Source: Campylobacterota bacterium
Lineage (GTDB): Bacteria; Campylobacterota; Campylobacteria; Campylobacterales; Arcobacteraceae
Assembly: GCA_003643835.1 (NCBI GenBank)
Contig: QMKX01000007.1
Coordinates: 1-61,701, forward strand
Reading direction: 5' to 3'
Length of the DNA: 61,701 bases
The translations under genes and the position numbers were made by a program. Every line of letters begins with the position of its first letter. The first letter of the stretch is position 1. Of this stretch, positions 1 through 61,701 are shown one piece after another. The notes beneath the pieces are model-generated. The model ran no database searches, had not been told where the DNA came from, and worked only from the letters and a program-made list of their open reading frames with translations.

Positions 1-48
1 GCTCGAGCATTTACGATATCCGAAAGACAAAACTTCAAAAAAGGATAA
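1..48 (+). CDS. 3' end of an upstream gene (partial, unidentified)
   Basis: One frame is open from the first base and ends in TAA at 46-48, two bases before the atpE start. It encodes only about 15 residues ending in NFKKG. The position fits the tail of a gene co-transcribed with atpE, but so short a stretch could be open by chance and no family can be recognised. Confidence 0.35.
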   Translation, partial: ARAFTISERQNFKKG

Positions 49-50
49 AT

Positions 51-353
51 ATGAATAAAATTATATTTGGTTTGTTGGCAATATCAACTTTGGTTTTCGC
101 TGAAGATGGAACATCGACAATACAGGCATACTCTGTTTTGGCAGCTGGTGTTGGATTGGGTATAGCAGCTATGGGTGGTGCTATTGGTATGGGAAATACA
201 GCAGCTGCGACTATCGCAGGAACTGCTAGAAACCCAGGTCTTGGTGGCAAACTTATGACTACCATGTTTATAGCACTTGCTATGATTGAAGCACAAGTTA
301 TATATACTCTTGTAATAGCTTTGATAGCATTATACGCAAATCCGTTTTTATAG
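51..353 (+). CDS. atpE: F0F1 ATP synthase subunit c
   Basis: Proteolipid of the membrane rotor ring of ATP synthase; its carboxylate carries the translocated ion. The 100-residue product begins with a hydrophobic, signal-like segment ending near VFAEDG, as in other campylobacterotal c subunits. Two transmembrane helices follow (about 27-50 and 70-96) around the conserved polar loop ARNPGLGG (59-66). The ion-binding residue is Glu80 in ALAMIEAQ. Alanine follows it, where Na+-type rings usually have Ser or Thr, so proton coupling is more likely. The start has AAAAAAGGA upstream. Other ATP synthase genes are not in the window; in Campylobacterota atpE usually stands apart from the atpFHAGDC cluster. 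pabB begins 11 bases downstream. Confidence 0.96.
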   Translation: MNKIIFGLLAISTLVFAEDGTSTIQAYSVLAAGVGLGIAAMGGAIGMGNTAAATIAGTARNPGLGGKLMTTMFIALAMIEAQVIYTLVIALIALYANPFL

Positions 354-364
354 GATTTGAATAT

Positions 365-1324
365 ATGAAACTCTCCTATGATACAGGAGAGTTTGCTAAA
401 AAATTAAACTTATTTGGCAAAAACAGAATTCCATTTGGTTTTATTATAAGTTTTGATAAAACTTCTTATGATATATTTGAGTTGTCAAAACAACCAATAA
501 ATATCAAATATAAACTTACTAATCAAAATTATTTAAAACATAACACAATCTTAAAATATGAAAAATTTTCTTTTGCCAAATATACAAAAATGTTCAATAA
601 AGTTCAAACAAATGTCGCATCTGGCAACACTTATCTGTTAAATCTTACTGCTACAACGCCTTTGAAAATAAAAATAAGTCTTGATGAAATTTATAACTTA
701 TCAAATAGCAGTTTTAAACTTTTGTATAAAGATAAGTTTGTTTGTTTTTCCCCAGAAAAATTTATAGAGATAAAAAACAATGAGATATATACATACCCCA
801 TGAAGGGCACCATAGATTATAAAATAAAAAATGCAAAACAAAAGCTAATAGATAGCAAAAAAGAACTCGCAGAGCACACTATGGTGGTAGATTTATTGCG
901 AAACGATATATCAAAAGTAGCTTCAAAAACAAAAGTTGAAAAATTTAGATATATAAATAAGATAACAACAAAAAATAAAACAATACTACAAACAAGCTCG
1001 CTAATAAAGGGCTACCTTGGTGCAAATTGGCAAAATAACATAGGATATATTGTTGACAGTCTTTTGCCAGCAGGAAGTATAACCGGAACTCCAAAAATAG
1101 AAACAACAAAACTTATAAAAAATATAGAATGTAGAAATCGAACATATTACACAGGCGTATTTGGTATATATGATGGTATAAATTTTAAGAGCTATGTGCT
1201 GATAAGATATATAAAAAGAGACAACAGCGGCTCTCTTTTTTATGAAAGCGGTGGTGGAATTACAAGCGATAGTAAAATATCAAACGAATATAAAGAATTA
1301 AATGATAAAATATACCTACCATGA
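365..1324 (+). CDS. pabB: Aminodeoxychorismate synthase component I (PabB type)
   Basis: Chorismate-binding enzyme that makes 4-amino-4-deoxychorismate for folate synthesis with a glutamine amidotransferase partner (not seen here). At 319 residues it is the short form lacking much of the TrpE N-terminal region. Conserved blocks are visible: YPMKGT (144-149), AEHTMVVDLLRND (169-181), PAGSITGTPK (235-244) and ESGGGITSDS (294-303). Lysine in PMKGT favours PabB over anthranilate synthase, which normally has alanine there. The stop overlaps the next start as ATGA, pairing it with a class IV aminotransferase-like gene, the usual PabB/PabC pairing. Confidence 0.88.
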   Translation: MKLSYDTGEFAKKLNLFGKNRIPFGFIISFDKTSYDIFELSKQPINIKYKLTNQNYLKHNTILKYEKFSFAKYTKMFNKVQTNVASGNTYLLNLTATTPLKIKISLDEIYNLSNSSFKLLYKDKFVCFSPEKFIEIKNNEIYTYPMKGTIDYKIKNAKQKLIDSKKELAEHTMVVDLLRNDISKVASKTKVEKFRYINKITTKNKTILQTSSLIKGYLGANWQNNIGYIVDSLLPAGSITGTPKIETTKLIKNIECRNRTYYTGVFGIYDGINFKSYVLIRYIKRDNSGSLFYESGGGITSDSKISNEYKELNDKIYLP

Positions 1325-1899
1325 TTTTTTTTGAGACAATAAAATGCAAAAACTATAATACATTTAACATAAGCTATCACAAGGCAAGAGTGGTTAGAAC
1401 AATTGGATTAAATATAAATATAGAAGAGTATATTTATCCACCAAATAAAAATAAAATGAAGTGCAATATAATATATGACGAAAATGAGATATTGTTTGTT
1501 GAATATAAAAAATATGACAAAAAAGTTATTAAAAGTTTTTATTTGATATATGACAATGATATAAAATATGATAAAAAATTTTTAAATAGAAACAATATCA
1601 ACACCTTGTATGAAAAAAGAGGTGATTGTGATGAGATAATAATAGTCAAAAATAAACTCATAACAGATACAAGCATAGCAAATATAGCTATCAAATATAA
1701 TCAACGCTGGATAACACCAGCAAAACCACTGCACAAAGGCACGACTAGACAACGACTTATTGAAAGCAAGCAGTTGTATGAAAAAGATATATCTGTAGAT
1801 ATGCTAAAAAATAGTGAAAAAATAGCTTTATTAAATGCCATGATAGGGTTTGACAAAAATTACAACAAGGATATGATATGCCCAAAAATCAAAACATAA
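1321..1899 (+). CDS. Class IV aminotransferase-like protein, probable aminodeoxychorismate lyase
   Basis: Probably converts aminodeoxychorismate to 4-aminobenzoate and pyruvate, completing the step begun by the overlapping pabB. At 192 residues it is shorter than typical PabC (about 270). The C-terminal class IV signature is clear: GDCDEIIIV (101-109), TDTSIANIAI (115-124) and a WITPAKPLHKGTTRQRL stretch (130-146). The Schiff-base lysine is best placed at Lys86, about 18 residues before the DE pair, but the local sequence differs from canonical PabC. The role is inferred mainly from the ATGA-coupled neighbour and the signature. Confidence 0.72.
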   Translation: MIFFETIKCKNYNTFNISYHKARVVRTIGLNINIEEYIYPPNKNKMKCNIIYDENEILFVEYKKYDKKVIKSFYLIYDNDIKYDKKFLNRNNINTLYEKRGDCDEIIIVKNKLITDTSIANIAIKYNQRWITPAKPLHKGTTRQRLIESKQLYEKDISVDMLKNSEKIALLNAMIGFDKNYNKDMICPKIKT

Positions 1900-2336
1900 T
1901 AAAAATACTTAAAAACCCAAAATTAGTAAATTTGCAACAATTCCAAACCAAAGAGATGCTCAAGCTTTTATATGAAATAACCGATAATATAGATTTGATA
2001 GTCATATCTTGGTTTGTTGTATATGAACCAGAACTAAAACAATCAATATTAGATAAATACAAACAAAAAATCAAATTTATTTTAACTAACTATACTTTTA
2101 ATTCAATCAAATTCCAAGAAAATCATTTTTCATTTGAGGCTGGTTTTGGCACAGAAAATATAGGCCATATTGTCAAAGTTCCATATAAAGCTGTGATACA
2201 AATAACAAACAACAATTATATTGTATACATAAATAGCACATCGGTATTTTTAGAAAAAACTACTAAAATATCATCAAAAGAGATATTTAGACAAAATATA
2301 ACAAACAACAAGTTTTTTAAGGAGCAGGAGTTATGA
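1878..2336 (+). CDS. Conserved small protein, possibly SspB-like (ClpXP adaptor fold)
   Basis: 152 residues, soluble, no signal peptide. I do not recognise it with certainty. Residues about 64-110 resemble the SspB core: FILTNYTF aligns with the strand after LNIAPRA, and HFSFEAGFG followed by HIVKVPYKAVIQI parallels VRFNARFG...RQVSVPLAAVLAIY of E. coli SspB. SspB delivers ssrA-tagged proteins to ClpXP. The acidic C-terminal tail and ClpX-docking motif of E. coli SspB are not visible; the protein ends in KFFKEQEL. It overlaps the preceding gene by 22 bases, has AAGGA upstream, and is coupled to the AI-2E permease gene by ATGA. Confidence 0.4.
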   Translation: MPKNQNIIKILKNPKLVNLQQFQTKEMLKLLYEITDNIDLIVISWFVVYEPELKQSILDKYKQKIKFILTNYTFNSIKFQENHFSFEAGFGTENIGHIVKVPYKAVIQITNNNYIVYINSTSVFLEKTTKISSKEIFRQNITNNKFFKEQEL

Positions 2337-3376
2337 TAAATATTAACAGAGTGATATTTTTATTGTTGTCATTATTGACACTATTTTTTTTGATGTATAA
2401 ACTTTTTGAACCTTTTTTGTTATCATTATTTGTAGCATTATTATTAGCAATATCTACAAATGCCATAAGAGTAAAAATAGCAAATAAGTTGCAAAATAAA
2501 ACAATCGTCACTTTGACGATGACGACACTGCTGTTCGCTTTATTTTTTAGTCCTTTATTGTATTTCGTCATAAAAATAGTTGATATATTAAAAGATATAA
2601 ACCAAGATATTATAATCAATTTTTATAATCAATTCATAGCAGTCATCAAAGACATATCAAACTTAAAAGACACGACAAGCAGTAGTGTTATAAACTTTTT
2701 TGATGCAATTGATATCAAGTCATTGTTAGAAGGCAGTCTAAAAACAGGCTCAAAAATAGGCTTGAATACAGCAGGTTTTATCATCAATTTGGTTTTTATT
2801 ATTATATTTTATACTATTTTTGTATTTTATTCTCAAGACTTAATATCTTATCTAAAATCTTTTGTTCCTATTGCAAAAATAGAAAAAGATGAGCTTTTTG
2901 GAGGATTGTCTGATACTATGGGAGTAGTATTTTATTCTATACTTTCAACTGCTATTATTGAAGGAATATTATTTGGTTTTTTTATATCAAGTTTCGGATA
3001 TGACGGTGTATTGTTTGGTGTTTTGTATGGTTTTGCTTCGCTTATACCGATTATCGGTGGAGCTATAATGTGGGTGCCATTTGTGATTGTTGAGGTTGCT
3101 GCTGGAAATTATATGTCGGCATTATATATAGCTATGTACTCGATAATAGTTATATCGATATTTGCAGATACGATATTAAAACCCCTTATAATCAAATACA
3201 TAAATCATAACATCGTCAAAAAACCTACAAAAATAAATGAACTTGTAGTATTTTTTTCAATAGTAGCAGGACTTGGGGCTTTTGGGTTTTGGGGTATGAT
3301 AATTGGACCTGCTTTGGTGACAATATTTTTATTGATATTAGATATAATTATAAATAAAAACAAAGAAGTATCATAA
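2333..3376 (+). CDS. AI-2E family permease (PF01594, PerM/YdiK-like)
   Basis: Polytopic inner-membrane protein of 347 residues with about eight hydrophobic segments: a pair near 5-45, one near 56-80, a central soluble stretch (about 85-140), and a C-terminal bundle. Conserved family features include the glycine-rich run FGVLYGFASLIPIIGG and the late GLGAFGFWGMIIGP block. The family contains AI-2 exporters, Na+/H+ antiporters and many members of unknown substrate, so no transport specificity can be given. AAGGAGCAGGAG precedes the start, which overlaps the previous stop. Confidence 0.85.
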   Translation: MININRVIFLLLSLLTLFFLMYKLFEPFLLSLFVALLLAISTNAIRVKIANKLQNKTIVTLTMTTLLFALFFSPLLYFVIKIVDILKDINQDIIINFYNQFIAVIKDISNLKDTTSSSVINFFDAIDIKSLLEGSLKTGSKIGLNTAGFIINLVFIIIFYTIFVFYSQDLISYLKSFVPIAKIEKDELFGGLSDTMGVVFYSILSTAIIEGILFGFFISSFGYDGVLFGVLYGFASLIPIIGGAIMWVPFVIVEVAAGNYMSALYIAMYSIIVISIFADTILKPLIIKYINHNIVKKPTKINELVVFFSIVAGLGAFGFWGMIIGPALVTIFLLILDIIINKNKEVS

Positions 3377-3404
3377 TTTTTTATTAATTTTAAGTTATAT
3401 TTGT

Positions 3405-3410
3405 TATAAT
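3405..3410 (+). promoter_or_regulatory. -10 box of the lysR gene
   Basis: TATAAT in the context TTGTTATAATG, 23 bases before the GTG start. No clear -35 box is visible, as is usual for sigma-70 promoters of Campylobacterota. It separates the lysR gene from the preceding operon. Confidence 0.6.
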
Positions 3411-3433
3411 GTTGAAAAATATAAGGATATAGC

Positions 3434-4327
3434 GTGATAAGAGATTTTACAAAAATAAATACATTCTTAACTATAGTTAGAATGAGATCGTTTTCTTTAG
3501 CATCTCAAAAATTGGGCATATCACAACCAGCAGTGACTCAGCAAATAAAGTTGGTTGAAGAGTATTTGGAACAAGAGGTATTTGTGCGAAAACGAAATGG
3601 CACAAAACTAACTAAAGCAGGCAAGGCTTTTTTAAACATATGCGAAAAAATAGAAAAAACCGTTCTCAAGGCAGAAAGAGAAGTGGTAAATGTCATAAAC
3701 AAAAAGACAATATTCGATTTCGGCACTTCATATGTAGCTGGCAACTATATTTTGCCCAACTATTTAAACGCAATTAAAGATGCCATAAAAAATGATGTAA
3801 ACATAGAGGTTTCTACATCTGCTGTAGCCATAGAAAAGCTTCGTGATAAAGATATTGATATAGCTTTGGTAGATGTGCTTATTGATACAAAAGATATTAT
3901 AAATAAAAAATGGATGAATGATGAGATACTTATATTTTCTAATCAAAAACTGCCAAGTAAGTTAGATGCCAACAATATTCTTAGCTACAAATGGGTATGT
4001 AGAGACAAAAATAGCAACACAAGGCAAATCTTTAAAGAGGCATTGGAGCAATCAGACCTGCCAGATTGTGAACATTTTAACATAATAAACGAATCATCAA
4101 GCCCAACATCAATAATAAATACAGTGTTAAAAAGCAACAAAAACGAAACTCCAACAGTATCTATAGTATCAAAATATGCTTTGGAGGATTATGTAAAAAA
4201 CGGTTTATTGTTCACATCTGCGATAAAAACAAAAATCCAAAGGAAATTTTATATATCATATCTCAAAGAAAGGGCAGGTGACCCGTTTATACAACTTGTG
4301 GCTGACTATCTTTTAAACAAAAAATAA
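3434..4327 (+). CDS. LysR-family transcriptional regulator
   Basis: 297-residue regulator. The N-terminal winged helix-turn-helix is plain: FSLASQKLGISQPAVTQQIK (about 20-39), followed by the linker helix LVEEYLEQEVFVRKR. The remainder is a periplasmic-binding-protein-like effector domain. The start is GTG with AAGGA about 8 bases upstream. The gene has its own promoter and faces ispE tail to tail; no divergent gene marks an obvious target, so ligand and regulon are unknown. Confidence 0.9.
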   Translation: MIRDFTKINTFLTIVRMRSFSLASQKLGISQPAVTQQIKLVEEYLEQEVFVRKRNGTKLTKAGKAFLNICEKIEKTVLKAEREVVNVINKKTIFDFGTSYVAGNYILPNYLNAIKDAIKNDVNIEVSTSAVAIEKLRDKDIDIALVDVLIDTKDIINKKWMNDEILIFSNQKLPSKLDANNILSYKWVCRDKNSNTRQIFKEALEQSDLPDCEHFNIINESSSPTSIINTVLKSNKNETPTVSIVSKYALEDYVKNGLLFTSAIKTKIQRKFYISYLKERAGDPFIQLVADYLLNKK

Positions 4328-4349
4328 TACCAATTTCAAACGATATAGT

Positions 4350-5147
4350 TTAAAAAATTGTAGTTTCGCATGAAAAACTACTATTGTTTGATTGTCTAAA
4401 TACACTACTACCACTACCACTAAAGTGCCAGCCTTTTTTATATAGTTCCAACTTCTCATATAGTTTTGTAGCTGGCAAATAAAGATCGTTTAACTCATAT
4501 ATACTAAAGTTGTTTAATATATCTTTTGAGTATGTTTTAAATAGATGTTTGAAATCACTATTTTTATTTTGTTTTGCTATTTTGTCGTATTGTTGATACA
4601 CTTTTGCTGTGCTACATTTGATATCTGGTGTAAAAATTTCGAAGTTCATATCAGGCTCATCAAAGGATTCAATAATCTCACCAAACCCACCTATATTTGC
4701 TTTGTCATAATCATATACAAAAAATGGAACATCACATCCTATATTTTGAGCAATACTTAACATCTGTTGTAAGGGTAAGTTAAGCTTGCACAGCTCGTTT
4801 GTAATTCTTATAAAACATGCAGCATTGCTACTCGCTCCACCAAGCCCGGCATATGACGGGATATTTTTTTCAACACTTATGCTATATTTTTTATAAAATT
4901 TTTCAACATTTTTATCTATTTGACAAAGTTTTGTATAGGTTTTATATATGGTGTTTTGTTCCAAGCTACAATCAAAGTTGCCATCGATTGTGAAGCTATT
5001 TGTATTGTTTGGTTTTATTGTAAATATATCATAAAGCGATTTAAGTTTGATAAACCGAGAGTTGAGTAGATGAAAACTGTCTTTTTTGCCAACAATTTTT
5101 AAAAATATATTTATTTTTGCATAAGATTTGTATTTTTGATTTACCAC
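4350..5147 (-). CDS. ispE: 4-diphosphocytidyl-2-C-methyl-D-erythritol kinase
   Basis: GHMP-family kinase that phosphorylates CDP-methylerythritol in the non-mevalonate isoprenoid pathway. Visible motifs are SYAKINIFLKIVGKK at the N-terminus, the ATP-binding loop PSYAGLGGASSNAA (about 96-109) and DVPFFVY near the centre. At 265 residues it is near the usual length. The start is GTG overlapping the rimP stop by 7 bases, with no good Shine-Dalgarno, so translation is probably coupled to rimP. It is the last gene of its operon and its end is built into a terminator. IspH of the same pathway is encoded at 50908-51747. Confidence 0.92.
   Translation of the reverse strand: MVNQKYKSYAKINIFLKIVGKKDSFHLLNSRFIKLKSLYDIFTIKPNNTNSFTIDGNFDCSLEQNTIYKTYTKLCQIDKNVEKFYKKYSISVEKNIPSYAGLGGASSNAACFIRITNELCKLNLPLQQMLSIAQNIGCDVPFFVYDYDKANIGGFGEIIESFDEPDMNFEIFTPDIKCSTAKVYQQYDKIAKQNKNSDFKHLFKTYSKDILNNFSIYELNDLYLPATKLYEKLELYKKGWHFSGSGSSVFRQSNNSSFSCETTIF
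4351..4381 (-). terminator. Rho-independent terminator overlapping the ispE 3' end
   Basis: On the minus strand a 7-bp perfect stem, GTAGTTT/AAACTAC (4360-4366 with 4375-4381, 8-base loop), is followed directly by AATTTTTTA. The stem lies in the last codons of ispE and the ispE stop lies in the T-run. It would end the thrB-to-ispE operon. Confidence 0.6.
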
Positions 5148-5569
5148 TTGATATAGGTTTGCGCTTTTAAGATATCATCAAAAGCGATATTTATTTTTTC
5201 ATCGTTGTATTTAAGATAGATGATATCATCATCAATTTTTTCTAAAATACCTTGCAATTTTAAGGATTCTTTAGTTTTAAGCTTGATATACTCTCCTATG
5301 GAGCATTTGAAATTTGAGAGTGTTTTTAATGTCCGTTCAATACCGGGCGAACTTACTTCAAAAGAGTATTTTCCACTTATTGGTTTATACACATCAAATA
5401 TCGGCGAAATAGCACGACTAACTTCGCTACATTTGTCTATAGTGATTCCTTCTTCGTTGAATATAAATATAGTATATATAGTTATATCATCTTGTTTGCG
5501 AGTTTTTATCTCGTATATATGAGCACCACACTCTTGTATCGCAGTTTTTAGTGACTTTTCAAACTCCAT
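5141..5569 (-). CDS. rimP: Ribosome maturation factor RimP
   Basis: 30S assembly factor of about 142 residues. The N-terminal alpha/beta domain and the conserved YSFEVSSPGIERTL block (about 89-102 from the chosen start) are clear, followed by a small beta domain. A longer frame to a TTG at 5596 exists, but that start lacks a Shine-Dalgarno and overlaps rbfA by 38 bases. The ATG at 5569 gives a normal N-terminus (MEFEKSLKTAIQE) and an 11-base overlap. It lies in the infB-rbfA-rimP cluster; nusA, usual in this cluster in many bacteria, is elsewhere (49719-50915). Confidence 0.88.
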   Translation of the reverse strand: MEFEKSLKTAIQECGAHIYEIKTRKQDDITIYTIFIFNEEGITIDKCSEVSRAISPIFDVYKPISGKYSFEVSSPGIERTLKTLSNFKCSIGEYIKLKTKESLKLQGILEKIDDDIIYLKYNDEKINIAFDDILKAQTYIKW

Positions 5570-5918
5570 TTTTGTCTTTTTTTGATATTTTCTCAAAAAG
5601 AGTATTTATATTTGATATATTTTCATCGAAGTTTTTTGACTTGAATGTAAAGTTGGGACATCTATACCAGCTTGTCGCACTTAAACAATACGATCTTATA
5701 AAACCATTTGCCTTTTTGAGTTGCTTTATGGTATCATTTATATCATTTTTTGGTATTGAGCCACTATCAAAATACACATTTGCATCGTATTTTCCATTTT
5801 TGCAATCAATTTCCAATATGTTCAAAGAGTTTATTCTTTCATCACTGAGTTGCGACAAAGCCTCAGGCACCAATTCCATGAGAAGTGATTGTGCTTTGAG
5901 AATATTTAGAGATTTCAA
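5559..5918 (-). CDS. rbfA: Ribosome-binding factor A
   Basis: Single KH-like domain protein (119 residues) that binds the 30S subunit and helps 16S rRNA 5'-end maturation. The pattern KAQSLLMELVPEALSQL...DERINSLNIL...YDANVYFD matches the family. The start is TTG: it keeps the conserved first helix, lies 7 bases after the infB stop, and has AGG six bases upstream. The next in-frame ATG (5879) would remove the conserved helix. Confidence 0.87.
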   Translation of the reverse strand: MKSLNILKAQSLLMELVPEALSQLSDERINSLNILEIDCKNGKYDANVYFDSGSIPKNDINDTIKQLKKANGFIRSYCLSATSWYRCPNFTFKSKNFDENISNINTLFEKISKKDKNGV

Positions 5919-5925
5919 AATCAGC

Positions 5926-8628
5926 CTACATTTTTTTCACTGTTTCATTTTCAATAAACGTCTCTATGTAGTCATTTGGTTGGATGTCATTAAATTTTTC
6001 AAATATTATGCCACATTCAAAACCATTTTTGACCTCCTTGACATCATCTTTAAATCTTTTGAGAGAGGCGATTTTCCCAGTGTATATCACGATACCATCT
6101 CGTATTACTCTAGCTTTTCCTCCTATAATTACCTTTCCATCTGTTACTTTGGTTCCGGCTACAGTGCCTATTTTTGGAACTACAAATGTCTCAAGTACAT
6201 TAGCTTGTCCTGTGTTTTCTTCGGTGACAATTGTGCTCATCATACCAGATAAAATAAGCTTGATATCATCAATGAGATCATATATTATAGAATAAGTATT
6301 TATAGATATACCGTCTGCTTTTGCTTTTGTATTCACTGCGCCAGTAGGGCGGACATTGAAGCCTACTATAATACAATTGGCTCCAGCTTTTGCCATATCC
6401 AGATCTGTTTGTGTTATCGCACCTACACCGGAGCTTATTATTTTAACCTTTACTTCATCATTTTTTATCTCTTGTAGAGTTGATTGTAAGGCCTGGAGTG
6501 AACCACCCGTGTCTGTTTTGAGTATTATTGGCAATGTATCTATTCTACCATCAGCTATAAGTGCTGACATCTCATCAAGTGAAACTTTCGTTGAATGACT
6601 AAGTTCTTTTGCTCTTGCATGCTCATATCTTGTATGCGCAATATTTTTAGCCTCATTTATATTGTCTATAGCTACAAGTGAAACTCCAGTTGTAGGTATA
6701 TCATCAAGACCGATAACCTCACCAGAGAAACCCATCTTTAGAGTTTTGACACGCATTCCGGTATCGTTTATTATTGCTTTTATTTTGCCGTGAGTTGTAT
6801 CTGCTACTATTGGATCACCAATTTTTAGCTCACCACTTTGAACGATAACAGAAGCTACAGCACCCACACCTTTTTTCATAGACGACTCTAACACTACTGC
6901 TTTGCCCATAGCTGTTGGGTCTGCTTTTAGTTCCATGATTTCAGCTTGTATATTGATAGTCTCTAACAAGTCATCTATTCCATCACCCTTAAGTGCTGAC
7001 ACAGGAACAAATTCTGTATCACCTCCCCAGTCATTTGCTGTTATTCCGTGTGTGGCCATAGTTGTTTTGACCATATCTAAGTTTGCAGTTTCTTTGTCCA
7101 TTTTATTTACGGCTATAATTATCGGCGTATTTGATTTTTTTGCTACTTTTATTGATTCTATAGTTTGAGGTTTGACACCATCATCGGCAGCAACTACAAT
7201 AATACTTATATCAGTTATATTTGCACCATGTTCGCGCATAGTCATAAATGCTTCGTGTCCAGGTGTATCAACAAATGTGATATGTTTTCCATTTTTCTCT
7301 AAAGTATAAGCAGTGATGTGTTGAGTGATACCACCAATCTCTTTTTTGGTTATCTGGGTATCTCTTATCTTGTCTAAAAGGGAGGTTTTGCCATGATCAA
7401 CATGTCCCATAATCGTCACAACAGGTGGTTTGGTGGTGAAATTTTTAGTATCTACGACTTCATTTTGTTGGTCGTTATCATAGTCAAAATCTTCTAACAT
7501 ATCTTTAATTGTCACAGATATGCCATACTCTTCTGCCAATATTTCTATCTCATCATCATTTAAAAAGTTATTTTTGTTTACAACAAGTCCTAACTTAAAT
7601 AAAGTTCCTATAATCTCACCATCACTTTTGCCTATAAAATTAGCAAATTCATATACTCTACACTCTTTTGGTATAGTAACATCTGTTATCGTTTCATCTT
7701 TGATCTCTTTATCGTATTTCTTTTGCGGTTTTTTTCTTCCTAATCCTCTTGGCCTATTGCCAAATGAACCTCTTTTTCTATTGTGTTGATTTTGGTTTGT
7801 TTGTTTCTTTTTTGGCTGATCTTCGAGAAATTTAGATGTCTCAATTTTGCCCATATCAAATAAAACAACCTCTTCACCCATGATAGAATCTTCAGATTCA
7901 AAAAAATCATATTTTGTATCAAGCTGAACAATCTGACCCTGATTCGATGATTTTGCATTTTGTTTAGGTTTTTTTGTTTTTTGTTTTTTTGTTTTTTTGT
8001 CATCAGTTGTTGGAGTGTTGCCAAGAAGCTCACTCAATGATTTTCTCTGTGTTTTTGTGGCTACTACTCCATGATCAATATCTTTTTTTGTCGGCCTATT
8101 TTTTTTGATTATCTTTAAAGAACCTTGTTTTCTTTTTATTTGTGGGGCTTGTTTTGTTTGGTTGTCATTTTCTTTGATTTGAATTTGTGTATCTTTTTGC
8201 ATATCTTCTTGAGTGTCTTGGCTTATATCGTGTTTTTGTGGTTCGATTTTATTGTCAGTTATTGTTTTTGAATTGATTTTTTTGATGATTTTTAGTTGTT
8301 GTTTTTGATTATTTTCTATTGGTTTTGTGATTTTTACAGGTTTGTTTTTTTGATTTGAGTTCGATTTGCTTTGTAGTTTTTTATCCTTGTCATCTTGTTC
8401 TTTTTTTGTTTTGTTTTCTTGTTCTTTTTCTATATTCTTTGGTATTGATACTATTTTTGGCTTTGTGCCATTTAATATATAATCCAATATAGCAGAGGCC
8501 TCTTCTTCACTAACTTTGCATGCAGCAGTTTTGATAGCGATACCAATATCTTTGGCACTATCTATAATTTTTTGATTGTTAGTAGCTGCTTCACTTGCAA
8601 TTTCACTAACTTTTATATTGTTTGACAT
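5926..8628 (-). CDS. infB: Translation initiation factor IF-2
   Basis: GTPase that brings initiator tRNA to the ribosome. 900 residues: an IF2_N-type domain at 1-50; a long Lys/Gln-rich, low-complexity linker (about 55-310); a second IF2_N segment (about 320-385); the GTPase domain with G1 GHVDHGKT at 408-415, DTPGHEAF and NKMDKE; then the beta-barrel and C-terminal tRNA-binding domains. Start ATG with AAGGAAGTG upstream. A short partial copy of its own 5' end lies in the 225-base gap before it (see the repeat at 8683). Downstream rbfA follows after 7 bases. Confidence 0.97.
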   Translation of the reverse strand: MSNNIKVSEIASEAATNNQKIIDSAKDIGIAIKTAACKVSEEEASAILDYILNGTKPKIVSIPKNIEKEQENKTKKEQDDKDKKLQSKSNSNQKNKPVKITKPIENNQKQQLKIIKKINSKTITDNKIEPQKHDISQDTQEDMQKDTQIQIKENDNQTKQAPQIKRKQGSLKIIKKNRPTKKDIDHGVVATKTQRKSLSELLGNTPTTDDKKTKKQKTKKPKQNAKSSNQGQIVQLDTKYDFFESEDSIMGEEVVLFDMGKIETSKFLEDQPKKKQTNQNQHNRKRGSFGNRPRGLGRKKPQKKYDKEIKDETITDVTIPKECRVYEFANFIGKSDGEIIGTLFKLGLVVNKNNFLNDDEIEILAEEYGISVTIKDMLEDFDYDNDQQNEVVDTKNFTTKPPVVTIMGHVDHGKTSLLDKIRDTQITKKEIGGITQHITAYTLEKNGKHITFVDTPGHEAFMTMREHGANITDISIIVVAADDGVKPQTIESIKVAKKSNTPIIIAVNKMDKETANLDMVKTTMATHGITANDWGGDTEFVPVSALKGDGIDDLLETINIQAEIMELKADPTAMGKAVVLESSMKKGVGAVASVIVQSGELKIGDPIVADTTHGKIKAIINDTGMRVKTLKMGFSGEVIGLDDIPTTGVSLVAIDNINEAKNIAHTRYEHARAKELSHSTKVSLDEMSALIADGRIDTLPIILKTDTGGSLQALQSTLQEIKNDEVKVKIISSGVGAITQTDLDMAKAGANCIIVGFNVRPTGAVNTKAKADGISINTYSIIYDLIDDIKLILSGMMSTIVTEENTGQANVLETFVVPKIGTVAGTKVTDGKVIIGGKARVIRDGIVIYTGKIASLKRFKDDVKEVKNGFECGIIFEKFNDIQPNDYIETFIENETVKKM

Positions 8629-8682
8629 TCACTTCCTTGTATTAAAATCAAACTATTTTATCATAAGTTGTTGAAATTAAGG

Positions 8683-8708
8683 GCAGTTTTGATATCTTTG
8701 GCACAATC
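8683..8708 (-). repeat. Partial copy of the infB 5' coding region in the ylxR-infB gap
   Basis: In the gap 8629-8853, bases 8683-8704 match infB bases 8525-8536 plus 8549-8558 (12 + 10 exact matches), with the intervening 12 bases (8537-8548) absent. On the minus strand this encodes CAKDIKTA, against SAKDIGIAIKTA in IF-2. The surrounding frame is open for about 40 codons, lacks a start codon, and stops before infB. It looks like a decayed partial duplication. The rest of the gap shows no gene. Confidence 0.45.
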
Positions 8709-8853
8709 TTTGCTGTTTTTGTTCAAATTAAGAGATATTTTATTTTGAGTATGTGTTGAATTTATATTGTATATATCAATTGTAGGTTATCTAATCCTAT
8801 CATATAGCTTATCAAATATATTATTTTAGTCCACCTCTAAAAACCTCTATTAT

Positions 8854-9096
8854 TTAGGCTCCTTTTTGTTTGAGGATTTTTTTGATATCATCGACATAAT
8901 CTTTGTTGTTTTTACATAATCTTTTTGCAGATTTTGAAATATTTTTTTCATCTAATACACAACTTTTGCAAATATAAAAAGACCTACCTTCGCCTTTGTA
9001 TGAAAATATATTTTTATCCTTGCATATAAATCTATATAGAGTATTTTGTGCCAATTTTGTTCTACAACCTATACAGGTTCTTATGATATTACTCAT
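8854..9096 (-). CDS. ylxR: YlxR family (DUF448) RNA-binding protein
   Basis: 80-residue protein of the YlxR family, commonly encoded between nusA or other genes and infB; a putative RNA-binding protein with a reported regulatory role in Bacillus. The hallmark RTCIGCR is at 6-12, and the cysteine pairs C8/C11 and C43/C46 could bind zinc. The C-terminus is lysine-rich. The frame continues upstream of the chosen ATG inside thrB, but only this start gives the family N-terminus, and it overlaps the thrB stop by 8 bases. Confidence 0.85.
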   Translation of the reverse strand: MSNIIRTCIGCRTKLAQNTLYRFICKDKNIFSYKGEGRSFYICKSCVLDEKNISKSAKRLCKNNKDYVDDIKKILKQKGA

Positions 9097-9970
9097 AACT
9101 TTTGATACCTTGATTGTCAAAATCCAATATTTTAACTCTACAATCACTAAATTTACTTGATAATTTATTTGATAATTTGGCAGCATCGTTTTCATAACAA
9201 AGACAAAACATAGTAGAACCACTTCCAGACAAAGAACACATAAGAGCTCCACTGTCATATGAGTGTTTTTGTATGTCAAACAATACAGGTAGAAGTTCCA
9301 TACGATATGTTTCATGAAATTTATCTTTTGATGCAACTCTTAATAGATCCCAGTTTTCGCTGAAAAACGATGCCGTAAGCAAAGAGCTTCGCGACAGGTT
9401 GAAAAAAGTATCGGTTTTTTCGTATATGTGTGGTAATTTTTTTCTTGATTTTTTTGTAGATATTGTTTTTTTGTGTATCACCACGACAGCCTTGATAGTA
9501 TTGGGAATATTTTTTTTTAAAGACATCACGGTATCATCTTCAATTGTTGATACAACAAAACCACCATATATAGCAGGGGCGATATTGTCTGGGTGTTTTT
9601 CCAATTTGATAGAAAGTTGTAGTAGTTCATTTTTTGTCAATCTAATTTTTGCCATCTTATACGCTGATGCTATAGCACTTGTGATAACAGCACTACTGCT
9701 ACCAAGTCCTCGTGATAGTGGTATGCTATTGGTTAAATCAAATGAAAATTTAGTTTTTTCATTTGTAAGATCTTTGTAGTATTGATAAAAAATATCCACG
9801 AACATATTGTTTGCTTTTTGCTGTAGTATCCTTTTGTTTTCACCTTGTATTGATATAGTTTGAAAATTTGCCGGTTTGATAGTGACAGTGTTGTATAACC
9901 CGAGCGATAAACCCAGACAATCAAAACCTGGCCCCAAGTTGGCACTAGTCGCCGGCACACGAATTGTCAT
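9089..9970 (-). CDS. thrB: Homoserine kinase
   Basis: GHMP kinase that makes O-phosphohomoserine for threonine synthesis. Evidence: N-terminal VPATSANLGPGFDCLG (about 5-20), the ATP loop PLSRGLGSSSAV (about 88-99) and the late LSGSGSTMFCL motif; 293 residues, normal length. The start has AAAAGGA upstream and a minus-strand TACAAT -10 box. It is the first gene of the operon running through ylxR-infB-rbfA-rimP-ispE, an arrangement seen in Campylobacterota. Confidence 0.94.
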   Translation of the reverse strand: MTIRVPATSANLGPGFDCLGLSLGLYNTVTIKPANFQTISIQGENKRILQQKANNMFVDIFYQYYKDLTNEKTKFSFDLTNSIPLSRGLGSSSAVITSAIASAYKMAKIRLTKNELLQLSIKLEKHPDNIAPAIYGGFVVSTIEDDTVMSLKKNIPNTIKAVVVIHKKTISTKKSRKKLPHIYEKTDTFFNLSRSSLLTASFFSENWDLLRVASKDKFHETYRMELLPVLFDIQKHSYDSGALMCSLSGSGSTMFCLCYENDAAKLSNKLSSKFSDCRVKILDFDNQGIKSYE

Positions 9971-9989
9971 AAGTTTTCCTTTTTGATAT

Positions 9990-9995
9990 ATTGTA
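9990..9995 (-). promoter_or_regulatory. -10 box of the thrB-infB operon
   Basis: TACAAT on the minus strand, about 20 bases before the thrB ATG, in the 69-base divergent region shared with galU. Confidence 0.5.
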
Positions 9996-10027
9996 GCTAA
10001 AAGAGTTTAAAATTTAGTCAAATATGA

Positions 10028-10033
10028 TATAAT
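10028..10033 (+). promoter_or_regulatory. -10 box of galU, placed for a leaderless transcript
   Basis: TATAAT in the context TATGATATAATGG ends 6 bases before the galU ATG. A start point 7 bases after the box would fall on the ATG itself. No Shine-Dalgarno is present before the ATG. Confidence 0.5.
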
Positions 10034-10039
10034 GGCAAC

Positions 10040-10876
10040 ATGAATAAAACAAAACAGATAAAAAAGTGCCTATTTCCAGCAGCTGGCTACGGCACGAGAT
10101 TTTTGCCAGCAACAAAAGCGATACCAAAAGAGATGTTACCAATTCTCACTAAACCGCTCATCCAATATGGCGTAGAAGAAGCAAAACAAGCCGACATAGA
10201 TACCATGGCGATAGTAACAGGTCGTGGCAAACGAAGTATAGAGGATCACTTTGATGTATCTTATGAGCTGGAGCATCAAATCAAAGATACATCAAAAGAG
10301 CACTATCTTTTTGATATAAGAAAACTTATCAACAACCTCACATTTACATATGTCAGACAAAAGTCTATGAAAGGTTTGGGAGATGCTATATTGACAGGTA
10401 GGTCGCTCATCGGCGATGAACCATTTGCTGTAGTGTTAGCAGATGATTTATGTGTATCAGATAGTATTGGAGTTTTGTCTCAAATGATAAATATATACAA
10501 TAAATACGGTAAATCAGTAGTAGCTATTGAAACTATAGATAAAAAAGATAGCAACAAATACGGCATAATAGATGGCAAAGAGATAGAAAAAAGTTTATAT
10601 CAAATATCGAATATGATAGAAAAGCCAGCACCAAAAGATGCTCCAACAAACTTAGCAATCATCGGTAGATATATCTTGACACCTGATATTTTTGATATAT
10701 TAAAAAATACAAAGCCAGGAATAGCAGGCGAAGTGCAAATAACAGATGCTTTGCAAACTATGGCAAAAAAAGACCAAGTATTGGGACTTAAGTTTGATGG
10801 ACGAAGATTTGATTGTGGTAGTTTGGATGGTTTTGTTCAAGCTACAAACTATTTTGCTAATTTGGAAAATATTTGA
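10040..10876 (+). CDS. galU: UTP-glucose-1-phosphate uridylyltransferase
   Basis: Makes UDP-glucose for cell-surface polysaccharide synthesis. The nucleotidyltransferase signature PAAGYGTRFLPATKAIPKEM (13-32) and the late FDCGSLDGFVQA block are clear; 278 residues, usual length. There is no Shine-Dalgarno upstream, and a perfect TATAAT box lies 6 bases before the start, so the mRNA may be leaderless. Its TGA overlaps the panC TTG start. Confidence 0.95.
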   Translation: MNKTKQIKKCLFPAAGYGTRFLPATKAIPKEMLPILTKPLIQYGVEEAKQADIDTMAIVTGRGKRSIEDHFDVSYELEHQIKDTSKEHYLFDIRKLINNLTFTYVRQKSMKGLGDAILTGRSLIGDEPFAVVLADDLCVSDSIGVLSQMINIYNKYGKSVVAIETIDKKDSNKYGIIDGKEIEKSLYQISNMIEKPAPKDAPTNLAIIGRYILTPDIFDILKNTKPGIAGEVQITDALQTMAKKDQVLGLKFDGRRFDCGSLDGFVQATNYFANLENI

Positions 10877-11697
10877 AAATATTTAAAACAACAAAAACGA
10901 CAAAAGAGTATTTAAAAAACAACAAAAACGAAACAATAGGCTTTGTGCCAACTATGGGCGCCTTGCATGATGGACACCTGTCGCTGATAAAACAATCAAA
11001 AGAACAAAATGACATCACAATAGTGAGTATATTTGTAAATCCTACACAGTTTTTAGACGGGGAGGATATCGATAAGTATCCTCATAAGCCACAAGCCGAT
11101 GAAAAAATATGCGAAATAGCGAAAGTAGATGTATTGTTTGTGCCAAATGAAAAAAAGATATATTTTGACCAAGAGACGAAGTTGTTCGCACCAAGTATCA
11201 AAGCATATATACTCGAAGGATATGACAGACCGGGACATTTTGACGGAGTTTTGCAAGTAGTGAACAAACTTTTAAATATAGTCAAACCAACTTTTGTGTA
11301 TTTTGGAAAAAAAGATGCCCAGCAGTTATATTTAGTGAAAAATATGGTCGAAGAATTTTTCCTTGATGTGAGTGTAGTAGCATGTGAAACCATAAGAGAA
11401 GCAAATGGATTAGCCAAAAGCAGTAGAAATACATATCTATCAAAAGAAGATACTTTAAAAGCCTTGCAAATATCAAAAGCACTCAATATAGCTATAAAAT
11501 ATGTTCAAAAAGGAGAATACGATGCAGCTACCATCAAAACTAAAATATCAAAACAGTTGAAAAATTTGTATATATATTATGTTGAAATTGTAGATAAAAA
11601 TTTTAACTATATAGATAAAATAGAGATAAACAACACAATTGTATTGGTAGCTGTAAATATAAATAATACAAGATTGATAGACAACATATGGCTTTGA
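10873..11697 (+). CDS. panC: Pantothenate synthetase
   Basis: Joins pantoate and beta-alanine with ATP, the last step to pantothenate. Motifs: FVPTMGALHDGHLSLI (24-39, with HDGH 32-35), VNPTQF, the YFGKKDAQQ block and GLAKSSRNTYLS. 274 residues. The start is TTG sharing bases with the galU stop (TTGA), with GGA upstream. It overlaps rimO by 10 bases, so galU-panC-rimO form one transcript. Confidence 0.95.
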   Translation: MKIFKTTKTTKEYLKNNKNETIGFVPTMGALHDGHLSLIKQSKEQNDITIVSIFVNPTQFLDGEDIDKYPHKPQADEKICEIAKVDVLFVPNEKKIYFDQETKLFAPSIKAYILEGYDRPGHFDGVLQVVNKLLNIVKPTFVYFGKKDAQQLYLVKNMVEEFFLDVSVVACETIREANGLAKSSRNTYLSKEDTLKALQISKALNIAIKYVQKGEYDAATIKTKISKQLKNLYIYYVEIVDKNFNYIDKIEINNTIVLVAVNINNTRLIDNIWL

Positions 11698-13001
11698 AAC
11701 TACATCTCATAAGTTTAGGTTGCACTAAAAACTTAGTAGATAGCGAGATTATGTTGGGAGTTTTGAAGGATTATCAAATCACAAACGACACAGCACAAGC
11801 AGATGTGATAATCATAAACACTTGCGGATTTATAAGTTCTGCCAAAGAGGAGTCTCTATCAACTATACTTGAAGTTCACGAAAAAAGAAAAAAAAGCTCA
11901 ATTTTATGCGTAACTGGGTGCTTGACACAAAGATATCAAAAAGAGTTGCAGCTCGAGCTTCCAGAAGTTGATATATTTAGCGGAGTTGGAGATTTTGACA
12001 AAATAAATAAGCTCATAGAAAGTAAACAAAACAGCTACACAAATAAAGTTTTCTTGAACGATGAAAACAGCCCAAGAGTTGTATCAAACTCTACATACCA
12101 TGCATATATAAAAATAGCAGAAGGATGCAATCAAACTTGTAGTTTTTGTGCTATACCATCGTTCAAAGGCAAACTACAAAGCAAAAGTTTAAACACAATA
12201 AAAGCAGAAGTTGAAAACTTGGTAAACGATGGATATTTTGATTTTACATTCATATCACAAGATAGTAGTTCGTATCTGTTTGATATTGGTTTAAAAGATG
12301 GCTTGATAAAACTTATTGATGTTGTTGAGAAAATTTCAGGAGTTAGACAAGCTAGAATTTTATATTTATATCCATCTACAACTACAACCAAGCTTATAGA
12401 CAAGATAGGTTCATCAAAAGCTTTTTTCAGTTATTTTGATATGCCACTTCAGCATATATCTCAAGAGATATTGATGAAAATGAAAAGAGGCAAAGGTAGC
12501 ACAAAAATCAAAGAGTTGCTAAAACATATGCGAAAATACAAAGACAGTTTCATACGAAGCACATTTATAGTAGGATATCCCGGTGAAACAAAAGAGCAGT
12601 TTAAACAACTTAAAAATTTTGTAGATGAGTTTAATTTTGACAGAGTTAATATATTTTCTTATAGCGATGAAGAGGGCACAAATGCATACAACTCGGGTGA
12701 TAAAATAAAACAAAAAACTATTGATAAAAGAGCAAAAGTGTTAGGCAAGGTGGTTTCAAAACAGACGAAAAAACATTTGAAAAATATGATAGGAAAAGTT
12801 TTTGATGTAGTCGTAGATTCTACGAGCAGTGAGCATGAATACCTTTTGAGTGCCAAACTTACACTTTGGGCACCACAAATAGATGGTGAGATTTTGATAA
12901 ATGAAAACCACTTAGACGAAGATATATCTATAGGTAAGATATACAAAGCAAAAATTACTAATATAGCAGGAAATCACCTGCTTGGGACTATAATAAAATA
13001 A
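11688..13001 (+). CDS. rimO: Ribosomal protein S12 methylthiotransferase RimO
   Basis: Radical-SAM methylthiotransferase that modifies an aspartate of ribosomal protein S12. 437 residues: an MTTase N-terminal domain with cluster cysteines C12, C46 and C78; the radical-SAM motif C147xxxC151xxC154 in EGCNQTCSFC; and a C-terminal TRAM domain. The opening LHLISLGCTKNLVDSE is typical of RimO rather than MiaB. Third gene of the galU-panC-rimO unit; it converges on the dCMP deaminase gene. Confidence 0.95.
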   Translation: MALKLHLISLGCTKNLVDSEIMLGVLKDYQITNDTAQADVIIINTCGFISSAKEESLSTILEVHEKRKKSSILCVTGCLTQRYQKELQLELPEVDIFSGVGDFDKINKLIESKQNSYTNKVFLNDENSPRVVSNSTYHAYIKIAEGCNQTCSFCAIPSFKGKLQSKSLNTIKAEVENLVNDGYFDFTFISQDSSSYLFDIGLKDGLIKLIDVVEKISGVRQARILYLYPSTTTTKLIDKIGSSKAFFSYFDMPLQHISQEILMKMKRGKGSTKIKELLKHMRKYKDSFIRSTFIVGYPGETKEQFKQLKNFVDEFNFDRVNIFSYSDEEGTNAYNSGDKIKQKTIDKRAKVLGKVVSKQTKKHLKNMIGKVFDVVVDSTSSEHEYLLSAKLTLWAPQIDGEILINENHLDEDISIGKIYKAKITNIAGNHLLGTIIK

Positions 13002-13007
13002 AAACTA

Positions 13008-13442
13008 CTAAACTAATTTTTTGATGCCGACACAGTTCGTTTCTAAAAATTTTTTGCTGATTTTGCTATTTGTGTGTTCGTATGATGTATCATAAACAAT
13101 CTGCTTGATACCACTGGCTATAAGATTTTTGACACACTGCATACAAGGTTCAAGTGTGACATATATGGTGCCTCCATCTATAGCTATGCCATTTTTCGCT
13201 GCCCATATTATGGCATTCATCTCTGCGTGGATTTCATATTGTTTAGACCACTCGTGGTGTTCTTGTGTGTGCTTGTTGTCCCAATGGTCACAACAATTGG
13301 TATAACCCGATGGTGTGCCGTTGTAGCCAGTTGATAAAACTCTACCATCTTTGACTATGACGGCGCCAACTTTTTTTGATACGCATTTTGATGCTTTTGC
13401 TATCTCTTTTGCGATATTGATAAAGTTTTTATCGCTTATCAT
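13008..13442 (-). CDS. dCMP deaminase family protein (ComEB-like)
   Basis: Zinc-dependent cytidylate deaminase, probably dCMP to dUMP for dTTP supply. The zinc and catalytic residues are visible as HAE (72-74) and LEPCMQC with C100 and C103. Cysteines and histidines around 50-63 (NCCDHWDNKH, EHH) fit the extra zinc site of this family. 144 residues. It directly abuts mrp (no spacer) and is the last gene of the lepA-mrp strand group. Some family members act on other deoxynucleotides, so the substrate is inferred. Confidence 0.85.
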   Translation of the reverse strand: MISDKNFINIAKEIAKASKCVSKKVGAVIVKDGRVLSTGYNGTPSGYTNCCDHWDNKHTQEHHEWSKQYEIHAEMNAIIWAAKNGIAIDGGTIYVTLEPCMQCVKNLIASGIKQIVYDTSYEHTNSKISKKFLETNCVGIKKLV

Positions 13443-14612
13443 CTAATGTTCGCAACCACAACTTCCACTACCACAACTCTCTTTTTCTTTTTTTGTTTCT
13501 TGTGATTTTGCGGTTTGTGTGCTACAAGCACTAACACCTCCTATTGTGGGTTGTATGGCACTATTGTCTGGTTTGCTTTTTTCTATATTTTCCCATAATT
13601 TAGAAGCAGCTGTCATAAATCTTTTTGATGTTTGAGTTTCTGGTTGTGAAAACACAATCGGTTCGCCCTCGTCGCCAGATATACGAATACTAGGCTCAAT
13701 TGGTATGCTACTCAAAACTTCTGTGTTGTAATCTTTTGCTAATTTTTCACAAGTTCCTTTGCCAAATATATCAGACTCTTCGTCACATTTAGGACAAATA
13801 AACCCAGACATATTTTCAATGATACCTGCTATTGGTATATGTAGTTTTTCAAACATCTCTAAACTTCTTTTGCTATCATCGAGTGCCACATGTTGTGGAG
13901 TTGTGACATTGACACCTACAGATACAGGCACACTTTGGGCTAAAGTAAGTTGGGCATCTCCAGTTCCTGGTGGCATATCAATCACAAGAACATCTAAATC
14001 GCCCCAGACTATATCGCGCAATAGTTGTTCTATAGCTTTCATGACCATAGCCCCTCTCCATATAAGCGCTTTGCCCGGCTCCATCAAACTTCCCATAGAC
14101 ATAACTTTGACACCATATGCTTCAAAAGGCACCACTTTTTGACCTTCTATTTTAGGTTCCTGATTTTCTAAACCCATCATTCTTGGTATATTTGGTCCAT
14201 ATATATCTGCATCGAGAAGTCCTACTGATTTTCCTTGCATAGCTAATGCCACCGATAAATTAACAGATGTTGTTGATTTGCCAACGCCACCTTTCCCAGA
14301 GCTTACCATGACAAAATTTTTAACTGTAGGAGCTATGTTTTTTCCACTTAGTGTGTTGCTGTTTTGTTTTGGTGCTTGTGGTTTGTGCACAACTATATTT
14401 GCTTTTATACCAATAGTTGATAACTCTTTTTCGATATCAGCTCTTATACTATCTTCTACTTCAGTAGCCGATGATGTGATAGCCAGTGATATATTCGCAA
14501 TATCTCCGTCCAATTTTATATCTTTTACAAAATCAAACTCTACAATTGATTTTGCAAATCCCGGATAGTAAACTTTCTTTAGTTTTTCTTTTATTGTGTC
14601 TATATTTTTCAT
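13443..14612 (-). CDS. mrp: Mrp/NBP35-type iron-sulfur cluster carrier ATPase
   Basis: P-loop ATPase that carries and inserts Fe-S clusters. 389 residues: an N-terminal MIP18-like domain (1-75), the deviant Walker A GKGGVGKST (106-114), the DMPPGTGDAQLTL block, and the central CPKC pair that bridges a cluster. The C-terminus has an unusual Lys/Glu-rich extension ending in CGSGSCGCEH, three further cysteines and a terminal His that could bind metal. Start ATG with AAAAAGGAAAAAT upstream. Confidence 0.93.
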   Translation of the reverse strand: MKNIDTIKEKLKKVYYPGFAKSIVEFDFVKDIKLDGDIANISLAITSSATEVEDSIRADIEKELSTIGIKANIVVHKPQAPKQNSNTLSGKNIAPTVKNFVMVSSGKGGVGKSTTSVNLSVALAMQGKSVGLLDADIYGPNIPRMMGLENQEPKIEGQKVVPFEAYGVKVMSMGSLMEPGKALIWRGAMVMKAIEQLLRDIVWGDLDVLVIDMPPGTGDAQLTLAQSVPVSVGVNVTTPQHVALDDSKRSLEMFEKLHIPIAGIIENMSGFICPKCDEESDIFGKGTCEKLAKDYNTEVLSSIPIEPSIRISGDEGEPIVFSQPETQTSKRFMTAASKLWENIEKSKPDNSAIQPTIGGVSACSTQTAKSQETKKEKESCGSGSCGCEH

Positions 14613-14660
14613 ATTTTTCCTTTTTGATTGTTTTATATCAAAAGAAACTTAAACCTAACT

Positions 14661-16451
14661 TTAATCAAGTTTCAAAACAGCCATAAAAGCTTCTTGAGGC
14701 ACATTAACTCGACCTATTGCTTTCATGCGTTTTTTGCCAGCTTTTTGTTTTTCTAGTAGTTTTCTTTTTCTCGAAATATCTCCGCCATAACATTTGGCAG
14801 TGACATTTTTGCCAGTGGATTTGACTGTCTCTCGCGCTATCACCTCGCCTCCTAGTGAGGCTTGTATGGCTACTTCAAATAGCTGTTTGGGTATGAGTTC
14901 TTTGAGTTTTTTGACAAACTGCCTACCCCTTGCTAGTGCTTTGCTCTGTGGCACGATGATACTCAAAGCATCTACACTCTCACGGGCTACAAGCACATCA
15001 AGTCGCTTGAGGTTTCCTGGTCGAAAGTCTATGATATCATAGTCAAAACTGGCATATCCTTTGGTGGTTGATTTTAGTTTGTCATAAAAGTCCATGACTA
15101 TCTCGTTCATTGGTATCTCGTATTCTAAAAGCACTCTTGTGTTGATATAGTCCATCTTGGTCTGTATACCTCGCTTGTCGTTTAGTAGTTTGATGACATT
15201 GCCCAAAAACTCATCTGGCACGAGTATAGTTGCCTTGACATATGGTTCGTATATCTTGTCTATCTTAGAAGGAGCTGGTAGTTGCGATGGGTTCTCTACA
15301 TATAGTTCCACACCGTCTGTCTGTAGCACTTTGTATACCACCGTAGGAGCAGTAGCTATGAGATCTAGGTCAAACTCTCTCTCAAGTCGCTCTTTGACTA
15401 CCTCCATATGCAACATACCCAAAAACCCAGTGCGAAATCCACTACCCAAAGCCGTGGAGCTTTCTGGCTCAAACGATATGGAGCTGTCGTTTAGCTGAAG
15501 TTTATTTAGAGCTTCTCTTAAGTCCTCAAACTTGTCAGTATCCACCGGATATATACCAGCAAATACAAACGGCTTGGCAGGTTCAAACCCACTAATACTT
15601 TCACTTGTAGGGTTTTTTGCATCGGTTAGGGTATCGCCTACTACTATGCTTTGGGTAGTTTTGAGACCCAGCACCACTATACCTATCTCGCCTGTTTTTA
15701 TCTGCTGTGTGTTGATATTTTTAAGCGGATGTGGATACAGCAGATCTAAAACTTTGTGAGTTTCACCAGTGTTTATCATCTTGATGGATTGGTTTTTTTG
15801 TATAGAGCCATCATATACTCGCACCAAAGCTAAAGCCCCTAAATAGTTGTCAAACCAGCTGTCATATATGAGTGCTTTGGTAGGCTTATCTATATCGCCT
15901 TGTGGAGCTGGAATAGTATCTATGATATCGTCTATGAGTTGCTTGACACCTACACCTGTTTTTGCCGATATTAGGTTGTGGTGGGTGCAGTCCAAACCTA
16001 TGGCCTCTTCTGTCTCCTCTAGCACTCGCATAGGATCAGCCGATGGTAGGTCTATCTTGTTGACTACTGGCATGAGTGTTAGGTCATTGTCAAATGCTAT
16101 GTATACATTTGCTATAGTTTGGGCTTGGACTCCTTGGGTGCTATCTATGATGAGTATCGCCCCCTCACTAGAAGATAGACTTCGGCTCACCTCATAGCTA
16201 AAATCCACATGTCCTGGTGTGTCTATAAGATTTAGCACATACTCTTGACCATCTTTGGTATAGTTTAGTCTAACACTTTGTGCCTTTATCGTGATGCCTC
16301 GCTCTTGTTCTATATCCATCGTGTCCATCATCTGAGCGGTGATGAGCCTGTCATCTACTGCTTTGCACTCTTGGATAATCCTATCTGCGAGTGTTGATTT
16401 GCCGTGGTCAATATGAGCTATTATTGAGAAGTTTCGTATATGTTTTTGCAA
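14661..16451 (-). CDS. lepA: Elongation factor 4 (LepA)
   Basis: Ribosomal back-translocase GTPase. The G1 motif AHIDHGKST lies near residues 12-20; [12 protein letters not shown] and NKIDLPSA follow, and the conserved LepA C-terminus (AGKKRMK...[10 protein letters not shown]) is present. I place the start at TTG 16451: AGGAAAAAA precedes it and it gives the usual 596 residues. A longer frame to TTG 16493 would begin upstream of the likely TACAAT -10 box and has no Shine-Dalgarno. Confidence 0.95.
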
Positions 16452-16478
16452 TTTTTTCCTACTATTATTATATTTTGT

Positions 16479-16484
16479 ATTGTA
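16479..16484 (-). promoter_or_regulatory. -10 box of lepA
   Basis: Minus-strand TACAAT about 28 bases before the lepA TTG (16451). It lies inside the longer alternative reading frame and so argues against the upstream start. Confidence 0.5.
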
Positions 16485-16569
16485 TCTAAACAAGATTAAA
16501 TATTCGTATTATATTATAAAAAACGGTTGAAAAGCAAAATATATACAGCTATGTTTAAGCGGTATTTGA

Positions 16570-16575
16570 TAAAAT
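16570..16575 (+). promoter_or_regulatory. Probable -10 box of the msbA-type gene
   Basis: TAAAAT in the context TTTGATAAAATAG. The same GATAAAAT element occurs before other genes here (nadC, pssA, the end-of-window repeat protein). The following leader is about 45 bases and has TTTGGAGATAG before the ATG. Confidence 0.4.
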
Positions 16576-16629
16576 AGTCAACAAATATCAAAATCAACCA
16601 AAGTTGGTATTTAATTTGTTTGGAGATAG

Positions 16630-18345
16630 ATGAAAAAATTTATATACCAGTATGCACCATACTACAAAAATTATAAAATGAAATTTTTTTTAGCCTTTGT
16701 AGGTATATTGATGGTAGCTGGCGGCACAAGTGGCACGGCTTATATCATGAAACCACTACTTGACGATATATTTATAAACAAAAACCAACAAATGCTCACA
16801 ATTTTACCTATATTTGTCATAGGTTTATATATGTCAAAAGGATTTGGTAGGTTTATTCAGGTGTATTATATATCTTTTATAGGGCAAGATATCATAAGAC
16901 AAGTTCGCGATAAACTATACAAACACCTATTGTATTTAGATATCGTGTTTTTCAACAAAAACCATAGCGGTGACTTGATAAGCAAAATCACAAACGACAT
17001 AAATAGGATCCAACAAGCAGTATCTACACAAATAGCTACGATATTTCAAGAAGTTTTGACGATAATTGCACTTGTAGGTATGACGATATATCTAAATAGT
17101 GAGCTTGCATTTTATGGTTTGGTTGTTATGCCTTTAGCACTTTGGCCACTTAGTAAACTCGCCAAAAAGATGAAAAAAATATCTTTTTCATCTCAAGAAA
17201 AAAATAGCGACATAGTAGCACATCTTGGTGAATCGTTTAACAATATAGAGATAATCAAGGCATCTTTTACTCAAGAGCTTGAAAGCGAAAGATTTTACAA
17301 ACACAACAAAAAGTTTTTCGCACTTAATATGAAAGCAGTCAAAACAAACGAGCTTGTATCGCCTATCATGGAGATTATGGGAGCTATCGCTATAGCTACT
17401 GTTATCATAATTGGTGGCCAATATGTCATAGATGACAAGATGACAGCTGGTTCATTTTTCTCTTTTGTGACAGCACTTTTTATGCTTTATACACCTCTTA
17501 AAAGATTGTCATCAGTATACAATAGTTTACAAGACGCTATAGCAGCAAATGAAAGGATAAATCAGCTTTTTCAAGAGTATGCGAAGATAAAATCAGGAGA
17601 CGATATATTGAGCGACAATATCCAAAAGATAAGCTTCAAAAATGTTACACTGAAGTATGACGACAAAATCGCTTTAGAAAATATATCGTTGGATATCAAA
17701 AAGGGAGAAAAACTCGCACTCGTTGGAGGTAGTGGTGGTGGCAAAACATCGTTTATAAATCTTATTATGAAGTTTTATGAGCCTATATCTGGACAGATAA
17801 AATTTGACGATATGAATCTAAAAAATATAAAACTATCAAATCTGCGACAAAACATAGCTATAATCACCCAAAGAGTTTATATATTTAACGACACAGTTGC
17901 TAACAACATATGTTATGGTCAAACATATAACAAAAACAAAATCATAAACACTCTTAAAAATGTAGATGCATACAAGTTCGTATCAAAGTTGGAAAATGGC
18001 ATAGATACAGTTTTGAACGAATCAGGCACAAACTTAAGTGGCGGTCAAAAACAGCGTATAGCCATAGCGAGAGCTATATACAAAAACCCACAAATACTTA
18101 TACTCGATGAAGCTACTTCCGCACTTGACAACAAAACAGAAAAAACTATCACAAATTTACTTGAAAAAGTATCAAAAGACAAAATAGTCATAATCATAGC
18201 TCACAGATTAAGCACCATCAAAAATGCTAAAAAAGTGGCATTGTTAAAAGCAGGCAAAATTATTTGTCACGATACTATAGAAAATCTTGAAAAAAATTGC
18301 CAAGAGTATCAAGAACTAAACAAAACCTCTAAAACGACAGAATAA
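16630..18345 (+). CDS. msbA: ABC exporter, MsbA-type (lipid A/lipid exporter family)
   Basis: Fused half-transporter of 571 residues: six transmembrane helices in 1-310 and a nucleotide-binding domain from about 325. Walker A GGSGGGKTS near 365-373, signature LSGGQKQR near 468, Walker B LILDEATS near 487-494, H-loop AHRLS. The overall pattern matches the lipid flippase MsbA. It is a single-gene unit between lepA (divergent) and the REP-like region. Assignment to lipid A rather than another amphipathic substrate is by family resemblance. Confidence 0.8.
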   Translation: MKKFIYQYAPYYKNYKMKFFLAFVGILMVAGGTSGTAYIMKPLLDDIFINKNQQMLTILPIFVIGLYMSKGFGRFIQVYYISFIGQDIIRQVRDKLYKHLLYLDIVFFNKNHSGDLISKITNDINRIQQAVSTQIATIFQEVLTIIALVGMTIYLNSELAFYGLVVMPLALWPLSKLAKKMKKISFSSQEKNSDIVAHLGESFNNIEIIKASFTQELESERFYKHNKKFFALNMKAVKTNELVSPIMEIMGAIAIATVIIIGGQYVIDDKMTAGSFFSFVTALFMLYTPLKRLSSVYNSLQDAIAANERINQLFQEYAKIKSGDDILSDNIQKISFKNVTLKYDDKIALENISLDIKKGEKLALVGGSGGGKTSFINLIMKFYEPISGQIKFDDMNLKNIKLSNLRQNIAIITQRVYIFNDTVANNICYGQTYNKNKIINTLKNVDAYKFVSKLENGIDTVLNESGTNLSGGQKQRIAIARAIYKNPQILILDEATSALDNKTEKTITNLLEKVSKDKIVIIIAHRLSTIKNAKKVALLKAGKIICHDTIENLEKNCQEYQELNKTSKTTE

Positions 18346-18367
18346 AAAAAATATCTTTTATATACTT

Positions 18368-18575
18368 GGAACCTTGAGCTTGTTCGCGGTTCCTACGGGT
18401 CTATAGTTGTTAGGAACCCTAAACTCGTTTAGGGCAAAATATAGAAATGACTATATATGTTCTATCCTCGGAACCCCTGACTTGTCTGGGGCAAAATATG
18501 AAACTATTGACAAAATAGAATATATTTTTGTTTGTAGTAGTTTGAATGACTAGCCTCGAACAAGTTCGCGGTTCC
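18368..18575. repeat. Cluster of REP-like palindromic repeats
   Basis: Within the only long gene-free stretch (18346-18762), four GGAACC/GGTTCC-bordered palindromes occur in about 200 bases. 18368-18393 has GGAACC...GGTTCC arms. 18417-18434 is a perfect 8-bp stem CCCTAAAC/GTTTAGGG with a 2-base loop. 18474-18491 is CCCCTGAC/GTCTGGGG with one mismatch. 18555-18575 has CGAAC/GTTCG then CGGTTCC. The second and third are direct repeats of one unit: each begins GGAACCC and is followed by GGGCAAAATAT plus a GAAA-rich spacer. Some stems could also end msbA transcripts. No gene was found here. Confidence 0.75.
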
Positions 18576-18639
18576 GATAGGGTTTTAAATACAGCAACAA
18601 TGGCTGGCTTTGAATCTTATCAAATATTTGATTGACTTT

Positions 18640-18745
18640 CAAACACTGTTCAGAGAATGAAGAGCAGAAAACTCAAAACCGAAAGCGAAAAACGGAGAAC
18701 AATCTGTTATCAGGTATCCGGTATCTGTTATCCGAATGCACGAGT
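18640..18745. repeat. Purine-rich and TATCCG-stutter intergenic sequence
   Basis: Near 18660-18700 lies a purine-rich stutter (GAAGAGCAGAAAAC, AAACCGAAAGCGAAAAACGG). Near 18708-18736 the words CTGTTATCAGGTATCC and GGTATCTGTTATCCG repeat a TATC period. It has no coding character; short frames across it give low-complexity peptides. It lies between the palindromes and the dsbD stop. Confidence 0.5.
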
Positions 18746-18762
18746 GAGACATCTAAATCCTA

Positions 18763-20433
18763 TCATATGCCATTTGTATCCAACACCCCTATAAACTCTT
18801 TTGGGTTTTTGTATCCTACTATTTTGTTTGGTAGTAGTTTGCCATCTTTGAAAAATAGTATCACTGGTGGTCCAAATAGTCCAAAATGTTTGAGTATATC
18901 TTTGTCTTGGTCTGTGTTATGAGTGGTATCAACTTGAAGCAAAACAAACTCATGAAGCCTGTCTTGCACACTTTTGTCGCTAAATGTCCACTCTTCAAGC
19001 TCCTGACACCCAATACACCAAGAAGCAGTGAAATCAACCATGACGATGCTATCTTTTTCTTGTGCTACGACTCCTAACAACTCATCTATAGTTTTAACTC
19101 TTTGAAAGTTTAGATTGGAGTGCGATGCAGCACTTTTAAATGGGTTTAGGATATTGTTTGAATTGTTGTAAACACCGACAAAACTTATGAGACTAAAAAG
19201 CAAAAACACGACAGCTACAACTTGTATAAATATATTTTTTCTTGAGATAAAATATATACCAGCAAACAAACCAATAGAACCAAATAGTATAAATGACACA
19301 AAGCTAGGCAAAATTCTATCAAGTATCCACACAGCAAGCAGCAGCATAACCACACCAAATATTTTAGATACCAAATCCATCCAGCCTCCTGGTTTTGGCA
19401 TATATTTGCCTGCTCCAAAACCGATAAGAAGTAGCGGAACTCCCATGCCAAAACTCAAAACAAACAAAGTCAATCCACCAAGCAGTGCATCGCCTGTTTG
19501 ACCTATATATACCAAAGCACCTGCCAGCGGTGGTGCGACACATGGCCCAACTATCAGTGCAGACAAAAAGCCCATAATTGCGACACCTGCTACACCTTTT
19601 TTATCGCTTTGATTTTGTGAGATTTTGTCTATTTTGGTTTGCCATGATGATGGCAAAGATAGTTCGTAGTAACCAAACATAGAAAAAGCAAGTGCTACAA
19701 ACACAGCAGAAAACCCTACAAGCACATATGGGTTTTGCAAAGCTGTTTGGATATTTGCTCCAAAAAGTCCTGCTATCACTCCAGCTATAGTGTATGCTAA
19801 ACTCATAAACAACACATACACAAATGACAAATACAAACCTCGTTTTGAGCTCATCTTTTCATTTTCACTATGTGATACAATTATGCTTGAAAGTATTGGT
19901 ATCATAGGAAATATACAAGGGGTCAGTGAAAGTAGCAACCCAAAACCAAAAAATGTCAAAAGAACCAACCAAAAGTTGCCTGTTTTTAGGCTATCGGTTA
20001 TGTTGTCAGTTTCATCGTTTGAGGTTTGTGTAAGGGCGGGGTTTAATATATAGTCAGCTTCAAGCGGTTGATAACAAAGCCCAGCTTTGCTACACCCTTG
20101 ATACGATAATATAATCTTGTCAGCTTTGTCTAACAGTTTGTTGTTTATGTTTAAACCTAATTTATCAAAAAATACATTTTCATCTTGGTAGCTTGTGGTT
20201 TTTGGTTGTTTTATATCTTTTGTTATATCAATTTTTTCACCATTTTTCAATATTTTTACTTTGATACTTTTTTGATACAGATAAATCTTTTCACCTAATA
20301 TCAAATCAATATTTAAACTATTTTCTTTTTTTTCAAATTTGACATCAAATGCCTCTTCTACACTGAGTATTTTTTGATTTGCCCCAAACAAAAAAATAAT
20401 ACTAAATAAAAATACGGTCAATAATCTATACAT
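18763..20433 (-). CDS. dsbD: Thiol:disulfide interchange protein DsbD
   Basis: Inner-membrane reductase that passes electrons from cytoplasmic thioredoxin to periplasmic thiol proteins, including cytochrome c maturation. Signal segment at 1-18, periplasmic N-terminal domain with C114 and C120 (GCSKAGLC), eight-helix core with the cysteines in LTPC and VGPC, and a C-terminal thioredoxin domain with WCIGC near 470. The ATG at 20433 has TAGGAG five bases upstream and is preferred to the longer frame from TTG 20448. It overlaps the psd stop by 8 bases, so the two are probably co-transcribed. Confidence 0.93.
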   Translation of the reverse strand: MYRLLTVFLFSIIFLFGANQKILSVEEAFDVKFEKKENSLNIDLILGEKIYLYQKSIKVKILKNGEKIDITKDIKQPKTTSYQDENVFFDKLGLNINNKLLDKADKIILSYQGCSKAGLCYQPLEADYILNPALTQTSNDETDNITDSLKTGNFWLVLLTFFGFGLLLSLTPCIFPMIPILSSIIVSHSENEKMSSKRGLYLSFVYVLFMSLAYTIAGVIAGLFGANIQTALQNPYVLVGFSAVFVALAFSMFGYYELSLPSSWQTKIDKISQNQSDKKGVAGVAIMGFLSALIVGPCVAPPLAGALVYIGQTGDALLGGLTLFVLSFGMGVPLLLIGFGAGKYMPKPGGWMDLVSKIFGVVMLLLAVWILDRILPSFVSFILFGSIGLFAGIYFISRKNIFIQVVAVVFLLFSLISFVGVYNNSNNILNPFKSAASHSNLNFQRVKTIDELLGVVAQEKDSIVMVDFTASWCIGCQELEEWTFSDKSVQDRLHEFVLLQVDTTHNTDQDKDILKHFGLFGPPVILFFKDGKLLPNKIVGYKNPKEFIGVLDTNGI

Positions 20434-21241
20434 ACGAACTCCTACCAATTGTATCTGTAAATTTAACTTTTTTATTTTCTAAATTTTCTAAACTTATCAT
20501 ATCTTTTTGCCAAAATATGAGCACTGTTGAGCCCATCTCAAAATAACCCATACAATCTGCTTTTTTGATATATATATCTTCATAATTATAAATAGTTGTG
20601 CTGTTTGGTTTACTATTTGTTTTGATTTTTGGTTCTACCTCAAATACCATCTTGCCTACATTGAGCGCACCTACAAACACCATATAAAATTTTTGTTTGT
20701 TTGCAGTTTCACATACTGCTACTACTCTTTCATTTTGTATAAATAGGTTTTGTTTTTTGTTTAGATAGTTGAAGTTTACCGGATACAGTTTGCCTGCTAT
20801 GTGGATAAGTTTAAGCAAACGAAAATTATACGGACTATGGTATCGGTGGTAATCTTTTGGCGAAAGATAAAAGTTCATAAAATACCCACCATCAAGGTTG
20901 TTGTCGTTTATATGTTCGGTCAAGAGTTCATCTAACTTATAGCTCATACCTTTGATTTGATAAACTGTGTTATTTTTTATCTCATCTTGAGCCGATACGA
21001 AGCTATCAGTAGGCGATATGTAAGTTTCGTTTGTGTTATCAAACTTCCTTTTGGTTTCAAGTTTTCTTGTGAAAAGTTCGTTTAAAGTTCCATATGTTTG
21101 AGGTTGGCGAAACTCGCTCATATCAAGTCCCAATAATTTGACATAAGCACTATTTATAAAATTTTGTATATGTGAGTTGAACTTTTTATTTGCAAACTTG
21201 TCAAATATATTTGATATAGAGTTTGTGATGTGTTTTTTCAT
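20426..21241 (-). CDS. psd: Phosphatidylserine decarboxylase proenzyme
   Basis: Makes phosphatidylethanolamine; self-cleaves to form a pyruvoyl group. The cleavage/pyruvoyl site is the GST in YFEMGSTVLIFW near the C-terminus. Other conserved blocks are FYLSPKDYHRYHSP and VGALNVGKM. 271 residues, typical of the short bacterial form. The substrate is made by PssA, encoded at 35303-35881. It overlaps dsbD. Confidence 0.93.
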   Translation of the reverse strand: MKKHITNSISNIFDKFANKKFNSHIQNFINSAYVKLLGLDMSEFRQPQTYGTLNELFTRKLETKRKFDNTNETYISPTDSFVSAQDEIKNNTVYQIKGMSYKLDELLTEHINDNNLDGGYFMNFYLSPKDYHRYHSPYNFRLLKLIHIAGKLYPVNFNYLNKKQNLFIQNERVVAVCETANKQKFYMVFVGALNVGKMVFEVEPKIKTNSKPNSTTIYNYEDIYIKKADCMGYFEMGSTVLIFWQKDMISLENLENKKVKFTDTIGRSSYV

Positions 21242-21307
21242 GTTGTTCCTTCTTTGTGATTGTATCTAAACAATATGAATATAAGATGAAATTATCAAAT
21301 TGGTTAC

Positions 21308-22180
21308 TCAAAAAAAGGTTTTTTGAGTTTTGTTTTGTATGACAGCAGCTTTATTGTTTTGGTATTTGCCAGTAAACAACCTGTTTTCCTTTCTTTGTTT
21401 AAATGTTTTTTTGACTATGTGTTTGTTTATTTCTTCGTTGAACTTGAGTTTATCTTTGGTTATGTTTGCCAATCTTTTAGTAAACATATCTTTGTAGTGT
21501 GTAGATATGTCTATACCTATATAGCTATGTCCTAATAGCTTTGATGCTATGGCAGTAGTGCCACTACCCATATACGGATCTATTATGACAGAATTTTTTT
21601 GCTTATCTAATATAGAGTATATAGCTCTGGTAGGCAACTCTATAGGAAATGGTGCTGGGTGTGCATTGTCTCGTTCTGGAGCAAACCGCCATATAGATGT
21701 CAGCAGTGCATGTTTGGAGTTTAGTTCATTTCCTATATTGTTGTCATCTTTTGGTTTATATAGCCAATATATCCTCTCCTCTACTTGCCAAAATCTCCAG
21801 CCTCTTATGTTTGCCGCTATGGTTCTATCCCATATTATCTCTTGACGGGTGAGCCATTTGGTTTGTCGTAGCCAATCCATAGGGTGCGACATCACACCTT
21901 TGTCCCACCTTATCTTATGATTATAAAAAAAGCTCCCTCCTGGTTTGATAACCCTATATAACTCGTCCAATACTTCTGTCTGGTTTTGCTGATAAGTTAT
22001 TTCATCGGTTTTGTCTACGAAGTTTTCGTATATTACTTTGTTAACTAACCAGCCTTTGTTTGACTCTTTTTTGTTGTATGGTGGCGAAGTCACCCCCATA
22101 TCTACACACTCGCTTGGTATGGTTTTCAAGATATCCAAGCTGTTGCCTATAGTTATTTTGTTTAGAAATTTATCTATCAT
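21308..22180 (-). CDS. DNA methyltransferase, beta-type order (M2 of a type II R-M system)
   Basis: 290-residue amino-methyltransferase. The catalytic motif TSPPYN (31-36) comes first and the SAM-binding DPYMGSGTTA (about 200-209) comes late, giving the order IV-TRD-I. Serine in SPPY occurs in both N4-cytosine and N6-adenine enzymes, so the modified base is not settled. It follows the endonuclease gene after 17 bases, and a second methyltransferase of another class lies upstream. Two different methylases beside one nuclease are typical of systems with asymmetric recognition sites. Confidence 0.85.
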   Translation of the reverse strand: MIDKFLNKITIGNSLDILKTIPSECVDMGVTSPPYNKKESNKGWLVNKVIYENFVDKTDEITYQQNQTEVLDELYRVIKPGGSFFYNHKIRWDKGVMSHPMDWLRQTKWLTRQEIIWDRTIAANIRGWRFWQVEERIYWLYKPKDDNNIGNELNSKHALLTSIWRFAPERDNAHPAPFPIELPTRAIYSILDKQKNSVIIDPYMGSGTTAIASKLLGHSYIGIDISTHYKDMFTKRLANITKDKLKFNEEINKHIVKKTFKQRKENRLFTGKYQNNKAAVIQNKTQKTFF

Positions 22181-22197
22181 TTGTGCTACTCACAGTA

Positions 22198-22962
22198 TTA
22201 TATTGTTTTGAATTTTTTTATCGCTTGTCCGTATAATAAAACTTTTGAATTATAGTTGCCTGTCCGCTCAATATTGTCAAACAACATTTCAACTACCTTG
22301 ATCTTGTTCATAACAAACAACACCTCTCTATAGTGATTTTCTCCACTGTTTCTAATCTCCAATTCTCCTGCATTTAAGTTATTGTATCGAAATAAAACTT
22401 TTTGTTCTGATGTTTCTGTGCTTCGTCTTGCCTTTGAGTTGACAATCTCAAAATTGTCAGCAAAGCATTTTATGACATCTTTATTGAAAAATACATGAAA
22501 TTTGTTCTCATATTTGATAGTCCAATAATTTACTTCTCCGCCATTAAATATTGCTTTGTTTAAAAATGTTCTAACTCTTCTTTTTTCTTGAAATTTATCT
22601 TTAAGTTCTATCATGGGGATTTTTAATTGCTCTTTATAATATTTTTTATCTGCTCTGTATGCTATAAATGTTTCAGGATATACATCTAAACATTTAATAA
22701 GAAGTTGTCCTATACCATTCATAGACAAAAAGGCATCATCGCTTTTGAATCTATTTTTTCCATACAAAAATATCTGCCATCTTTTCGCACCACTTTTGAC
22801 ACTATGTGCATCTCCATTTTGGTCTATTACATCTTTTTTTGCTTTTGGATCATTTTGATAATCATTGTTTTGTCCTATAAGTTTTGCAAACTCTAAAGCA
22901 TCTGCATGCCCTTGTGCTCTAACAAATCTTGCTTTTTCACTGCTCATGGCTTTTTTCTTCAT
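22198..22962 (-). CDS. Putative type II restriction endonuclease (R of the M1-R-M2 system)
   Basis: 254 residues, no signal peptide. Named mainly from position: it overlaps M1 by ATGA and precedes M2. The N-terminal part contains VIDQNGDAHSVKSGAKRWQI (45-64), where an acidic residue followed by SVK (54-56) could be a degenerate PD-(D/E)xK nuclease core. The rest is basic and unfamiliar. Recognition sequence and cleavage type are unknown. An alternative start at Met6 is possible. Confidence 0.65.
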   Translation of the reverse strand: MKKKAMSSEKARFVRAQGHADALEFAKLIGQNNDYQNDPKAKKDVIDQNGDAHSVKSGAKRWQIFLYGKNRFKSDDAFLSMNGIGQLLIKCLDVYPETFIAYRADKKYYKEQLKIPMIELKDKFQEKRRVRTFLNKAIFNGGEVNYWTIKYENKFHVFFNKDVIKCFADNFEIVNSKARRSTETSEQKVLFRYNNLNAGELEIRNSGENHYREVLFVMNKIKVVEMLFDNIERTGNYNSKVLLYGQAIKKFKTI

Positions 22963-23936
22963 CGTTTTATTATCAACACTTCATGAGACTTTTTGATATG
23001 ATTGTCGCCATTTTTTTGTCTGTTTGTACCTATTCTTGTCTCTCCTTGCCCCATCGTATATTGCCATGATACTTCTACAAACTCAAAATCTTTATACCAG
23101 TTTCTTATAGTTGTGCAGTCATTATAAGACAGAACAAATCCACCTTTATGCTCGAGCAATAAATCTCTTAGCTTCTCATGGTCAAATCCATTATGATGTA
23201 TAGGAAAATTTCTTTGTGGATATATACCTTTAAACATTTTGCTGTCCCCCTCAAGATAATAAGGTGGGTCACAGTATAGCATATCATTTTTATATTTTGG
23301 TATCACATGCTCAAATGAACCTTGATACACACTTATGTTTTCAAGTTTAGTGTCTGCTACTTTTTGAACCATTGTGCTGTATCTTTTTTCCTGCATATAT
23401 ACAGATGATGGCCAAGATAAAAATCCTGGTCCATAAGATGTGTTGTGGTTATAATAATAATACGATGCTAACTCTAGGCTATCATCTATAAGCTCACTAT
23501 TTTGCCAATGGCTTTTTAGTTTTTCTTTTACCTCTTTAAATCCTGCGTGTGTGGGCTGGAAGTTTTTTAGTTTTTTTGCTAACTTTTTTGGGTTTTTTAT
23601 CTGTTGTTGCCAATAGTTTATAAGTATGTCAAATATATCAAAGCCGATTACTTCAATACCTGCATAAGTAGAACATGCAATTTCAAACGACCCGCCGCCT
23701 ATAAATGGTGATATTACCCTTTTTGTATCTTTTGGTATTTGCTCTAGGATTGTGCCTACTGCTAAACTTTTCCCACCAGCATATCGTAGTGGAGAGCCTA
23801 AAAACCTTCTGTATTTATTTTTGTCATTTACTGTTTTTAGATTGTTTAAAAATAGAGTTTTTTTGTCTTTATCCTCTATATCCATAATTGATTGATGCCC
23901 AGCTACATCTTTCACACTATAAGCTATATTTTGCAT
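22959..23936 (-). CDS. D12-class N6-adenine DNA methyltransferase (M1)
   Basis: Alpha-class adenine methylase. SPLRYAGGKS (48-57) and motif I PFIGGGSFE (77-85) are N-terminal, and DPPYY lies near 223-227; about 325 residues. The ATG at 23936 is chosen because AAAGGA lies 6 bases upstream and a TATAGT -10 box lies just before. The longer frame to TTG 23972 would start upstream of that promoter. First gene of the M1-R-M2 operon, so protection is made before the nuclease. Confidence 0.88.
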   Translation of the reverse strand: MQNIAYSVKDVAGHQSIMDIEDKDKKTLFLNNLKTVNDKNKYRRFLGSPLRYAGGKSLAVGTILEQIPKDTKRVISPFIGGGSFEIACSTYAGIEVIGFDIFDILINYWQQQIKNPKKLAKKLKNFQPTHAGFKEVKEKLKSHWQNSELIDDSLELASYYYYNHNTSYGPGFLSWPSSVYMQEKRYSTMVQKVADTKLENISVYQGSFEHVIPKYKNDMLYCDPPYYLEGDSKMFKGIYPQRNFPIHHNGFDHEKLRDLLLEHKGGFVLSYNDCTTIRNWYKDFEFVEVSWQYTMGQGETRIGTNRQKNGDNHIKKSHEVLIIKR

Positions 23937-23957
23937 AAAATATCCTTTTCTCATCCC

Positions 23958-23963
23958 ACTATA
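23958..23963 (-). promoter_or_regulatory. Probable -10 box of the M1-R-M2 operon
   Basis: TATAGT on the minus strand, 21 bases before the M1 ATG, in the divergent region shared with hemN. Confidence 0.4.
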
Positions 23964-23995
23964 CCACAACAATATAAAATATAAGCTACTTTAGA

Positions 23996-24001
23996 TACAA
24001 T
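23996..24001 (+). promoter_or_regulatory. -10 box of hemN-ccoI-ccoS
   Basis: TACAAT in AGATACAATAAA, about 20 bases before the hemN ATG, followed by CAGGAAG as Shine-Dalgarno. Confidence 0.45.
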
Positions 24002-24020
24002 AAATAAAAACAGGAAGCAT

Positions 24021-25388
24021 ATGATAGATTTTAAGAAATTTGAAAAATACAGCCGTCCAGGCCCACGATATACGAGCTATCCTACTGCGTTGGAGTTTCA
24101 TGAAAATTTCACAAGCGATGATCTATCAAAAAAGCTAAAAAACACAGACAATTCAACTCCTATATCTTTATATATTCACTTGCCATTTTGTAGAAGTGCT
24201 TGCTATTTTTGCGGCTGCAATGTCATATTTACAAGCCTACAAGAGAAAAAATCAAGATACCTCACATATCTAAAAAAAGAGCTTAAAATTTTGGCAAAGC
24301 ATATAGACACCAGCAGATTAGTGACACAACTACACTTTGGTGGTGGCACTCCTACATTTTTCTCTCCAAGTGAATTAGACGAGGTTTATACAGCTATATA
24401 CGATGTGTTTTCAAATTTTGACAAAACAGCTGAGATAAGTTGTGAAGTAGATCCAAGGTTTTTTTCTGTAGAGCATATGGAGGTGATGAAAAAAGCAAAC
24501 CTAAATCGTATCAGCTTTGGAGTGCAAGATTTAGATGAAAAAGTCCAGCAAACTATACATAGGATACAACCATATGAAACCACTCAAAATGTAGTGAAAA
24601 TCGCACGAGATGCTGGTATAAACTCTATAAACATAGACTTAATATATGGTTTGCCATATCAAACAAAAGAGAGCTTCGCTACAACTTTAGAGCAAATTAT
24701 CAAACTAAATCCAGATAGACTGGCTGTATTTAACTATGCACATGTGCCTTGGCTTATGAGAACACAACGAAAGTTTGATGAGACTACATTTGCTCCACCT
24801 TCAACTAAGTTAGAGATACTACAAGATACTATAAAATTTTTTGAAAATCACGACTACTGTATGGTAGGTATGGATCATTTTGCAAAGCCAGATGACGAGC
24901 TGTTCAAAGCTATAGAAAAAGCAGAACTACACAGAAACTTTCAAGGCTACACGACCAAAGGTGGAGCACAATTAGTCGGAGTTGGGGTCACATCTATAGG
25001 CGATGGAAGTGACTATTTTGTGCAAAATTACAAAAAATTAGACGAATACGAAAAGGCTATAGACAAAGGAGTGTTGCCTGTATTTAAGGGTTATCAGCTA
25101 AACGAAGATGATAAAATACGAAAATATGTCATTATGGAGCTTATGTCAAATTTTTCACTAGATATCAAAAAACTACAAAAAAAATTTGACATAAAGTTTG
25201 AAATATATTTTGCAGATGCTTTAAATCACTTACAAGAGTATGTGCAAGCTCAACTTTTGACGATAGATAATAACCATATCAATGTATCTGCTACTGGTTC
25301 TATGCTTATACGAAATATAGCTATGTGTTTTGATAAATATTTTTGGCACAAAAGCAAAGAAAAGCAAAGGTTTAGCAAAACAATATGA
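24021..25388 (+). CDS. hemN: Oxygen-independent coproporphyrinogen III oxidase
   Basis: Radical-SAM enzyme that decarboxylates coproporphyrinogen III to protoporphyrinogen IX. 455 residues. RYTSYPTA (16-23) and the cluster motif C57xxxC61xxC64xC66 in LPFCRSACYFCGC mark a genuine HemN rather than the HemW chaperone. Coupled by ATGA to ccoI, linking heme supply to cbb3 oxidase assembly. HemJ, which acts on the product, is encoded at 34791-35294. Confidence 0.94.
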   Translation: MIDFKKFEKYSRPGPRYTSYPTALEFHENFTSDDLSKKLKNTDNSTPISLYIHLPFCRSACYFCGCNVIFTSLQEKKSRYLTYLKKELKILAKHIDTSRLVTQLHFGGGTPTFFSPSELDEVYTAIYDVFSNFDKTAEISCEVDPRFFSVEHMEVMKKANLNRISFGVQDLDEKVQQTIHRIQPYETTQNVVKIARDAGINSINIDLIYGLPYQTKESFATTLEQIIKLNPDRLAVFNYAHVPWLMRTQRKFDETTFAPPSTKLEILQDTIKFFENHDYCMVGMDHFAKPDDELFKAIEKAELHRNFQGYTTKGGAQLVGVGVTSIGDGSDYFVQNYKKLDEYEKAIDKGVLPVFKGYQLNEDDKIRKYVIMELMSNFSLDIKKLQKKFDIKFEIYFADALNHLQEYVQAQLLTIDNNHINVSATGSMLIRNIAMCFDKYFWHKSKEKQRFSKTI

Positions 25389-27772
25389 AAATAGCTTGTA
25401 GCCATTGTCATATAAAGTTTGATAAGTCAGTTCTCATAGAGCAAGATGATTTGTTTTTTTGTTGTAAAGGATGCCAAGGAGTTTATGGTTTGCTTCACGA
25501 TAGTGGATTAGGTAGTTTTTATGATAAATTAGGTTCAAGGACAATACAAGCTCCTATCAACACAAGTAGTGATGCAAAAAAATTTGACACGCAAAGTTTT
25601 CACAAAAGATATGTCAAATCTTTGCACGATGATTTATTTGAAGTTGATTTGATGATAGAGGGTATTCATTGTGCTGCTTGTGTGTGGTTAAGTGAAAAGG
25701 TGTTGTATGACACAGATGGCATAGTCCAAGCAGATATAAATTTCTCAAACAACAAAGCAAAAATAGTATGGCAAAAAGACAAAATAGTATTGTCAAGCAT
25801 AATAGAAAAAATCCGACAAATCGGCTATGACGCATATGCTTACGATTTGGATGAAGTTGAAAAAAAAGCAGTTAAAGAAAAAAAAGAGTATTATCTTAAG
25901 CTCGTAGTTGCTGTGTTTGGTAGCTTAAATATCATGATGATAGGTATAGCAAAATACACCGGCTTTTTCACTGGCATGGATAAAGAAATTTTAAGTGCTG
26001 TGCATGTAGCAGAGTTTATATTAGCAACTCCTGTGCTGTTTTTTAGTGGTAGTGTATTTTTCAAGGGCGCTTATTTTAACATAAAAAACAGAAACATAGG
26101 TATGGATACACTCGTAGCAACGGGGGCTACTTTGACTTATATTTTCAGTGTATATGTGATGCTCGGAGGTAGTGGGTATAGCTATTTTGATAGTGTTGTT
26201 ATGATTATCACATTTGTATTAGTAGGTAAGTATCTTGAAAAAATTGGCAAAAAAAATGCAGTTGATATAGTAGATAAGATGAGAGCAACTATACCTGTAG
26301 ATTGTGAAATAATACAAAACAACAAAATAGTCTCCAAGCTAATCGATGAGATACAAGTAGGCGATATTGTATTGTTGAAGCCCGGTCAAAAAGCGCCAGT
26401 AGATGGCATAGTTTTAGAAGGAAGTGGTAGCTTTGATGAAAGCTCTATCAGTGGTGAATCTATGCCAATAATAAAAAATAAAACAAATCAAATAATAAGC
26501 GGCACAATACTTGAAGACTCCACTATCAAATATAAAGCAACAACAAATTTCGCTCACAGCACTACAAACGAGATAATCAAAACTATAGAAAATTCACTCG
26601 CAAGCAAACCAGCAATACAAAAAAAAGCAAACCAACTATCAAAATATTTTTCTGTTTCTATATTGTCTGTAGCACTTTTGACATTTATTTGGTGGTTTTT
26701 TGTAGGTGGGTTTGAGATAGCACTTATCACTGCTATATCAGTCATAGTCATAGCATGTCCTTGTGCTTTGGCATTGTCTACTCCTATGGCTGTGGTTGTT
26801 GGTATAAGTAAATTAGCAAAGCTTAAGGTATTGTTCAAAGAAGCAAAATATCTTGAAATTCTTTCAAAAGCTACGACAGTGGTGTTGGATAAAACAGGCA
26901 CCTTGACAAATGGCAAGCTATCTGTAGTCAAACAAACGATATATGACGATAAATATACACAAGCAATCAAAGCTATAGTATCTGCTTCAACTCACCCAGT
27001 ATCAAAAGCTGTATATAATTATATCAACAACGACAACAAAACAACAGCCGACATAAACAATATCAAACAAAATTCAGGTCAAGGTTTCAGCGCCATATAC
27101 AAAGAGCAAAATATGATAGCTGGTAGCATTGATTATCTTGAAACATTTGGCATATTTGTCAATACAAACTCAAGCCACACGATATTTTGTGTAGCAGTGG
27201 ACGAAAAACTTGTAGCGGTATATGAACTATCTGACGAACTAAAAGAAAATAGCCAAAAGTTAATAGAGTATTTAAACACACAAAATATAAACATAGTTAT
27301 GTTGAGTGGCGATAGACAAATAGTAGTAGACAAAGTTGCAAAAAAACTTAAAATAAAAAAAAGATATGCAAATATGTCTCCAAAAGACAAAGCAAATTTC
27401 ATAACAAAACTCAAACAAAATCAAGAAATTGTAGTGATGATAGGTGATGGTATCAACGATGCTGTGGCATTAAGCAAAGCAGATATCTCTATATCTATGG
27501 CAAGCGGTTCTGATATATCAGTAAAATTAAGCGACATAATAATACTCGATAACTCAATCAATAAAATAATACAATGCTTTAAAGTTTCAAAATTGACATA
27601 CAGACAAATCAAACAAAATTTAGGTTTGTCGCTTATATATAATATGGCGACAATACCAGTGGCAGTTATGGGTTATGTTATACCTTTGGTTGCGGCTTTG
27701 TCTATGAGTTTGAGCTCACTTATAGTTGTAGCAAATAGTCTTAGAATAAAAAATACAAAGGATAAAATATGA
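25385..27772 (+). CDS. ccoI: Copper-translocating P-type ATPase for cbb3 oxidase (CcoI/FixI)
   Basis: Exports copper used to assemble cbb3 cytochrome oxidase. 795 residues: an N-terminal Cys-rich domain (C5xxC8, C26, C27, C30), an HMA domain with HCAAC (C96, C99), CPC near 457-459 in the membrane, phosphorylated Asp near 502 in DKTGT, and GDGIND near 686. The N-terminal Cys-rich segment and the overlapping ccoS gene distinguish it from a detoxifying CopA. Overlaps on both sides are ATGA. Confidence 0.93.
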   Translation: MKIACSHCHIKFDKSVLIEQDDLFFCCKGCQGVYGLLHDSGLGSFYDKLGSRTIQAPINTSSDAKKFDTQSFHKRYVKSLHDDLFEVDLMIEGIHCAACVWLSEKVLYDTDGIVQADINFSNNKAKIVWQKDKIVLSSIIEKIRQIGYDAYAYDLDEVEKKAVKEKKEYYLKLVVAVFGSLNIMMIGIAKYTGFFTGMDKEILSAVHVAEFILATPVLFFSGSVFFKGAYFNIKNRNIGMDTLVATGATLTYIFSVYVMLGGSGYSYFDSVVMIITFVLVGKYLEKIGKKNAVDIVDKMRATIPVDCEIIQNNKIVSKLIDEIQVGDIVLLKPGQKAPVDGIVLEGSGSFDESSISGESMPIIKNKTNQIISGTILEDSTIKYKATTNFAHSTTNEIIKTIENSLASKPAIQKKANQLSKYFSVSILSVALLTFIWWFFVGGFEIALITAISVIVIACPCALALSTPMAVVVGISKLAKLKVLFKEAKYLEILSKATTVVLDKTGTLTNGKLSVVKQTIYDDKYTQAIKAIVSASTHPVSKAVYNYINNDNKTTADINNIKQNSGQGFSAIYKEQNMIAGSIDYLETFGIFVNTNSSHTIFCVAVDEKLVAVYELSDELKENSQKLIEYLNTQNINIVMLSGDRQIVVDKVAKKLKIKKRYANMSPKDKANFITKLKQNQEIVVMIGDGINDAVALSKADISISMASGSDISVKLSDIIILDNSINKIIQCFKVSKLTYRQIKQNLGLSLIYNMATIPVAVMGYVIPLVAALSMSLSSLIVVANSLRIKNTKDKI

Positions 27773-27969
27773 ACGGCATATTGATAGTAGGACTTTTTGT
27801 TGGTTTAAGTTTAAGTATTATAGTATTGGCTTTTGTGATATGGGGCATAAAGACAGAACAGTTCGACGATGCTCAAAAACAAAATAGTGGATTATTGTTT
27901 GACACAGCAGATGACCTAAACGATGCTATAAACAAAGAGAACAAAAAAAAACAGCTACATAAAAGTTGA
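27769..27969 (+). CDS. ccoS: cbb3-type oxidase assembly protein CcoS
   Basis: 66-residue single-span membrane protein needed for cofactor insertion into cbb3 oxidase. Transmembrane segment at 5-26 followed by WGIKTEQFDD, the family signature, and a charged tail. ATGA overlap with ccoI. The oxidase genes ccoNOQP are not in the window. Confidence 0.9.
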   Translation: MNGILIVGLFVGLSLSIIVLAFVIWGIKTEQFDDAQKQNSGLLFDTADDLNDAINKENKKKQLHKS

Positions 27970-28024
27970 GAACTATTTTTTAAAGCCGCTTTGTATATAT
28001 CAAAACATTGCCTTAGTTAAATTT

Positions 28025-29650
28025 CTAACCACCATCAAAAAACCCACTATGAACTCCAGGAAGCATAACTTCACTGCCAAACTTAGTGTCGCTTACTCGC
28101 AAAGTTTGAGTAGGGTATGCTATAGAGATATCGTCGGCTTTCAAAAACTCACTCAATATAGCCATAGATACTTTGCTTCGAAGTGAAAGTGTAGCATATG
28201 AGTTCGTCATATACCATGTTGATATCACTATGCCATATGGCTCTAAAAATGAAAATATACGAGGCTCTGGATTTGCACTTCTTAGCACATATTTTGTTCG
28301 TAGTTTGTCAAGCCTTTTTTTCGCTAACTCAGTGTATCCTATAGAATGTTTTTTGGCAACTTGTGTAGCTAAACTTACTGCTTTTTCGTAGTTTGAATCA
28401 AATGTAATATATAGGTCAATACTATCCCATACTGTTCTCATGCTATCGTATGTATAGTTTGCTATAAGGTCTGTAAATACATAGTTGTTTGGCACGAAAA
28501 ATACCCTGCCACTTCTTCTATTTTTCATATAACTTGTAAGTGTGATATCTTCTCTTATAGATATCTTAAACATACTAATATCAAGCACATCACCGACAAC
28601 TTCCAAACCACTTCTCGTCACTTTTATTCTATCACCAACATTGATAGAGCCGCTAGTCATGATAACCATCCAGCCAAATATGGACATAAACCAATCTTTT
28701 AAAGCGATAGCGATACCAGCGGAAGCAAACCCTAAAAATGTGACAAGATACGAAGCATTTTCTATATATGAAAAAAGTAAAATAAATATTATTAGTATTA
28801 CTAAAATAAAATTTATAATTTTATTGATAGTGTAGTGTCTATCATCTTCATCTATGTATCGTTTAAAAAGCTTTCTCAAGCCAATCGATAAACCAACCAA
28901 CACAATTATCACAAACAATATCTTAAGTGTCCTGCTGGTTTCATCGACTATTAGTTCATTTACTTCCAGTGAAACTCTATTGATTTTTTTGCTGTATAGG
29001 TTATCGGTAGTAGATACGATATCCAGCACCAACTCAAAATCTTTTTGATACTCTTTAGAAGCGAGTAATCTATCGTGATAATATTTAGAATCACTAATAC
29101 TATCCATCTTTTGCAAAAGATCGTTTTTTTGAATTATAAGTTTGTATATATCTTTTATATAGTTTTTGTTTTGTGTATATTGATTTTTTTGAGCTTGGAG
29201 CTGTTTTTTATATGAAAATGCCTCAACAATAGAAAAAGGATTTGTAACTTTTGGCAAGCTGCTTATCTCTTTTGGTTTTATTTTGTTGCCTATTGGTGAT
29301 TCTTTGTATTGCTCTACAAGTTCGAGTTCTCTTTTTTTTATATTGATTTTGTTTTTTAATTGGCGGGTTAGTTCTTGGTATTTATTTTCTTTGCGGTTTT
29401 TATATTTATCGTATTTACTGTTTAACTCATAAAGTTGCTGTTGCATAGTTTTATACAAAAGATAATTTTTGTAGCGTTTTATCCATATGTTGTCGTTTAA
29501 TTTTTTGTTTATATCTTCTACTTCTTGTTCGAGCGATGATATATCTTTGAGCGCAAGAAGCGACAAATTTTCTATACTGGTGTTTTGTTCGTCTGCCATA
29601 GCAAACAAACTTACAAAAACAAAAACAAAAATAGACAATATCTTTTTCAA
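28025..29650 (-). CDS. MscS-family mechanosensitive channel with a long periplasmic coiled coil
   Basis: About 541 residues: signal peptide MKKILSIFVFVFVSLFAMA, a Lys/Glu-rich coiled-coil periplasmic region to about 210, four hydrophobic segments (about 230-330), the pore-lining GFASAGIAIALKDW, then the cytoplasmic MscS beta domain. The start is best placed at TTG 29650: GGAG lies 8 bases upstream and its TTGA overlaps the aroB stop. A GTG at 29659 is in frame but has the GGAG directly against it. Acts as an osmotic safety valve by family; gating stimulus not shown. Confidence 0.85.
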   Translation of the reverse strand: MKKILSIFVFVFVSLFAMADEQNTSIENLSLLALKDISSLEQEVEDINKKLNDNIWIKRYKNYLLYKTMQQQLYELNSKYDKYKNRKENKYQELTRQLKNKINIKKRELELVEQYKESPIGNKIKPKEISSLPKVTNPFSIVEAFSYKKQLQAQKNQYTQNKNYIKDIYKLIIQKNDLLQKMDSISDSKYYHDRLLASKEYQKDFELVLDIVSTTDNLYSKKINRVSLEVNELIVDETSRTLKILFVIIVLVGLSIGLRKLFKRYIDEDDRHYTINKIINFILVILIIFILLFSYIENASYLVTFLGFASAGIAIALKDWFMSIFGWMVIMTSGSINVGDRIKVTRSGLEVVGDVLDISMFKISIREDITLTSYMKNRRSGRVFFVPNNYVFTDLIANYTYDSMRTVWDSIDLYITFDSNYEKAVSLATQVAKKHSIGYTELAKKRLDKLRTKYVLRSANPEPRIFSFLEPYGIVISTWYMTNSYATLSLRSKVSMAILSEFLKADDISIAYPTQTLRVSDTKFGSEVMLPGVHSGFFDGG

Positions 29651-30678
29651 GTAAAACACTCCAATGTTTTGATTATATCATATTTTTCTAAATCTAAAGT
29701 TATAATATATTGTCCTATGTTTTTTGGTAAAATAAACTTAATTTTATCATCGGTTGATTTTTTGTCCAAAAAGAATTTATCATAAAATTTTTCAACATTC
29801 TTTATATTGTAATATATCGGCAGATTATAACTTTGGAGTAGCTGTTTTATTTGTTTGGCTTCATTTTGTGTCATAAATCCAAGCGATACGCATAGGTTGT
29901 TTGCCATAACTATACCAATACTCACGGCTTCACCGTGTAAATAAAGTTTGTAATTGGTCTCATTTTCTATCACATGTGCAAATGTGTGTCCATAGTTCAA
30001 TGCTGCTCTAACTCCGCGCTCTTTTTCGTCTTTTGCTACAACATAAGCTTTGGTTTTGACAGACAGCTCTATAGCTTTTTGTATATTTTTGTCATTTAGC
30101 CTGTTGTTTTGAAGCCATATAAAAAACTTCTTGTCAAAACACACTGCCATCTTGACTATCTCTGCTACTCCTGCACTAAACTCTCGTGGTGGAAGCGTGT
30201 TTAAAAAGTATTTGTCTATATAGACGGCACTTGGCTGATGAAATGAACCTATAAGATTTTTGCCAAACTTATTATTGATACCTGTTTTGCCTCCGACACT
30301 AGCATCTACTTGAGATAGCAGTGTGGTGGGTATCTGTATAAACTTGATACCTCGCTGATATATAGACGCAGCAAATCCTACCATATCGCCTACTACACCA
30401 CCACCAAATGCTATGAGAGTGGATTGTCTGTTGAGTTTTTGTGTAAAACAGTGGTCTAATATAGTCAAGACCGTATCCATATTTTTGTATCTCTCGCCAT
30501 CTTTTATAGCTATAACCGATATATGTTTTGCTTTTATGTTTTCTAACAAATAGTTTAGATGTAGTTTTTCTATAGTTGTGTTTGTCACTATGACTATTTT
30601 AGTCTTAAACTTTATTTTGATTAGCTTGTCTATCAAAACTTTGTATTTGGTATGATTTAAGTTTATATCTATAGTAAT
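29647..30678 (-). CDS. aroB: 3-dehydroquinate synthase, probable ATT start
   Basis: Second enzyme of the shikimate pathway. GDGERYKN, FGGGVVGDMVGFAAS, IPTTLLSQVDASVGGKTGIN and the zinc-binding GHTFAHVIE block are clear. The first ATG/GTG/TTG in frame (TTG 30636) would cut off a conserved N-terminal strand. The frame is open upstream and encodes TIDINLNHTKYKVL, which matches the family N-terminus. No ATG, GTG or TTG occurs between an in-frame TAG (30703-30705) and 30636. ATT at 30676-30678 has AAAAGGA six bases upstream, giving 343 residues. It is followed by mscS (TTGA overlap). Confidence 0.9.
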   Translation of the reverse strand: MTIDINLNHTKYKVLIDKLIKIKFKTKIVIVTNTTIEKLHLNYLLENIKAKHISVIAIKDGERYKNMDTVLTILDHCFTQKLNRQSTLIAFGGGVVGDMVGFAASIYQRGIKFIQIPTTLLSQVDASVGGKTGINNKFGKNLIGSFHQPSAVYIDKYFLNTLPPREFSAGVAEIVKMAVCFDKKFFIWLQNNRLNDKNIQKAIELSVKTKAYVVAKDEKERGVRAALNYGHTFAHVIENETNYKLYLHGEAVSIGIVMANNLCVSLGFMTQNEAKQIKQLLQSYNLPIYYNIKNVEKFYDKFFLDKKSTDDKIKFILPKNIGQYIITLDLEKYDIIKTLECFT

Positions 30679-30684
30679 ATCTTG

Positions 30685-30690
30685 TCCTTT
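30685..30690 (-). promoter_or_regulatory. Shine-Dalgarno that sets the aroB ATT start
   Basis: AAAGGA on the minus strand with a 6-base spacer (CAAGAT) to ATT at 30678. A GATAAT -10-like box lies at 30698-30703, so the transcript would begin just before this site and upstream starts are excluded. Confidence 0.6.
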
Positions 30691-30731
30691 TGAGTATATT
30701 ATCTAAAAAATCTAAAACTTAAACTATTGAA

Positions 30732-31874
30732 TTATTTTTTTAAAAGAAAAATGAACTCTTGATTTTGTTTTTGATTGTCATTTACCCATTGATTCGTCCA
30801 GCTCATATTTGCCATAACATTTTTTTTGTAATCAATTGCAATCATCTTTAATAGTTTACCATGCTTGGATAGTATATTTTTGAGCTCTTCCATATTTGCT
30901 CTGCCACCAGAACTATAAGAAAATGCAATATATTTTGCATTTGTTTTTTCTATTAGTTTGTCTATCGTATTAATGACAGCAAATTTACCATTTGTATCTT
31001 TTCTGAACTCTTCAAATTTTGATATAGATTGTGTGTCGGAACTATCTTTTCTTCTCATAGCTTTGCCAAAAACTTCTGGTTTATCATTTTTTATTATTGT
31101 AGTCCAGATATGATAATATGATGCATATCTTACTCTAGAGGCTGGCATCTTATCATTGCTTGAACCGTATGGAGGATCAAAATATGCAAAATCTGGTTTA
31201 CTTTCTTTGATTGTATTAAAAATATCATCTTGTATAATAATATTTTCTTTTTTATTCATAAATAAATTTGGTACTTCAAGTTCCATATTGTTAAATGAAC
31301 GAGCAGACCAGCTTTTTAAATAGGAAGTATAATGTCCTAATGTGCTATCTACCTTATCCATTGCTAAAATTAGAGATGTTAGAGCAACTGATTTATCAAT
31401 TTCATCAAGACATAGATTGTCTATCTCATTTCTTATTGCATCTAACTTTTTTGTATTGTGTGCTTGCCAAGGTTTTTTGCCTCCGTCTTTTCCTGTAGCA
31501 TAACCATTTTTATCAACAATACCTCCATAATATTCTGTGAACCACCCGCTTACAGGTTTTGTTGAGTTTAGATGATTTATAAGTTCTTTATAATAAGATT
31601 TATCTTTATTGTTTTTAAGATAACATGTGCCCAAAATATAGGACCAATCCGAAATATCATTTGAAGTTACTTGAAAACCAAGTTGTGAAAATGCCTGTGA
31701 TACTCTAGTAGTACCAGCAAAACCATCAAGCACTGTTTTTATATCCAATCCTTCTACTAGCGAGATTATTTGTGGTAATAACTTTAGTTTTGAACCTGTA
31801 TATTTTATCGCTTGTGTTTTGGGGATGGTTGTCAATAACTCTGGAAACAAAGTTTTTGTATTGTTGGACTTCAA
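30732..31874 (-). CDS. D12-class DNA adenine methyltransferase of a second R-M system
   Basis: 380 residues. KYTGSKLKLLPQI (24-36), motif I DGFAGTTRVSQ (50-60) and catalytic DPPYGS (about 233-238) mark an N6-adenine methylase. The start is TTG sharing bases with the TGA of the upstream endonuclease gene, so its translation appears coupled to that of the nuclease. No homology of detail to the other R-M methylases in the window beyond the class motifs. It ends just before the aroB promoter region. Confidence 0.85.
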   Translation of the reverse strand: MKSNNTKTLFPELLTTIPKTQAIKYTGSKLKLLPQIISLVEGLDIKTVLDGFAGTTRVSQAFSQLGFQVTSNDISDWSYILGTCYLKNNKDKSYYKELINHLNSTKPVSGWFTEYYGGIVDKNGYATGKDGGKKPWQAHNTKKLDAIRNEIDNLCLDEIDKSVALTSLILAMDKVDSTLGHYTSYLKSWSARSFNNMELEVPNLFMNKKENIIIQDDIFNTIKESKPDFAYFDPPYGSSNDKMPASRVRYASYYHIWTTIIKNDKPEVFGKAMRRKDSSDTQSISKFEEFRKDTNGKFAVINTIDKLIEKTNAKYIAFSYSSGGRANMEELKNILSKHGKLLKMIAIDYKKNVMANMSWTNQWVNDNQKQNQEFIFLLKK

Positions 31875-32716
31875 AGTTTATTTTCTTTTTTCAAAATAGT
31901 AATATTTTTTTTGATCTCTTTTAGAGCTTTTTCGTGACCACTTTGGCTTGAAACAAGTGAATGAGAAAATAGCTTAACAAGAACCGTATTGTGTGAGTAA
32001 TCTATCCACCCATTTGTCACACTTGTGAAATAATCTAATGCATTCTTCGTATTTGTCCACAGCCCTCTTTGTAAAGCATTAGCAGAAGCACCACCATATC
32101 TAACCTCACAAATATAACCATCATTTTTGTCATAAAACCTATATGCAGGATGTTTTCTGCCGTTTCCTAATGAGATTTTTTTTATTATAGATGTATTTTT
32201 TTTAGCCAAAATAACATTAAATACTAAAATATTACACTTCTTTTCTTTTTCGTCGTATATCAATGGTAAAACATTGATATCACCAAAATTTAAAAACTCT
32301 TTAGATGAAAAGATTTTTTCAATAATGTCTCTTTTTTTTATCTCTTTCCCTATTTTTTCCAAATATGGAAACATACTAAAGCTCTTGTCGGTAGAAAGCT
32401 GAAGTGGTCCATCACCATATGCTTTGAGACTAACTGGGAATTCTTCTCCAGTTATTTCATTGTTTATAGTAATATCTTCTTCTTTTGACTTTGCTCTAAA
32501 TAAATCTTTACCTACATGTATAGAATTAAAATCATACATGTATTGATTGATAAACTCAGCGATAGCTATCTCTGCTAAATCTCCATGTGTTTTGTTGCCT
32601 ATAAGTCTCATAGTGAAAATATTACTAAGTGTAGTAGTTATTAGTTTGGGATGTTTTTTTATCAACAGGGAAAATCGTTTTATAAAATCACCGTAAGGGC
32701 TTTTTGTTGCGTTCAT
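31871..32716 (-). CDS. Putative type II restriction endonuclease of the second R-M system
   Basis: 281 residues with no membrane segments. Inferred from linkage to the methylase and from a possible PD-(D/E)xK core: Glu49 in the early helix GDLAEIAIAEF, Asp81 in EEDITI, and SLK (96-98) followed by AYGDGPLQLS. Transcribed before its methylase, an order that usually needs separate control. ATG start with AAAGGAAC upstream. Specificity unknown. Confidence 0.65.
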   Translation of the reverse strand: MNATKSPYGDFIKRFSLLIKKHPKLITTTLSNIFTMRLIGNKTHGDLAEIAIAEFINQYMYDFNSIHVGKDLFRAKSKEEDITINNEITGEEFPVSLKAYGDGPLQLSTDKSFSMFPYLEKIGKEIKKRDIIEKIFSSKEFLNFGDINVLPLIYDEKEKKCNILVFNVILAKKNTSIIKKISLGNGRKHPAYRFYDKNDGYICEVRYGGASANALQRGLWTNTKNALDYFTSVTNGWIDYSHNTVLVKLFSHSLVSSQSGHEKALKEIKKNITILKKENKL

Positions 32717-32769
32717 TATGTGTTCCTTTTGTATATTAGTTTAAAATATTATCATTTTATCCAAACAAC

Positions 32770-34596
32770 CTAAAACTTAAACTTCAATCCACCATAATAA
32801 GCAATAGGAGTTGTGGCATAACCATCTACTGTTTGATATTTTTTGTCAAATAGATTTGATATTTTGGCAAATATCTTTATATCGTCATCTATCTTGTGGT
32901 TGATATTTATATTGTGTATAGCATATTTGCCTGTCTGGCTGCCATATTTTGTAGGTGTGTTTGTCCAGCTATAGTTTCGGTCATATCTACTACCCACATA
33001 CTCCCCATTTAAACCTATGTGAGTATCGGTAAATCCATAATAATCCAAACTATATTTTAAACTCTCTTTTGGCACACGACCTAATGTATGCTTATTTGTA
33101 TCTTGGGCTTTTACTATATTTGTGTAGCCTAAACTCAAAAGTATATCGCCATAAGCTTTTTTGGTATCTACTTCGTATCCGCTTATGTGGCTTTGTCCGC
33201 TTATATTTTCATATTTTTGAACCCAGTTTATCTGGTCTTGTATCTTGGTGTCAAAGTAGCTTAAGCTTATATTGTTGTATGCTATAGTTGTATCAAATGA
33301 GTCTATATTTTCTGGTTTTAGTTTGTCGTTTGCTCCCCACTGACCATACATTTGAGATAATGTTGGCACTTTGTAGGCAGTTCCATAGTTTGTATTTATA
33401 TGCAGATATTTTGTTATGTTGTATTTTATACCTATTTTTCCTGTAGCTTTGTCCTCAAACTTGTCGTAGTTGTCTTGTCTTAGCGATACAGTCGCCACAA
33501 AGTTATCAAAGTTAGAACTATTTGTCAAAAAGTAGCTACTATTTAATACATATTGGGTTTGATTTTTGTCTATTTGTCGCATATTGTTATAAGTTGATTT
33601 TTTGTTTTCTATACCAAATATCACAAAACTATTTTCAAGATACAATATACGACTTGTCGCCCCAGTCTCTTTGATATTGCCATCAAATTTATCTGTTGTG
33701 TCTCTATTGGTCGCTCCAAACGATGGTGTAGCCTCTCTTTCAAACTTTGAGTATTTTGTATATATATCATGTGTTGCCAAGTTGTTGCTGTGCTTGTAGT
33801 TTGCTTTTAGTAAAGTTGTGCGGCTTTTGTTGTTTTGGAGTTCGTCGTCTGGGTTGCCAAAGCTGTCGTAGTCGCTTTTAGTCTTTATGGTTTTGCCTTG
33901 TAGGGTGATTTTATTTGTATCGTCTATGTTGTATGTAGCTTTGAGTGATGTTGATAGGTTTTGATATTTATCATCTTCATAGTTTTGTATATCTTTATTT
34001 TTTGGCGATATTGCCGTGAAGCCATTGCTAATAAGCCTGACAAAACCTAACTTAATATCAAACTTTTTTGCTCCATACGATAGATATCCTTTGTAGCTGT
34101 TTGTTGAGAAACTTCCATAACCTATAGTTGAAGCACCGTTAAATCCTGTTTTGGTTTTTTTGGTGATGATATTTATGACACCACCACTCGCATCTGCTCC
34201 CCATATACCGCTTTGAGCTCCTTTTATGATTTCTATTTGCTCTATATCATCTACTATCAGATTTTGTATAAAAGCTGTGGCGGTTAGTGTGGTTATGTCG
34301 TTGTATCTTATGCCATCTATTAGCACCAAAGTGTGCTTTTGATGGCTCCCTCGGATTTTGATAGAGGCGGTTTGCCCTATACCACCATCTTGTGTGAAAC
34401 TTATACCAATAGCTAAGTTTATAGCCTCTAATAGTGTGTTGATATTTTTCTCTTTTATCTCTACACTCGTGATGATATACATATTAGTTGTCGTATCTTT
34501 TATATTTTGTTTTGATTTTGCAGCACTATATACCACTGCTTCATTTGCATATAAACTTATATACAAAACGAATATATATAGATATATTTTTTTCAT
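32770..34596 (-). CDS. TonB-dependent outer-membrane receptor (BtuB-like)
   Basis: 608 residues: signal peptide MKKIYLYIFVLYISLYA, plug domain with IKIRGSHQKHTLVLIDGIRY and IEIIKGAQSGIWGADAS, then a 22-strand-type barrel ending in GLKFKF with the terminal aromatic residue. The plug resembles the cobalamin/siderophore group, but no cobalamin riboswitch or Fur box was recognised upstream, so the ligand is not assigned. A TonB-like protein is encoded at 39787-40485. A 51-codon small ORF ends 37 bases upstream. Confidence 0.9.
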   Translation of the reverse strand: MKKIYLYIFVLYISLYANEAVVYSAAKSKQNIKDTTTNMYIITSVEIKEKNINTLLEAINLAIGISFTQDGGIGQTASIKIRGSHQKHTLVLIDGIRYNDITTLTATAFIQNLIVDDIEQIEIIKGAQSGIWGADASGGVINIITKKTKTGFNGASTIGYGSFSTNSYKGYLSYGAKKFDIKLGFVRLISNGFTAISPKNKDIQNYEDDKYQNLSTSLKATYNIDDTNKITLQGKTIKTKSDYDSFGNPDDELQNNKSRTTLLKANYKHSNNLATHDIYTKYSKFEREATPSFGATNRDTTDKFDGNIKETGATSRILYLENSFVIFGIENKKSTYNNMRQIDKNQTQYVLNSSYFLTNSSNFDNFVATVSLRQDNYDKFEDKATGKIGIKYNITKYLHINTNYGTAYKVPTLSQMYGQWGANDKLKPENIDSFDTTIAYNNISLSYFDTKIQDQINWVQKYENISGQSHISGYEVDTKKAYGDILLSLGYTNIVKAQDTNKHTLGRVPKESLKYSLDYYGFTDTHIGLNGEYVGSRYDRNYSWTNTPTKYGSQTGKYAIHNININHKIDDDIKIFAKISNLFDKKYQTVDGYATTPIAYYGGLKFKF

Positions 34597-34633
34597 TTTA
34601 ATCCTTTTTATTTGTTGTTGGTTTATAAAAAGT

Positions 34634-34789
34634 TTAAAGTGGCGGAGCTGTGCTAATTGGTATTAGTTCGTATGGTTTTGGGTTATGGTGGTATGAAGTT
34701 TGTGCTGAAATTAGTTTGTTTATCGTTGAATACATAGCGATAGTAGCAAGGTTAAAATATCTTTTTTTGTATCCTTTTAGGTTTTTCAA
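34634..34789 (-). CDS. Small ORF between hemJ and the TonB-dependent receptor (51 aa)
   Basis: Open frame of 51 codons starting at TTG 34789, directly after the hemJ stop, and ending TAA 37 bases before the receptor start. The product begins MKNLKGYKKRYFNLATIAMY, is basic, has no clear membrane helix, and ends STAPPL. An internal ATG (34735) would give 33 residues. No Shine-Dalgarno is obvious, so coupling to hemJ is required if translated. It could be a leader peptide, a small protein or a chance frame. I do not recognise a family. Confidence 0.35.
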   Translation of the reverse strand: MKNLKGYKKRYFNLATIAMYSTINKLISAQTSYHHNPKPYELIPISTAPPL

Positions 34790-34790
34790 G

Positions 34791-35294
34791 CTATTTTTTG
34801 CTTGCTATGATATATATGATGACAGCAAAAAAAAGTGTAATACCAATACTAAAATACACAGGCATAAATTTTAACACAGCATATGTGATGATAAGTATAG
34901 ATAATATAGTCGGCACTTCGTTATACGCTCGAAAAAAGCTACCCTTTTTGTGGCAAGCATCGTTTGATAGTTTGACACGATAATACTCCAAACTAAATGA
35001 ATAAACCACCAAAGCCAAAGCCAAAGTGAGTTTAAGCCAAAACCACAACCCGCTATCTAGCAAAGCAGGATTTAGTGCTATCATAGCCCCGCCACTTATG
35101 ACTGTAGCCCACAAGGCGGGAAGTCCTATATATTTGTATAATTTATACTCTTGTATCTTGACTACTTCGACAAACTGCTTTTTGTTTTTGTGTTCTTGAT
35201 GATAGACATAAAGCCGTGGTAGATAAAAGAGCACCGCCATCCACGAAACAAACGATATGATATGAAAAACCAAGATATAGTTATAATACTCCAT
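34791..35294 (-). CDS. hemJ: Protoporphyrinogen IX oxidase, HemJ family
   Basis: 167-residue inner-membrane protein with four to five helices. The N-terminal FHIISFVSWMAVLFYLPRLY (10-29), with His11, and a central KLTLALALVVY segment match HemJ, which oxidises protoporphyrinogen in heme synthesis. With hemN (24021-25388) this covers late heme steps. It follows pssA after 8 bases on the same strand. Confidence 0.88.
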   Translation of the reverse strand: MEYYNYILVFHIISFVSWMAVLFYLPRLYVYHQEHKNKKQFVEVVKIQEYKLYKYIGLPALWATVISGGAMIALNPALLDSGLWFWLKLTLALALVVYSFSLEYYRVKLSNDACHKKGSFFRAYNEVPTILSILIITYAVLKFMPVYFSIGITLFFAVIIYIIASKK

Positions 35295-35302
35295 AATCTA
35301 TC

Positions 35303-35881
35303 TTATAGGTGTGGGATTTTCATTTTTGAGTTAAGCGACCAACCGATAATCGTGACAAAACCCAATACAAGATACAATGTTGGCATACCAAATAAAACAG
35401 GAACAAAACCAAAATGCCACAAAAGATATACAATCCACAACAATATAGCACCCAAAGGTGTCGGCACACCTATAAAATACTTTTCAACTTCTCCTTGTGT
35501 TGAGTTTATATTAAATGATATTAGTCGTCTAAGTCCGCTGATGATATAATATGTAAATACAAAAAAAACTAAAAAACCATTTATGATAAGCTCACTACCA
35601 TCAATGATTGCAAAATAGATAAACATCACGGGCACTATGACAAAAGATAAAAAATCAGCATAACTATCAAGCTGGATACCAAAAGCGGTCGATAGGTTAT
35701 ATTTTCGTGCTACCTTGCCATCAAGTATATCAAATGCACCACTAGCCCAAGCAAACAAGGTAGCACCGAGAAACTCACAGTGTGTTATGAAATATATAGC
35801 CATCACACCTGAAGATATATTAAAAAATGTTATAATATTTGCTAAGTTAAAATGGCTATTTTTGTCATAAAAAAATGTCAT
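35303..35881 (-). CDS. pssA: CDP-diacylglycerol-serine O-phosphatidyltransferase
   Basis: Makes phosphatidylserine, the substrate of Psd (20426-21241). 192-residue membrane protein with the complete CDP-alcohol transferase motif: D54 G55 x2 A58 R59 x8 G68 x3 D72 x3 D76. ATG at 35881 has AAAGGTG upstream and is preferred to TTG 35902, which lies inside a leader hairpin. Followed by hemJ. Confidence 0.92.
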   Translation of the reverse strand: MTFFYDKNSHFNLANIITFFNISSGVMAIYFITHCEFLGATLFAWASGAFDILDGKVARKYNLSTAFGIQLDSYADFLSFVIVPVMFIYFAIIDGSELIINGFLVFFVFTYYIISGLRRLISFNINSTQGEVEKYFIGVPTPLGAILLWIVYLLWHFGFVPVLFGMPTLYLVLGFVTIIGWSLNSKMKIPHL

Positions 35882-35900
35882 ATCACACCTTTTGGCTTTC

Positions 35901-35925
35901 AAATAGATTTAAAAACAATCTATTT
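35901..35925 (-). promoter_or_regulatory. Inverted repeat in the pssA leader
   Basis: Perfect 9-bp stem AAATAGATT/AATCTATTT with a 7-base loop, between a minus-strand TAAAAT -10-like box (35931-35936) and the pssA Shine-Dalgarno. It could be a 5' mRNA hairpin or a protein-binding site near the transcription start. Confidence 0.45.
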
Positions 35926-35969
35926 TTTCTATTTTATCATAAAAACTTAAAAGTTTCATATTATTATGA

Positions 35970-35975
35970 TACAAT
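35970..35975 (+). promoter_or_regulatory. -10 box of the ilvD operon
   Basis: TACAAT in ATGATACAATAATA, 18 bases before the ilvD ATG, followed by AAAAAAGG as Shine-Dalgarno. Confidence 0.45.
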
Positions 35976-35993
35976 AATAAAAAAGGTAAATAT

Positions 35994-37694
35994 ATGCGAA
36001 GCGATGAAGTAAAAAAAGGGCACAATCGCACTCCACATAGGAGTTTATTTAGGGCTACTGGCTTGAAAGATGATGATTTTGATAAGCCATTTATAGGGGT
36101 AGCTAACTCTTTTATAGAGATAATTCCAGGGCATTTTTTCTTAGATAAAGTAAGTGATATTATCAAAGACGAGATAAGAGCAAATGGTTGTGTGCCATTT
36201 GAGTTTAATACTATAGGGGTAGATGATGGCATAGCCATGGGTCATGATGGTATGCTTTTCTCGCTTCCTAGCCGTGAGCTTATAGCTTCAAGTATAGAAA
36301 CCGTGATGAACGCTCATAAATTAGATGCCATGATAGCTGTGCCAAATTGCGATAAAATAGTCCCTGGTATGATCATGGGTGCTTTGAGGGTTGATGTGCC
36401 TACTGCTTTTGTAAGTGGTGGTCCTATGGCAAAAGGCTATACAAAAGATGGTGAGCCTATTGATTTATCTACTGCCTTTGAAGCTGTTGGGAAATTTGAA
36501 GCAGGAGAGATAAGTGAAGAGGAGCTTACAGATATAGAGTGCAATGCTTGTCCTAGTGGTGGCTCGTGTAGTGGTATGTTTACAGCAAATAGTATGAATA
36601 CACTTATGGAAGCTATGGGTATAGCCCTTAGTGGCAATGGCACGATATTGGCTTTGACCAAAAAAAGAGAAGAGCTTTATAGACAAACTGCAAAAAGAAT
36701 TTGTGAAATAGCCAAAATGAAAAAAGAGCAAAAAGAAAAATACAATATTACAAATATTTTGAACGAAAATGCCATAAGAAATGCTTTTGCCGTAGATGTG
36801 GCTATGGGTGGAAGTAGCAACACCGTGCTTCATATGTTGGCTATAGCCCAAGAAGCAAAAACAAACTTTTGTCTTGAAGATATAAACAAAATATCAAAAA
36901 AAGTATCACATATTGCTAAAATATCACCATCTCTTACAACTATTCATATGCAAGATATTGACAAAGCTGGTGGTGTAGATGCAGTGATGAGCGAGATGGA
37001 TAAAAGAGATGAAAGAAATGGTGTGCTTATAGACAATCTCACAATTACAGGGCAAACTTTGAAACAAAGAATACAAAATGCAACCATAAAAGATACAAAT
37101 ATAATACGACCTATAAATAACCCTTATAGTCAAGTTGGTGGCTTGGCGATATTGTATGGCAACTTAGCCCCACAAGGTGCTGTCATCAAAACCGCTGGCA
37201 TAATAGGTGAGCGAGTATTTACAGGCACGGCAGTATGCTTTGATAGTCAAGATGAAGCGATAAAAGGCATACTTGATAGCAAAGTCAAAGCTGGAGATGT
37301 AGTAGTCATACGATATGAAGGACCAAAAGGAGGTCCTGGTATGCAAGAGATGTTAGCACCTACATCGCTTATCATGGGATTAGGTCTGGGCGATAAAGTA
37401 GCACTTATAACAGATGGGCGATTTAGTGGGGCTACAAGAGGAGCTAGTATAGGACATATCAGCCCAGAAGCAGCTGAAGGTGGCATGATAGGATTACTTG
37501 AAGATGGCGACAAAATTCATATAGATGTAGATAGGTATATCTTAAGTGTTGATTTAAGCGATAAAACAATAGAAAAAAGAAAATCAGTATTCAAACCTAT
37601 CAAAAAAGATATAAAATCAAGTTGGCTCAAACAATACCGTGCATTAGTTACAAATGCAAGCACTGGTGCTATGCTTAGGACTGATATATTTTGA
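35994..37694 (+). CDS. ilvD: Dihydroxy-acid dehydratase
   Basis: Fe-S enzyme of branched-chain amino-acid synthesis. 566 residues. Cluster cysteines are visible in [11 protein letters not shown] and [44 protein letters not shown] and the C-terminal ASTGAMLRT are diagnostic. It starts an ilvD-hisF-gdhA-tonB-like series, all closely spaced, combining otherwise unrelated amino-acid functions. Its TGA overlaps the hisF TTG. Confidence 0.97.
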
Positions 37695-38452
37695 GTAGTT
37701 TTTGCAAAAGAATTATCCCTTGCTTAGATGTAGACAATGGCAGGGTTGTCAAAGGCACAAATTTTGTGGAGCTTAAAGATGCCGGCGACCCTGTAGAGAT
37801 AGCCAGACGATACAACGATGAAGGAGCAGATGAGATTACTTTTTTGGATATAGGGGCATCACACGAAAACAGACAAACTATCGTAGATGTAGTGCAAAAA
37901 GTAGCCAAAGAGGTGTTTATACCGCTTACTGTAGGCGGCGGTATAAGGCAATTAGACGATATATATAGTTTGTTGGATGTAGGGTGTGATAAAATATCTT
38001 TAAATAGCAGTGCTGTATCAAATCCATCGTTTATAGATGAAGCAACTAAACGATTTGGTTCACAATGTATCACCATAGCAATAGATGCAAAAAAAATGCC
38101 AAACAACAAATACAATGTTTTTGTGCAAGGTGGCAGGAAAGATACCGGTTTAGATGCTATACAATGGTCAAAAGAGATATACAACAGAGGAGCAGGTGAG
38201 ATACTTTTGACATCTATGGATAAAGATGGCACCAAAAGTGGATTTGAACGCAATATAACCAAAACAATATCGCAACTTGTAGGTATACCAGTTATAGCTT
38301 CTGGTGGAGCAGGGGTTATGGAGCATTTTAAAGATGTGTTTGAGTGTGGAGCTGATGCTGCGCTTGCTGCGTCAGTGTTTCATTATAAACATATAGACAT
38401 AATAGAATTGAAAAACTATCTGCAAAAAAACAAAATAAATATGAGGATTTAA
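37691..38452 (+). CDS. hisF: Imidazole glycerol phosphate synthase subunit HisF
   Basis: Cyclase subunit of histidine synthesis, a TIM barrel of 253 residues. [19 protein letters not shown] (5-23) carries the catalytic Asp; [12 protein letters not shown] and [14 protein letters not shown] are the phosphate-binding loops. TTG start overlapping the ilvD stop (TTGA). The partner HisH is not in the window. Confidence 0.96.
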
Positions 38453-38453
38453 T

Positions 38454-39812
38454 ATGAGCTTAAATATCAAACAAACAATTCAAGAATTGAAAAAAAGTAA
38501 CTGTTCTACAGATACAAATTTTTTCCAAGCAGTCACAGAAGTGTTAGAATCAATCAAACCTATAATTGACAACAACAAAATATATGAAGCTCACAATATA
38601 GTCAAAAGAATAGTAACCCCAGATAGGGTGATCAAGTTTAAAGTAGCTTGGGTTGATGACAACAACAAAGTTCAAATAAATAGAGGCTATAGAGTTCAGT
38701 TTGACAATACTTTAGGACCATATAAGGGCGGACTTAGATTTCATCCAACAGTAAACGAAGATATTTTGAGTTTTTTAGCATTTGAGCAGATATTTAAAAA
38801 TGCCCTAACAGGCTTGCCACTCGGTGGAGCAAAAGGCGGAAGTGATTTTGACCCCAAAGACAAAAGCGATATGGAGATTATGAGGTTTTGCAAAAGTTTT
38901 ATGGTCGAACTTCATAGATATATAGGTGCCAGAGTTGATGTGCCAGCTGGCGACATTGGAGTAGGAAGCAAAGAGATAGGGTATTTGTATGGCGCATATA
39001 AAAATATGACTTCGTTGTATGAAGGGGTGCTAACTGGAAAACAAATATTGTTTGGTGGTTCGCACATTCGCCCTGAAGCTACCGGATATGGGGCTGTTTA
39101 TTTTGCTGAAAAATTATTAGAGTTAAACAAAATGCCACAACTAAAAAACAAAATTTGTTTAGTAAGCGGCAGTGGAAATGTGGCGACATATACGATACAA
39201 AAGTTATATCATCTCAAGGCAATTCCAGTAAGCTGTAGTGATAGTCGTGGTGTTCTTTATGATAAAGATGGTATTGATTTAAAGTTATTAAAGAGTATAA
39301 AGCAAGATAGAAAAAATAGTCTAAAATTATACACAAAAACAAAAAAAGCAGCAACATATATTGATATAAAGGATTTTGAAGAAAATCAAAACAATTTATG
39401 GGACATAGCTTGTTTTGCTGCATTTCCATGCGCAACACAAAACGAACTAAATGAAAAAGATGCTAAAAATTTATTTTCAAATGGATGCAAAGTAGTCATA
39501 GAGGGTGCAAATATGCCATGCACTCCGCAGGCCGTAGATGTGTTTTTGAACAACGACATACTTTTCGGTCCAGCAAAAGCGGCAAATGCTGGTGGAGTAG
39601 CAGTAAGTGCACTTGAGATGTCGCAAAATGCCGCAATGCAATCATGGAGCATAAATAAAGTAGATAAAAAACTTCAAAATATCATGTGTAACATATCCCA
39701 AGATATTCACCAAACTGCCAAACTGCACCAACTTGGAAAAAATTATGTCAAAGCTGCAAATATAACTGGGTTTAAAAAAGTAGCCGATGCTATGGTGGCT
39801 CTTGGGGTCTAA
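38454..39812 (+). CDS. gdhA: Glutamate dehydrogenase (hexameric, probably NADP-dependent)
   Basis: Assimilates ammonia by amination of 2-oxoglutarate. 452 residues. GPYKGGLRFHP, LPLGGAKGGSDFDPK and PAGDIGVGSKEIGYL match the active-site region; the Rossmann motif is SGSGNVA near 240. Length and the GGSD block fit the NADP-type hexameric class. Start has AGGA upstream, one base after the hisF stop codon. Confidence 0.95.
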   Translation: MSLNIKQTIQELKKSNCSTDTNFFQAVTEVLESIKPIIDNNKIYEAHNIVKRIVTPDRVIKFKVAWVDDNNKVQINRGYRVQFDNTLGPYKGGLRFHPTVNEDILSFLAFEQIFKNALTGLPLGGAKGGSDFDPKDKSDMEIMRFCKSFMVELHRYIGARVDVPAGDIGVGSKEIGYLYGAYKNMTSLYEGVLTGKQILFGGSHIRPEATGYGAVYFAEKLLELNKMPQLKNKICLVSGSGNVATYTIQKLYHLKAIPVSCSDSRGVLYDKDGIDLKLLKSIKQDRKNSLKLYTKTKKAATYIDIKDFEENQNNLWDIACFAAFPCATQNELNEKDAKNLFSNGCKVVIEGANMPCTPQAVDVFLNNDILFGPAKAANAGGVAVSALEMSQNAAMQSWSINKVDKKLQNIMCNISQDIHQTAKLHQLGKNYVKAANITGFKKVADAMVALGV

Positions 39813-40485
39813 ACTAAAAAAACATCGTTTGTTTTGGGTATTTTTAACTTTTTCAATACTGCTACATATAGTGCTGATAATCTCTTTTGAAAATGAAAAC
39901 AAACCAACACAAACAGATGAACCAAACGATAAGAAAACACAAAATATAGGATATGTAATACTCAAAAAAGAGGATATCATAATAAAAAAACAAAAAACAA
40001 AAACAAAAACAAAAAACATAGACAAAACAGAGAATATAAAACAAAAAATAAAAGCAGAAGAAAACAATACAAAAGCAGACAATAAACTTGTATTAAAACT
40101 TTCAAGTGATAGTTTCGAAAAAAATTTTAAGAATATAGACAGCAAAACAAGAGAATATTTACTTCTATATGGAGCGGAGTATTTTAGCTACAATGATGAA
40201 ACAAAAAAATATCTCAAAAACAATTTGTCCACAATAGGGCGAATAACACAAAGATATCTACGATATCCTGCCATCTCGCTAAAAACAAAACAAAGTGGGC
40301 AAAATATTGTGGAGTTTTATATTCACCCCAATGGTGATATATCAAACTTAAAAATCACAAAGAAAAGTCATTTTGGTGCGCTTGATAAAAGTAGCTACGA
40401 AACTATAAAATTGGCATACAAGGATTATCCAACACCTAAAGAAAAAACAAAAATTAGAATCTATGTAAAATATATATATAGATAG
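39787..40485 (+). CDS. TonB-like energy transducer
   Basis: 232 residues: a short cytoplasmic N-terminus, one transmembrane helix (about 15-33, FWVFLTFSILLHIVLII, containing the His typical of TonB), a Lys/Thr-rich periplasmic spacer of repeated KTKTK words, and a C-terminal TonB domain (YLRYPAISLKTKQSGQNIVEFY, then SNLKITKKS...LDKSSYETI). Probably powers TonB-dependent receptors such as that at 32770-34596; ExbB/ExbD are not in the window. The ATG overlaps gdhA by 26 bases; a TTG at 39802 is an alternative start. Confidence 0.75.
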   Translation: MLWWLLGSKLKKHRLFWVFLTFSILLHIVLIISFENENKPTQTDEPNDKKTQNIGYVILKKEDIIIKKQKTKTKTKNIDKTENIKQKIKAEENNTKADNKLVLKLSSDSFEKNFKNIDSKTREYLLLYGAEYFSYNDETKKYLKNNLSTIGRITQRYLRYPAISLKTKQSGQNIVEFYIHPNGDISNLKITKKSHFGALDKSSYETIKLAYKDYPTPKEKTKIRIYVKYIYR

Positions 40486-40500
40486 CTCTAAGAGATGAAG

Positions 40501-41322
40501 CTAATCAAATCTCATAGAAAAATCAAGCCAAACTGCTTGGTGTATAATAGCGCCACTGCTTATAGCATCTACACCGGTATCAAGATAGTTGGCTATAGTA
40601 TCTAATGTTATGTTGCCGCTTGCTTCTAACAATATGTGAGGATAATTTTTATCTCTGTATTTTGATACTTTGGTTATAAGCTCGTATGTCATATTGTCGC
40701 ACATAATTATATCAGCTCCTGCTTCCATAGACAAAACACTTTGTTCATAGGTTTCACACTCCACTTCTATCTTAGTTACCCAAGATATTCTTTTTCGTGC
40801 TTTTTTCATGAACTCTTTTAAGTTTGGTATTGTTTTAAGATGTGTATCTTTAAGCATCAAACAATCATCAAGTCCCAACCTATGATTTATAGCGCCACCT
40901 ACTCTTGAGGCATATTTTTCAAAGTTTCGTAAAAGTGGCCTTGTTTTTCTTGTATCTAAAAGAACGACATTTGAGTTTTGAAGTAGTTTGGCATATTTTG
41001 AAGCTTGTGTAGCTATACCAGAAGCATGTTGAAGCATATTTAGAAATGTTCGTTCACTGCTTAATAGTATAGAAGCTTTACCTTCAAGAATAGCTATAGT
41101 GTCGCCTTTTTTGACTATATCGCCATCAAGAAGACAAAACTTACAATCAAATTTTTCTGATTTTGATAAAACTTTAGCATATTTAACTCCAGCTAATATT
41201 CCACCATTTTTGGCTACAACTCTAGCTTTAAAGCGCCCTTTTGGGGCTATGTCGAAAAAGAGATCGCCTCGACCATTATCTTCTATTATCGCATTTTTGA
41301 CAAATTTTTTTATATCCACCAT
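40501..41322 (-). CDS. nadC: Nicotinate-nucleotide pyrophosphorylase (quinolinate phosphoribosyltransferase)
   Basis: Converts quinolinate and PRPP to nicotinate mononucleotide in NAD synthesis. LLDTRKTRPLLRNFEKYA, GGAINHRLGLDD and LMLKDTHL form the PRPP/quinolinate site; EVECETYEQ and EASGNITLD follow. 273 residues. A single-gene unit with a TAAAAT -10-like box (41344-41349 on the minus strand) and GGGTGGA before the ATG. Confidence 0.94.
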   Translation of the reverse strand: MVDIKKFVKNAIIEDNGRGDLFFDIAPKGRFKARVVAKNGGILAGVKYAKVLSKSEKFDCKFCLLDGDIVKKGDTIAILEGKASILLSSERTFLNMLQHASGIATQASKYAKLLQNSNVVLLDTRKTRPLLRNFEKYASRVGGAINHRLGLDDCLMLKDTHLKTIPNLKEFMKKARKRISWVTKIEVECETYEQSVLSMEAGADIIMCDNMTYELITKVSKYRDKNYPHILLEASGNITLDTIANYLDTGVDAISSGAIIHQAVWLDFSMRFD

Positions 41323-41392
41323 ATTCCACCCATATTTTTTGCTATTTTATCCAAAAATGACTTAATTTTAACAATATAAGATAAAATAGATT

Positions 41393-42371
41393 ATGAAATA
41401 TGTATTTGTATTTTTTATTTTATTTGTGTTGTTGTAGCAGATGATAGCTTTGACGACAAACAAGTTTATTTTTTGCAAACAATTGAAGTGCAAAGTTGCG
41501 ATAAATTTAGTTGTGTAAAATAAAAAATAAAAAACAATATATAAAGAAACAATATTATAATATAGATAAAAATGGTTTTGTTTCATTAAAAACTGGACAA
41601 AACATAAAAACTTGGACATATGTAAAAAGCTCTTATATTGACAATAAAGATAAATTAAAACAATGCATACACAAATACGCAACAGACAACGAAAAAAGAA
41701 ACATAAAAGTAGGATATATCAAAATCCAATTGATAAAAAGATGTTCAAATAAAATAAAACAAAATGAAAATATCTCAAAACAACAATATGAAATACAACA
41801 GATAATAAATAGCACAAAAAAATATACAAATAATCATAAAGAGCAAAAAATATCAAACAAACAAAATATATTTGTAGATATGGCATTTGGTTTGGGAAAA
41901 ATTGAGATACAAAACACTGTAGATGAGAGTAAGCTTACAAATGATACATTAGATGAAAATGGTATAAATTTTAAAATAGGTATCGGTTATAGATGGACAC
42001 AAGAGCTATATAGTCAGTTGGAGCTTGATAAAATAGATATTGACAATAGTGATATAGATAGCATTTATGCCTCTTTGAACTACAGGTTTTTTGAAACTAA
42101 CTTTAAGTCATATTTGGGTATAATGCTGGGAGTCAGTCAGCTAAAGTGGCAAAGTAGTCCTATGAAAAATTATCACGGAAATAAAATTGATAGTTCATTG
42201 CAATCCTTGTATGGTGCCAAGCTTGGTTTAAGCAAAATAATTTATAAAGATACAGAGGTTTTTGTATCATATAGATTGTTAAAAGTTGATTTTAAGACTA
42301 TAGTTGAAGGCGATACAATATATCACAAGCTTATCAATAGCTTAATTTTAGGAGTAAGATATGATTTTTAG
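41393..42371 (+). pseudogene. Outer-membrane beta-barrel protein gene disrupted by two single-base frameshifts
   Basis: An ATG at 41393 opens a signal peptide (MKYVFVFFILF) that hits TAG at 41435-41437. The next frame continues as VVADDSFDDKQVYFLQTIEV and SCDKFSCVK to TAA at 41521. The third frame (TTG 41511 onward) carries KIKNKKQYIKK and the rest to 42371. Each change is -1, and restoring one T near 41411-41425 and one A near 41517-41526, both homopolymer runs, joins them into one protein of about 325 residues. The C-terminal half (IFVDMAFGLG... to GVRYDF) is a small outer-membrane barrel ending in Phe. Phase variation, decay or sequence error are all possible. It overlaps the lipoprotein gene by 11 bases. 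Confidence 0.75.
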
Positions 42372-44556
42372 ATATAGCTTTGTATTTTTGATACTAACAA
42401 GCTTGATTCTAAACTCTTGCAGTAAAGATTCTCAATACAACAACGCAAAAACATCAAACGATACAAACGATACACAACCCACCACTGTTCAAGCACCAAA
42501 TATATCAGGCTCTATAAATATTATAAATGGCAATTTTGATACCCCAATATCTATATGGACACCTATAAATAGTTCGCCAAATGCAGTAGATAGTTGGAGC
42601 ATATCTCCAGCTATATCATGTGGGTTGAATTTTGATACAACTACAGGAAAAATTAGCGGAACTCCCAACTGTGCAGATGAGATGTTTTTTGAGATTTGGG
42701 CAATTAATACAGGAGGAATATCTACTAAAACTGTTGTAGTCCGTATAAATAAAGCCACCCAAACCATAGATGCCGACATAGATAGAACAGTAGGTATTAG
42801 CAATGCTACATTTACACAAGATATACTAACAAACGGAGCAGGAAGTGGTGCTATATCGTATAAAATAAGCGATGATACCATAGCTACGATCAACCCTTCT
42901 ACTTCACTTGTCGCATTTATCAAAGCAGGAGTAGTAACAATCACAGCTACTAAAGCATCAGATAGTAATTATCTTGAGACAACTGATAGTTATATGTTGA
43001 CTATATTTGATGATGAAAAACCAACTTTGAGTATGGTGAGCATAAGTTCCAACAATATTTTAAATGCAAATAGTTTTGCCAAAGAGAGTGATGCAATAAA
43101 GGTGAAGTTTAATAGCACAGAACCTCTTAATGTATCTACAATAAATGCTACAATATCAGGGCGAGTAACGAGTATAGGTGATAGAGGCGATAGCGATGAA
43201 ACAACATTTGATGCTACTATTACTATGATAGAAAGCGATATCGAGGGTAATATAACATTTAATATAACAGGATTTGAAGATATTCAAGGAAATATAGGCA
43301 ATACAGTTTCATCTACAACCGATAGTAGCAGTATAGTTTATGACAAAACAGCCCCAGTGATAACAACTACCAATAACATAACTATAGATGAAAATATCAA
43401 ATTAATCACAACAATAGTAGCCCACGACAATATAGCACTACCAAGTAGCCCATATAGCCTTGACGGTGCAAATTATGACAATCAGTTTATCATTATAAAC
43501 CAGACAAATAGTGAGTTAAGCTTTAAGATAAAGCCAAATTATGAAGCACCAAAAGATGACAATAAAGACAATATTTATGAAATATTTTTCAAAACCACAG
43601 ATAAAGCAGGCAACGAAACAAATACAACCTTAAGAGTATTCATAGCTAATATAGCAGAGCCTCTCATATCAAAGTGGAGTGTATTAACTGGCGATACTAT
43701 AACTATATCTGCATCTGTTAACTGGGGTATTGATTATGATATACTATGGGGTGATGGTAGTAGTGATATGGGTGTAGCCACAAGAAATTATTCACATACT
43801 TATGCAAATACCGGCATATATATTGTAACTATAAATAGAAAATTCCCTGGTTTTAAATTTAATAATAGCAGCCAAAAAGACAAAATTATATTCATAGAAC
43901 AGTGGGGCGATATAGCTTTGAAAAGTATGAACACAGTTTTTTATGGGTGCTCAAATCTACAAATAAATGCCACAGATAGCCCCAATTTACAATCAACAAC
44001 TTCTATGGAGCGTGCTTTTAAAAATGCTACAAATATAAGCGCCGATATAAACCATTGGGACACTTCAAGAATAACTAATATGAAAGAGGCATTTTATGGT
44101 GCTACGAACTTCAATAGCGATTTAAACAATTGGAATATGTCAAATGTTTTAAATACATCAAGTATGTTTTATGGTGCTACATCATTCAATGGTAAAATAG
44201 ACAAATGGAACACCGCAAATATAACAACTATGGATAGAATGTTTAATGGTGCTACGAGTTTCAACCAAGATATAAGTAGCTGGAATGTAAGTCAAGTTAC
44301 AAATATGGCAAATATGTTTAGAGGTGCCACAAGTTTTGACCAAAATTTAGCAAGTTGGAATATATCAAGTGTAACAAATATAAACAATTTTCTAAGAGGT
44401 GCTACCATGAGCACACAAAACTATAGTAATACTTTGGTAGGTTGGAGTAGTTTATCGCCACAAATAGGCGAGAGTTTTCATGGAGGCAATAGCAAATACA
44501 ACACAAACGGACAAATAGCAAGAGATGATATTGTCAATAATTTGGCTGGAATATAA
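42361..44556 (+). CDS. Surface lipoprotein with Ig-like domains and BspA-type repeats (DUF285)
   Basis: 731 residues. Signal peptide ending in the lipobox LNSC (Cys about 20). Then a putative Ig domain (about 45-135, with LNFDTTTGKISGTP), an Ig-like domain (about 136-215), cadherin-like stretches (about 220-440) and a PKD-like segment (WGDGSSDMGV...YSHTYANTGIYIVTI). The C-terminal part (about 540-690) has about five BspA-type repeats of 25 residues, for example MFNGATSFNQDISSWN and MFRGATSFDQNLASWN. Such proteins usually mediate adhesion or binding. Start has TAGGAG upstream; it overlaps the preceding barrel gene. Confidence 0.88.
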   Translation: MIFRYSFVFLILTSLILNSCSKDSQYNNAKTSNDTNDTQPTTVQAPNISGSINIINGNFDTPISIWTPINSSPNAVDSWSISPAISCGLNFDTTTGKISGTPNCADEMFFEIWAINTGGISTKTVVVRINKATQTIDADIDRTVGISNATFTQDILTNGAGSGAISYKISDDTIATINPSTSLVAFIKAGVVTITATKASDSNYLETTDSYMLTIFDDEKPTLSMVSISSNNILNANSFAKESDAIKVKFNSTEPLNVSTINATISGRVTSIGDRGDSDETTFDATITMIESDIEGNITFNITGFEDIQGNIGNTVSSTTDSSSIVYDKTAPVITTTNNITIDENIKLITTIVAHDNIALPSSPYSLDGANYDNQFIIINQTNSELSFKIKPNYEAPKDDNKDNIYEIFFKTTDKAGNETNTTLRVFIANIAEPLISKWSVLTGDTITISASVNWGIDYDILWGDGSSDMGVATRNYSHTYANTGIYIVTINRKFPGFKFNNSSQKDKIIFIEQWGDIALKSMNTVFYGCSNLQINATDSPNLQSTTSMERAFKNATNISADINHWDTSRITNMKEAFYGATNFNSDLNNWNMSNVLNTSSMFYGATSFNGKIDKWNTANITTMDRMFNGATSFNQDISSWNVSQVTNMANMFRGATSFDQNLASWNISSVTNINNFLRGATMSTQNYSNTLVGWSSLSPQIGESFHGGNSKYNTNGQIARDDIVNNLAGI

Positions 44557-44600
44557 ATGATGGTGGATTAGAATAAAAAATAGATAAAAAAGGATCAAAA

Positions 44601-45983
44601 ATGAGAGTAGAGATAAATAAAAGTATTGAAAAAGATAGCATAAAAATATGCTTGATAAATAATATACCAGACGATATTAAAGATATGGCAAGTTTATTGG
44701 AGTTTAAAATTGAAGATGAGAATATACTGTTTTTGCCAGAACAGAATAAAATTTTTGTTGCGTTTGAGCAGATAACACAGCAAAATATCAAAGTAGGGTT
44801 AGCAATATCTACGAGAAAGATTTTGGCTACAAACTATACAAAAGCACACATAAGTATAGATAGTAATCATAGTGAAGTAGTGCTGGGTGCTATGTTGGGA
44901 TTTTATAAGTTTGATAGATATAAAAGCAAAAAAACTCAAAAAAGTCTAACATTGAATATAATATCAAATACAATAAAGGAGCAAGAGATAATAGATAATC
45001 AAAACATAGCAAAAAGTATAAATATGGTTCGCGATATTGTAAATACAACTCCAGAAGACTTTTATCCAAAAATTATGGCGACAAAAGCACAGCAAATAGC
45101 AAAAGAAAACAATATATTGTGCGATGTGAAGGGCGAAGATTTTTTCATTTCACACGGTATGGGAGCTATAGGCGCAGTTGGACGAGCTAGCAGACACGAA
45201 TCAAAGCTGATACATCTGACATACAAACCTCAAAATGCAAAAAAGAAAATAGTCCTCGTAGGCAAAGGTCTTACATACGACAGCGGAGGCTTAAGTTTGA
45301 AGCCATCTGACTATATGGTCAATATGAAAAGCGACAAAAGTGGTGGAGGCGTTGTCATGGGACTTATGAATGTGTGTGCAAAATTGAAGTTGCCATATGA
45401 GATACACGGTATAATAGGTGCAGTAGAAAATATGATAGGTGGCGATGCCTACAAGCCAGACGATGTGCTAAAAGCAAAAAATGGTAAAACTATAGAAGTG
45501 AAAAATACAGATGCTGAAGGCAGATTAGTTTTGGCCGATTGTTTGTGTTATGCTCAAGATAGTATAAACGATATTGACTATATGGTAGATTTTGCTACTT
45601 TGACAGGGGCATGTGTAGTGGGAGTTGGTAGCTACACTACTGGCATAATGGGACACAACGATAAACTTATGCACCGCATGGTCAAAAGCGCTTTAATTTG
45701 TGGTGAATATGCAACCTCTTTGCCTTTTAACAGATATTTAAAAAAACAACTAAAAAGTGAGATAGCCGACATATCAAATACAGCTTCATCAAGATATGGT
45801 GGTGCCTTGACTGCTGGGTTGTTTTTGAGTGAGTTTATAGAAGAAAAATATAAACGAAAATGGCTACACTGCGATATAGCCGGACCATCATTTGTCCAAG
45901 AGATTTGGGGAGTCAATCCGCACGGAGCCAGCGGAGTTGGGGTGAATATGTGTTTAGAGTTTATCAAAAGTTTAGATAGTTGA
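44601..45983 (+). CDS. pepA: Leucyl aminopeptidase (M17)
   Basis: Di-metal cytosolic aminopeptidase. 460 residues: a variable N-terminal domain, then the catalytic domain with VGKGLTYDSGGLSLKPS, MKSDKSGGGVVMG and the signature NTDAEGRLVLAD. Ligands Lys, Asp and Glu are in place. AAAAAAGGA precedes the ATG. Its TGA overlaps the trmD TTG start. Confidence 0.95.
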   Translation: MRVEINKSIEKDSIKICLINNIPDDIKDMASLLEFKIEDENILFLPEQNKIFVAFEQITQQNIKVGLAISTRKILATNYTKAHISIDSNHSEVVLGAMLGFYKFDRYKSKKTQKSLTLNIISNTIKEQEIIDNQNIAKSINMVRDIVNTTPEDFYPKIMATKAQQIAKENNILCDVKGEDFFISHGMGAIGAVGRASRHESKLIHLTYKPQNAKKKIVLVGKGLTYDSGGLSLKPSDYMVNMKSDKSGGGVVMGLMNVCAKLKLPYEIHGIIGAVENMIGGDAYKPDDVLKAKNGKTIEVKNTDAEGRLVLADCLCYAQDSINDIDYMVDFATLTGACVVGVGSYTTGIMGHNDKLMHRMVKSALICGEYATSLPFNRYLKKQLKSEIADISNTASSRYGGALTAGLFLSEFIEEKYKRKWLHCDIAGPSFVQEIWGVNPHGASGVGVNMCLEFIKSLDS

Positions 45984-46651
45984 TATATATATTTGTAACA
46001 ATATTTCCAAATCTCATAGAGCCGTATTTTAAAGATAGCATATTGAGTCGTGCTATCAAAGATGGGCTTATAGATGTAAAATTTTATAATCCAAGAGATT
46101 ATGCTACTAACAAGCACAAAAAGGTTGATGACAAACTATGTGGAGGTGGAGCAGGTCAGCTTATGACAGTCCAGCCACTTTTTGATTGTCTTGACGATAT
46201 CATAGCAACTTACGATAGTTGTCATATCCTATTTTTGTCAGCATGTGGTAAAAAATATGTACAAAACGATGCTAAAAGATTGGCGACAAAAGAGACGATA
46301 GTTTTCGTATCAAGCAGATATGAAGGAGTGGACGAGCGAGTATTGGAGAGATATGCAGCTGAAGTGTTTAGTATAGGCTCGTATGTCTTAACTGGTGGAG
46401 AGCTACCGTCGCTTGTGTTAGCAGATAGTATAGCTAGAAATATAAATGGTGTGCTAGGTAACGATTTGTCGCTCAAAGAAGAGAGCTACAACACAGACAA
46501 TATGCTAGAAGCTCCAGCATTTGCCAAGCCACTAAAATACAAGGGACAAAGTGTCATATATGGCTATATTTCTGGTGACCATCAAAATATTAAAAATATT
46601 AAAAATCAACTATCACGACAAAAAACTGATTATTTTTCTCCAGAACAATAA
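45980..46651 (+). CDS. trmD: tRNA (guanine37-N1)-methyltransferase
   Basis: SPOUT methyltransferase that makes m1G37. 223 residues. CGGGAGQLM, VSSRYEGVDERV and the knot motif IGSYVLTGGELPSLVLADSI are diagnostic. TTG start overlapping the pepA stop (TTGA), with no Shine-Dalgarno of its own. It is separated from rpsP, rimM and rplS, its usual companions in many bacteria. Confidence 0.94.
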   Translation: MIYIFVTIFPNLIEPYFKDSILSRAIKDGLIDVKFYNPRDYATNKHKKVDDKLCGGGAGQLMTVQPLFDCLDDIIATYDSCHILFLSACGKKYVQNDAKRLATKETIVFVSSRYEGVDERVLERYAAEVFSIGSYVLTGGELPSLVLADSIARNINGVLGNDLSLKEESYNTDNMLEAPAFAKPLKYKGQSVIYGYISGDHQNIKNIKNQLSRQKTDYFSPEQ

Positions 46652-46679
46652 AATACGGCTAAAATTTATTTTTATTTGT

Positions 46680-46685
46680 TATAAT
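46680..46685 (+). promoter_or_regulatory. -10 box of the TRAP transporter operon
   Basis: TATAAT in TTGTTATAATTTG, followed within four bases by an inverted repeat. The ATG is 66 bases downstream. Confidence 0.6.
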
Positions 46686-46688
46686 TTG

Positions 46689-46705
46689 TTGTTAAAAGAT
46701 AACAA
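46689..46705 (+). promoter_or_regulatory. Inverted repeat at the dctP transcription start (possible operator)
   Basis: TTGTTA-AAAGA-TAACAA, a perfect 6-bp dyad around a 5-base centre, covers the expected start point just after the TATAAT box. Its position suits a repressor site for substrate-controlled expression of the transporter, or a 5' hairpin. Confidence 0.45.
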
Positions 46706-46751
46706 TATCAAAAAAAGATAAAAAATATACAAAATATACAAAAGGAAAAAT

Positions 46752-47894
46752 ATGAAAAAGATTTATTTGATGGTGATATCATTTCTATTAGTAGGATTGG
46801 TATTTACAGGTTGTGGCGACAAGCCAACTAACGAGACCAAACAAAGTGCGGCTCCTGTGAAACAGGAAGCTAAACAAGTGGCAAAAAAAGAGACCAAAAA
46901 GGTAGTATGGAAACTAGCTATGACATGGCCTTCTACTTTGACACCTCTAGCATCGCCTACACACAATCTAGCAAAGATGGTAAGCGATATGACCGATGGT
47001 AACTTTAAGATAGAGCTGCATGGCAAAGAGAAGCACAAGGCGGCTTTGGGTATATTGGATTTTGTCAAAAACAAACAATACGAGATAGGACATAGTGGTT
47101 CGTATTATTGGAAAGGCAAAGATATCAACACGATATGGTTTACTACTGTTCCATTTGGTATGACTATGAAAGAACAATACAGTTGGTTTTATTATGGCGA
47201 TGGTATGAAATACATGAACAAAGTTTATGACAGATTTGGTATCCTAAACTTTCCAGGAGGCAACACAGGAGTCCAGATGGGCGGTTGGTTCAAAAAAGAG
47301 ATAAAAACTGCAGATGACCTAAAAGGTATCAAGATGAGGATTCCAGGTCTTGCAGGTGAAGTTATGGCGAAACTAGGAGTAAGTGTGACCAATATACCAG
47401 CAGGTGAGCTATATACATCGCTTGATAGAGGCACAATTGATGCTTTAGAGTGGGTAGGACCAGGTATGGATATAAAGATGGGCTTCCACAAAGTAGCACC
47501 TTATTATTACACTGGTTGGCATGAGCCAGCTAGTGAGATGCAGTTTATGGTAAACAAAAAGGCATTTGAAAAGTTGCCAAAAGCTTATCAAAATATACTT
47601 ATAACTGCTATGAAAGCCAGTGCTAGTGATATGTATTATGAAAACTTCCATGCATCAAGCGAAGCATGGGCAAAGATGAAAACAGAGTTTCCAGATATCA
47701 AGGTCAAGTCGTTTCCACAGCCAGTGATGCAAAAGATGAAAGATGCTACAACAGAAGTGTTCAACAAATATGCTAGTGAAAATAAACTATTTAAAGAGAT
47801 TTACATCAACCAACAAGCCTATATCAAAAAAGCCAGAGCATGGTCAAAGATGGGTGAATATGGTTATATCCAGACTACAGATAGCTTAAAATAA
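46752..47894 (+). CDS. TRAP transporter substrate-binding protein (DctP family, TakP-like)
   Basis: 380 residues. Lipoprotein signal peptide with VFTGC (Cys21), a Lys/Glu/Ala-rich tether to about 55, then the binding domain starting WKLAMTWPS. The ligand-binding Arg lies in IKMRIPGLAGEV, and LDRGTIDALEWVGPGMD followed by YYYTGWHEPA matches the TakP group, which binds 2-oxoacids. Substrate is therefore probably an organic 2-oxo acid, but this is inference. AAAAGGAAAA before the ATG. First gene of the dctPQM set. Confidence 0.9.
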   Translation: MKKIYLMVISFLLVGLVFTGCGDKPTNETKQSAAPVKQEAKQVAKKETKKVVWKLAMTWPSTLTPLASPTHNLAKMVSDMTDGNFKIELHGKEKHKAALGILDFVKNKQYEIGHSGSYYWKGKDINTIWFTTVPFGMTMKEQYSWFYYGDGMKYMNKVYDRFGILNFPGGNTGVQMGGWFKKEIKTADDLKGIKMRIPGLAGEVMAKLGVSVTNIPAGELYTSLDRGTIDALEWVGPGMDIKMGFHKVAPYYYTGWHEPASEMQFMVNKKAFEKLPKAYQNILITAMKASASDMYYENFHASSEAWAKMKTEFPDIKVKSFPQPVMQKMKDATTEVFNKYASENKLFKEIYINQQAYIKKARAWSKMGEYGYIQTTDSLK

Positions 47895-47900
47895 GAAATC

Positions 47901-48380
47901 TTGAAAAAGTTTCATAAATTCATAGGTGACTTCACAACTATTGTGCTGTTGCTTATGATTGTCAATGTATTTTTTGATGTGGTGCTGAGATATTTTTTTA
48001 GCACCACTTTTATATGGCTCCAAGAGATGGAGTGGCATTTGTTTGCTATTATGTTTTTGTTTGGTATATCATATGCTATCAACGAAGAGTCTCATGTGAG
48101 GGTTGATTTTTTATACGACAACCATACCCCAAAGACAAAAGCATATATCAATATATTTTGCACGATATCTTTTCTCATACCATTTGCTCTGTTTATAGTG
48201 TTTGATTCTTATGATTTTGTGTATGATGCATACGATTATAGCGAGATCAGCGAAGACCCGGGTGGTCTAACTCATAGGTGGATTATCAAATTTATGATAC
48301 CGTTATCGTTTGCTTTTATATTTGCAATGTCATTGCTGTATATAAAAACAAATATAACGAAACTTAAAGAGCAAAAATGA
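47901..48380 (+). CDS. TRAP transporter small permease (DctQ)
   Basis: 159 residues, four transmembrane helices. LQEMEWHLFAIMFLFGISYAI (about 35-55) and the HVRVDFLY motif are typical of DctQ. TTG start six bases after the dctP stop. ATGA overlap with the large permease gene. Confidence 0.9.
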   Translation: MKKFHKFIGDFTTIVLLLMIVNVFFDVVLRYFFSTTFIWLQEMEWHLFAIMFLFGISYAINEESHVRVDFLYDNHTPKTKAYINIFCTISFLIPFALFIVFDSYDFVYDAYDYSEISEDPGGLTHRWIIKFMIPLSFAFIFAMSLLYIKTNITKLKEQK

Positions 48381-49711
48381 TAGGTATATATATGTTTGGC
48401 TTTGCTTTGTTTGCATTGAGTTTGGGCTATCCTGTAGCTTGGACTTTTGGGGCTGTGGCACTGCTGTTTGGTGGTATATCGGCTTTTGTAGAGATAACTG
48501 CTAATGGTGGTTTTGATATAGTGCTGTTTTTAGAAGAGTTTAACTTGCTTTTTTCACAGATGCCATTTCGTATATACAGCATCATGACAAACAAAATACT
48601 GATGGCAGTTCCTCTGTTTATCTTTATGGGTATCGTGCTACAAAAGTCAAACTTAGCCCAAAGATTGCTTGAAGCCATGGGAACGATATTTGGCGAGATT
48701 CGTGGCGGTGTCGCTGTGTCTACAGTCATAGTAGGAGCCATGCTAGCATCTAGCACTGGAGTAGTTGGGGCATCTGTCGTGGCTATGGGTGTGATATCGC
48801 TACCTGTCATGCTCAAATACCACTACGACAAACCGTTTGCATGTGGCACTATATGTGCTAGTGGAACTTTGGGACAGATAATACCACCATCTATCATACT
48901 TATCATCCTAGCCGATGTGTTTGGTGTAGCAGTGGGTGATCTATTTAAAGCTGCTGTGATACCATCTGTGGTGTTGGTGGGAATATATATTTTGTATATA
49001 CTGGTAATATCCCACATGGACAAAGATGTGGCACCAGCTTTGCCACAAGACAACAGCCTAAATAAAAAAGAACAAATAATAGTCGCACTTAAAGCTATAA
49101 TACCACCATTTTTTTTGATATTTTTAGTGTTAGGTTCTATATTTGCAGGCATTGCCACCCCTACAGAATCCGCCTCTGTAGGAGCTGTAGGCTCACTTAT
49201 TTTGGCTTATATCTACAAAGAGCTAAACTATGATTTGCTTCAATCGAGCTCAAAAGAGACAGTCAAGATAACCTCCATGGTGTTTGCTATACTTATAGGA
49301 GCGACTGCTTTTTCACTTGTATTTGTATATACAGGTGCTGACACTATAGTAGAAGAGCTGATGACTGGGTTGCCTGGCGAAAAGTGGGGGTTTATAATCC
49401 TTAGTATGCTTATCATCTTTGTGCTTGGGTTTTTTATAGATTTTATAGAGATATCATATATAGTAGTGCCAATACTTTTGCCTATAAGTGAGACTATAGG
49501 TATAGACCCTATATGGTTTGCTATACTTATAGCTATGAACTTACAAAGCTCGTTTCTCACTCCGCCGTTTGGATTTTCGCTGTTTTATCTCAAAGGTGTA
49601 GCACAAAATATCAAAACAACAGATATATACAAAGGTGTCATGCCATTTATAATATTGCAAATGATAGTGTTATGTACACTTGTGATATTTCCAGCTATTT
49701 ATGGGTTTTAA
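48377..49711 (+). CDS. TRAP transporter large permease (DctM)
   Basis: 444 residues with about 12 membrane segments; the Na+-dependent transport subunit. LMAVPLFIFMGIVLQKS, GTLGQIIPPSIILIILAD, GIATPTESASVGAVGSL and the late NLQSSFLTPPFGFSLFYLKG are conserved DctM blocks. It converges on nusA with only 7 bases between the stops. Confidence 0.95.
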   Translation: MIGIYMFGFALFALSLGYPVAWTFGAVALLFGGISAFVEITANGGFDIVLFLEEFNLLFSQMPFRIYSIMTNKILMAVPLFIFMGIVLQKSNLAQRLLEAMGTIFGEIRGGVAVSTVIVGAMLASSTGVVGASVVAMGVISLPVMLKYHYDKPFACGTICASGTLGQIIPPSIILIILADVFGVAVGDLFKAAVIPSVVLVGIYILYILVISHMDKDVAPALPQDNSLNKKEQIIVALKAIIPPFFLIFLVLGSIFAGIATPTESASVGAVGSLILAYIYKELNYDLLQSSSKETVKITSMVFAILIGATAFSLVFVYTGADTIVEELMTGLPGEKWGFIILSMLIIFVLGFFIDFIEISYIVVPILLPISETIGIDPIWFAILIAMNLQSSFLTPPFGFSLFYLKGVAQNIKTTDIYKGVMPFIILQMIVLCTLVIFPAIYGF

Positions 49712-49718
49712 GTTTTAT

Positions 49719-50915
49719 TTAGCTTTTAAATATAGCTTCAAGTTCTGAAGTATCTTTTGATGGTGCTTCGTCTTTGGTACTTGTATTTTCACCACTACTT
49801 TTAGTGGTAGATTCTATGGTATGTATATCTATGTCACATTTTGTAAGCATACCTGCCAATCTTATATTGACACCTGCTTTGCCGATAGCTTTGCTTTTTT
49901 CGTCTTGAGATATCGTCAAAGTTGCTTTGTTGATGGTTTTTTTGTATCCATCTTCTTTTATGATCTGCTCCTCTGACACAACGACATTTTCAATTTTAGC
50001 CGGAGACATGGCTCGGCTTATAAATTTTTCTAAAATAGGGCTATACTCGATACAGTCAATTCCTTCGCCATTTAGTTCGGCACTTACCGCATTTATTCTC
50101 ACACCTTTTACTCCAACAATAGAACCAATTGGGTCTGTATTTGGGTCAAGAGATGACACTGCTATTTTAGCTCTAATACCCGGTATTCTTGCTATGGCTT
50201 CTATGTTGAGTTTATTGTCTTTAAGTTCTGGCACTTCAAGCACCAACAAGGCTTCAAGGTATTTTGGACTGGTTCTTGACAGATCAATAATAAGCCCAAA
50301 AATTTTGTCTATACGCACAGACTTTACAACAGCTTGAACAGTATCGCCTACTTTAAATTTTTCACCTTTTATTCTATTTTTCCTATTTAAAACACCGCGA
50401 ACTTCGGCAATATTTACAAATGTATTTTCTTCTTTGTCAATATTTGTCACAACTGCATTGACAAGTGTTCCAACTTTTGATCTATATTTATCAAATATAT
50501 TGTCGCTTATGTGTTTTTGAAGTCTATATTCTAGTTCGCTATATAGATAACTTGAAGCATTGCGACCCATATGTTCAAACTCCATATCGTATTGGAGAAA
50601 ATCACCTATTTCTAAATTTTTGTCTAATTTGTAAGCGTCATCAAGAACAATAAAATTCTCAGCATTGATAAGGTTTTCATACTCGTCTAATACTTCGCCA
50701 CTAATCCTGATATCATCGCTTGCTACTACTTCTATCTTTTGATATAGATTTAGCTTGTCATTTTCTTTGTCTATATCTGATCCGTATTCAAGAGTATGGT
50801 CGCCCAGTTTTTTTGCTACTTTTATCATAGATTCTATCAAAGCTAATTCGACTTGCGATGTTTGCAAACCTTTTTCGCTTGCCAATTGTTCAAGTATTTG
50901 TGTTATATTATTCAC
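49719..50915 (-). CDS. nusA: Transcription termination/antitermination factor NusA
   Basis: 398 residues: RNA-polymerase-binding N-terminal domain (1-120), S1 domain (about 135-200, GTLVNAVVTNIDKEENTFVN then GDTVQAVVKSV), and two KH domains with DPIGSIVGVKGVRI and EKSKAIGKAGVNIRLA. The tail is acidic and Ser/Thr-rich. GTG start with AAAGGA five bases upstream; it overlaps the ispH stop by 8 bases, making it the last gene of pheS-pheT-aroA-ispH-nusA. Confidence 0.95.
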   Translation of the reverse strand: MNNITQILEQLASEKGLQTSQVELALIESMIKVAKKLGDHTLEYGSDIDKENDKLNLYQKIEVVASDDIRISGEVLDEYENLINAENFIVLDDAYKLDKNLEIGDFLQYDMEFEHMGRNASSYLYSELEYRLQKHISDNIFDKYRSKVGTLVNAVVTNIDKEENTFVNIAEVRGVLNRKNRIKGEKFKVGDTVQAVVKSVRIDKIFGLIIDLSRTSPKYLEALLVLEVPELKDNKLNIEAIARIPGIRAKIAVSSLDPNTDPIGSIVGVKGVRINAVSAELNGEGIDCIEYSPILEKFISRAMSPAKIENVVVSEEQIIKEDGYKKTINKATLTISQDEKSKAIGKAGVNIRLAGMLTKCDIDIHTIESTTKSSGENTSTKDEAPSKDTSELEAIFKS

Positions 50916-51747
50916 ATTTGTCCTTTAGTTTTTCTATTATGTTGTTTATAATCCAATTTGGTGTAGATGCCCCAGCAGTTATGCCACATATTTTTTTGTT
51001 TTCAAACCAAACATCTTGTAGCTCTTTCTCATCTTCAATAAGATAACTATTTGCACAGTTGCTTAAAGCTATATCAAAAAGTTGTTTAGTATTTGATGAG
51101 TTTTTTCCCCCGATTATGAGCATAATATCTGTTTGTTTAGATAGCTCGTATGTGGCATCCTGATTTTGTAAAGTTGCATCACAAATAGTATTAAATACAA
51201 GCACTTCTTTATATTTTAGTATGAGCTTATTTACTATTTTGAGGTAGTTTTGTTTGTTTCTCGTTGTTTGTGCTACTATTGCTATTTTGTCTTTTTTGAA
51301 GGTTATATTTTCAAATTCATCGGCTGATAAAACTACATATATATCATCGAGATTTGAAGCCCAGCTTTTGGCACCCTGGACTTCAGGGTGATTTTTGTCG
51401 CCAAATATTACTACAGAATATATGTTTTGATCTATATTCTTGACTATATTTTGTAGAGTTGTTACATATGGGCAAGTAGCATTAATGATATCGGCATCTT
51501 TTGTTTTGAGTTGCTGTATGTTATCTTTTGTTATACCGTGAGTTCTTATGATTATGGTATCGTTTTGTTTAACTTCGTTTATATTTTGATGTAAGCTTAT
51601 GTCATAATTATTTTTTAGTCTATCTATCTCTTTTTGATTGTGAATAAGCGGCCCCAATGTTTTACTACTTTTGTGTTTTTGTGCTATATTTATAGCTCTT
51701 TTGACACCAAAACAAAAACCATAATGAGAAGCTAATTTAATCTTGAT
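50908..51747 (-). CDS. ispH: 4-hydroxy-3-methylbut-2-enyl diphosphate reductase, probable ATC start
   Basis: Last enzyme of the non-mevalonate isoprenoid pathway, a [4Fe-4S] protein. Three cluster cysteines lie in [11 protein letters not shown] (C12), NATCPYV and NTICDAT. The first ATG/GTG/TTG in frame (TTG 51657) would remove 30 residues, including the essential first cysteine. Upstream the frame reads [16 protein letters not shown] without interruption. ATC at 51745-51747 has GAGGAG five bases upstream and yields [11 protein letters not shown], the expected N-terminus, with 279 residues in all. The start overlaps aroA by 11 bases. Confidence 0.92.
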
Positions 51748-53014
51748 ACAAACTCCTCAAGATAGACCTAAAGTTTGGAAATGATGTCAATATACAGTCA
51801 GTATCTTCTATATCCATACCGCTTAATAATCCAGCTATAGCGAAACTCATAGCAACCCTGTGGTCTCCGTGTGAGTTTATAGTAGCTTTTTGAAACTTCC
51901 CGCTACCTTGTATCTCATAGCCATCGTCAAACTCTTCACAGCAAATATCACAAAGCTTTAAATTGTTTATGATACTGCTAATTCTATCACTCTCTTTTAC
52001 TCGTAACTCTTTTGCATTTTTGACTACACTTTTACCTTTTGCTATACTCATAGCTATGGCGAGAGCAGGCAATTCATCGATAAGCCAAGCTATGTTGTCG
52101 CTTATAGTTATACCCACAAGAGAGCTATGCTTGACTATTATATCTCCTATTGGTTCATATGTGTTCTCTTTATTTATATATGTTATATCTGCTCCCATAT
52201 TTTCAAGCTGCTTATATGCTTCAATTCTCGTAGGATTTAAAGATATGTTTTTCAAAACAATCTGACTATTTGGAACGATAGTCGCCGCTACAGCAAAGAA
52301 AAAAGCAGATGAAGGATCAGCAGGTATAGTGATATTTAGTGGCCGCAACGGCTTTTTTGTGGGACTTATAATTATTTTTCCATTTTCAGTTTTGATATTC
52401 GCACCCATACAATCAAGCATCCTTTCAGTGTGATCTCTTGTGAGATTATTTTCTTTGTATGTTGAGTTTTGACCACCTTTTATACATGCTAAAATCATAG
52501 CAGATTTAATTTGTGCCGAATCAATATCGCTATGGAAACTAAAATTTTTTAAGTGTGTATTTCCCAGGATAGTAAGCGGAGCAAAACCAGCAAGGTCTTT
52601 TATGTTTGCTCCTATATTGCAAAGTGGCTTGACAACTCTACTCATAGGGCGTTTCAATAAGTATTCATCTCCTGTAAGTATAAATTTGCCTTCACAACCA
52701 CTCAAAAATCCAGCCCACAATCGTATAGCTGTGCCAGCATTGCCACAATACAATGGTTCATCTGGTTGCAATATATTTGTAGGTGGAGTTATGGTTGTTT
52801 TATTTTCATCTATTTCCACTACAGCACCAAGTTTTTTTGCTATGTTTAAACTATCTTGTGTATCTTGAGCTAAAAGAAAGTTAAATATAGTTGATGGTTT
52901 ATCACTAAACAAACTAAATATCACACACCTATGCGATATTGATTTGTCACTTGCTATATCTTGTATGGTTATACCAAAAGGTTTTTTTAATTTCCTTATT
53001 TTTAGGTTTGTCAT
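51737..53014 (-). CDS. aroA: 3-phosphoshikimate 1-carboxyvinyltransferase (EPSP synthase)
   Basis: Shikimate pathway enzyme, 425 residues. DKSISHR (18-24), the [16 protein letters not shown] block and [15 protein letters not shown] and [13 protein letters not shown] are diagnostic. ATGA overlap with the pheT stop. Its last codons contain the Shine-Dalgarno and start of ispH. AroB of the same pathway is at 29647-30678. Confidence 0.97.
51753..51758 (-). promoter_or_regulatory. Shine-Dalgarno that sets the ispH ATC start
   Basis: GAGGAG on the minus strand inside the aroA 3' end, 5 bases before ATC 51747. No in-frame ATG, GTG or TTG lies within reach of it. Confidence 0.6.
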
Positions 53015-55344
53015 CTAATACGAAGTTCCAATTTTTGTTCCAATTGTTGTAAAATTTTTTGCATAATTGCCAAGATATCATTTTCACTCATAGTTTTGTA
53101 TTGGTTTTGGAGCAAAAATCTTATAGTCAAGCTTTCGTTTGTTTTGAGTTTTTTATCTGTGTATAAGTCTATGATATTAAATTTAATTATCTCTTTTATG
53201 TTTAAATTTTTTATTGTATTTGATATATCAATATATGGCATACTTTTTGGTGTTACGATACTCAAATCTCTATAAACACTCTGAAATTTTGAATACGGCT
53301 TGACTACTATTTTTTGTTTAGCTAATTTGTCTAATTTTATGCATGCTATATATGTATCGTCGATACCAAACTCATTTTTCACATCTAAATCAAGCTCACT
53401 TAAAAAACCTATCTTTTGATTTTTTACGATGATATCAGCACAATTGTATGGGTGACATAGATTATTTGGTATGCTTGATGTAGCAATTAACTCAAATTGA
53501 CCTATGATATTTGAAATTTTTTGCACAAAAGCACTAATATTTATTTTCGATGGTTTGCTTTTGTTTTGAATATTTGGCATATCTTTGTAGCCACTAAAAA
53601 CAAAAGACAACTCATTCGTTTGGACGCGATTTTTGTCATATACTTCGCCTATCTCAAACAATGCAACACTATTTAAACCCTGATTGTAGTTTAGTTTAAC
53701 TCCATCAAGTAAATTGAGCAAAAGAGTGGTTCTTGTGGTATCTAACTCTTGGCTGATAGGATTTGATAGCTCCTTTTTATTGTCTATAGTATCAAAACCG
53801 TATTTAAGAGCTTTTGATTTTTGCACAAAAAGAAAACTTATTTGTTCGTAAAATCCAGCCGATATTGCTTTTTGACGAATAGTATTGAAAAAATCCAACT
53901 TGCTTATCGTTTTGTTTTGTCTGTTTTGTTCGCTCAACTTCAAAGGTATTGATTTTATGTTGTCTATGCCAACCATACGCACAATCTCTTCTGTTATATC
54001 GGCGATGTTTTTTATGTCGGTTCTGCAGTATGGCACAGTCATTTCAAAAAGAGTTTCAGATAGTGGTTTTATAATAAATTGTAAATTTTCCAACAATTGT
54101 ATAATTGTTTGCTTTGATATGTCTTGACCTATAATTTTGTTAATGCTATTTATGTCAATTTTTAGAATAGTTATCGGCTTATTTTTATTTGATTTTTTTA
54201 GACCACTATGTATATCGGCACCACAAGTGTGCAAAATTTTGTGTAAGTATTTGGTGCCAAAATTTAGATTTGGTTCGCTTCCGCGAGAACTTTTGTAGTA
54301 TATATCGTCTGTTTTTATTTTTTTCTCAAATACCAATTTGTTTATTGTGTCAGGATTTATATAAAAAGAGACCACAGCTATGTTTATCTCATCTTTTTGT
54401 ATTTGTGAGATATCTGGTGTGTTTGTGTTTATGCCAATAGTTGTGATTTTTTCCTTGCTGTATATACTATCAAAACCATCTTTGTCTTTTTTGATATCTA
54501 TTGCTGACAATCCAAGTTTGTTTTGTTTGAGTTTTTCTGATATCATATCATACAACACACCAACACTATGTGTAGCATAAGAAGCGATGTTTTTATATAT
54601 ATTTTTATCGTAACAATTTGCGACAGATGTTCTTATGTCGTATAGCAGTTTTGATTTAAATGATTTAACATCTACTGAACTTAACACTATATTTGCATCA
54701 ATATCTTTTTCATCTTGTATTGAGAGAACTTGACCTACAGCTTTGTTTGTATACTTTATAGTTGTATCAAAACAAGGATGCTTGATGTCAAGATAGACAC
54801 TCAAATCTCTCGCAACACCATATATGCTCATACAATCGCCTCTATTTGCAGTAAGCTCTATATCTATGATTGTATCATTTAACAACTTATAATTTTGAAG
54901 TTCGGCACCTATATCAAGTTTGCCTATTGAGTTGTCTAAAATCATGATACCATCGTTTGTTTTTGGTAGGTTTATCTCATTTGCGCTACATATCATACCA
55001 GATGAGTTTTCGCCTCTTAAGGTAGTATTTTTTATGATAAAATTTTCGCTAAGTTTTGTGCCTATGGTAGCGACTGCCACATAAATATCTTTTGCTATAT
55101 TTTTAGCACCGCAAACTATTTGTAGGTTTTCATCTCCTATATCTACTTGACATACCCAAAGTTTATCAGCAGATTTATGTTTTTTGCAATCTTTGACATA
55201 TCCTACTACGACACCTTTTGGTATAGTAATTTTATCTATTTTATCTACTTCGAGCCCAATTGTATTGAGACCTTCACACAATTTTTTATCGTTTATATCG
55301 TTTATATCTATAAACTCTTGTAGCCAATATCTTGTAACTATCAT
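53011..55344 (-). CDS. pheT: Phenylalanyl-tRNA synthetase beta subunit
   Basis: 777 residues: N-terminal EMAP-like tRNA-binding domain (about 40-150, [20 protein letters not shown]), B3/B4 editing domain (about 210-390), B5 domain (about 395-465), catalytic-like domain, and a C-terminal FDX-ACB anticodon-binding domain ([14 protein letters not shown]). ATGA overlap with both pheS and aroA. Confidence 0.96.
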
Positions 55345-56336
55345 CTAAACTGCCTCAACAATCGGACATCACTTTGAAAAAGAGTTCTCAAATCGGGTAT
55401 TTTATGCAAAAGCATAGCAAATCTCTCTACTCCTAATCCAAAAGCAAAACCACTACAATTTTTTAAAGCAACTTTTTCAAATACATTTTGATCAACAACT
55501 CCACAACCCAACACCTCAAGCCAACCAGTTTTAGAGCATATTTGGCAACCTTTTTGCTGGCAAAATGGACAAGATATATCAACTTCAGCAGACGGTTCAG
55601 TAAAGGGAAAAAATGATGGCCTAAAGCGTATATCTACATCTCCAAACATATTTATAAGAAATTCTTGCATAGTGTGTTTTAGATTTGCAAAAGATATATG
55701 CCCTTCATCTTGAACTACCAAACCTTCAACTTGATTGAACATAGGAGTGTGAGTGATATCAAAATCTCGTCTAAATACTTTGCCCGGAGCTATCATACGA
55801 ATAGGCGGTTTTTGTGTTAGCATGGTGCGTATTTGCACTGGCGATGTATGTGTTCGAAGAAGTTTGTTGTCATTAAAATAAAAAGTGTCTTGCATATCAC
55901 GCGCAGGGTGATATGTAGGTAAGTTCAAAGCCTCAAAGTTGTGAAAGTCATCTTCAATAAGTGGCCCATCTATAACCTCGTAGTTTAAGGATGTAAAATA
56001 GTTTATGATTTGATTCATAGTTGAAGTTATAGGATGCAACGCACCTATATCAGGCGGCATATTGTATTTTGAGACATCTATAGCCGATGATTTGAGTTTT
56101 CTTTTTGTTTCTTGTTTGATAAGTGATATTTTTCTGCCTTCAATAGCTTTGGTTATGTTTATTTTTTGTTCATTGAGATTTTTTGCGAACTCTTTTTTGT
56201 TTTCATTTGGTATATTTTTCATATCGGCAAACATATTTGTAAGTTCCCCATTTTTGCCTAATATCTTTATGCGAATATCGTCAAGGTTAGTTGATGACTT
56301 GCATTTTTTTATATTTTCCAACCATTTATCTACCAA
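55341..56336 (-). CDS. pheS: Phenylalanyl-tRNA synthetase alpha subunit
   Basis: Catalytic subunit, 331 residues: N-terminal coiled coil, class II motifs ([12 protein letters not shown], motif 2 [14 protein letters not shown], motif 3 [14 protein letters not shown]). A cysteine group [13 protein letters not shown] is present, common in this family. The start is TTG with AAGGAG five bases upstream and a TATAAT -10 box 21 bases upstream; no ATG is near. First gene of its operon. Confidence 0.96.
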
Positions 56337-56356
56337 AAATTCTCCTTAAAAATGAC

Positions 56357-56362
56357 ATTATA
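56357..56362 (-). promoter_or_regulatory. -10 box of the pheS-pheT-aroA-ispH-nusA operon
   Basis: TATAAT on the minus strand (AGTATAATGTC), 20 bases before the pheS TTG, in the divergent spacer with the 97-aa gene. Confidence 0.55.
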
Positions 56363-56384
56363 CTATAATTTTATAAAAGTTAGC

Positions 56385-56390
56385 TATAAT
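56385..56390 (+). promoter_or_regulatory. -10 box for the 97-aa gene, lysA and trpS
   Basis: TATAAT in AGCTATAATGCC, 31 bases before the ATG. A second TATAAT at 56364-56369 could also serve. Confidence 0.5.
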
Positions 56391-56421
56391 GCCACATAAA
56401 CAATAAATAAGGCGATAGGTT

Positions 56422-56715
56422 ATGAGTGCAAAATTTACAGCGATTCAAAAATTGGAAGATGAAAAAAATTGGTATATAGAGTTAGCTGATACTATGCAAA
56501 ACAAAATAAAAAAGTGCGATGACTTAGAATTATTTTCACAAAATATAGAACAAATGGGTGCAGAGTATGGTAACGATATTGAAGTTCAGTGGGGTTGCGA
56601 TGACGATGTGCCAGAAGAGTTTATTCATGAATTAAGAGTAGCCATGATGACATACCAAGAAAAATACCAAGATGAGATAGACAAAGAGTTTGAAAACAAA
56701 GGCGACACTCAGTGA
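56422..56715 (+). CDS. Small acidic protein of unknown function (97 aa)
   Basis: Not recognised. Soluble and acidic (many Asp and Glu), apparently helical at both ends (FTAIQKLEDEKNWYIELADT at 5-24; EEFIHELRVAMMTYQEKYQD near 65-84), with a central WGCDDD. It has its own promoter and AAGG upstream, and its stop overlaps the lysA start as GTGA, so it is clearly translated with lysA and trpS. No motif allows a function to be named. Confidence 0.75.
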   Translation: MSAKFTAIQKLEDEKNWYIELADTMQNKIKKCDDLELFSQNIEQMGAEYGNDIEVQWGCDDDVPEEFIHELRVAMMTYQEKYQDEIDKEFENKGDTQ

Positions 56716-57929
56716 ATATGGACTTTGAGAAAATTGCCTCAACATATGGCACTCCATGTTTTGTGTATGATTTTGACAATATCTCAAAAAAATACGACGA
56801 ACTAAAGATGGCATTTAAAGCACGAAAATCACTCGTATGTTATGCAGTCAAAGCAAACTCAAACTTAAGTTTACTACAGCATCTAGGCAATACAGGAGCT
56901 GGAGCGGACTGTGTAAGTGTAGGCGAGATAAGACGAGCAATATGTGCTGGCATCAAACCATATAAAATTATATTTTCAGGTGTCGGCAAAAAGGACAGCG
57001 AGATAGAGTTTGCTCTGCTACAAGATATACTTTTGGTCAACATAGAAAGCTCTCAAGAGTTAATCTGCGTAGAACAAGTAGCTAAAAAACTAGGTAAAAA
57101 AGCTAGAATATCTGTGCGAATAAACCCAAACATAGACCCAAAAACTCACAGCTATATATCAACAGGACTTCACGAAAACAAGTTTGGAGTAGACATAGAC
57201 GAGGCTAAACGGTTATATATATATGTCAAAAGCAGCAAATACTTAGAACCTATAGGGGTGCATATGCATATAGGAAGCCAACTAACCCAGCTACAACCTA
57301 TCCGCGATGCAGTTGCCATAGTTGCCAATCTTGCTAGAAATCTAAAAGCACTTGATATAGATATAAAGTTTTTTGATGTAGGTGGTGGACTAGCTATCAA
57401 ATACACAGATGAAAAACTTATAAACATGACGGACTATTCACAAATGATATTAGATGAGCTTCACGGACTTGATGTGACTATTGTCGCAGAGCCAGGGCGA
57501 TATATAGTAGGACAAAGTGGCTATCTGCTCACAAAAGTTTTGTATGAAAAAACAAACGAAAGCAAAAGATTTGTCATAGTAGATGCTGCTATGAATGATT
57601 TTATTCGCCCGGCATTGTATCAAGAAGCACATAAAATTAATTTATATGGTAAAACAACTCAAGGTAGTTTATGTAGTATAGTGGGGCCAGTATGTGAAAG
57701 TGGGGATTTTTTTGCAAAAAATATCAAGTTTCCAGCGACAAAAAGTGGAGATTTGGTGATAATCAATGACACAGGAGCATATGGCTATACGATGTCAAGC
57801 AACTACAACACAAGAGGCAAAGCAGTGCAAGTAGCAGTGCAAGGTGGAGCGGACAGATGTATAAGCAGGGCAGAAACTTTTGATGATATGATAAAGCTTG
57901 AAATAGAGTTTATAAAAGGTGTGATATGA
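56712..57929 (+). CDS. lysA: Diaminopimelate decarboxylase
   Basis: PLP enzyme of lysine synthesis, about 405 residues. The PLP lysine is K47 in CYAVKANS; HMHIGSQL, VGGGLAIKY, AEPGRYIVG and the active-site CESGDFF of the dimer partner are present. GTG 56712 overlaps the preceding stop and has AAAGG upstream; ATG 56718 two codons later would also fit. ATGA overlap with trpS. Confidence 0.95.
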   Translation: MNMDFEKIASTYGTPCFVYDFDNISKKYDELKMAFKARKSLVCYAVKANSNLSLLQHLGNTGAGADCVSVGEIRRAICAGIKPYKIIFSGVGKKDSEIEFALLQDILLVNIESSQELICVEQVAKKLGKKARISVRINPNIDPKTHSYISTGLHENKFGVDIDEAKRLYIYVKSSKYLEPIGVHMHIGSQLTQLQPIRDAVAIVANLARNLKALDIDIKFFDVGGGLAIKYTDEKLINMTDYSQMILDELHGLDVTIVAEPGRYIVGQSGYLLTKVLYEKTNESKRFVIVDAAMNDFIRPALYQEAHKINLYGKTTQGSLCSIVGPVCESGDFFAKNIKFPATKSGDLVIINDTGAYGYTMSSNYNTRGKAVQVAVQGGADRCISRAETFDDMIKLEIEFIKGVI

Positions 57930-58888
57930 GAATTTTAAGCGGCATACAGCCATCTGGAGCTATGCATATAGGCAACTATTTTGGGGCAGTAAAGCCTATA
58001 ATATCATCGCAAGATAGCGGAGAGCTTTTTGCTTTTATCGCTTCATATCATGCTATGACTTCGGTCAAAGACAAAGATATTTTGAGACAAAATATATTTG
58101 ACACGGCGGTTAACTTCTTGAGCCTTGGTTTAAATCCAGACAAAGCTATATTTTATCGCCAGCACGATGTGCCACAAGTGCTTGAGTTGTATTGGATACT
58201 ATCCATACTCACGCCTATGGCTATGCTTGAACGAGGTCATAGTTACAAAGATAAAGTAGCCAAAGGTATCAAATCATCACACGGACTGTTTTCGTATCCT
58301 GTGCTCATGGCAGCAGATATACTACTATTTGACGCAAACATAGTGCCAGTAGGCAAAGATCAAACTCAACATATAGAGATGTGTAGAGATATAGCAACTA
58401 CATTTAATGACAGGTTTGGAGATATTTTGACGATACCAAAAATAAAGATAGAACAAAACACACAGACAGTCATAGGAACCGATGGAGCAAAAATGTCAAA
58501 AAGTTATAACAATACCATAAATATGTTTGACACTGAAAAAAAACTAAAAAAACAAATCATGAATATAAAAACCGACAGCAAGGGCATACACGAGCCAAAA
58601 GATTATAAAACTTGTAGCATATACAAACTTTGTGAGCTTTTTATGAGCAAAAATGAACTGATACAACTCCAACAAAGATATATAAACAAAACAGAGGGAT
58701 ACGGACACTTCAAACAAACTTTGTATGAAATAGTTCAAAAATATTTTGCAGCATATAAAAACAAAAGAGAACACTACTTAAAAAACCCAGATGAAGTTGA
58801 GCATATGCTACAAAGTGGAGCTGCAAAAGCAAAAGCAAAAGCAACTAAAAAGTTAGAGACTATTCGTCAGGCTGTTGGGTTGAATTGA
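57926..58888 (+). CDS. trpS: Tryptophanyl-tRNA synthetase
   Basis: Class I synthetase, 320 residues. The HIGH-type motif is HIGN (14-17) in SGAMHIGNYFGA, and KMSKS lies near 189-193. GKDQTQHIEMCRDIA is also typical. Last gene of its unit; the 101-base gap after it holds a GATAAAAT promoter element for the next gene. Confidence 0.96.
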   Translation: MRILSGIQPSGAMHIGNYFGAVKPIISSQDSGELFAFIASYHAMTSVKDKDILRQNIFDTAVNFLSLGLNPDKAIFYRQHDVPQVLELYWILSILTPMAMLERGHSYKDKVAKGIKSSHGLFSYPVLMAADILLFDANIVPVGKDQTQHIEMCRDIATTFNDRFGDILTIPKIKIEQNTQTVIGTDGAKMSKSYNNTINMFDTEKKLKKQIMNIKTDSKGIHEPKDYKTCSIYKLCELFMSKNELIQLQQRYINKTEGYGHFKQTLYEIVQKYFAAYKNKREHYLKNPDEVEHMLQSGAAKAKAKATKKLETIRQAVGLN

Positions 58889-58945
58889 TTAAAAAATATA
58901 CATATTTTCCCTGTTTTGTTTAAGTTTGATTTAAGTTTATAGCGA

Positions 58946-58951
58946 TAAAAT
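58946..58951 (+). promoter_or_regulatory. Probable -10 box of the PPC-repeat protein gene
   Basis: TAAAAT in AGCGATAAAATATC, 38 bases before the ATG; AAAAGGGAAG follows as Shine-Dalgarno. Confidence 0.45.
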
Positions 58952-58989
58952 ATCTAAAATACTTTTAAAAAGTAATAAAAGGGAAGATT

Positions 58990-61701
58990 ATGAAAAATTT
59001 AGCAATATTCACAATGTTTTTGTCATTGGCTTTTGGTTATGACCATGGTCATAACATACAAACAGCTACACCAGTAGGTATCAATAGCACAACATCTGGC
59101 TCAATAGGAGTATCATCTGATAACGATTATTTCCAAATAATAGTGCCAAATAGAGGAGTGTTGATAGTCTCATCAACCGGAACAGCAGATATGGTAGGCT
59201 ACCTTCTAAATAGAATAGGCGAGCGAATAACAGCCAATGACGACGACGGTGTTGGTAGCAACTTTAGAATTTATAGTGAAGTGCAAGCCGGTATGTATTA
59301 TATAAAAGTCAGGAACTACAATCAATATGCGGTAAATAATTACTACATCAGAGTTAATTTCTCTGCAAGTGCCAATGTATCAACACAACCAGCACCAGCA
59401 CCACAAGTTCAAGATGACCATGTCAGCTACTTAGGAGGCATAGTAAATGGTGCTTTTGTAGATGGCGAACTTGCAACATTGGTTCAGCGAAACAGCAGGC
59501 AAGCAGGACGTATAGAAGTAGCTGGAGATGTTGACTTTTTCAAGATAAATACTAATAGAGCCGGCACCCTTGAAGTTTATTCTCAAAGTAGCTCAAATAT
59601 GGTAGGGCATATTTTTGATAGCAGTGGAACACAAGTAGCTGGCAATGACAACGATGGTGAAGGCTTGGATTTTAATATTGCTATTCACCTCGAAGCAAAT
59701 GAGAGGTACTATATTCAAGTACAAAATATAGATTTCAGAAGTGCACACGATTATAATATCGTGACGAGTTTCACACCAGACGCTCAAGTCCAACCAATCA
59801 CGACACCAACACCAACACCAACCACACCGATTGATGACCATGGCGATGACATGGCCAGTGCAACTTCTGTAGTGTTAGTTCCATCCACAAATCAAGCTAT
59901 GAAAACTGGCGCAATAGAAATTGACGATGATAATGATTATTTCAAAATTGAACTGGCACAAGCTGGGACATTAAAAATAGAATCAATCGGTCAAAATACT
60001 ATGAGAACAAATAATATGACTGGAATACTATACGACCATGCTGGAAATCACATAACATGGGATGAGCGTTCTGGAGATGGATATAACTTTAAAATTGAAC
60101 GGCAATTAGATAACGGAGTGTATTATATAAATATCAGAAAAACTGCTGGAACAAACAATGGCAGCTACACTGTGAGTTTTGATTTCACGCCAGACAATAC
60201 AACTAGTACAAGTGTTACACCACCTGCACAACAGACAGTTAGTGCCTTTGCCGACAATACAAATAATAGAATACATATAACACCAAATAGCTCCACACCA
60301 TCGCGTATTGATATACCAAATGAAGAGGATTATTTTGAAGTTATTCTACCAACTGCTGGCACTTTGATGATAAATTCAATCGGCTCATATGATATGGTTG
60401 GTTTTCTTTTGAATACAGATGATACAGTAATAGACAACAACGATGATACAGACGGCGGTGCCAATAATCGCAACTTTAGGATATCAAGAGATGTAGAGGC
60501 TGGGACATATTACATAAAAGTGAAAAACTATTATGGTCACATTACAAACGACTATACATTAGATGTTCGTTTTGTTTCAAATAATGTTCCGCCAACGCCA
60601 GCACCAACTGAAGATAATCAAACACCAGAATATCAAGATGATGACCATGTCAGCGGTATCACAACAATAGCACTAAATAGTAGCGCAGCAGGGCGTATTG
60701 ATGCAGTTGGAGATGAAGATTATTTTAAAATTATTTTGCCAAGCACTGGCATGCTGACTATAAGCTCAACTGGTGAGGATACATTTGAGTATCTACTTGA
60801 CAGCAATCGCCGCACTATAGCAAACGCAGGTGTTCATGGCAACGGGAACGATATTACAACAATCTTAAGACTTTCTGCCGGACAATACTATATAAAAGTG
60901 AGGCACATGGAACCAAATGGAACCGGTGATTATGCGATAAATGTTCGTTTTGTTTCTAATAACGCTTCACCAACACATTCTATACCACAAGCTGGAAATA
61001 ATCAACAACCAGCACCACAGATACAACAAGGATATCAAGACGATGATCATGTAGTTGGTATCGCAACAATAGCACTAAATAGTAGCGTAGCAGGGCGTAT
61101 TGGGACAATTGGAGATGAAGATTTATTTAAAATTATTTTGCCAAGCACTGGCATGCTGACTATAAACTCAACTGGCGAAGATGTGTTTGAGTATCTACTT
61201 AGCAGCACTTCTAATAATCGTGTTTTAGCTAATGCAGACATACAAGGCGATGGGCACAATATGAGAACTTTGGGACCACTAACTAGTGGCACATACTATA
61301 TAAAAGTTAGACATATTGAGCCAAATGGTACTGGAGATTATGTTTTAAACGTCAGATTTGTCGAAATCAACTTAGACAACACAAGAGCAGGCGACAGAGT
61401 ATCTGCAACACCAGATAATCACCCAATAGACGATGCGATACTCGTAGGAAGAAGAAGCACCACAGCAGGTAGTATAGATACAGCAGGCGAGTATGATTAT
61501 TTTAGAGTCAATTATATAAGAAGTGGCACTATGACTGTGCAATCAACTGGCTCAAGCGATATGTATGGATACTTATTAGATAGCAATGGCGATGAAATAA
61601 CACTCAATGACGATGCAGGCTCTGGCTATAACTTTAGAATAACAAGAGTTGTAGAACCAGGAACATACTATATAAAAGTTCGGCATTATAATAGGACACA
61701 A
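58990..61701 (+). CDS. Secreted protein of tandem PPC-like repeats (3' end beyond the window)
   Basis: Open for 904 codons from ATG 58990 to the last base with no stop. Signal peptide MKNLAIFTMFLSLAFG, then about seven beta-rich repeats starting near residues 18, 142, 281, 418, 548, 682 and 796. Each has a core like DEDYFKIILPSTGMLTI (aspartate-aromatic pair, then GTL), a Y-LL-D turn, an Asp/Asn-rich loop (NDDDGVGSNFRI) and a GxYYIKVR strand. This is the bacterial pre-peptidase C-terminal (PPC) pattern. Repeats are joined by Pro/Thr/Gln linkers (PTPTPTTP). No catalytic domain is seen so far; one could lie beyond the edge. Asp-rich loops suggest calcium binding. Confidence 0.85.
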   Translation, partial: MKNLAIFTMFLSLAFGYDHGHNIQTATPVGINSTTSGSIGVSSDNDYFQIIVPNRGVLIVSSTGTADMVGYLLNRIGERITANDDDGVGSNFRIYSEVQAGMYYIKVRNYNQYAVNNYYIRVNFSASANVSTQPAPAPQVQDDHVSYLGGIVNGAFVDGELATLVQRNSRQAGRIEVAGDVDFFKINTNRAGTLEVYSQSSSNMVGHIFDSSGTQVAGNDNDGEGLDFNIAIHLEANERYYIQVQNIDFRSAHDYNIVTSFTPDAQVQPITTPTPTPTTPIDDHGDDMASATSVVLVPSTNQAMKTGAIEIDDDNDYFKIELAQAGTLKIESIGQNTMRTNNMTGILYDHAGNHITWDERSGDGYNFKIERQLDNGVYYINIRKTAGTNNGSYTVSFDFTPDNTTSTSVTPPAQQTVSAFADNTNNRIHITPNSSTPSRIDIPNEEDYFEVILPTAGTLMINSIGSYDMVGFLLNTDDTVIDNNDDTDGGANNRNFRISRDVEAGTYYIKVKNYYGHITNDYTLDVRFVSNNVPPTPAPTEDNQTPEYQDDDHVSGITTIALNSSAAGRIDAVGDEDYFKIILPSTGMLTISSTGEDTFEYLLDSNRRTIANAGVHGNGNDITTILRLSAGQYYIKVRHMEPNGTGDYAINVRFVSNNASPTHSIPQAGNNQQPAPQIQQGYQDDDHVVGIATIALNSSVAGRIGTIGDEDLFKIILPSTGMLTINSTGEDVFEYLLSSTSNNRVLANADIQGDGHNMRTLGPLTSGTYYIKVRHIEPNGTGDYVLNVRFVEINLDNTRAGDRVSATPDNHPIDDAILVGRRSTTAGSIDTAGEYDYFRVNYIRSGTMTVQSTGSSDMYGYLLDSNGDEITLNDDAGSGYNFRITRVVEPGTYYIKVRHYNRTQ
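60631..61370 (+). repeat. Recent internal duplication of one PPC-like repeat
   Basis: The unit at 60631-61032 and the one beginning at 61033 are nearly identical over long runs, with a period of 402 bases (134 codons). Shared runs include ATAGCACTAAATAGTAGC, GCAGGGCGTATTG and AAAATTATTTTGCCAAGCAC. The other repeats of the gene are much more diverged. Confidence 0.8.

Follow-up and report, generated by a model that had tools for sequence, protein, structure and literature searches.

Several described systems border on the locus examined here. The small outer-membrane beta-barrels of PF13505 (OMP_b-brl) resemble it in having a C-terminal barrel, although the present family adds one or more SH3-like domains at the N-terminus, and the bacterial SH3 domains of PF08239 find weak matches among its members. 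Phase variation in Campylobacter, as treated in PMC6321876, offers the likeness of a surface gene lying out of frame, and the same paper sets simple-repeat cut-offs of 10 A/T or 7 G/C; the tracts at the present locus are, however, too short, and the second of its two breaks lies outside any tract. The GeneTack catalogue (PMC3711429) likewise deals with coding regions containing reading-frame transitions, whereas the transitions at this locus are not kept in relatives, which points to decay or error. Last, RcsF/OmpA complexes and Slam-dependent surface lipoproteins share with the locus an outer-membrane barrel tied to a lipoprotein, but the link in our case is a genomic one, known from genes alone.

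The window, by which we mean the entire 61,701-base stretch analysed, is contig C7 of a 40-contig Arcobacteraceae genome (G000) of 1.43 Mb (1,434,794 bases), which is small and AT-rich (33% GC in the portion sampled). We take this genome and Campylobacter to belong to the same bacterial order. Between nadC, on the minus strand, and the gene of a 731-aa lipoprotein sits a barrel gene that is read in three frames. It is probable, in our judgement, that this gene is a recently inactivated pseudogene in a small AT-rich genome of the family; what we see looks like the ordinary recent loss of one gene, and neither an on/off switch nor a general sequencing fault.

The split gene and its intact relatives

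The features of the locus are as follows.

40501–41322, minus strand: nadC (quinolinate phosphoribosyltransferase), the divergent neighbour, conserved.
41393–41437, plus strand: ATG and hydrophobic leader (signal-peptide) frame, closed by TAG; relatives' leaders lie at L003:1069 and in L004.
41396–41436, plus strand: break 1, exact site uncertain, hydrophobic in either frame.
41437–41511, plus strand: middle segment, corresponding to relatives' residues 17–41, in the second frame; 18/24 identical to the G001 gene.
41503–41514, plus strand: break 2, in the conserved CD..WC motif, 5' of an A-rich run.
41514–42371, plus strand: body, assigned by homology as the rest of the SH3-like N-domain, linker and C-terminal beta-barrel (OMP_b-brl), in the third frame.
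42350–42363, plus strand: AGGAG and lipoprotein ATG inside the barrel's last codons, with an 11-base overlap.
42361–44556, plus strand: lipoprotein gene, intact, with lipobox LNSC, weak Ig-like/PKD hits and DUF285/PARCEL repeats.

The leader frame opens at ATG 41393 and runs for 14 codons to a TAG at 41435–41437, the middle frame offers no ATG, GTG or TTG upstream from which the middle segment could start (codon list), and the barrel frame, callable from TTG 41511, is open for 286 aa. The lesions that remove the product are thus present in the record as it stands: leader, middle and barrel occupy three frames, and the middle one is startless. A six-frame search matched 41404–41538 to residues 6–50 of a relative with one TAA inside (E 1.5e-8), and the body at 41514–42368 is identical to the G001 gene at 168 of 290 positions. 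The earlier note had proposed that signal peptide, middle segment and barrel lie in three successive frames of one secreted barrel gene split by two breaks, and both the reading of the frames and the intact relatives bear this out.

Those relatives are single, uninterrupted ORFs of 326 aa in the same place, between nadC and a DUF285 gene, in G001 and G002, out of three further genomes of the genus that were compared, and the match of the split gene to these syntenic copies is far beyond chance. The G001 gene, from a genome of the same genus as that of the window, was matched at 100% identity in JAOZTH010000024.1, from a metagenome-assembled Arcobacteraceae bacterium, and it is by this kinship that the window is placed in the family. 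The third congener, G003, has members of the family and no close copy, its best match reaching 27% identity. When 16 genes of the syntenic 40.5–58.9 kb stretch were compared, the barrel gene alone was broken in the window. The window genome further carries two intact, full-length paralogs, L010 and L013.

Against the PF13505 cut-off of 28.7 the G001 and G002 orthologs score 35.3 and 29.4, which places them above it, and the fragment in the window scores 22, which places it below. The PF08239 cut-off of 27 was not reached by the paralogs L005 and L013 (22.7 and 16.3), and the orthologs gave no hit to this family; both weak matches adjoin the first CD..WC segment. NCBIfam supplied no useful name for the barrel, and AlphaFold modelling of the G001 ortholog (two sequences) gave a mean pLDDT of 39.6. 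The intact form, as the two congeners carry it, is a secreted protein in which the signal peptide is followed by an SH3-like domain bearing the CD..WC motif (this domain would be periplasmic), then by a linker of low complexity and, at the C-terminus, by a small outer-membrane barrel; the whole may be an envelope protein, probably working with the lipoprotein to which its gene is coupled. In the window, two separate breaks within the first 125 bases would part the leader from the middle and the middle from the barrel, and since the three are uncoupled, no secreted barrel should be producible.

Position and age of the breaks

In the 11 family members that were aligned, a Cys-Lys pair (Cys43, Lys44) is invariant and follows a near-constant Cys-Asp and, usually, a Trp. 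In the window this Cys-Lys belongs to the barrel frame, where it begins at 41514, just 5' of the A-run. When every possible switch point was scored against both relatives, the maximum of 120 fell at residues 42–43 (41511–41514), and scores were at most 110 from the A-run onward. As barrel-frame homology starts at 41514 and the switch scores peak at 41511–41514, the second break must be placed upstream of the A-run, and not within it at 41517–41526 as the earlier note had it; contingency at the A-run is ruled out by this placement. The note's other site, a T-rich run, is compatible with the first break, but that break could lie anywhere in about 41396–41436 and cannot be placed more finely within the leader because that stretch is hydrophobic in either frame.

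The runs beside the breaks, T6 and A6, fall short of the at least 10 A/T or 7 G/C expected of a homopolymer contingency tract. Such runs are ordinary in this genome: the window contains 328 A/T runs of at least six, 38% of the positions in 41393–41880 lie within 12 bases of one, and the genome sample holds 413 A/T runs of eight to ten. The N-terminal part of the broken gene is itself AT-rich (20% GC, vs 36% in G001), which could favour mutation or miscalling alike.

The age of the lesion was judged solely from amino-acid identity and counts by codon position, since dS took large values or had none defined for several pairs. The ratio of third-position to first- and second-position differences over the body is 2.19 against G001 and 1.91 against G002, compared with 1.84–2.14 for the intact paralogs of the window genome and 1.92 for the intact neighbour. 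Because the body's codon pattern resembles that of the intact paralogs, the break would be a young one; if the gene is truly broken, it broke recently, and the same paralog-like pattern would equally be expected of a gene that is whole.

Frame breaks across the genome and the competing explanations

A scan for split frames covered 801,701 of the 1,434,794 bases of the window genome and returned 3 split ORFs among 209 when compared with G001 and 5 among 283 when compared with G002. Each list contained one false hit, in one case an antisense ORF spanning rpsE/rplR and in the other a stretch where no reading frame is clear and which probably represents RNA genes (the names DedA and rpsE/rplR are our own, drawn from Pfam hits and reading frames). 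Besides the barrel gene, four real-looking breaks remained, namely a one-base difference in a short A-run of a DedA-type gene, a break outside any run in a WYL regulator, an insertion in a small gene, and deletions and stops in an aminotransferase gene. The last of these is decayed at about 1960–2360 of L119 (G000:C16), and its intact G002 copy lies near nadC at L023:841–2031. The reverse scan, in raw hits, gave comparable figures, with 3 rows from 204 ORFs for G001 and 4 rows, arising from 3 ORFs, among 273 for G002.

The principal rival to gene loss is that the cell carries an uninterrupted gene whose record has been split by two local assembly or base-calling errors, and we regard this as unlikely, if deserving of serious weight. 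The body evolves as intact genes do, the one-base A-run difference in the DedA-type gene is of an error-like type and so counts against the pseudogene, as does the confinement of both breaks to the first 13% of the gene, and drafts of the genus may contain some errors, given that an Orn/DAP/Arg-family decarboxylase gene of G001, which is expected to be needed, is comparably split at L021:16476–17842 by some 100 extra bases (a possible error or an insertion). Splits in the window genome are nevertheless rare and mostly of a non-error type, and the second break is not at a homopolymer; scattered errors are improbable because two breaks in one gene are not to be expected at so low a rate of splitting. 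The earlier note's suggestion of systematic homopolymer undercalling fares poorly by the same survey: the genes aligned to G002 contain 131 A/T runs of eight to ten and 1330 of at least six, and frame breaks are very few and of mixed kinds, so that undercalling of this sort is ruled out by the genome sample. We infer that the DNA is correct as assembled, and the pseudogene is favoured by the position of the second break outside a homopolymer and by the intact syntenic copies in G001 and G002.

Contingency-type phase variation, the other suggestion of the earlier note, would have a sub-population of cells in frame and switching by slippage in the runs. The gene is one for a surface protein, the first break falls in a T-rich stretch, and the lineage does possess G/C tracts of 8–18, several of them inside lipoprotein genes or at their starts. 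We nonetheless consider this explanation very improbable here, as runs of six lie under the published cut-offs, the second break is not in a run, both switches would have to be right simultaneously, and neither G001 nor G002 has a long tract at either site. Recoding, whether by programmed frameshifting or by transcriptional slippage, would allow some full-length protein to be made, and the body's retained coding pattern and the presence of AT-rich runs in the vicinity speak for it; relatives, however, use a single frame, the split is not conserved, two events would be required, and the second break shows no slippery sequence by eye, such that we give recoding scant credence. A shorter protein genuinely starting at TTG 41511 is suggested by the open 286-aa ORF, but it would be deprived of the signal peptide and of half of the conserved CD..WC motif, no ribosome-binding site is evident by eye, and relatives start about 120 bases upstream, at the signal peptide, with a Trp codon where the TTG stands; the idea that orthologs keep such a short protein is excluded by their sequences, and that the window should encode one is barely conceivable.

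The G/C tracts of the lineage merit description of their own. The 801,701-base sample contains four of at least eight bases (G9, C9, C8 and C14), three of which are located either within lipoprotein-like genes or at their 5' ends. The G9 tract, at L024:14578–14586 (G000:C1), stands in a lipoprotein gene just past its start codon, and in the sequence as recorded the lipoprotein body is out of frame. This tract is a strong candidate for genuine phase variation by poly-G, and has the appearance to be expected of a contingency locus in the lineage. The C9 (L031:19468–19476) and C8 (L033:251–258) tracts are both in the 5' part of lipoprotein genes, and the C14 tract is at L119:53–66. A search of one open-access library found no paper on phase variation and homopolymers in the Arcobacteraceae, and its match for poly-G phase variation in Arcobacter concerned Helicobacter alone.

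Returning to the probable pseudogene, its loss was probably tolerated, with the intact paralogs L010 and L013 present in a small AT-rich genome that has other broken genes. Genome reduction in the Arcobacteraceae is touched upon in PMC12453579, which concerns other genomes.

Overlap of the barrel and lipoprotein genes

Of the 19 family loci that were examined across the four genomes of the genus, 10 have a lipoprotein gene 3' of the barrel, and at nine of the 19 the two genes share an identical 11-base overlap, stop included (42350–42371 in the window, L003, L004, L005, L008, L009, L011, L012 and L017). A GGAG-type ribosome-binding site and ATG within the barrel's final codons were seen at the seven overlap loci that were inspected in sequence. 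The remaining nine of the 19 loci are without such a neighbour, the paralogs L010 and L013 included. The partner is missing at L013 (G000:C25); the relatives of this paralog in G001 and G002 are followed by a lipoprotein gene. In other genera the lipoprotein gene is directly upstream at four of the eight loci examined (one further locus is without a candidate and one is a duplicate; L166, L171 and L174–L189 fall outside the count), and lipobox-like starts occur at a background of 50 in 774 ORFs. As orthologous loci are not independent, these counts of overlaps and neighbours are descriptive. The partner lipoproteins vary in their domains (DUF285, cadherin-like, Ig-like and Fib_succ_major-like), several of which score below cut-off.

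The barrel ends in G-V-R/K-Y-x-F-stop, which we take to be the usual outer-membrane insertion signature. It is tempting to see in this arrangement a dedicated pair, in which the last codons of a barrel with a periplasmic SH3-like domain serve as the ribosome-binding site and start of a variable surface-lipoprotein gene, each lipoprotein is made right after the barrel by which it is anchored or displayed, and the barrel half has newly been lost in the window genome; this is a speculative proposal, and we think it doubtful, the function of the pair being read from gene arrangement. No paper evidently on the overlap of barrel and lipoprotein genes appeared in a search of one open-access library. 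The lipoprotein gene of the window should still be translatable, since within the 3' end of the barrel gene it keeps a ribosome-binding site and start of its own; this start signal is intact, which allows the lipoprotein to be made even if the barrel is not.

By itself the locus means little, as a single further case of recent gene loss in an Arcobacteraceae lineage with a small genome, and it warns against taking short A/T runs beside a break as evidence of phase variation in AT-rich genomes. If the dedicated pair were real, however, a genome that has lost the barrel and kept the lipoprotein would constitute a natural test of whether the lipoprotein reaches the surface, and the recurrence of the overlap offers a testable idea as to how surface lipoproteins may be displayed in this family.
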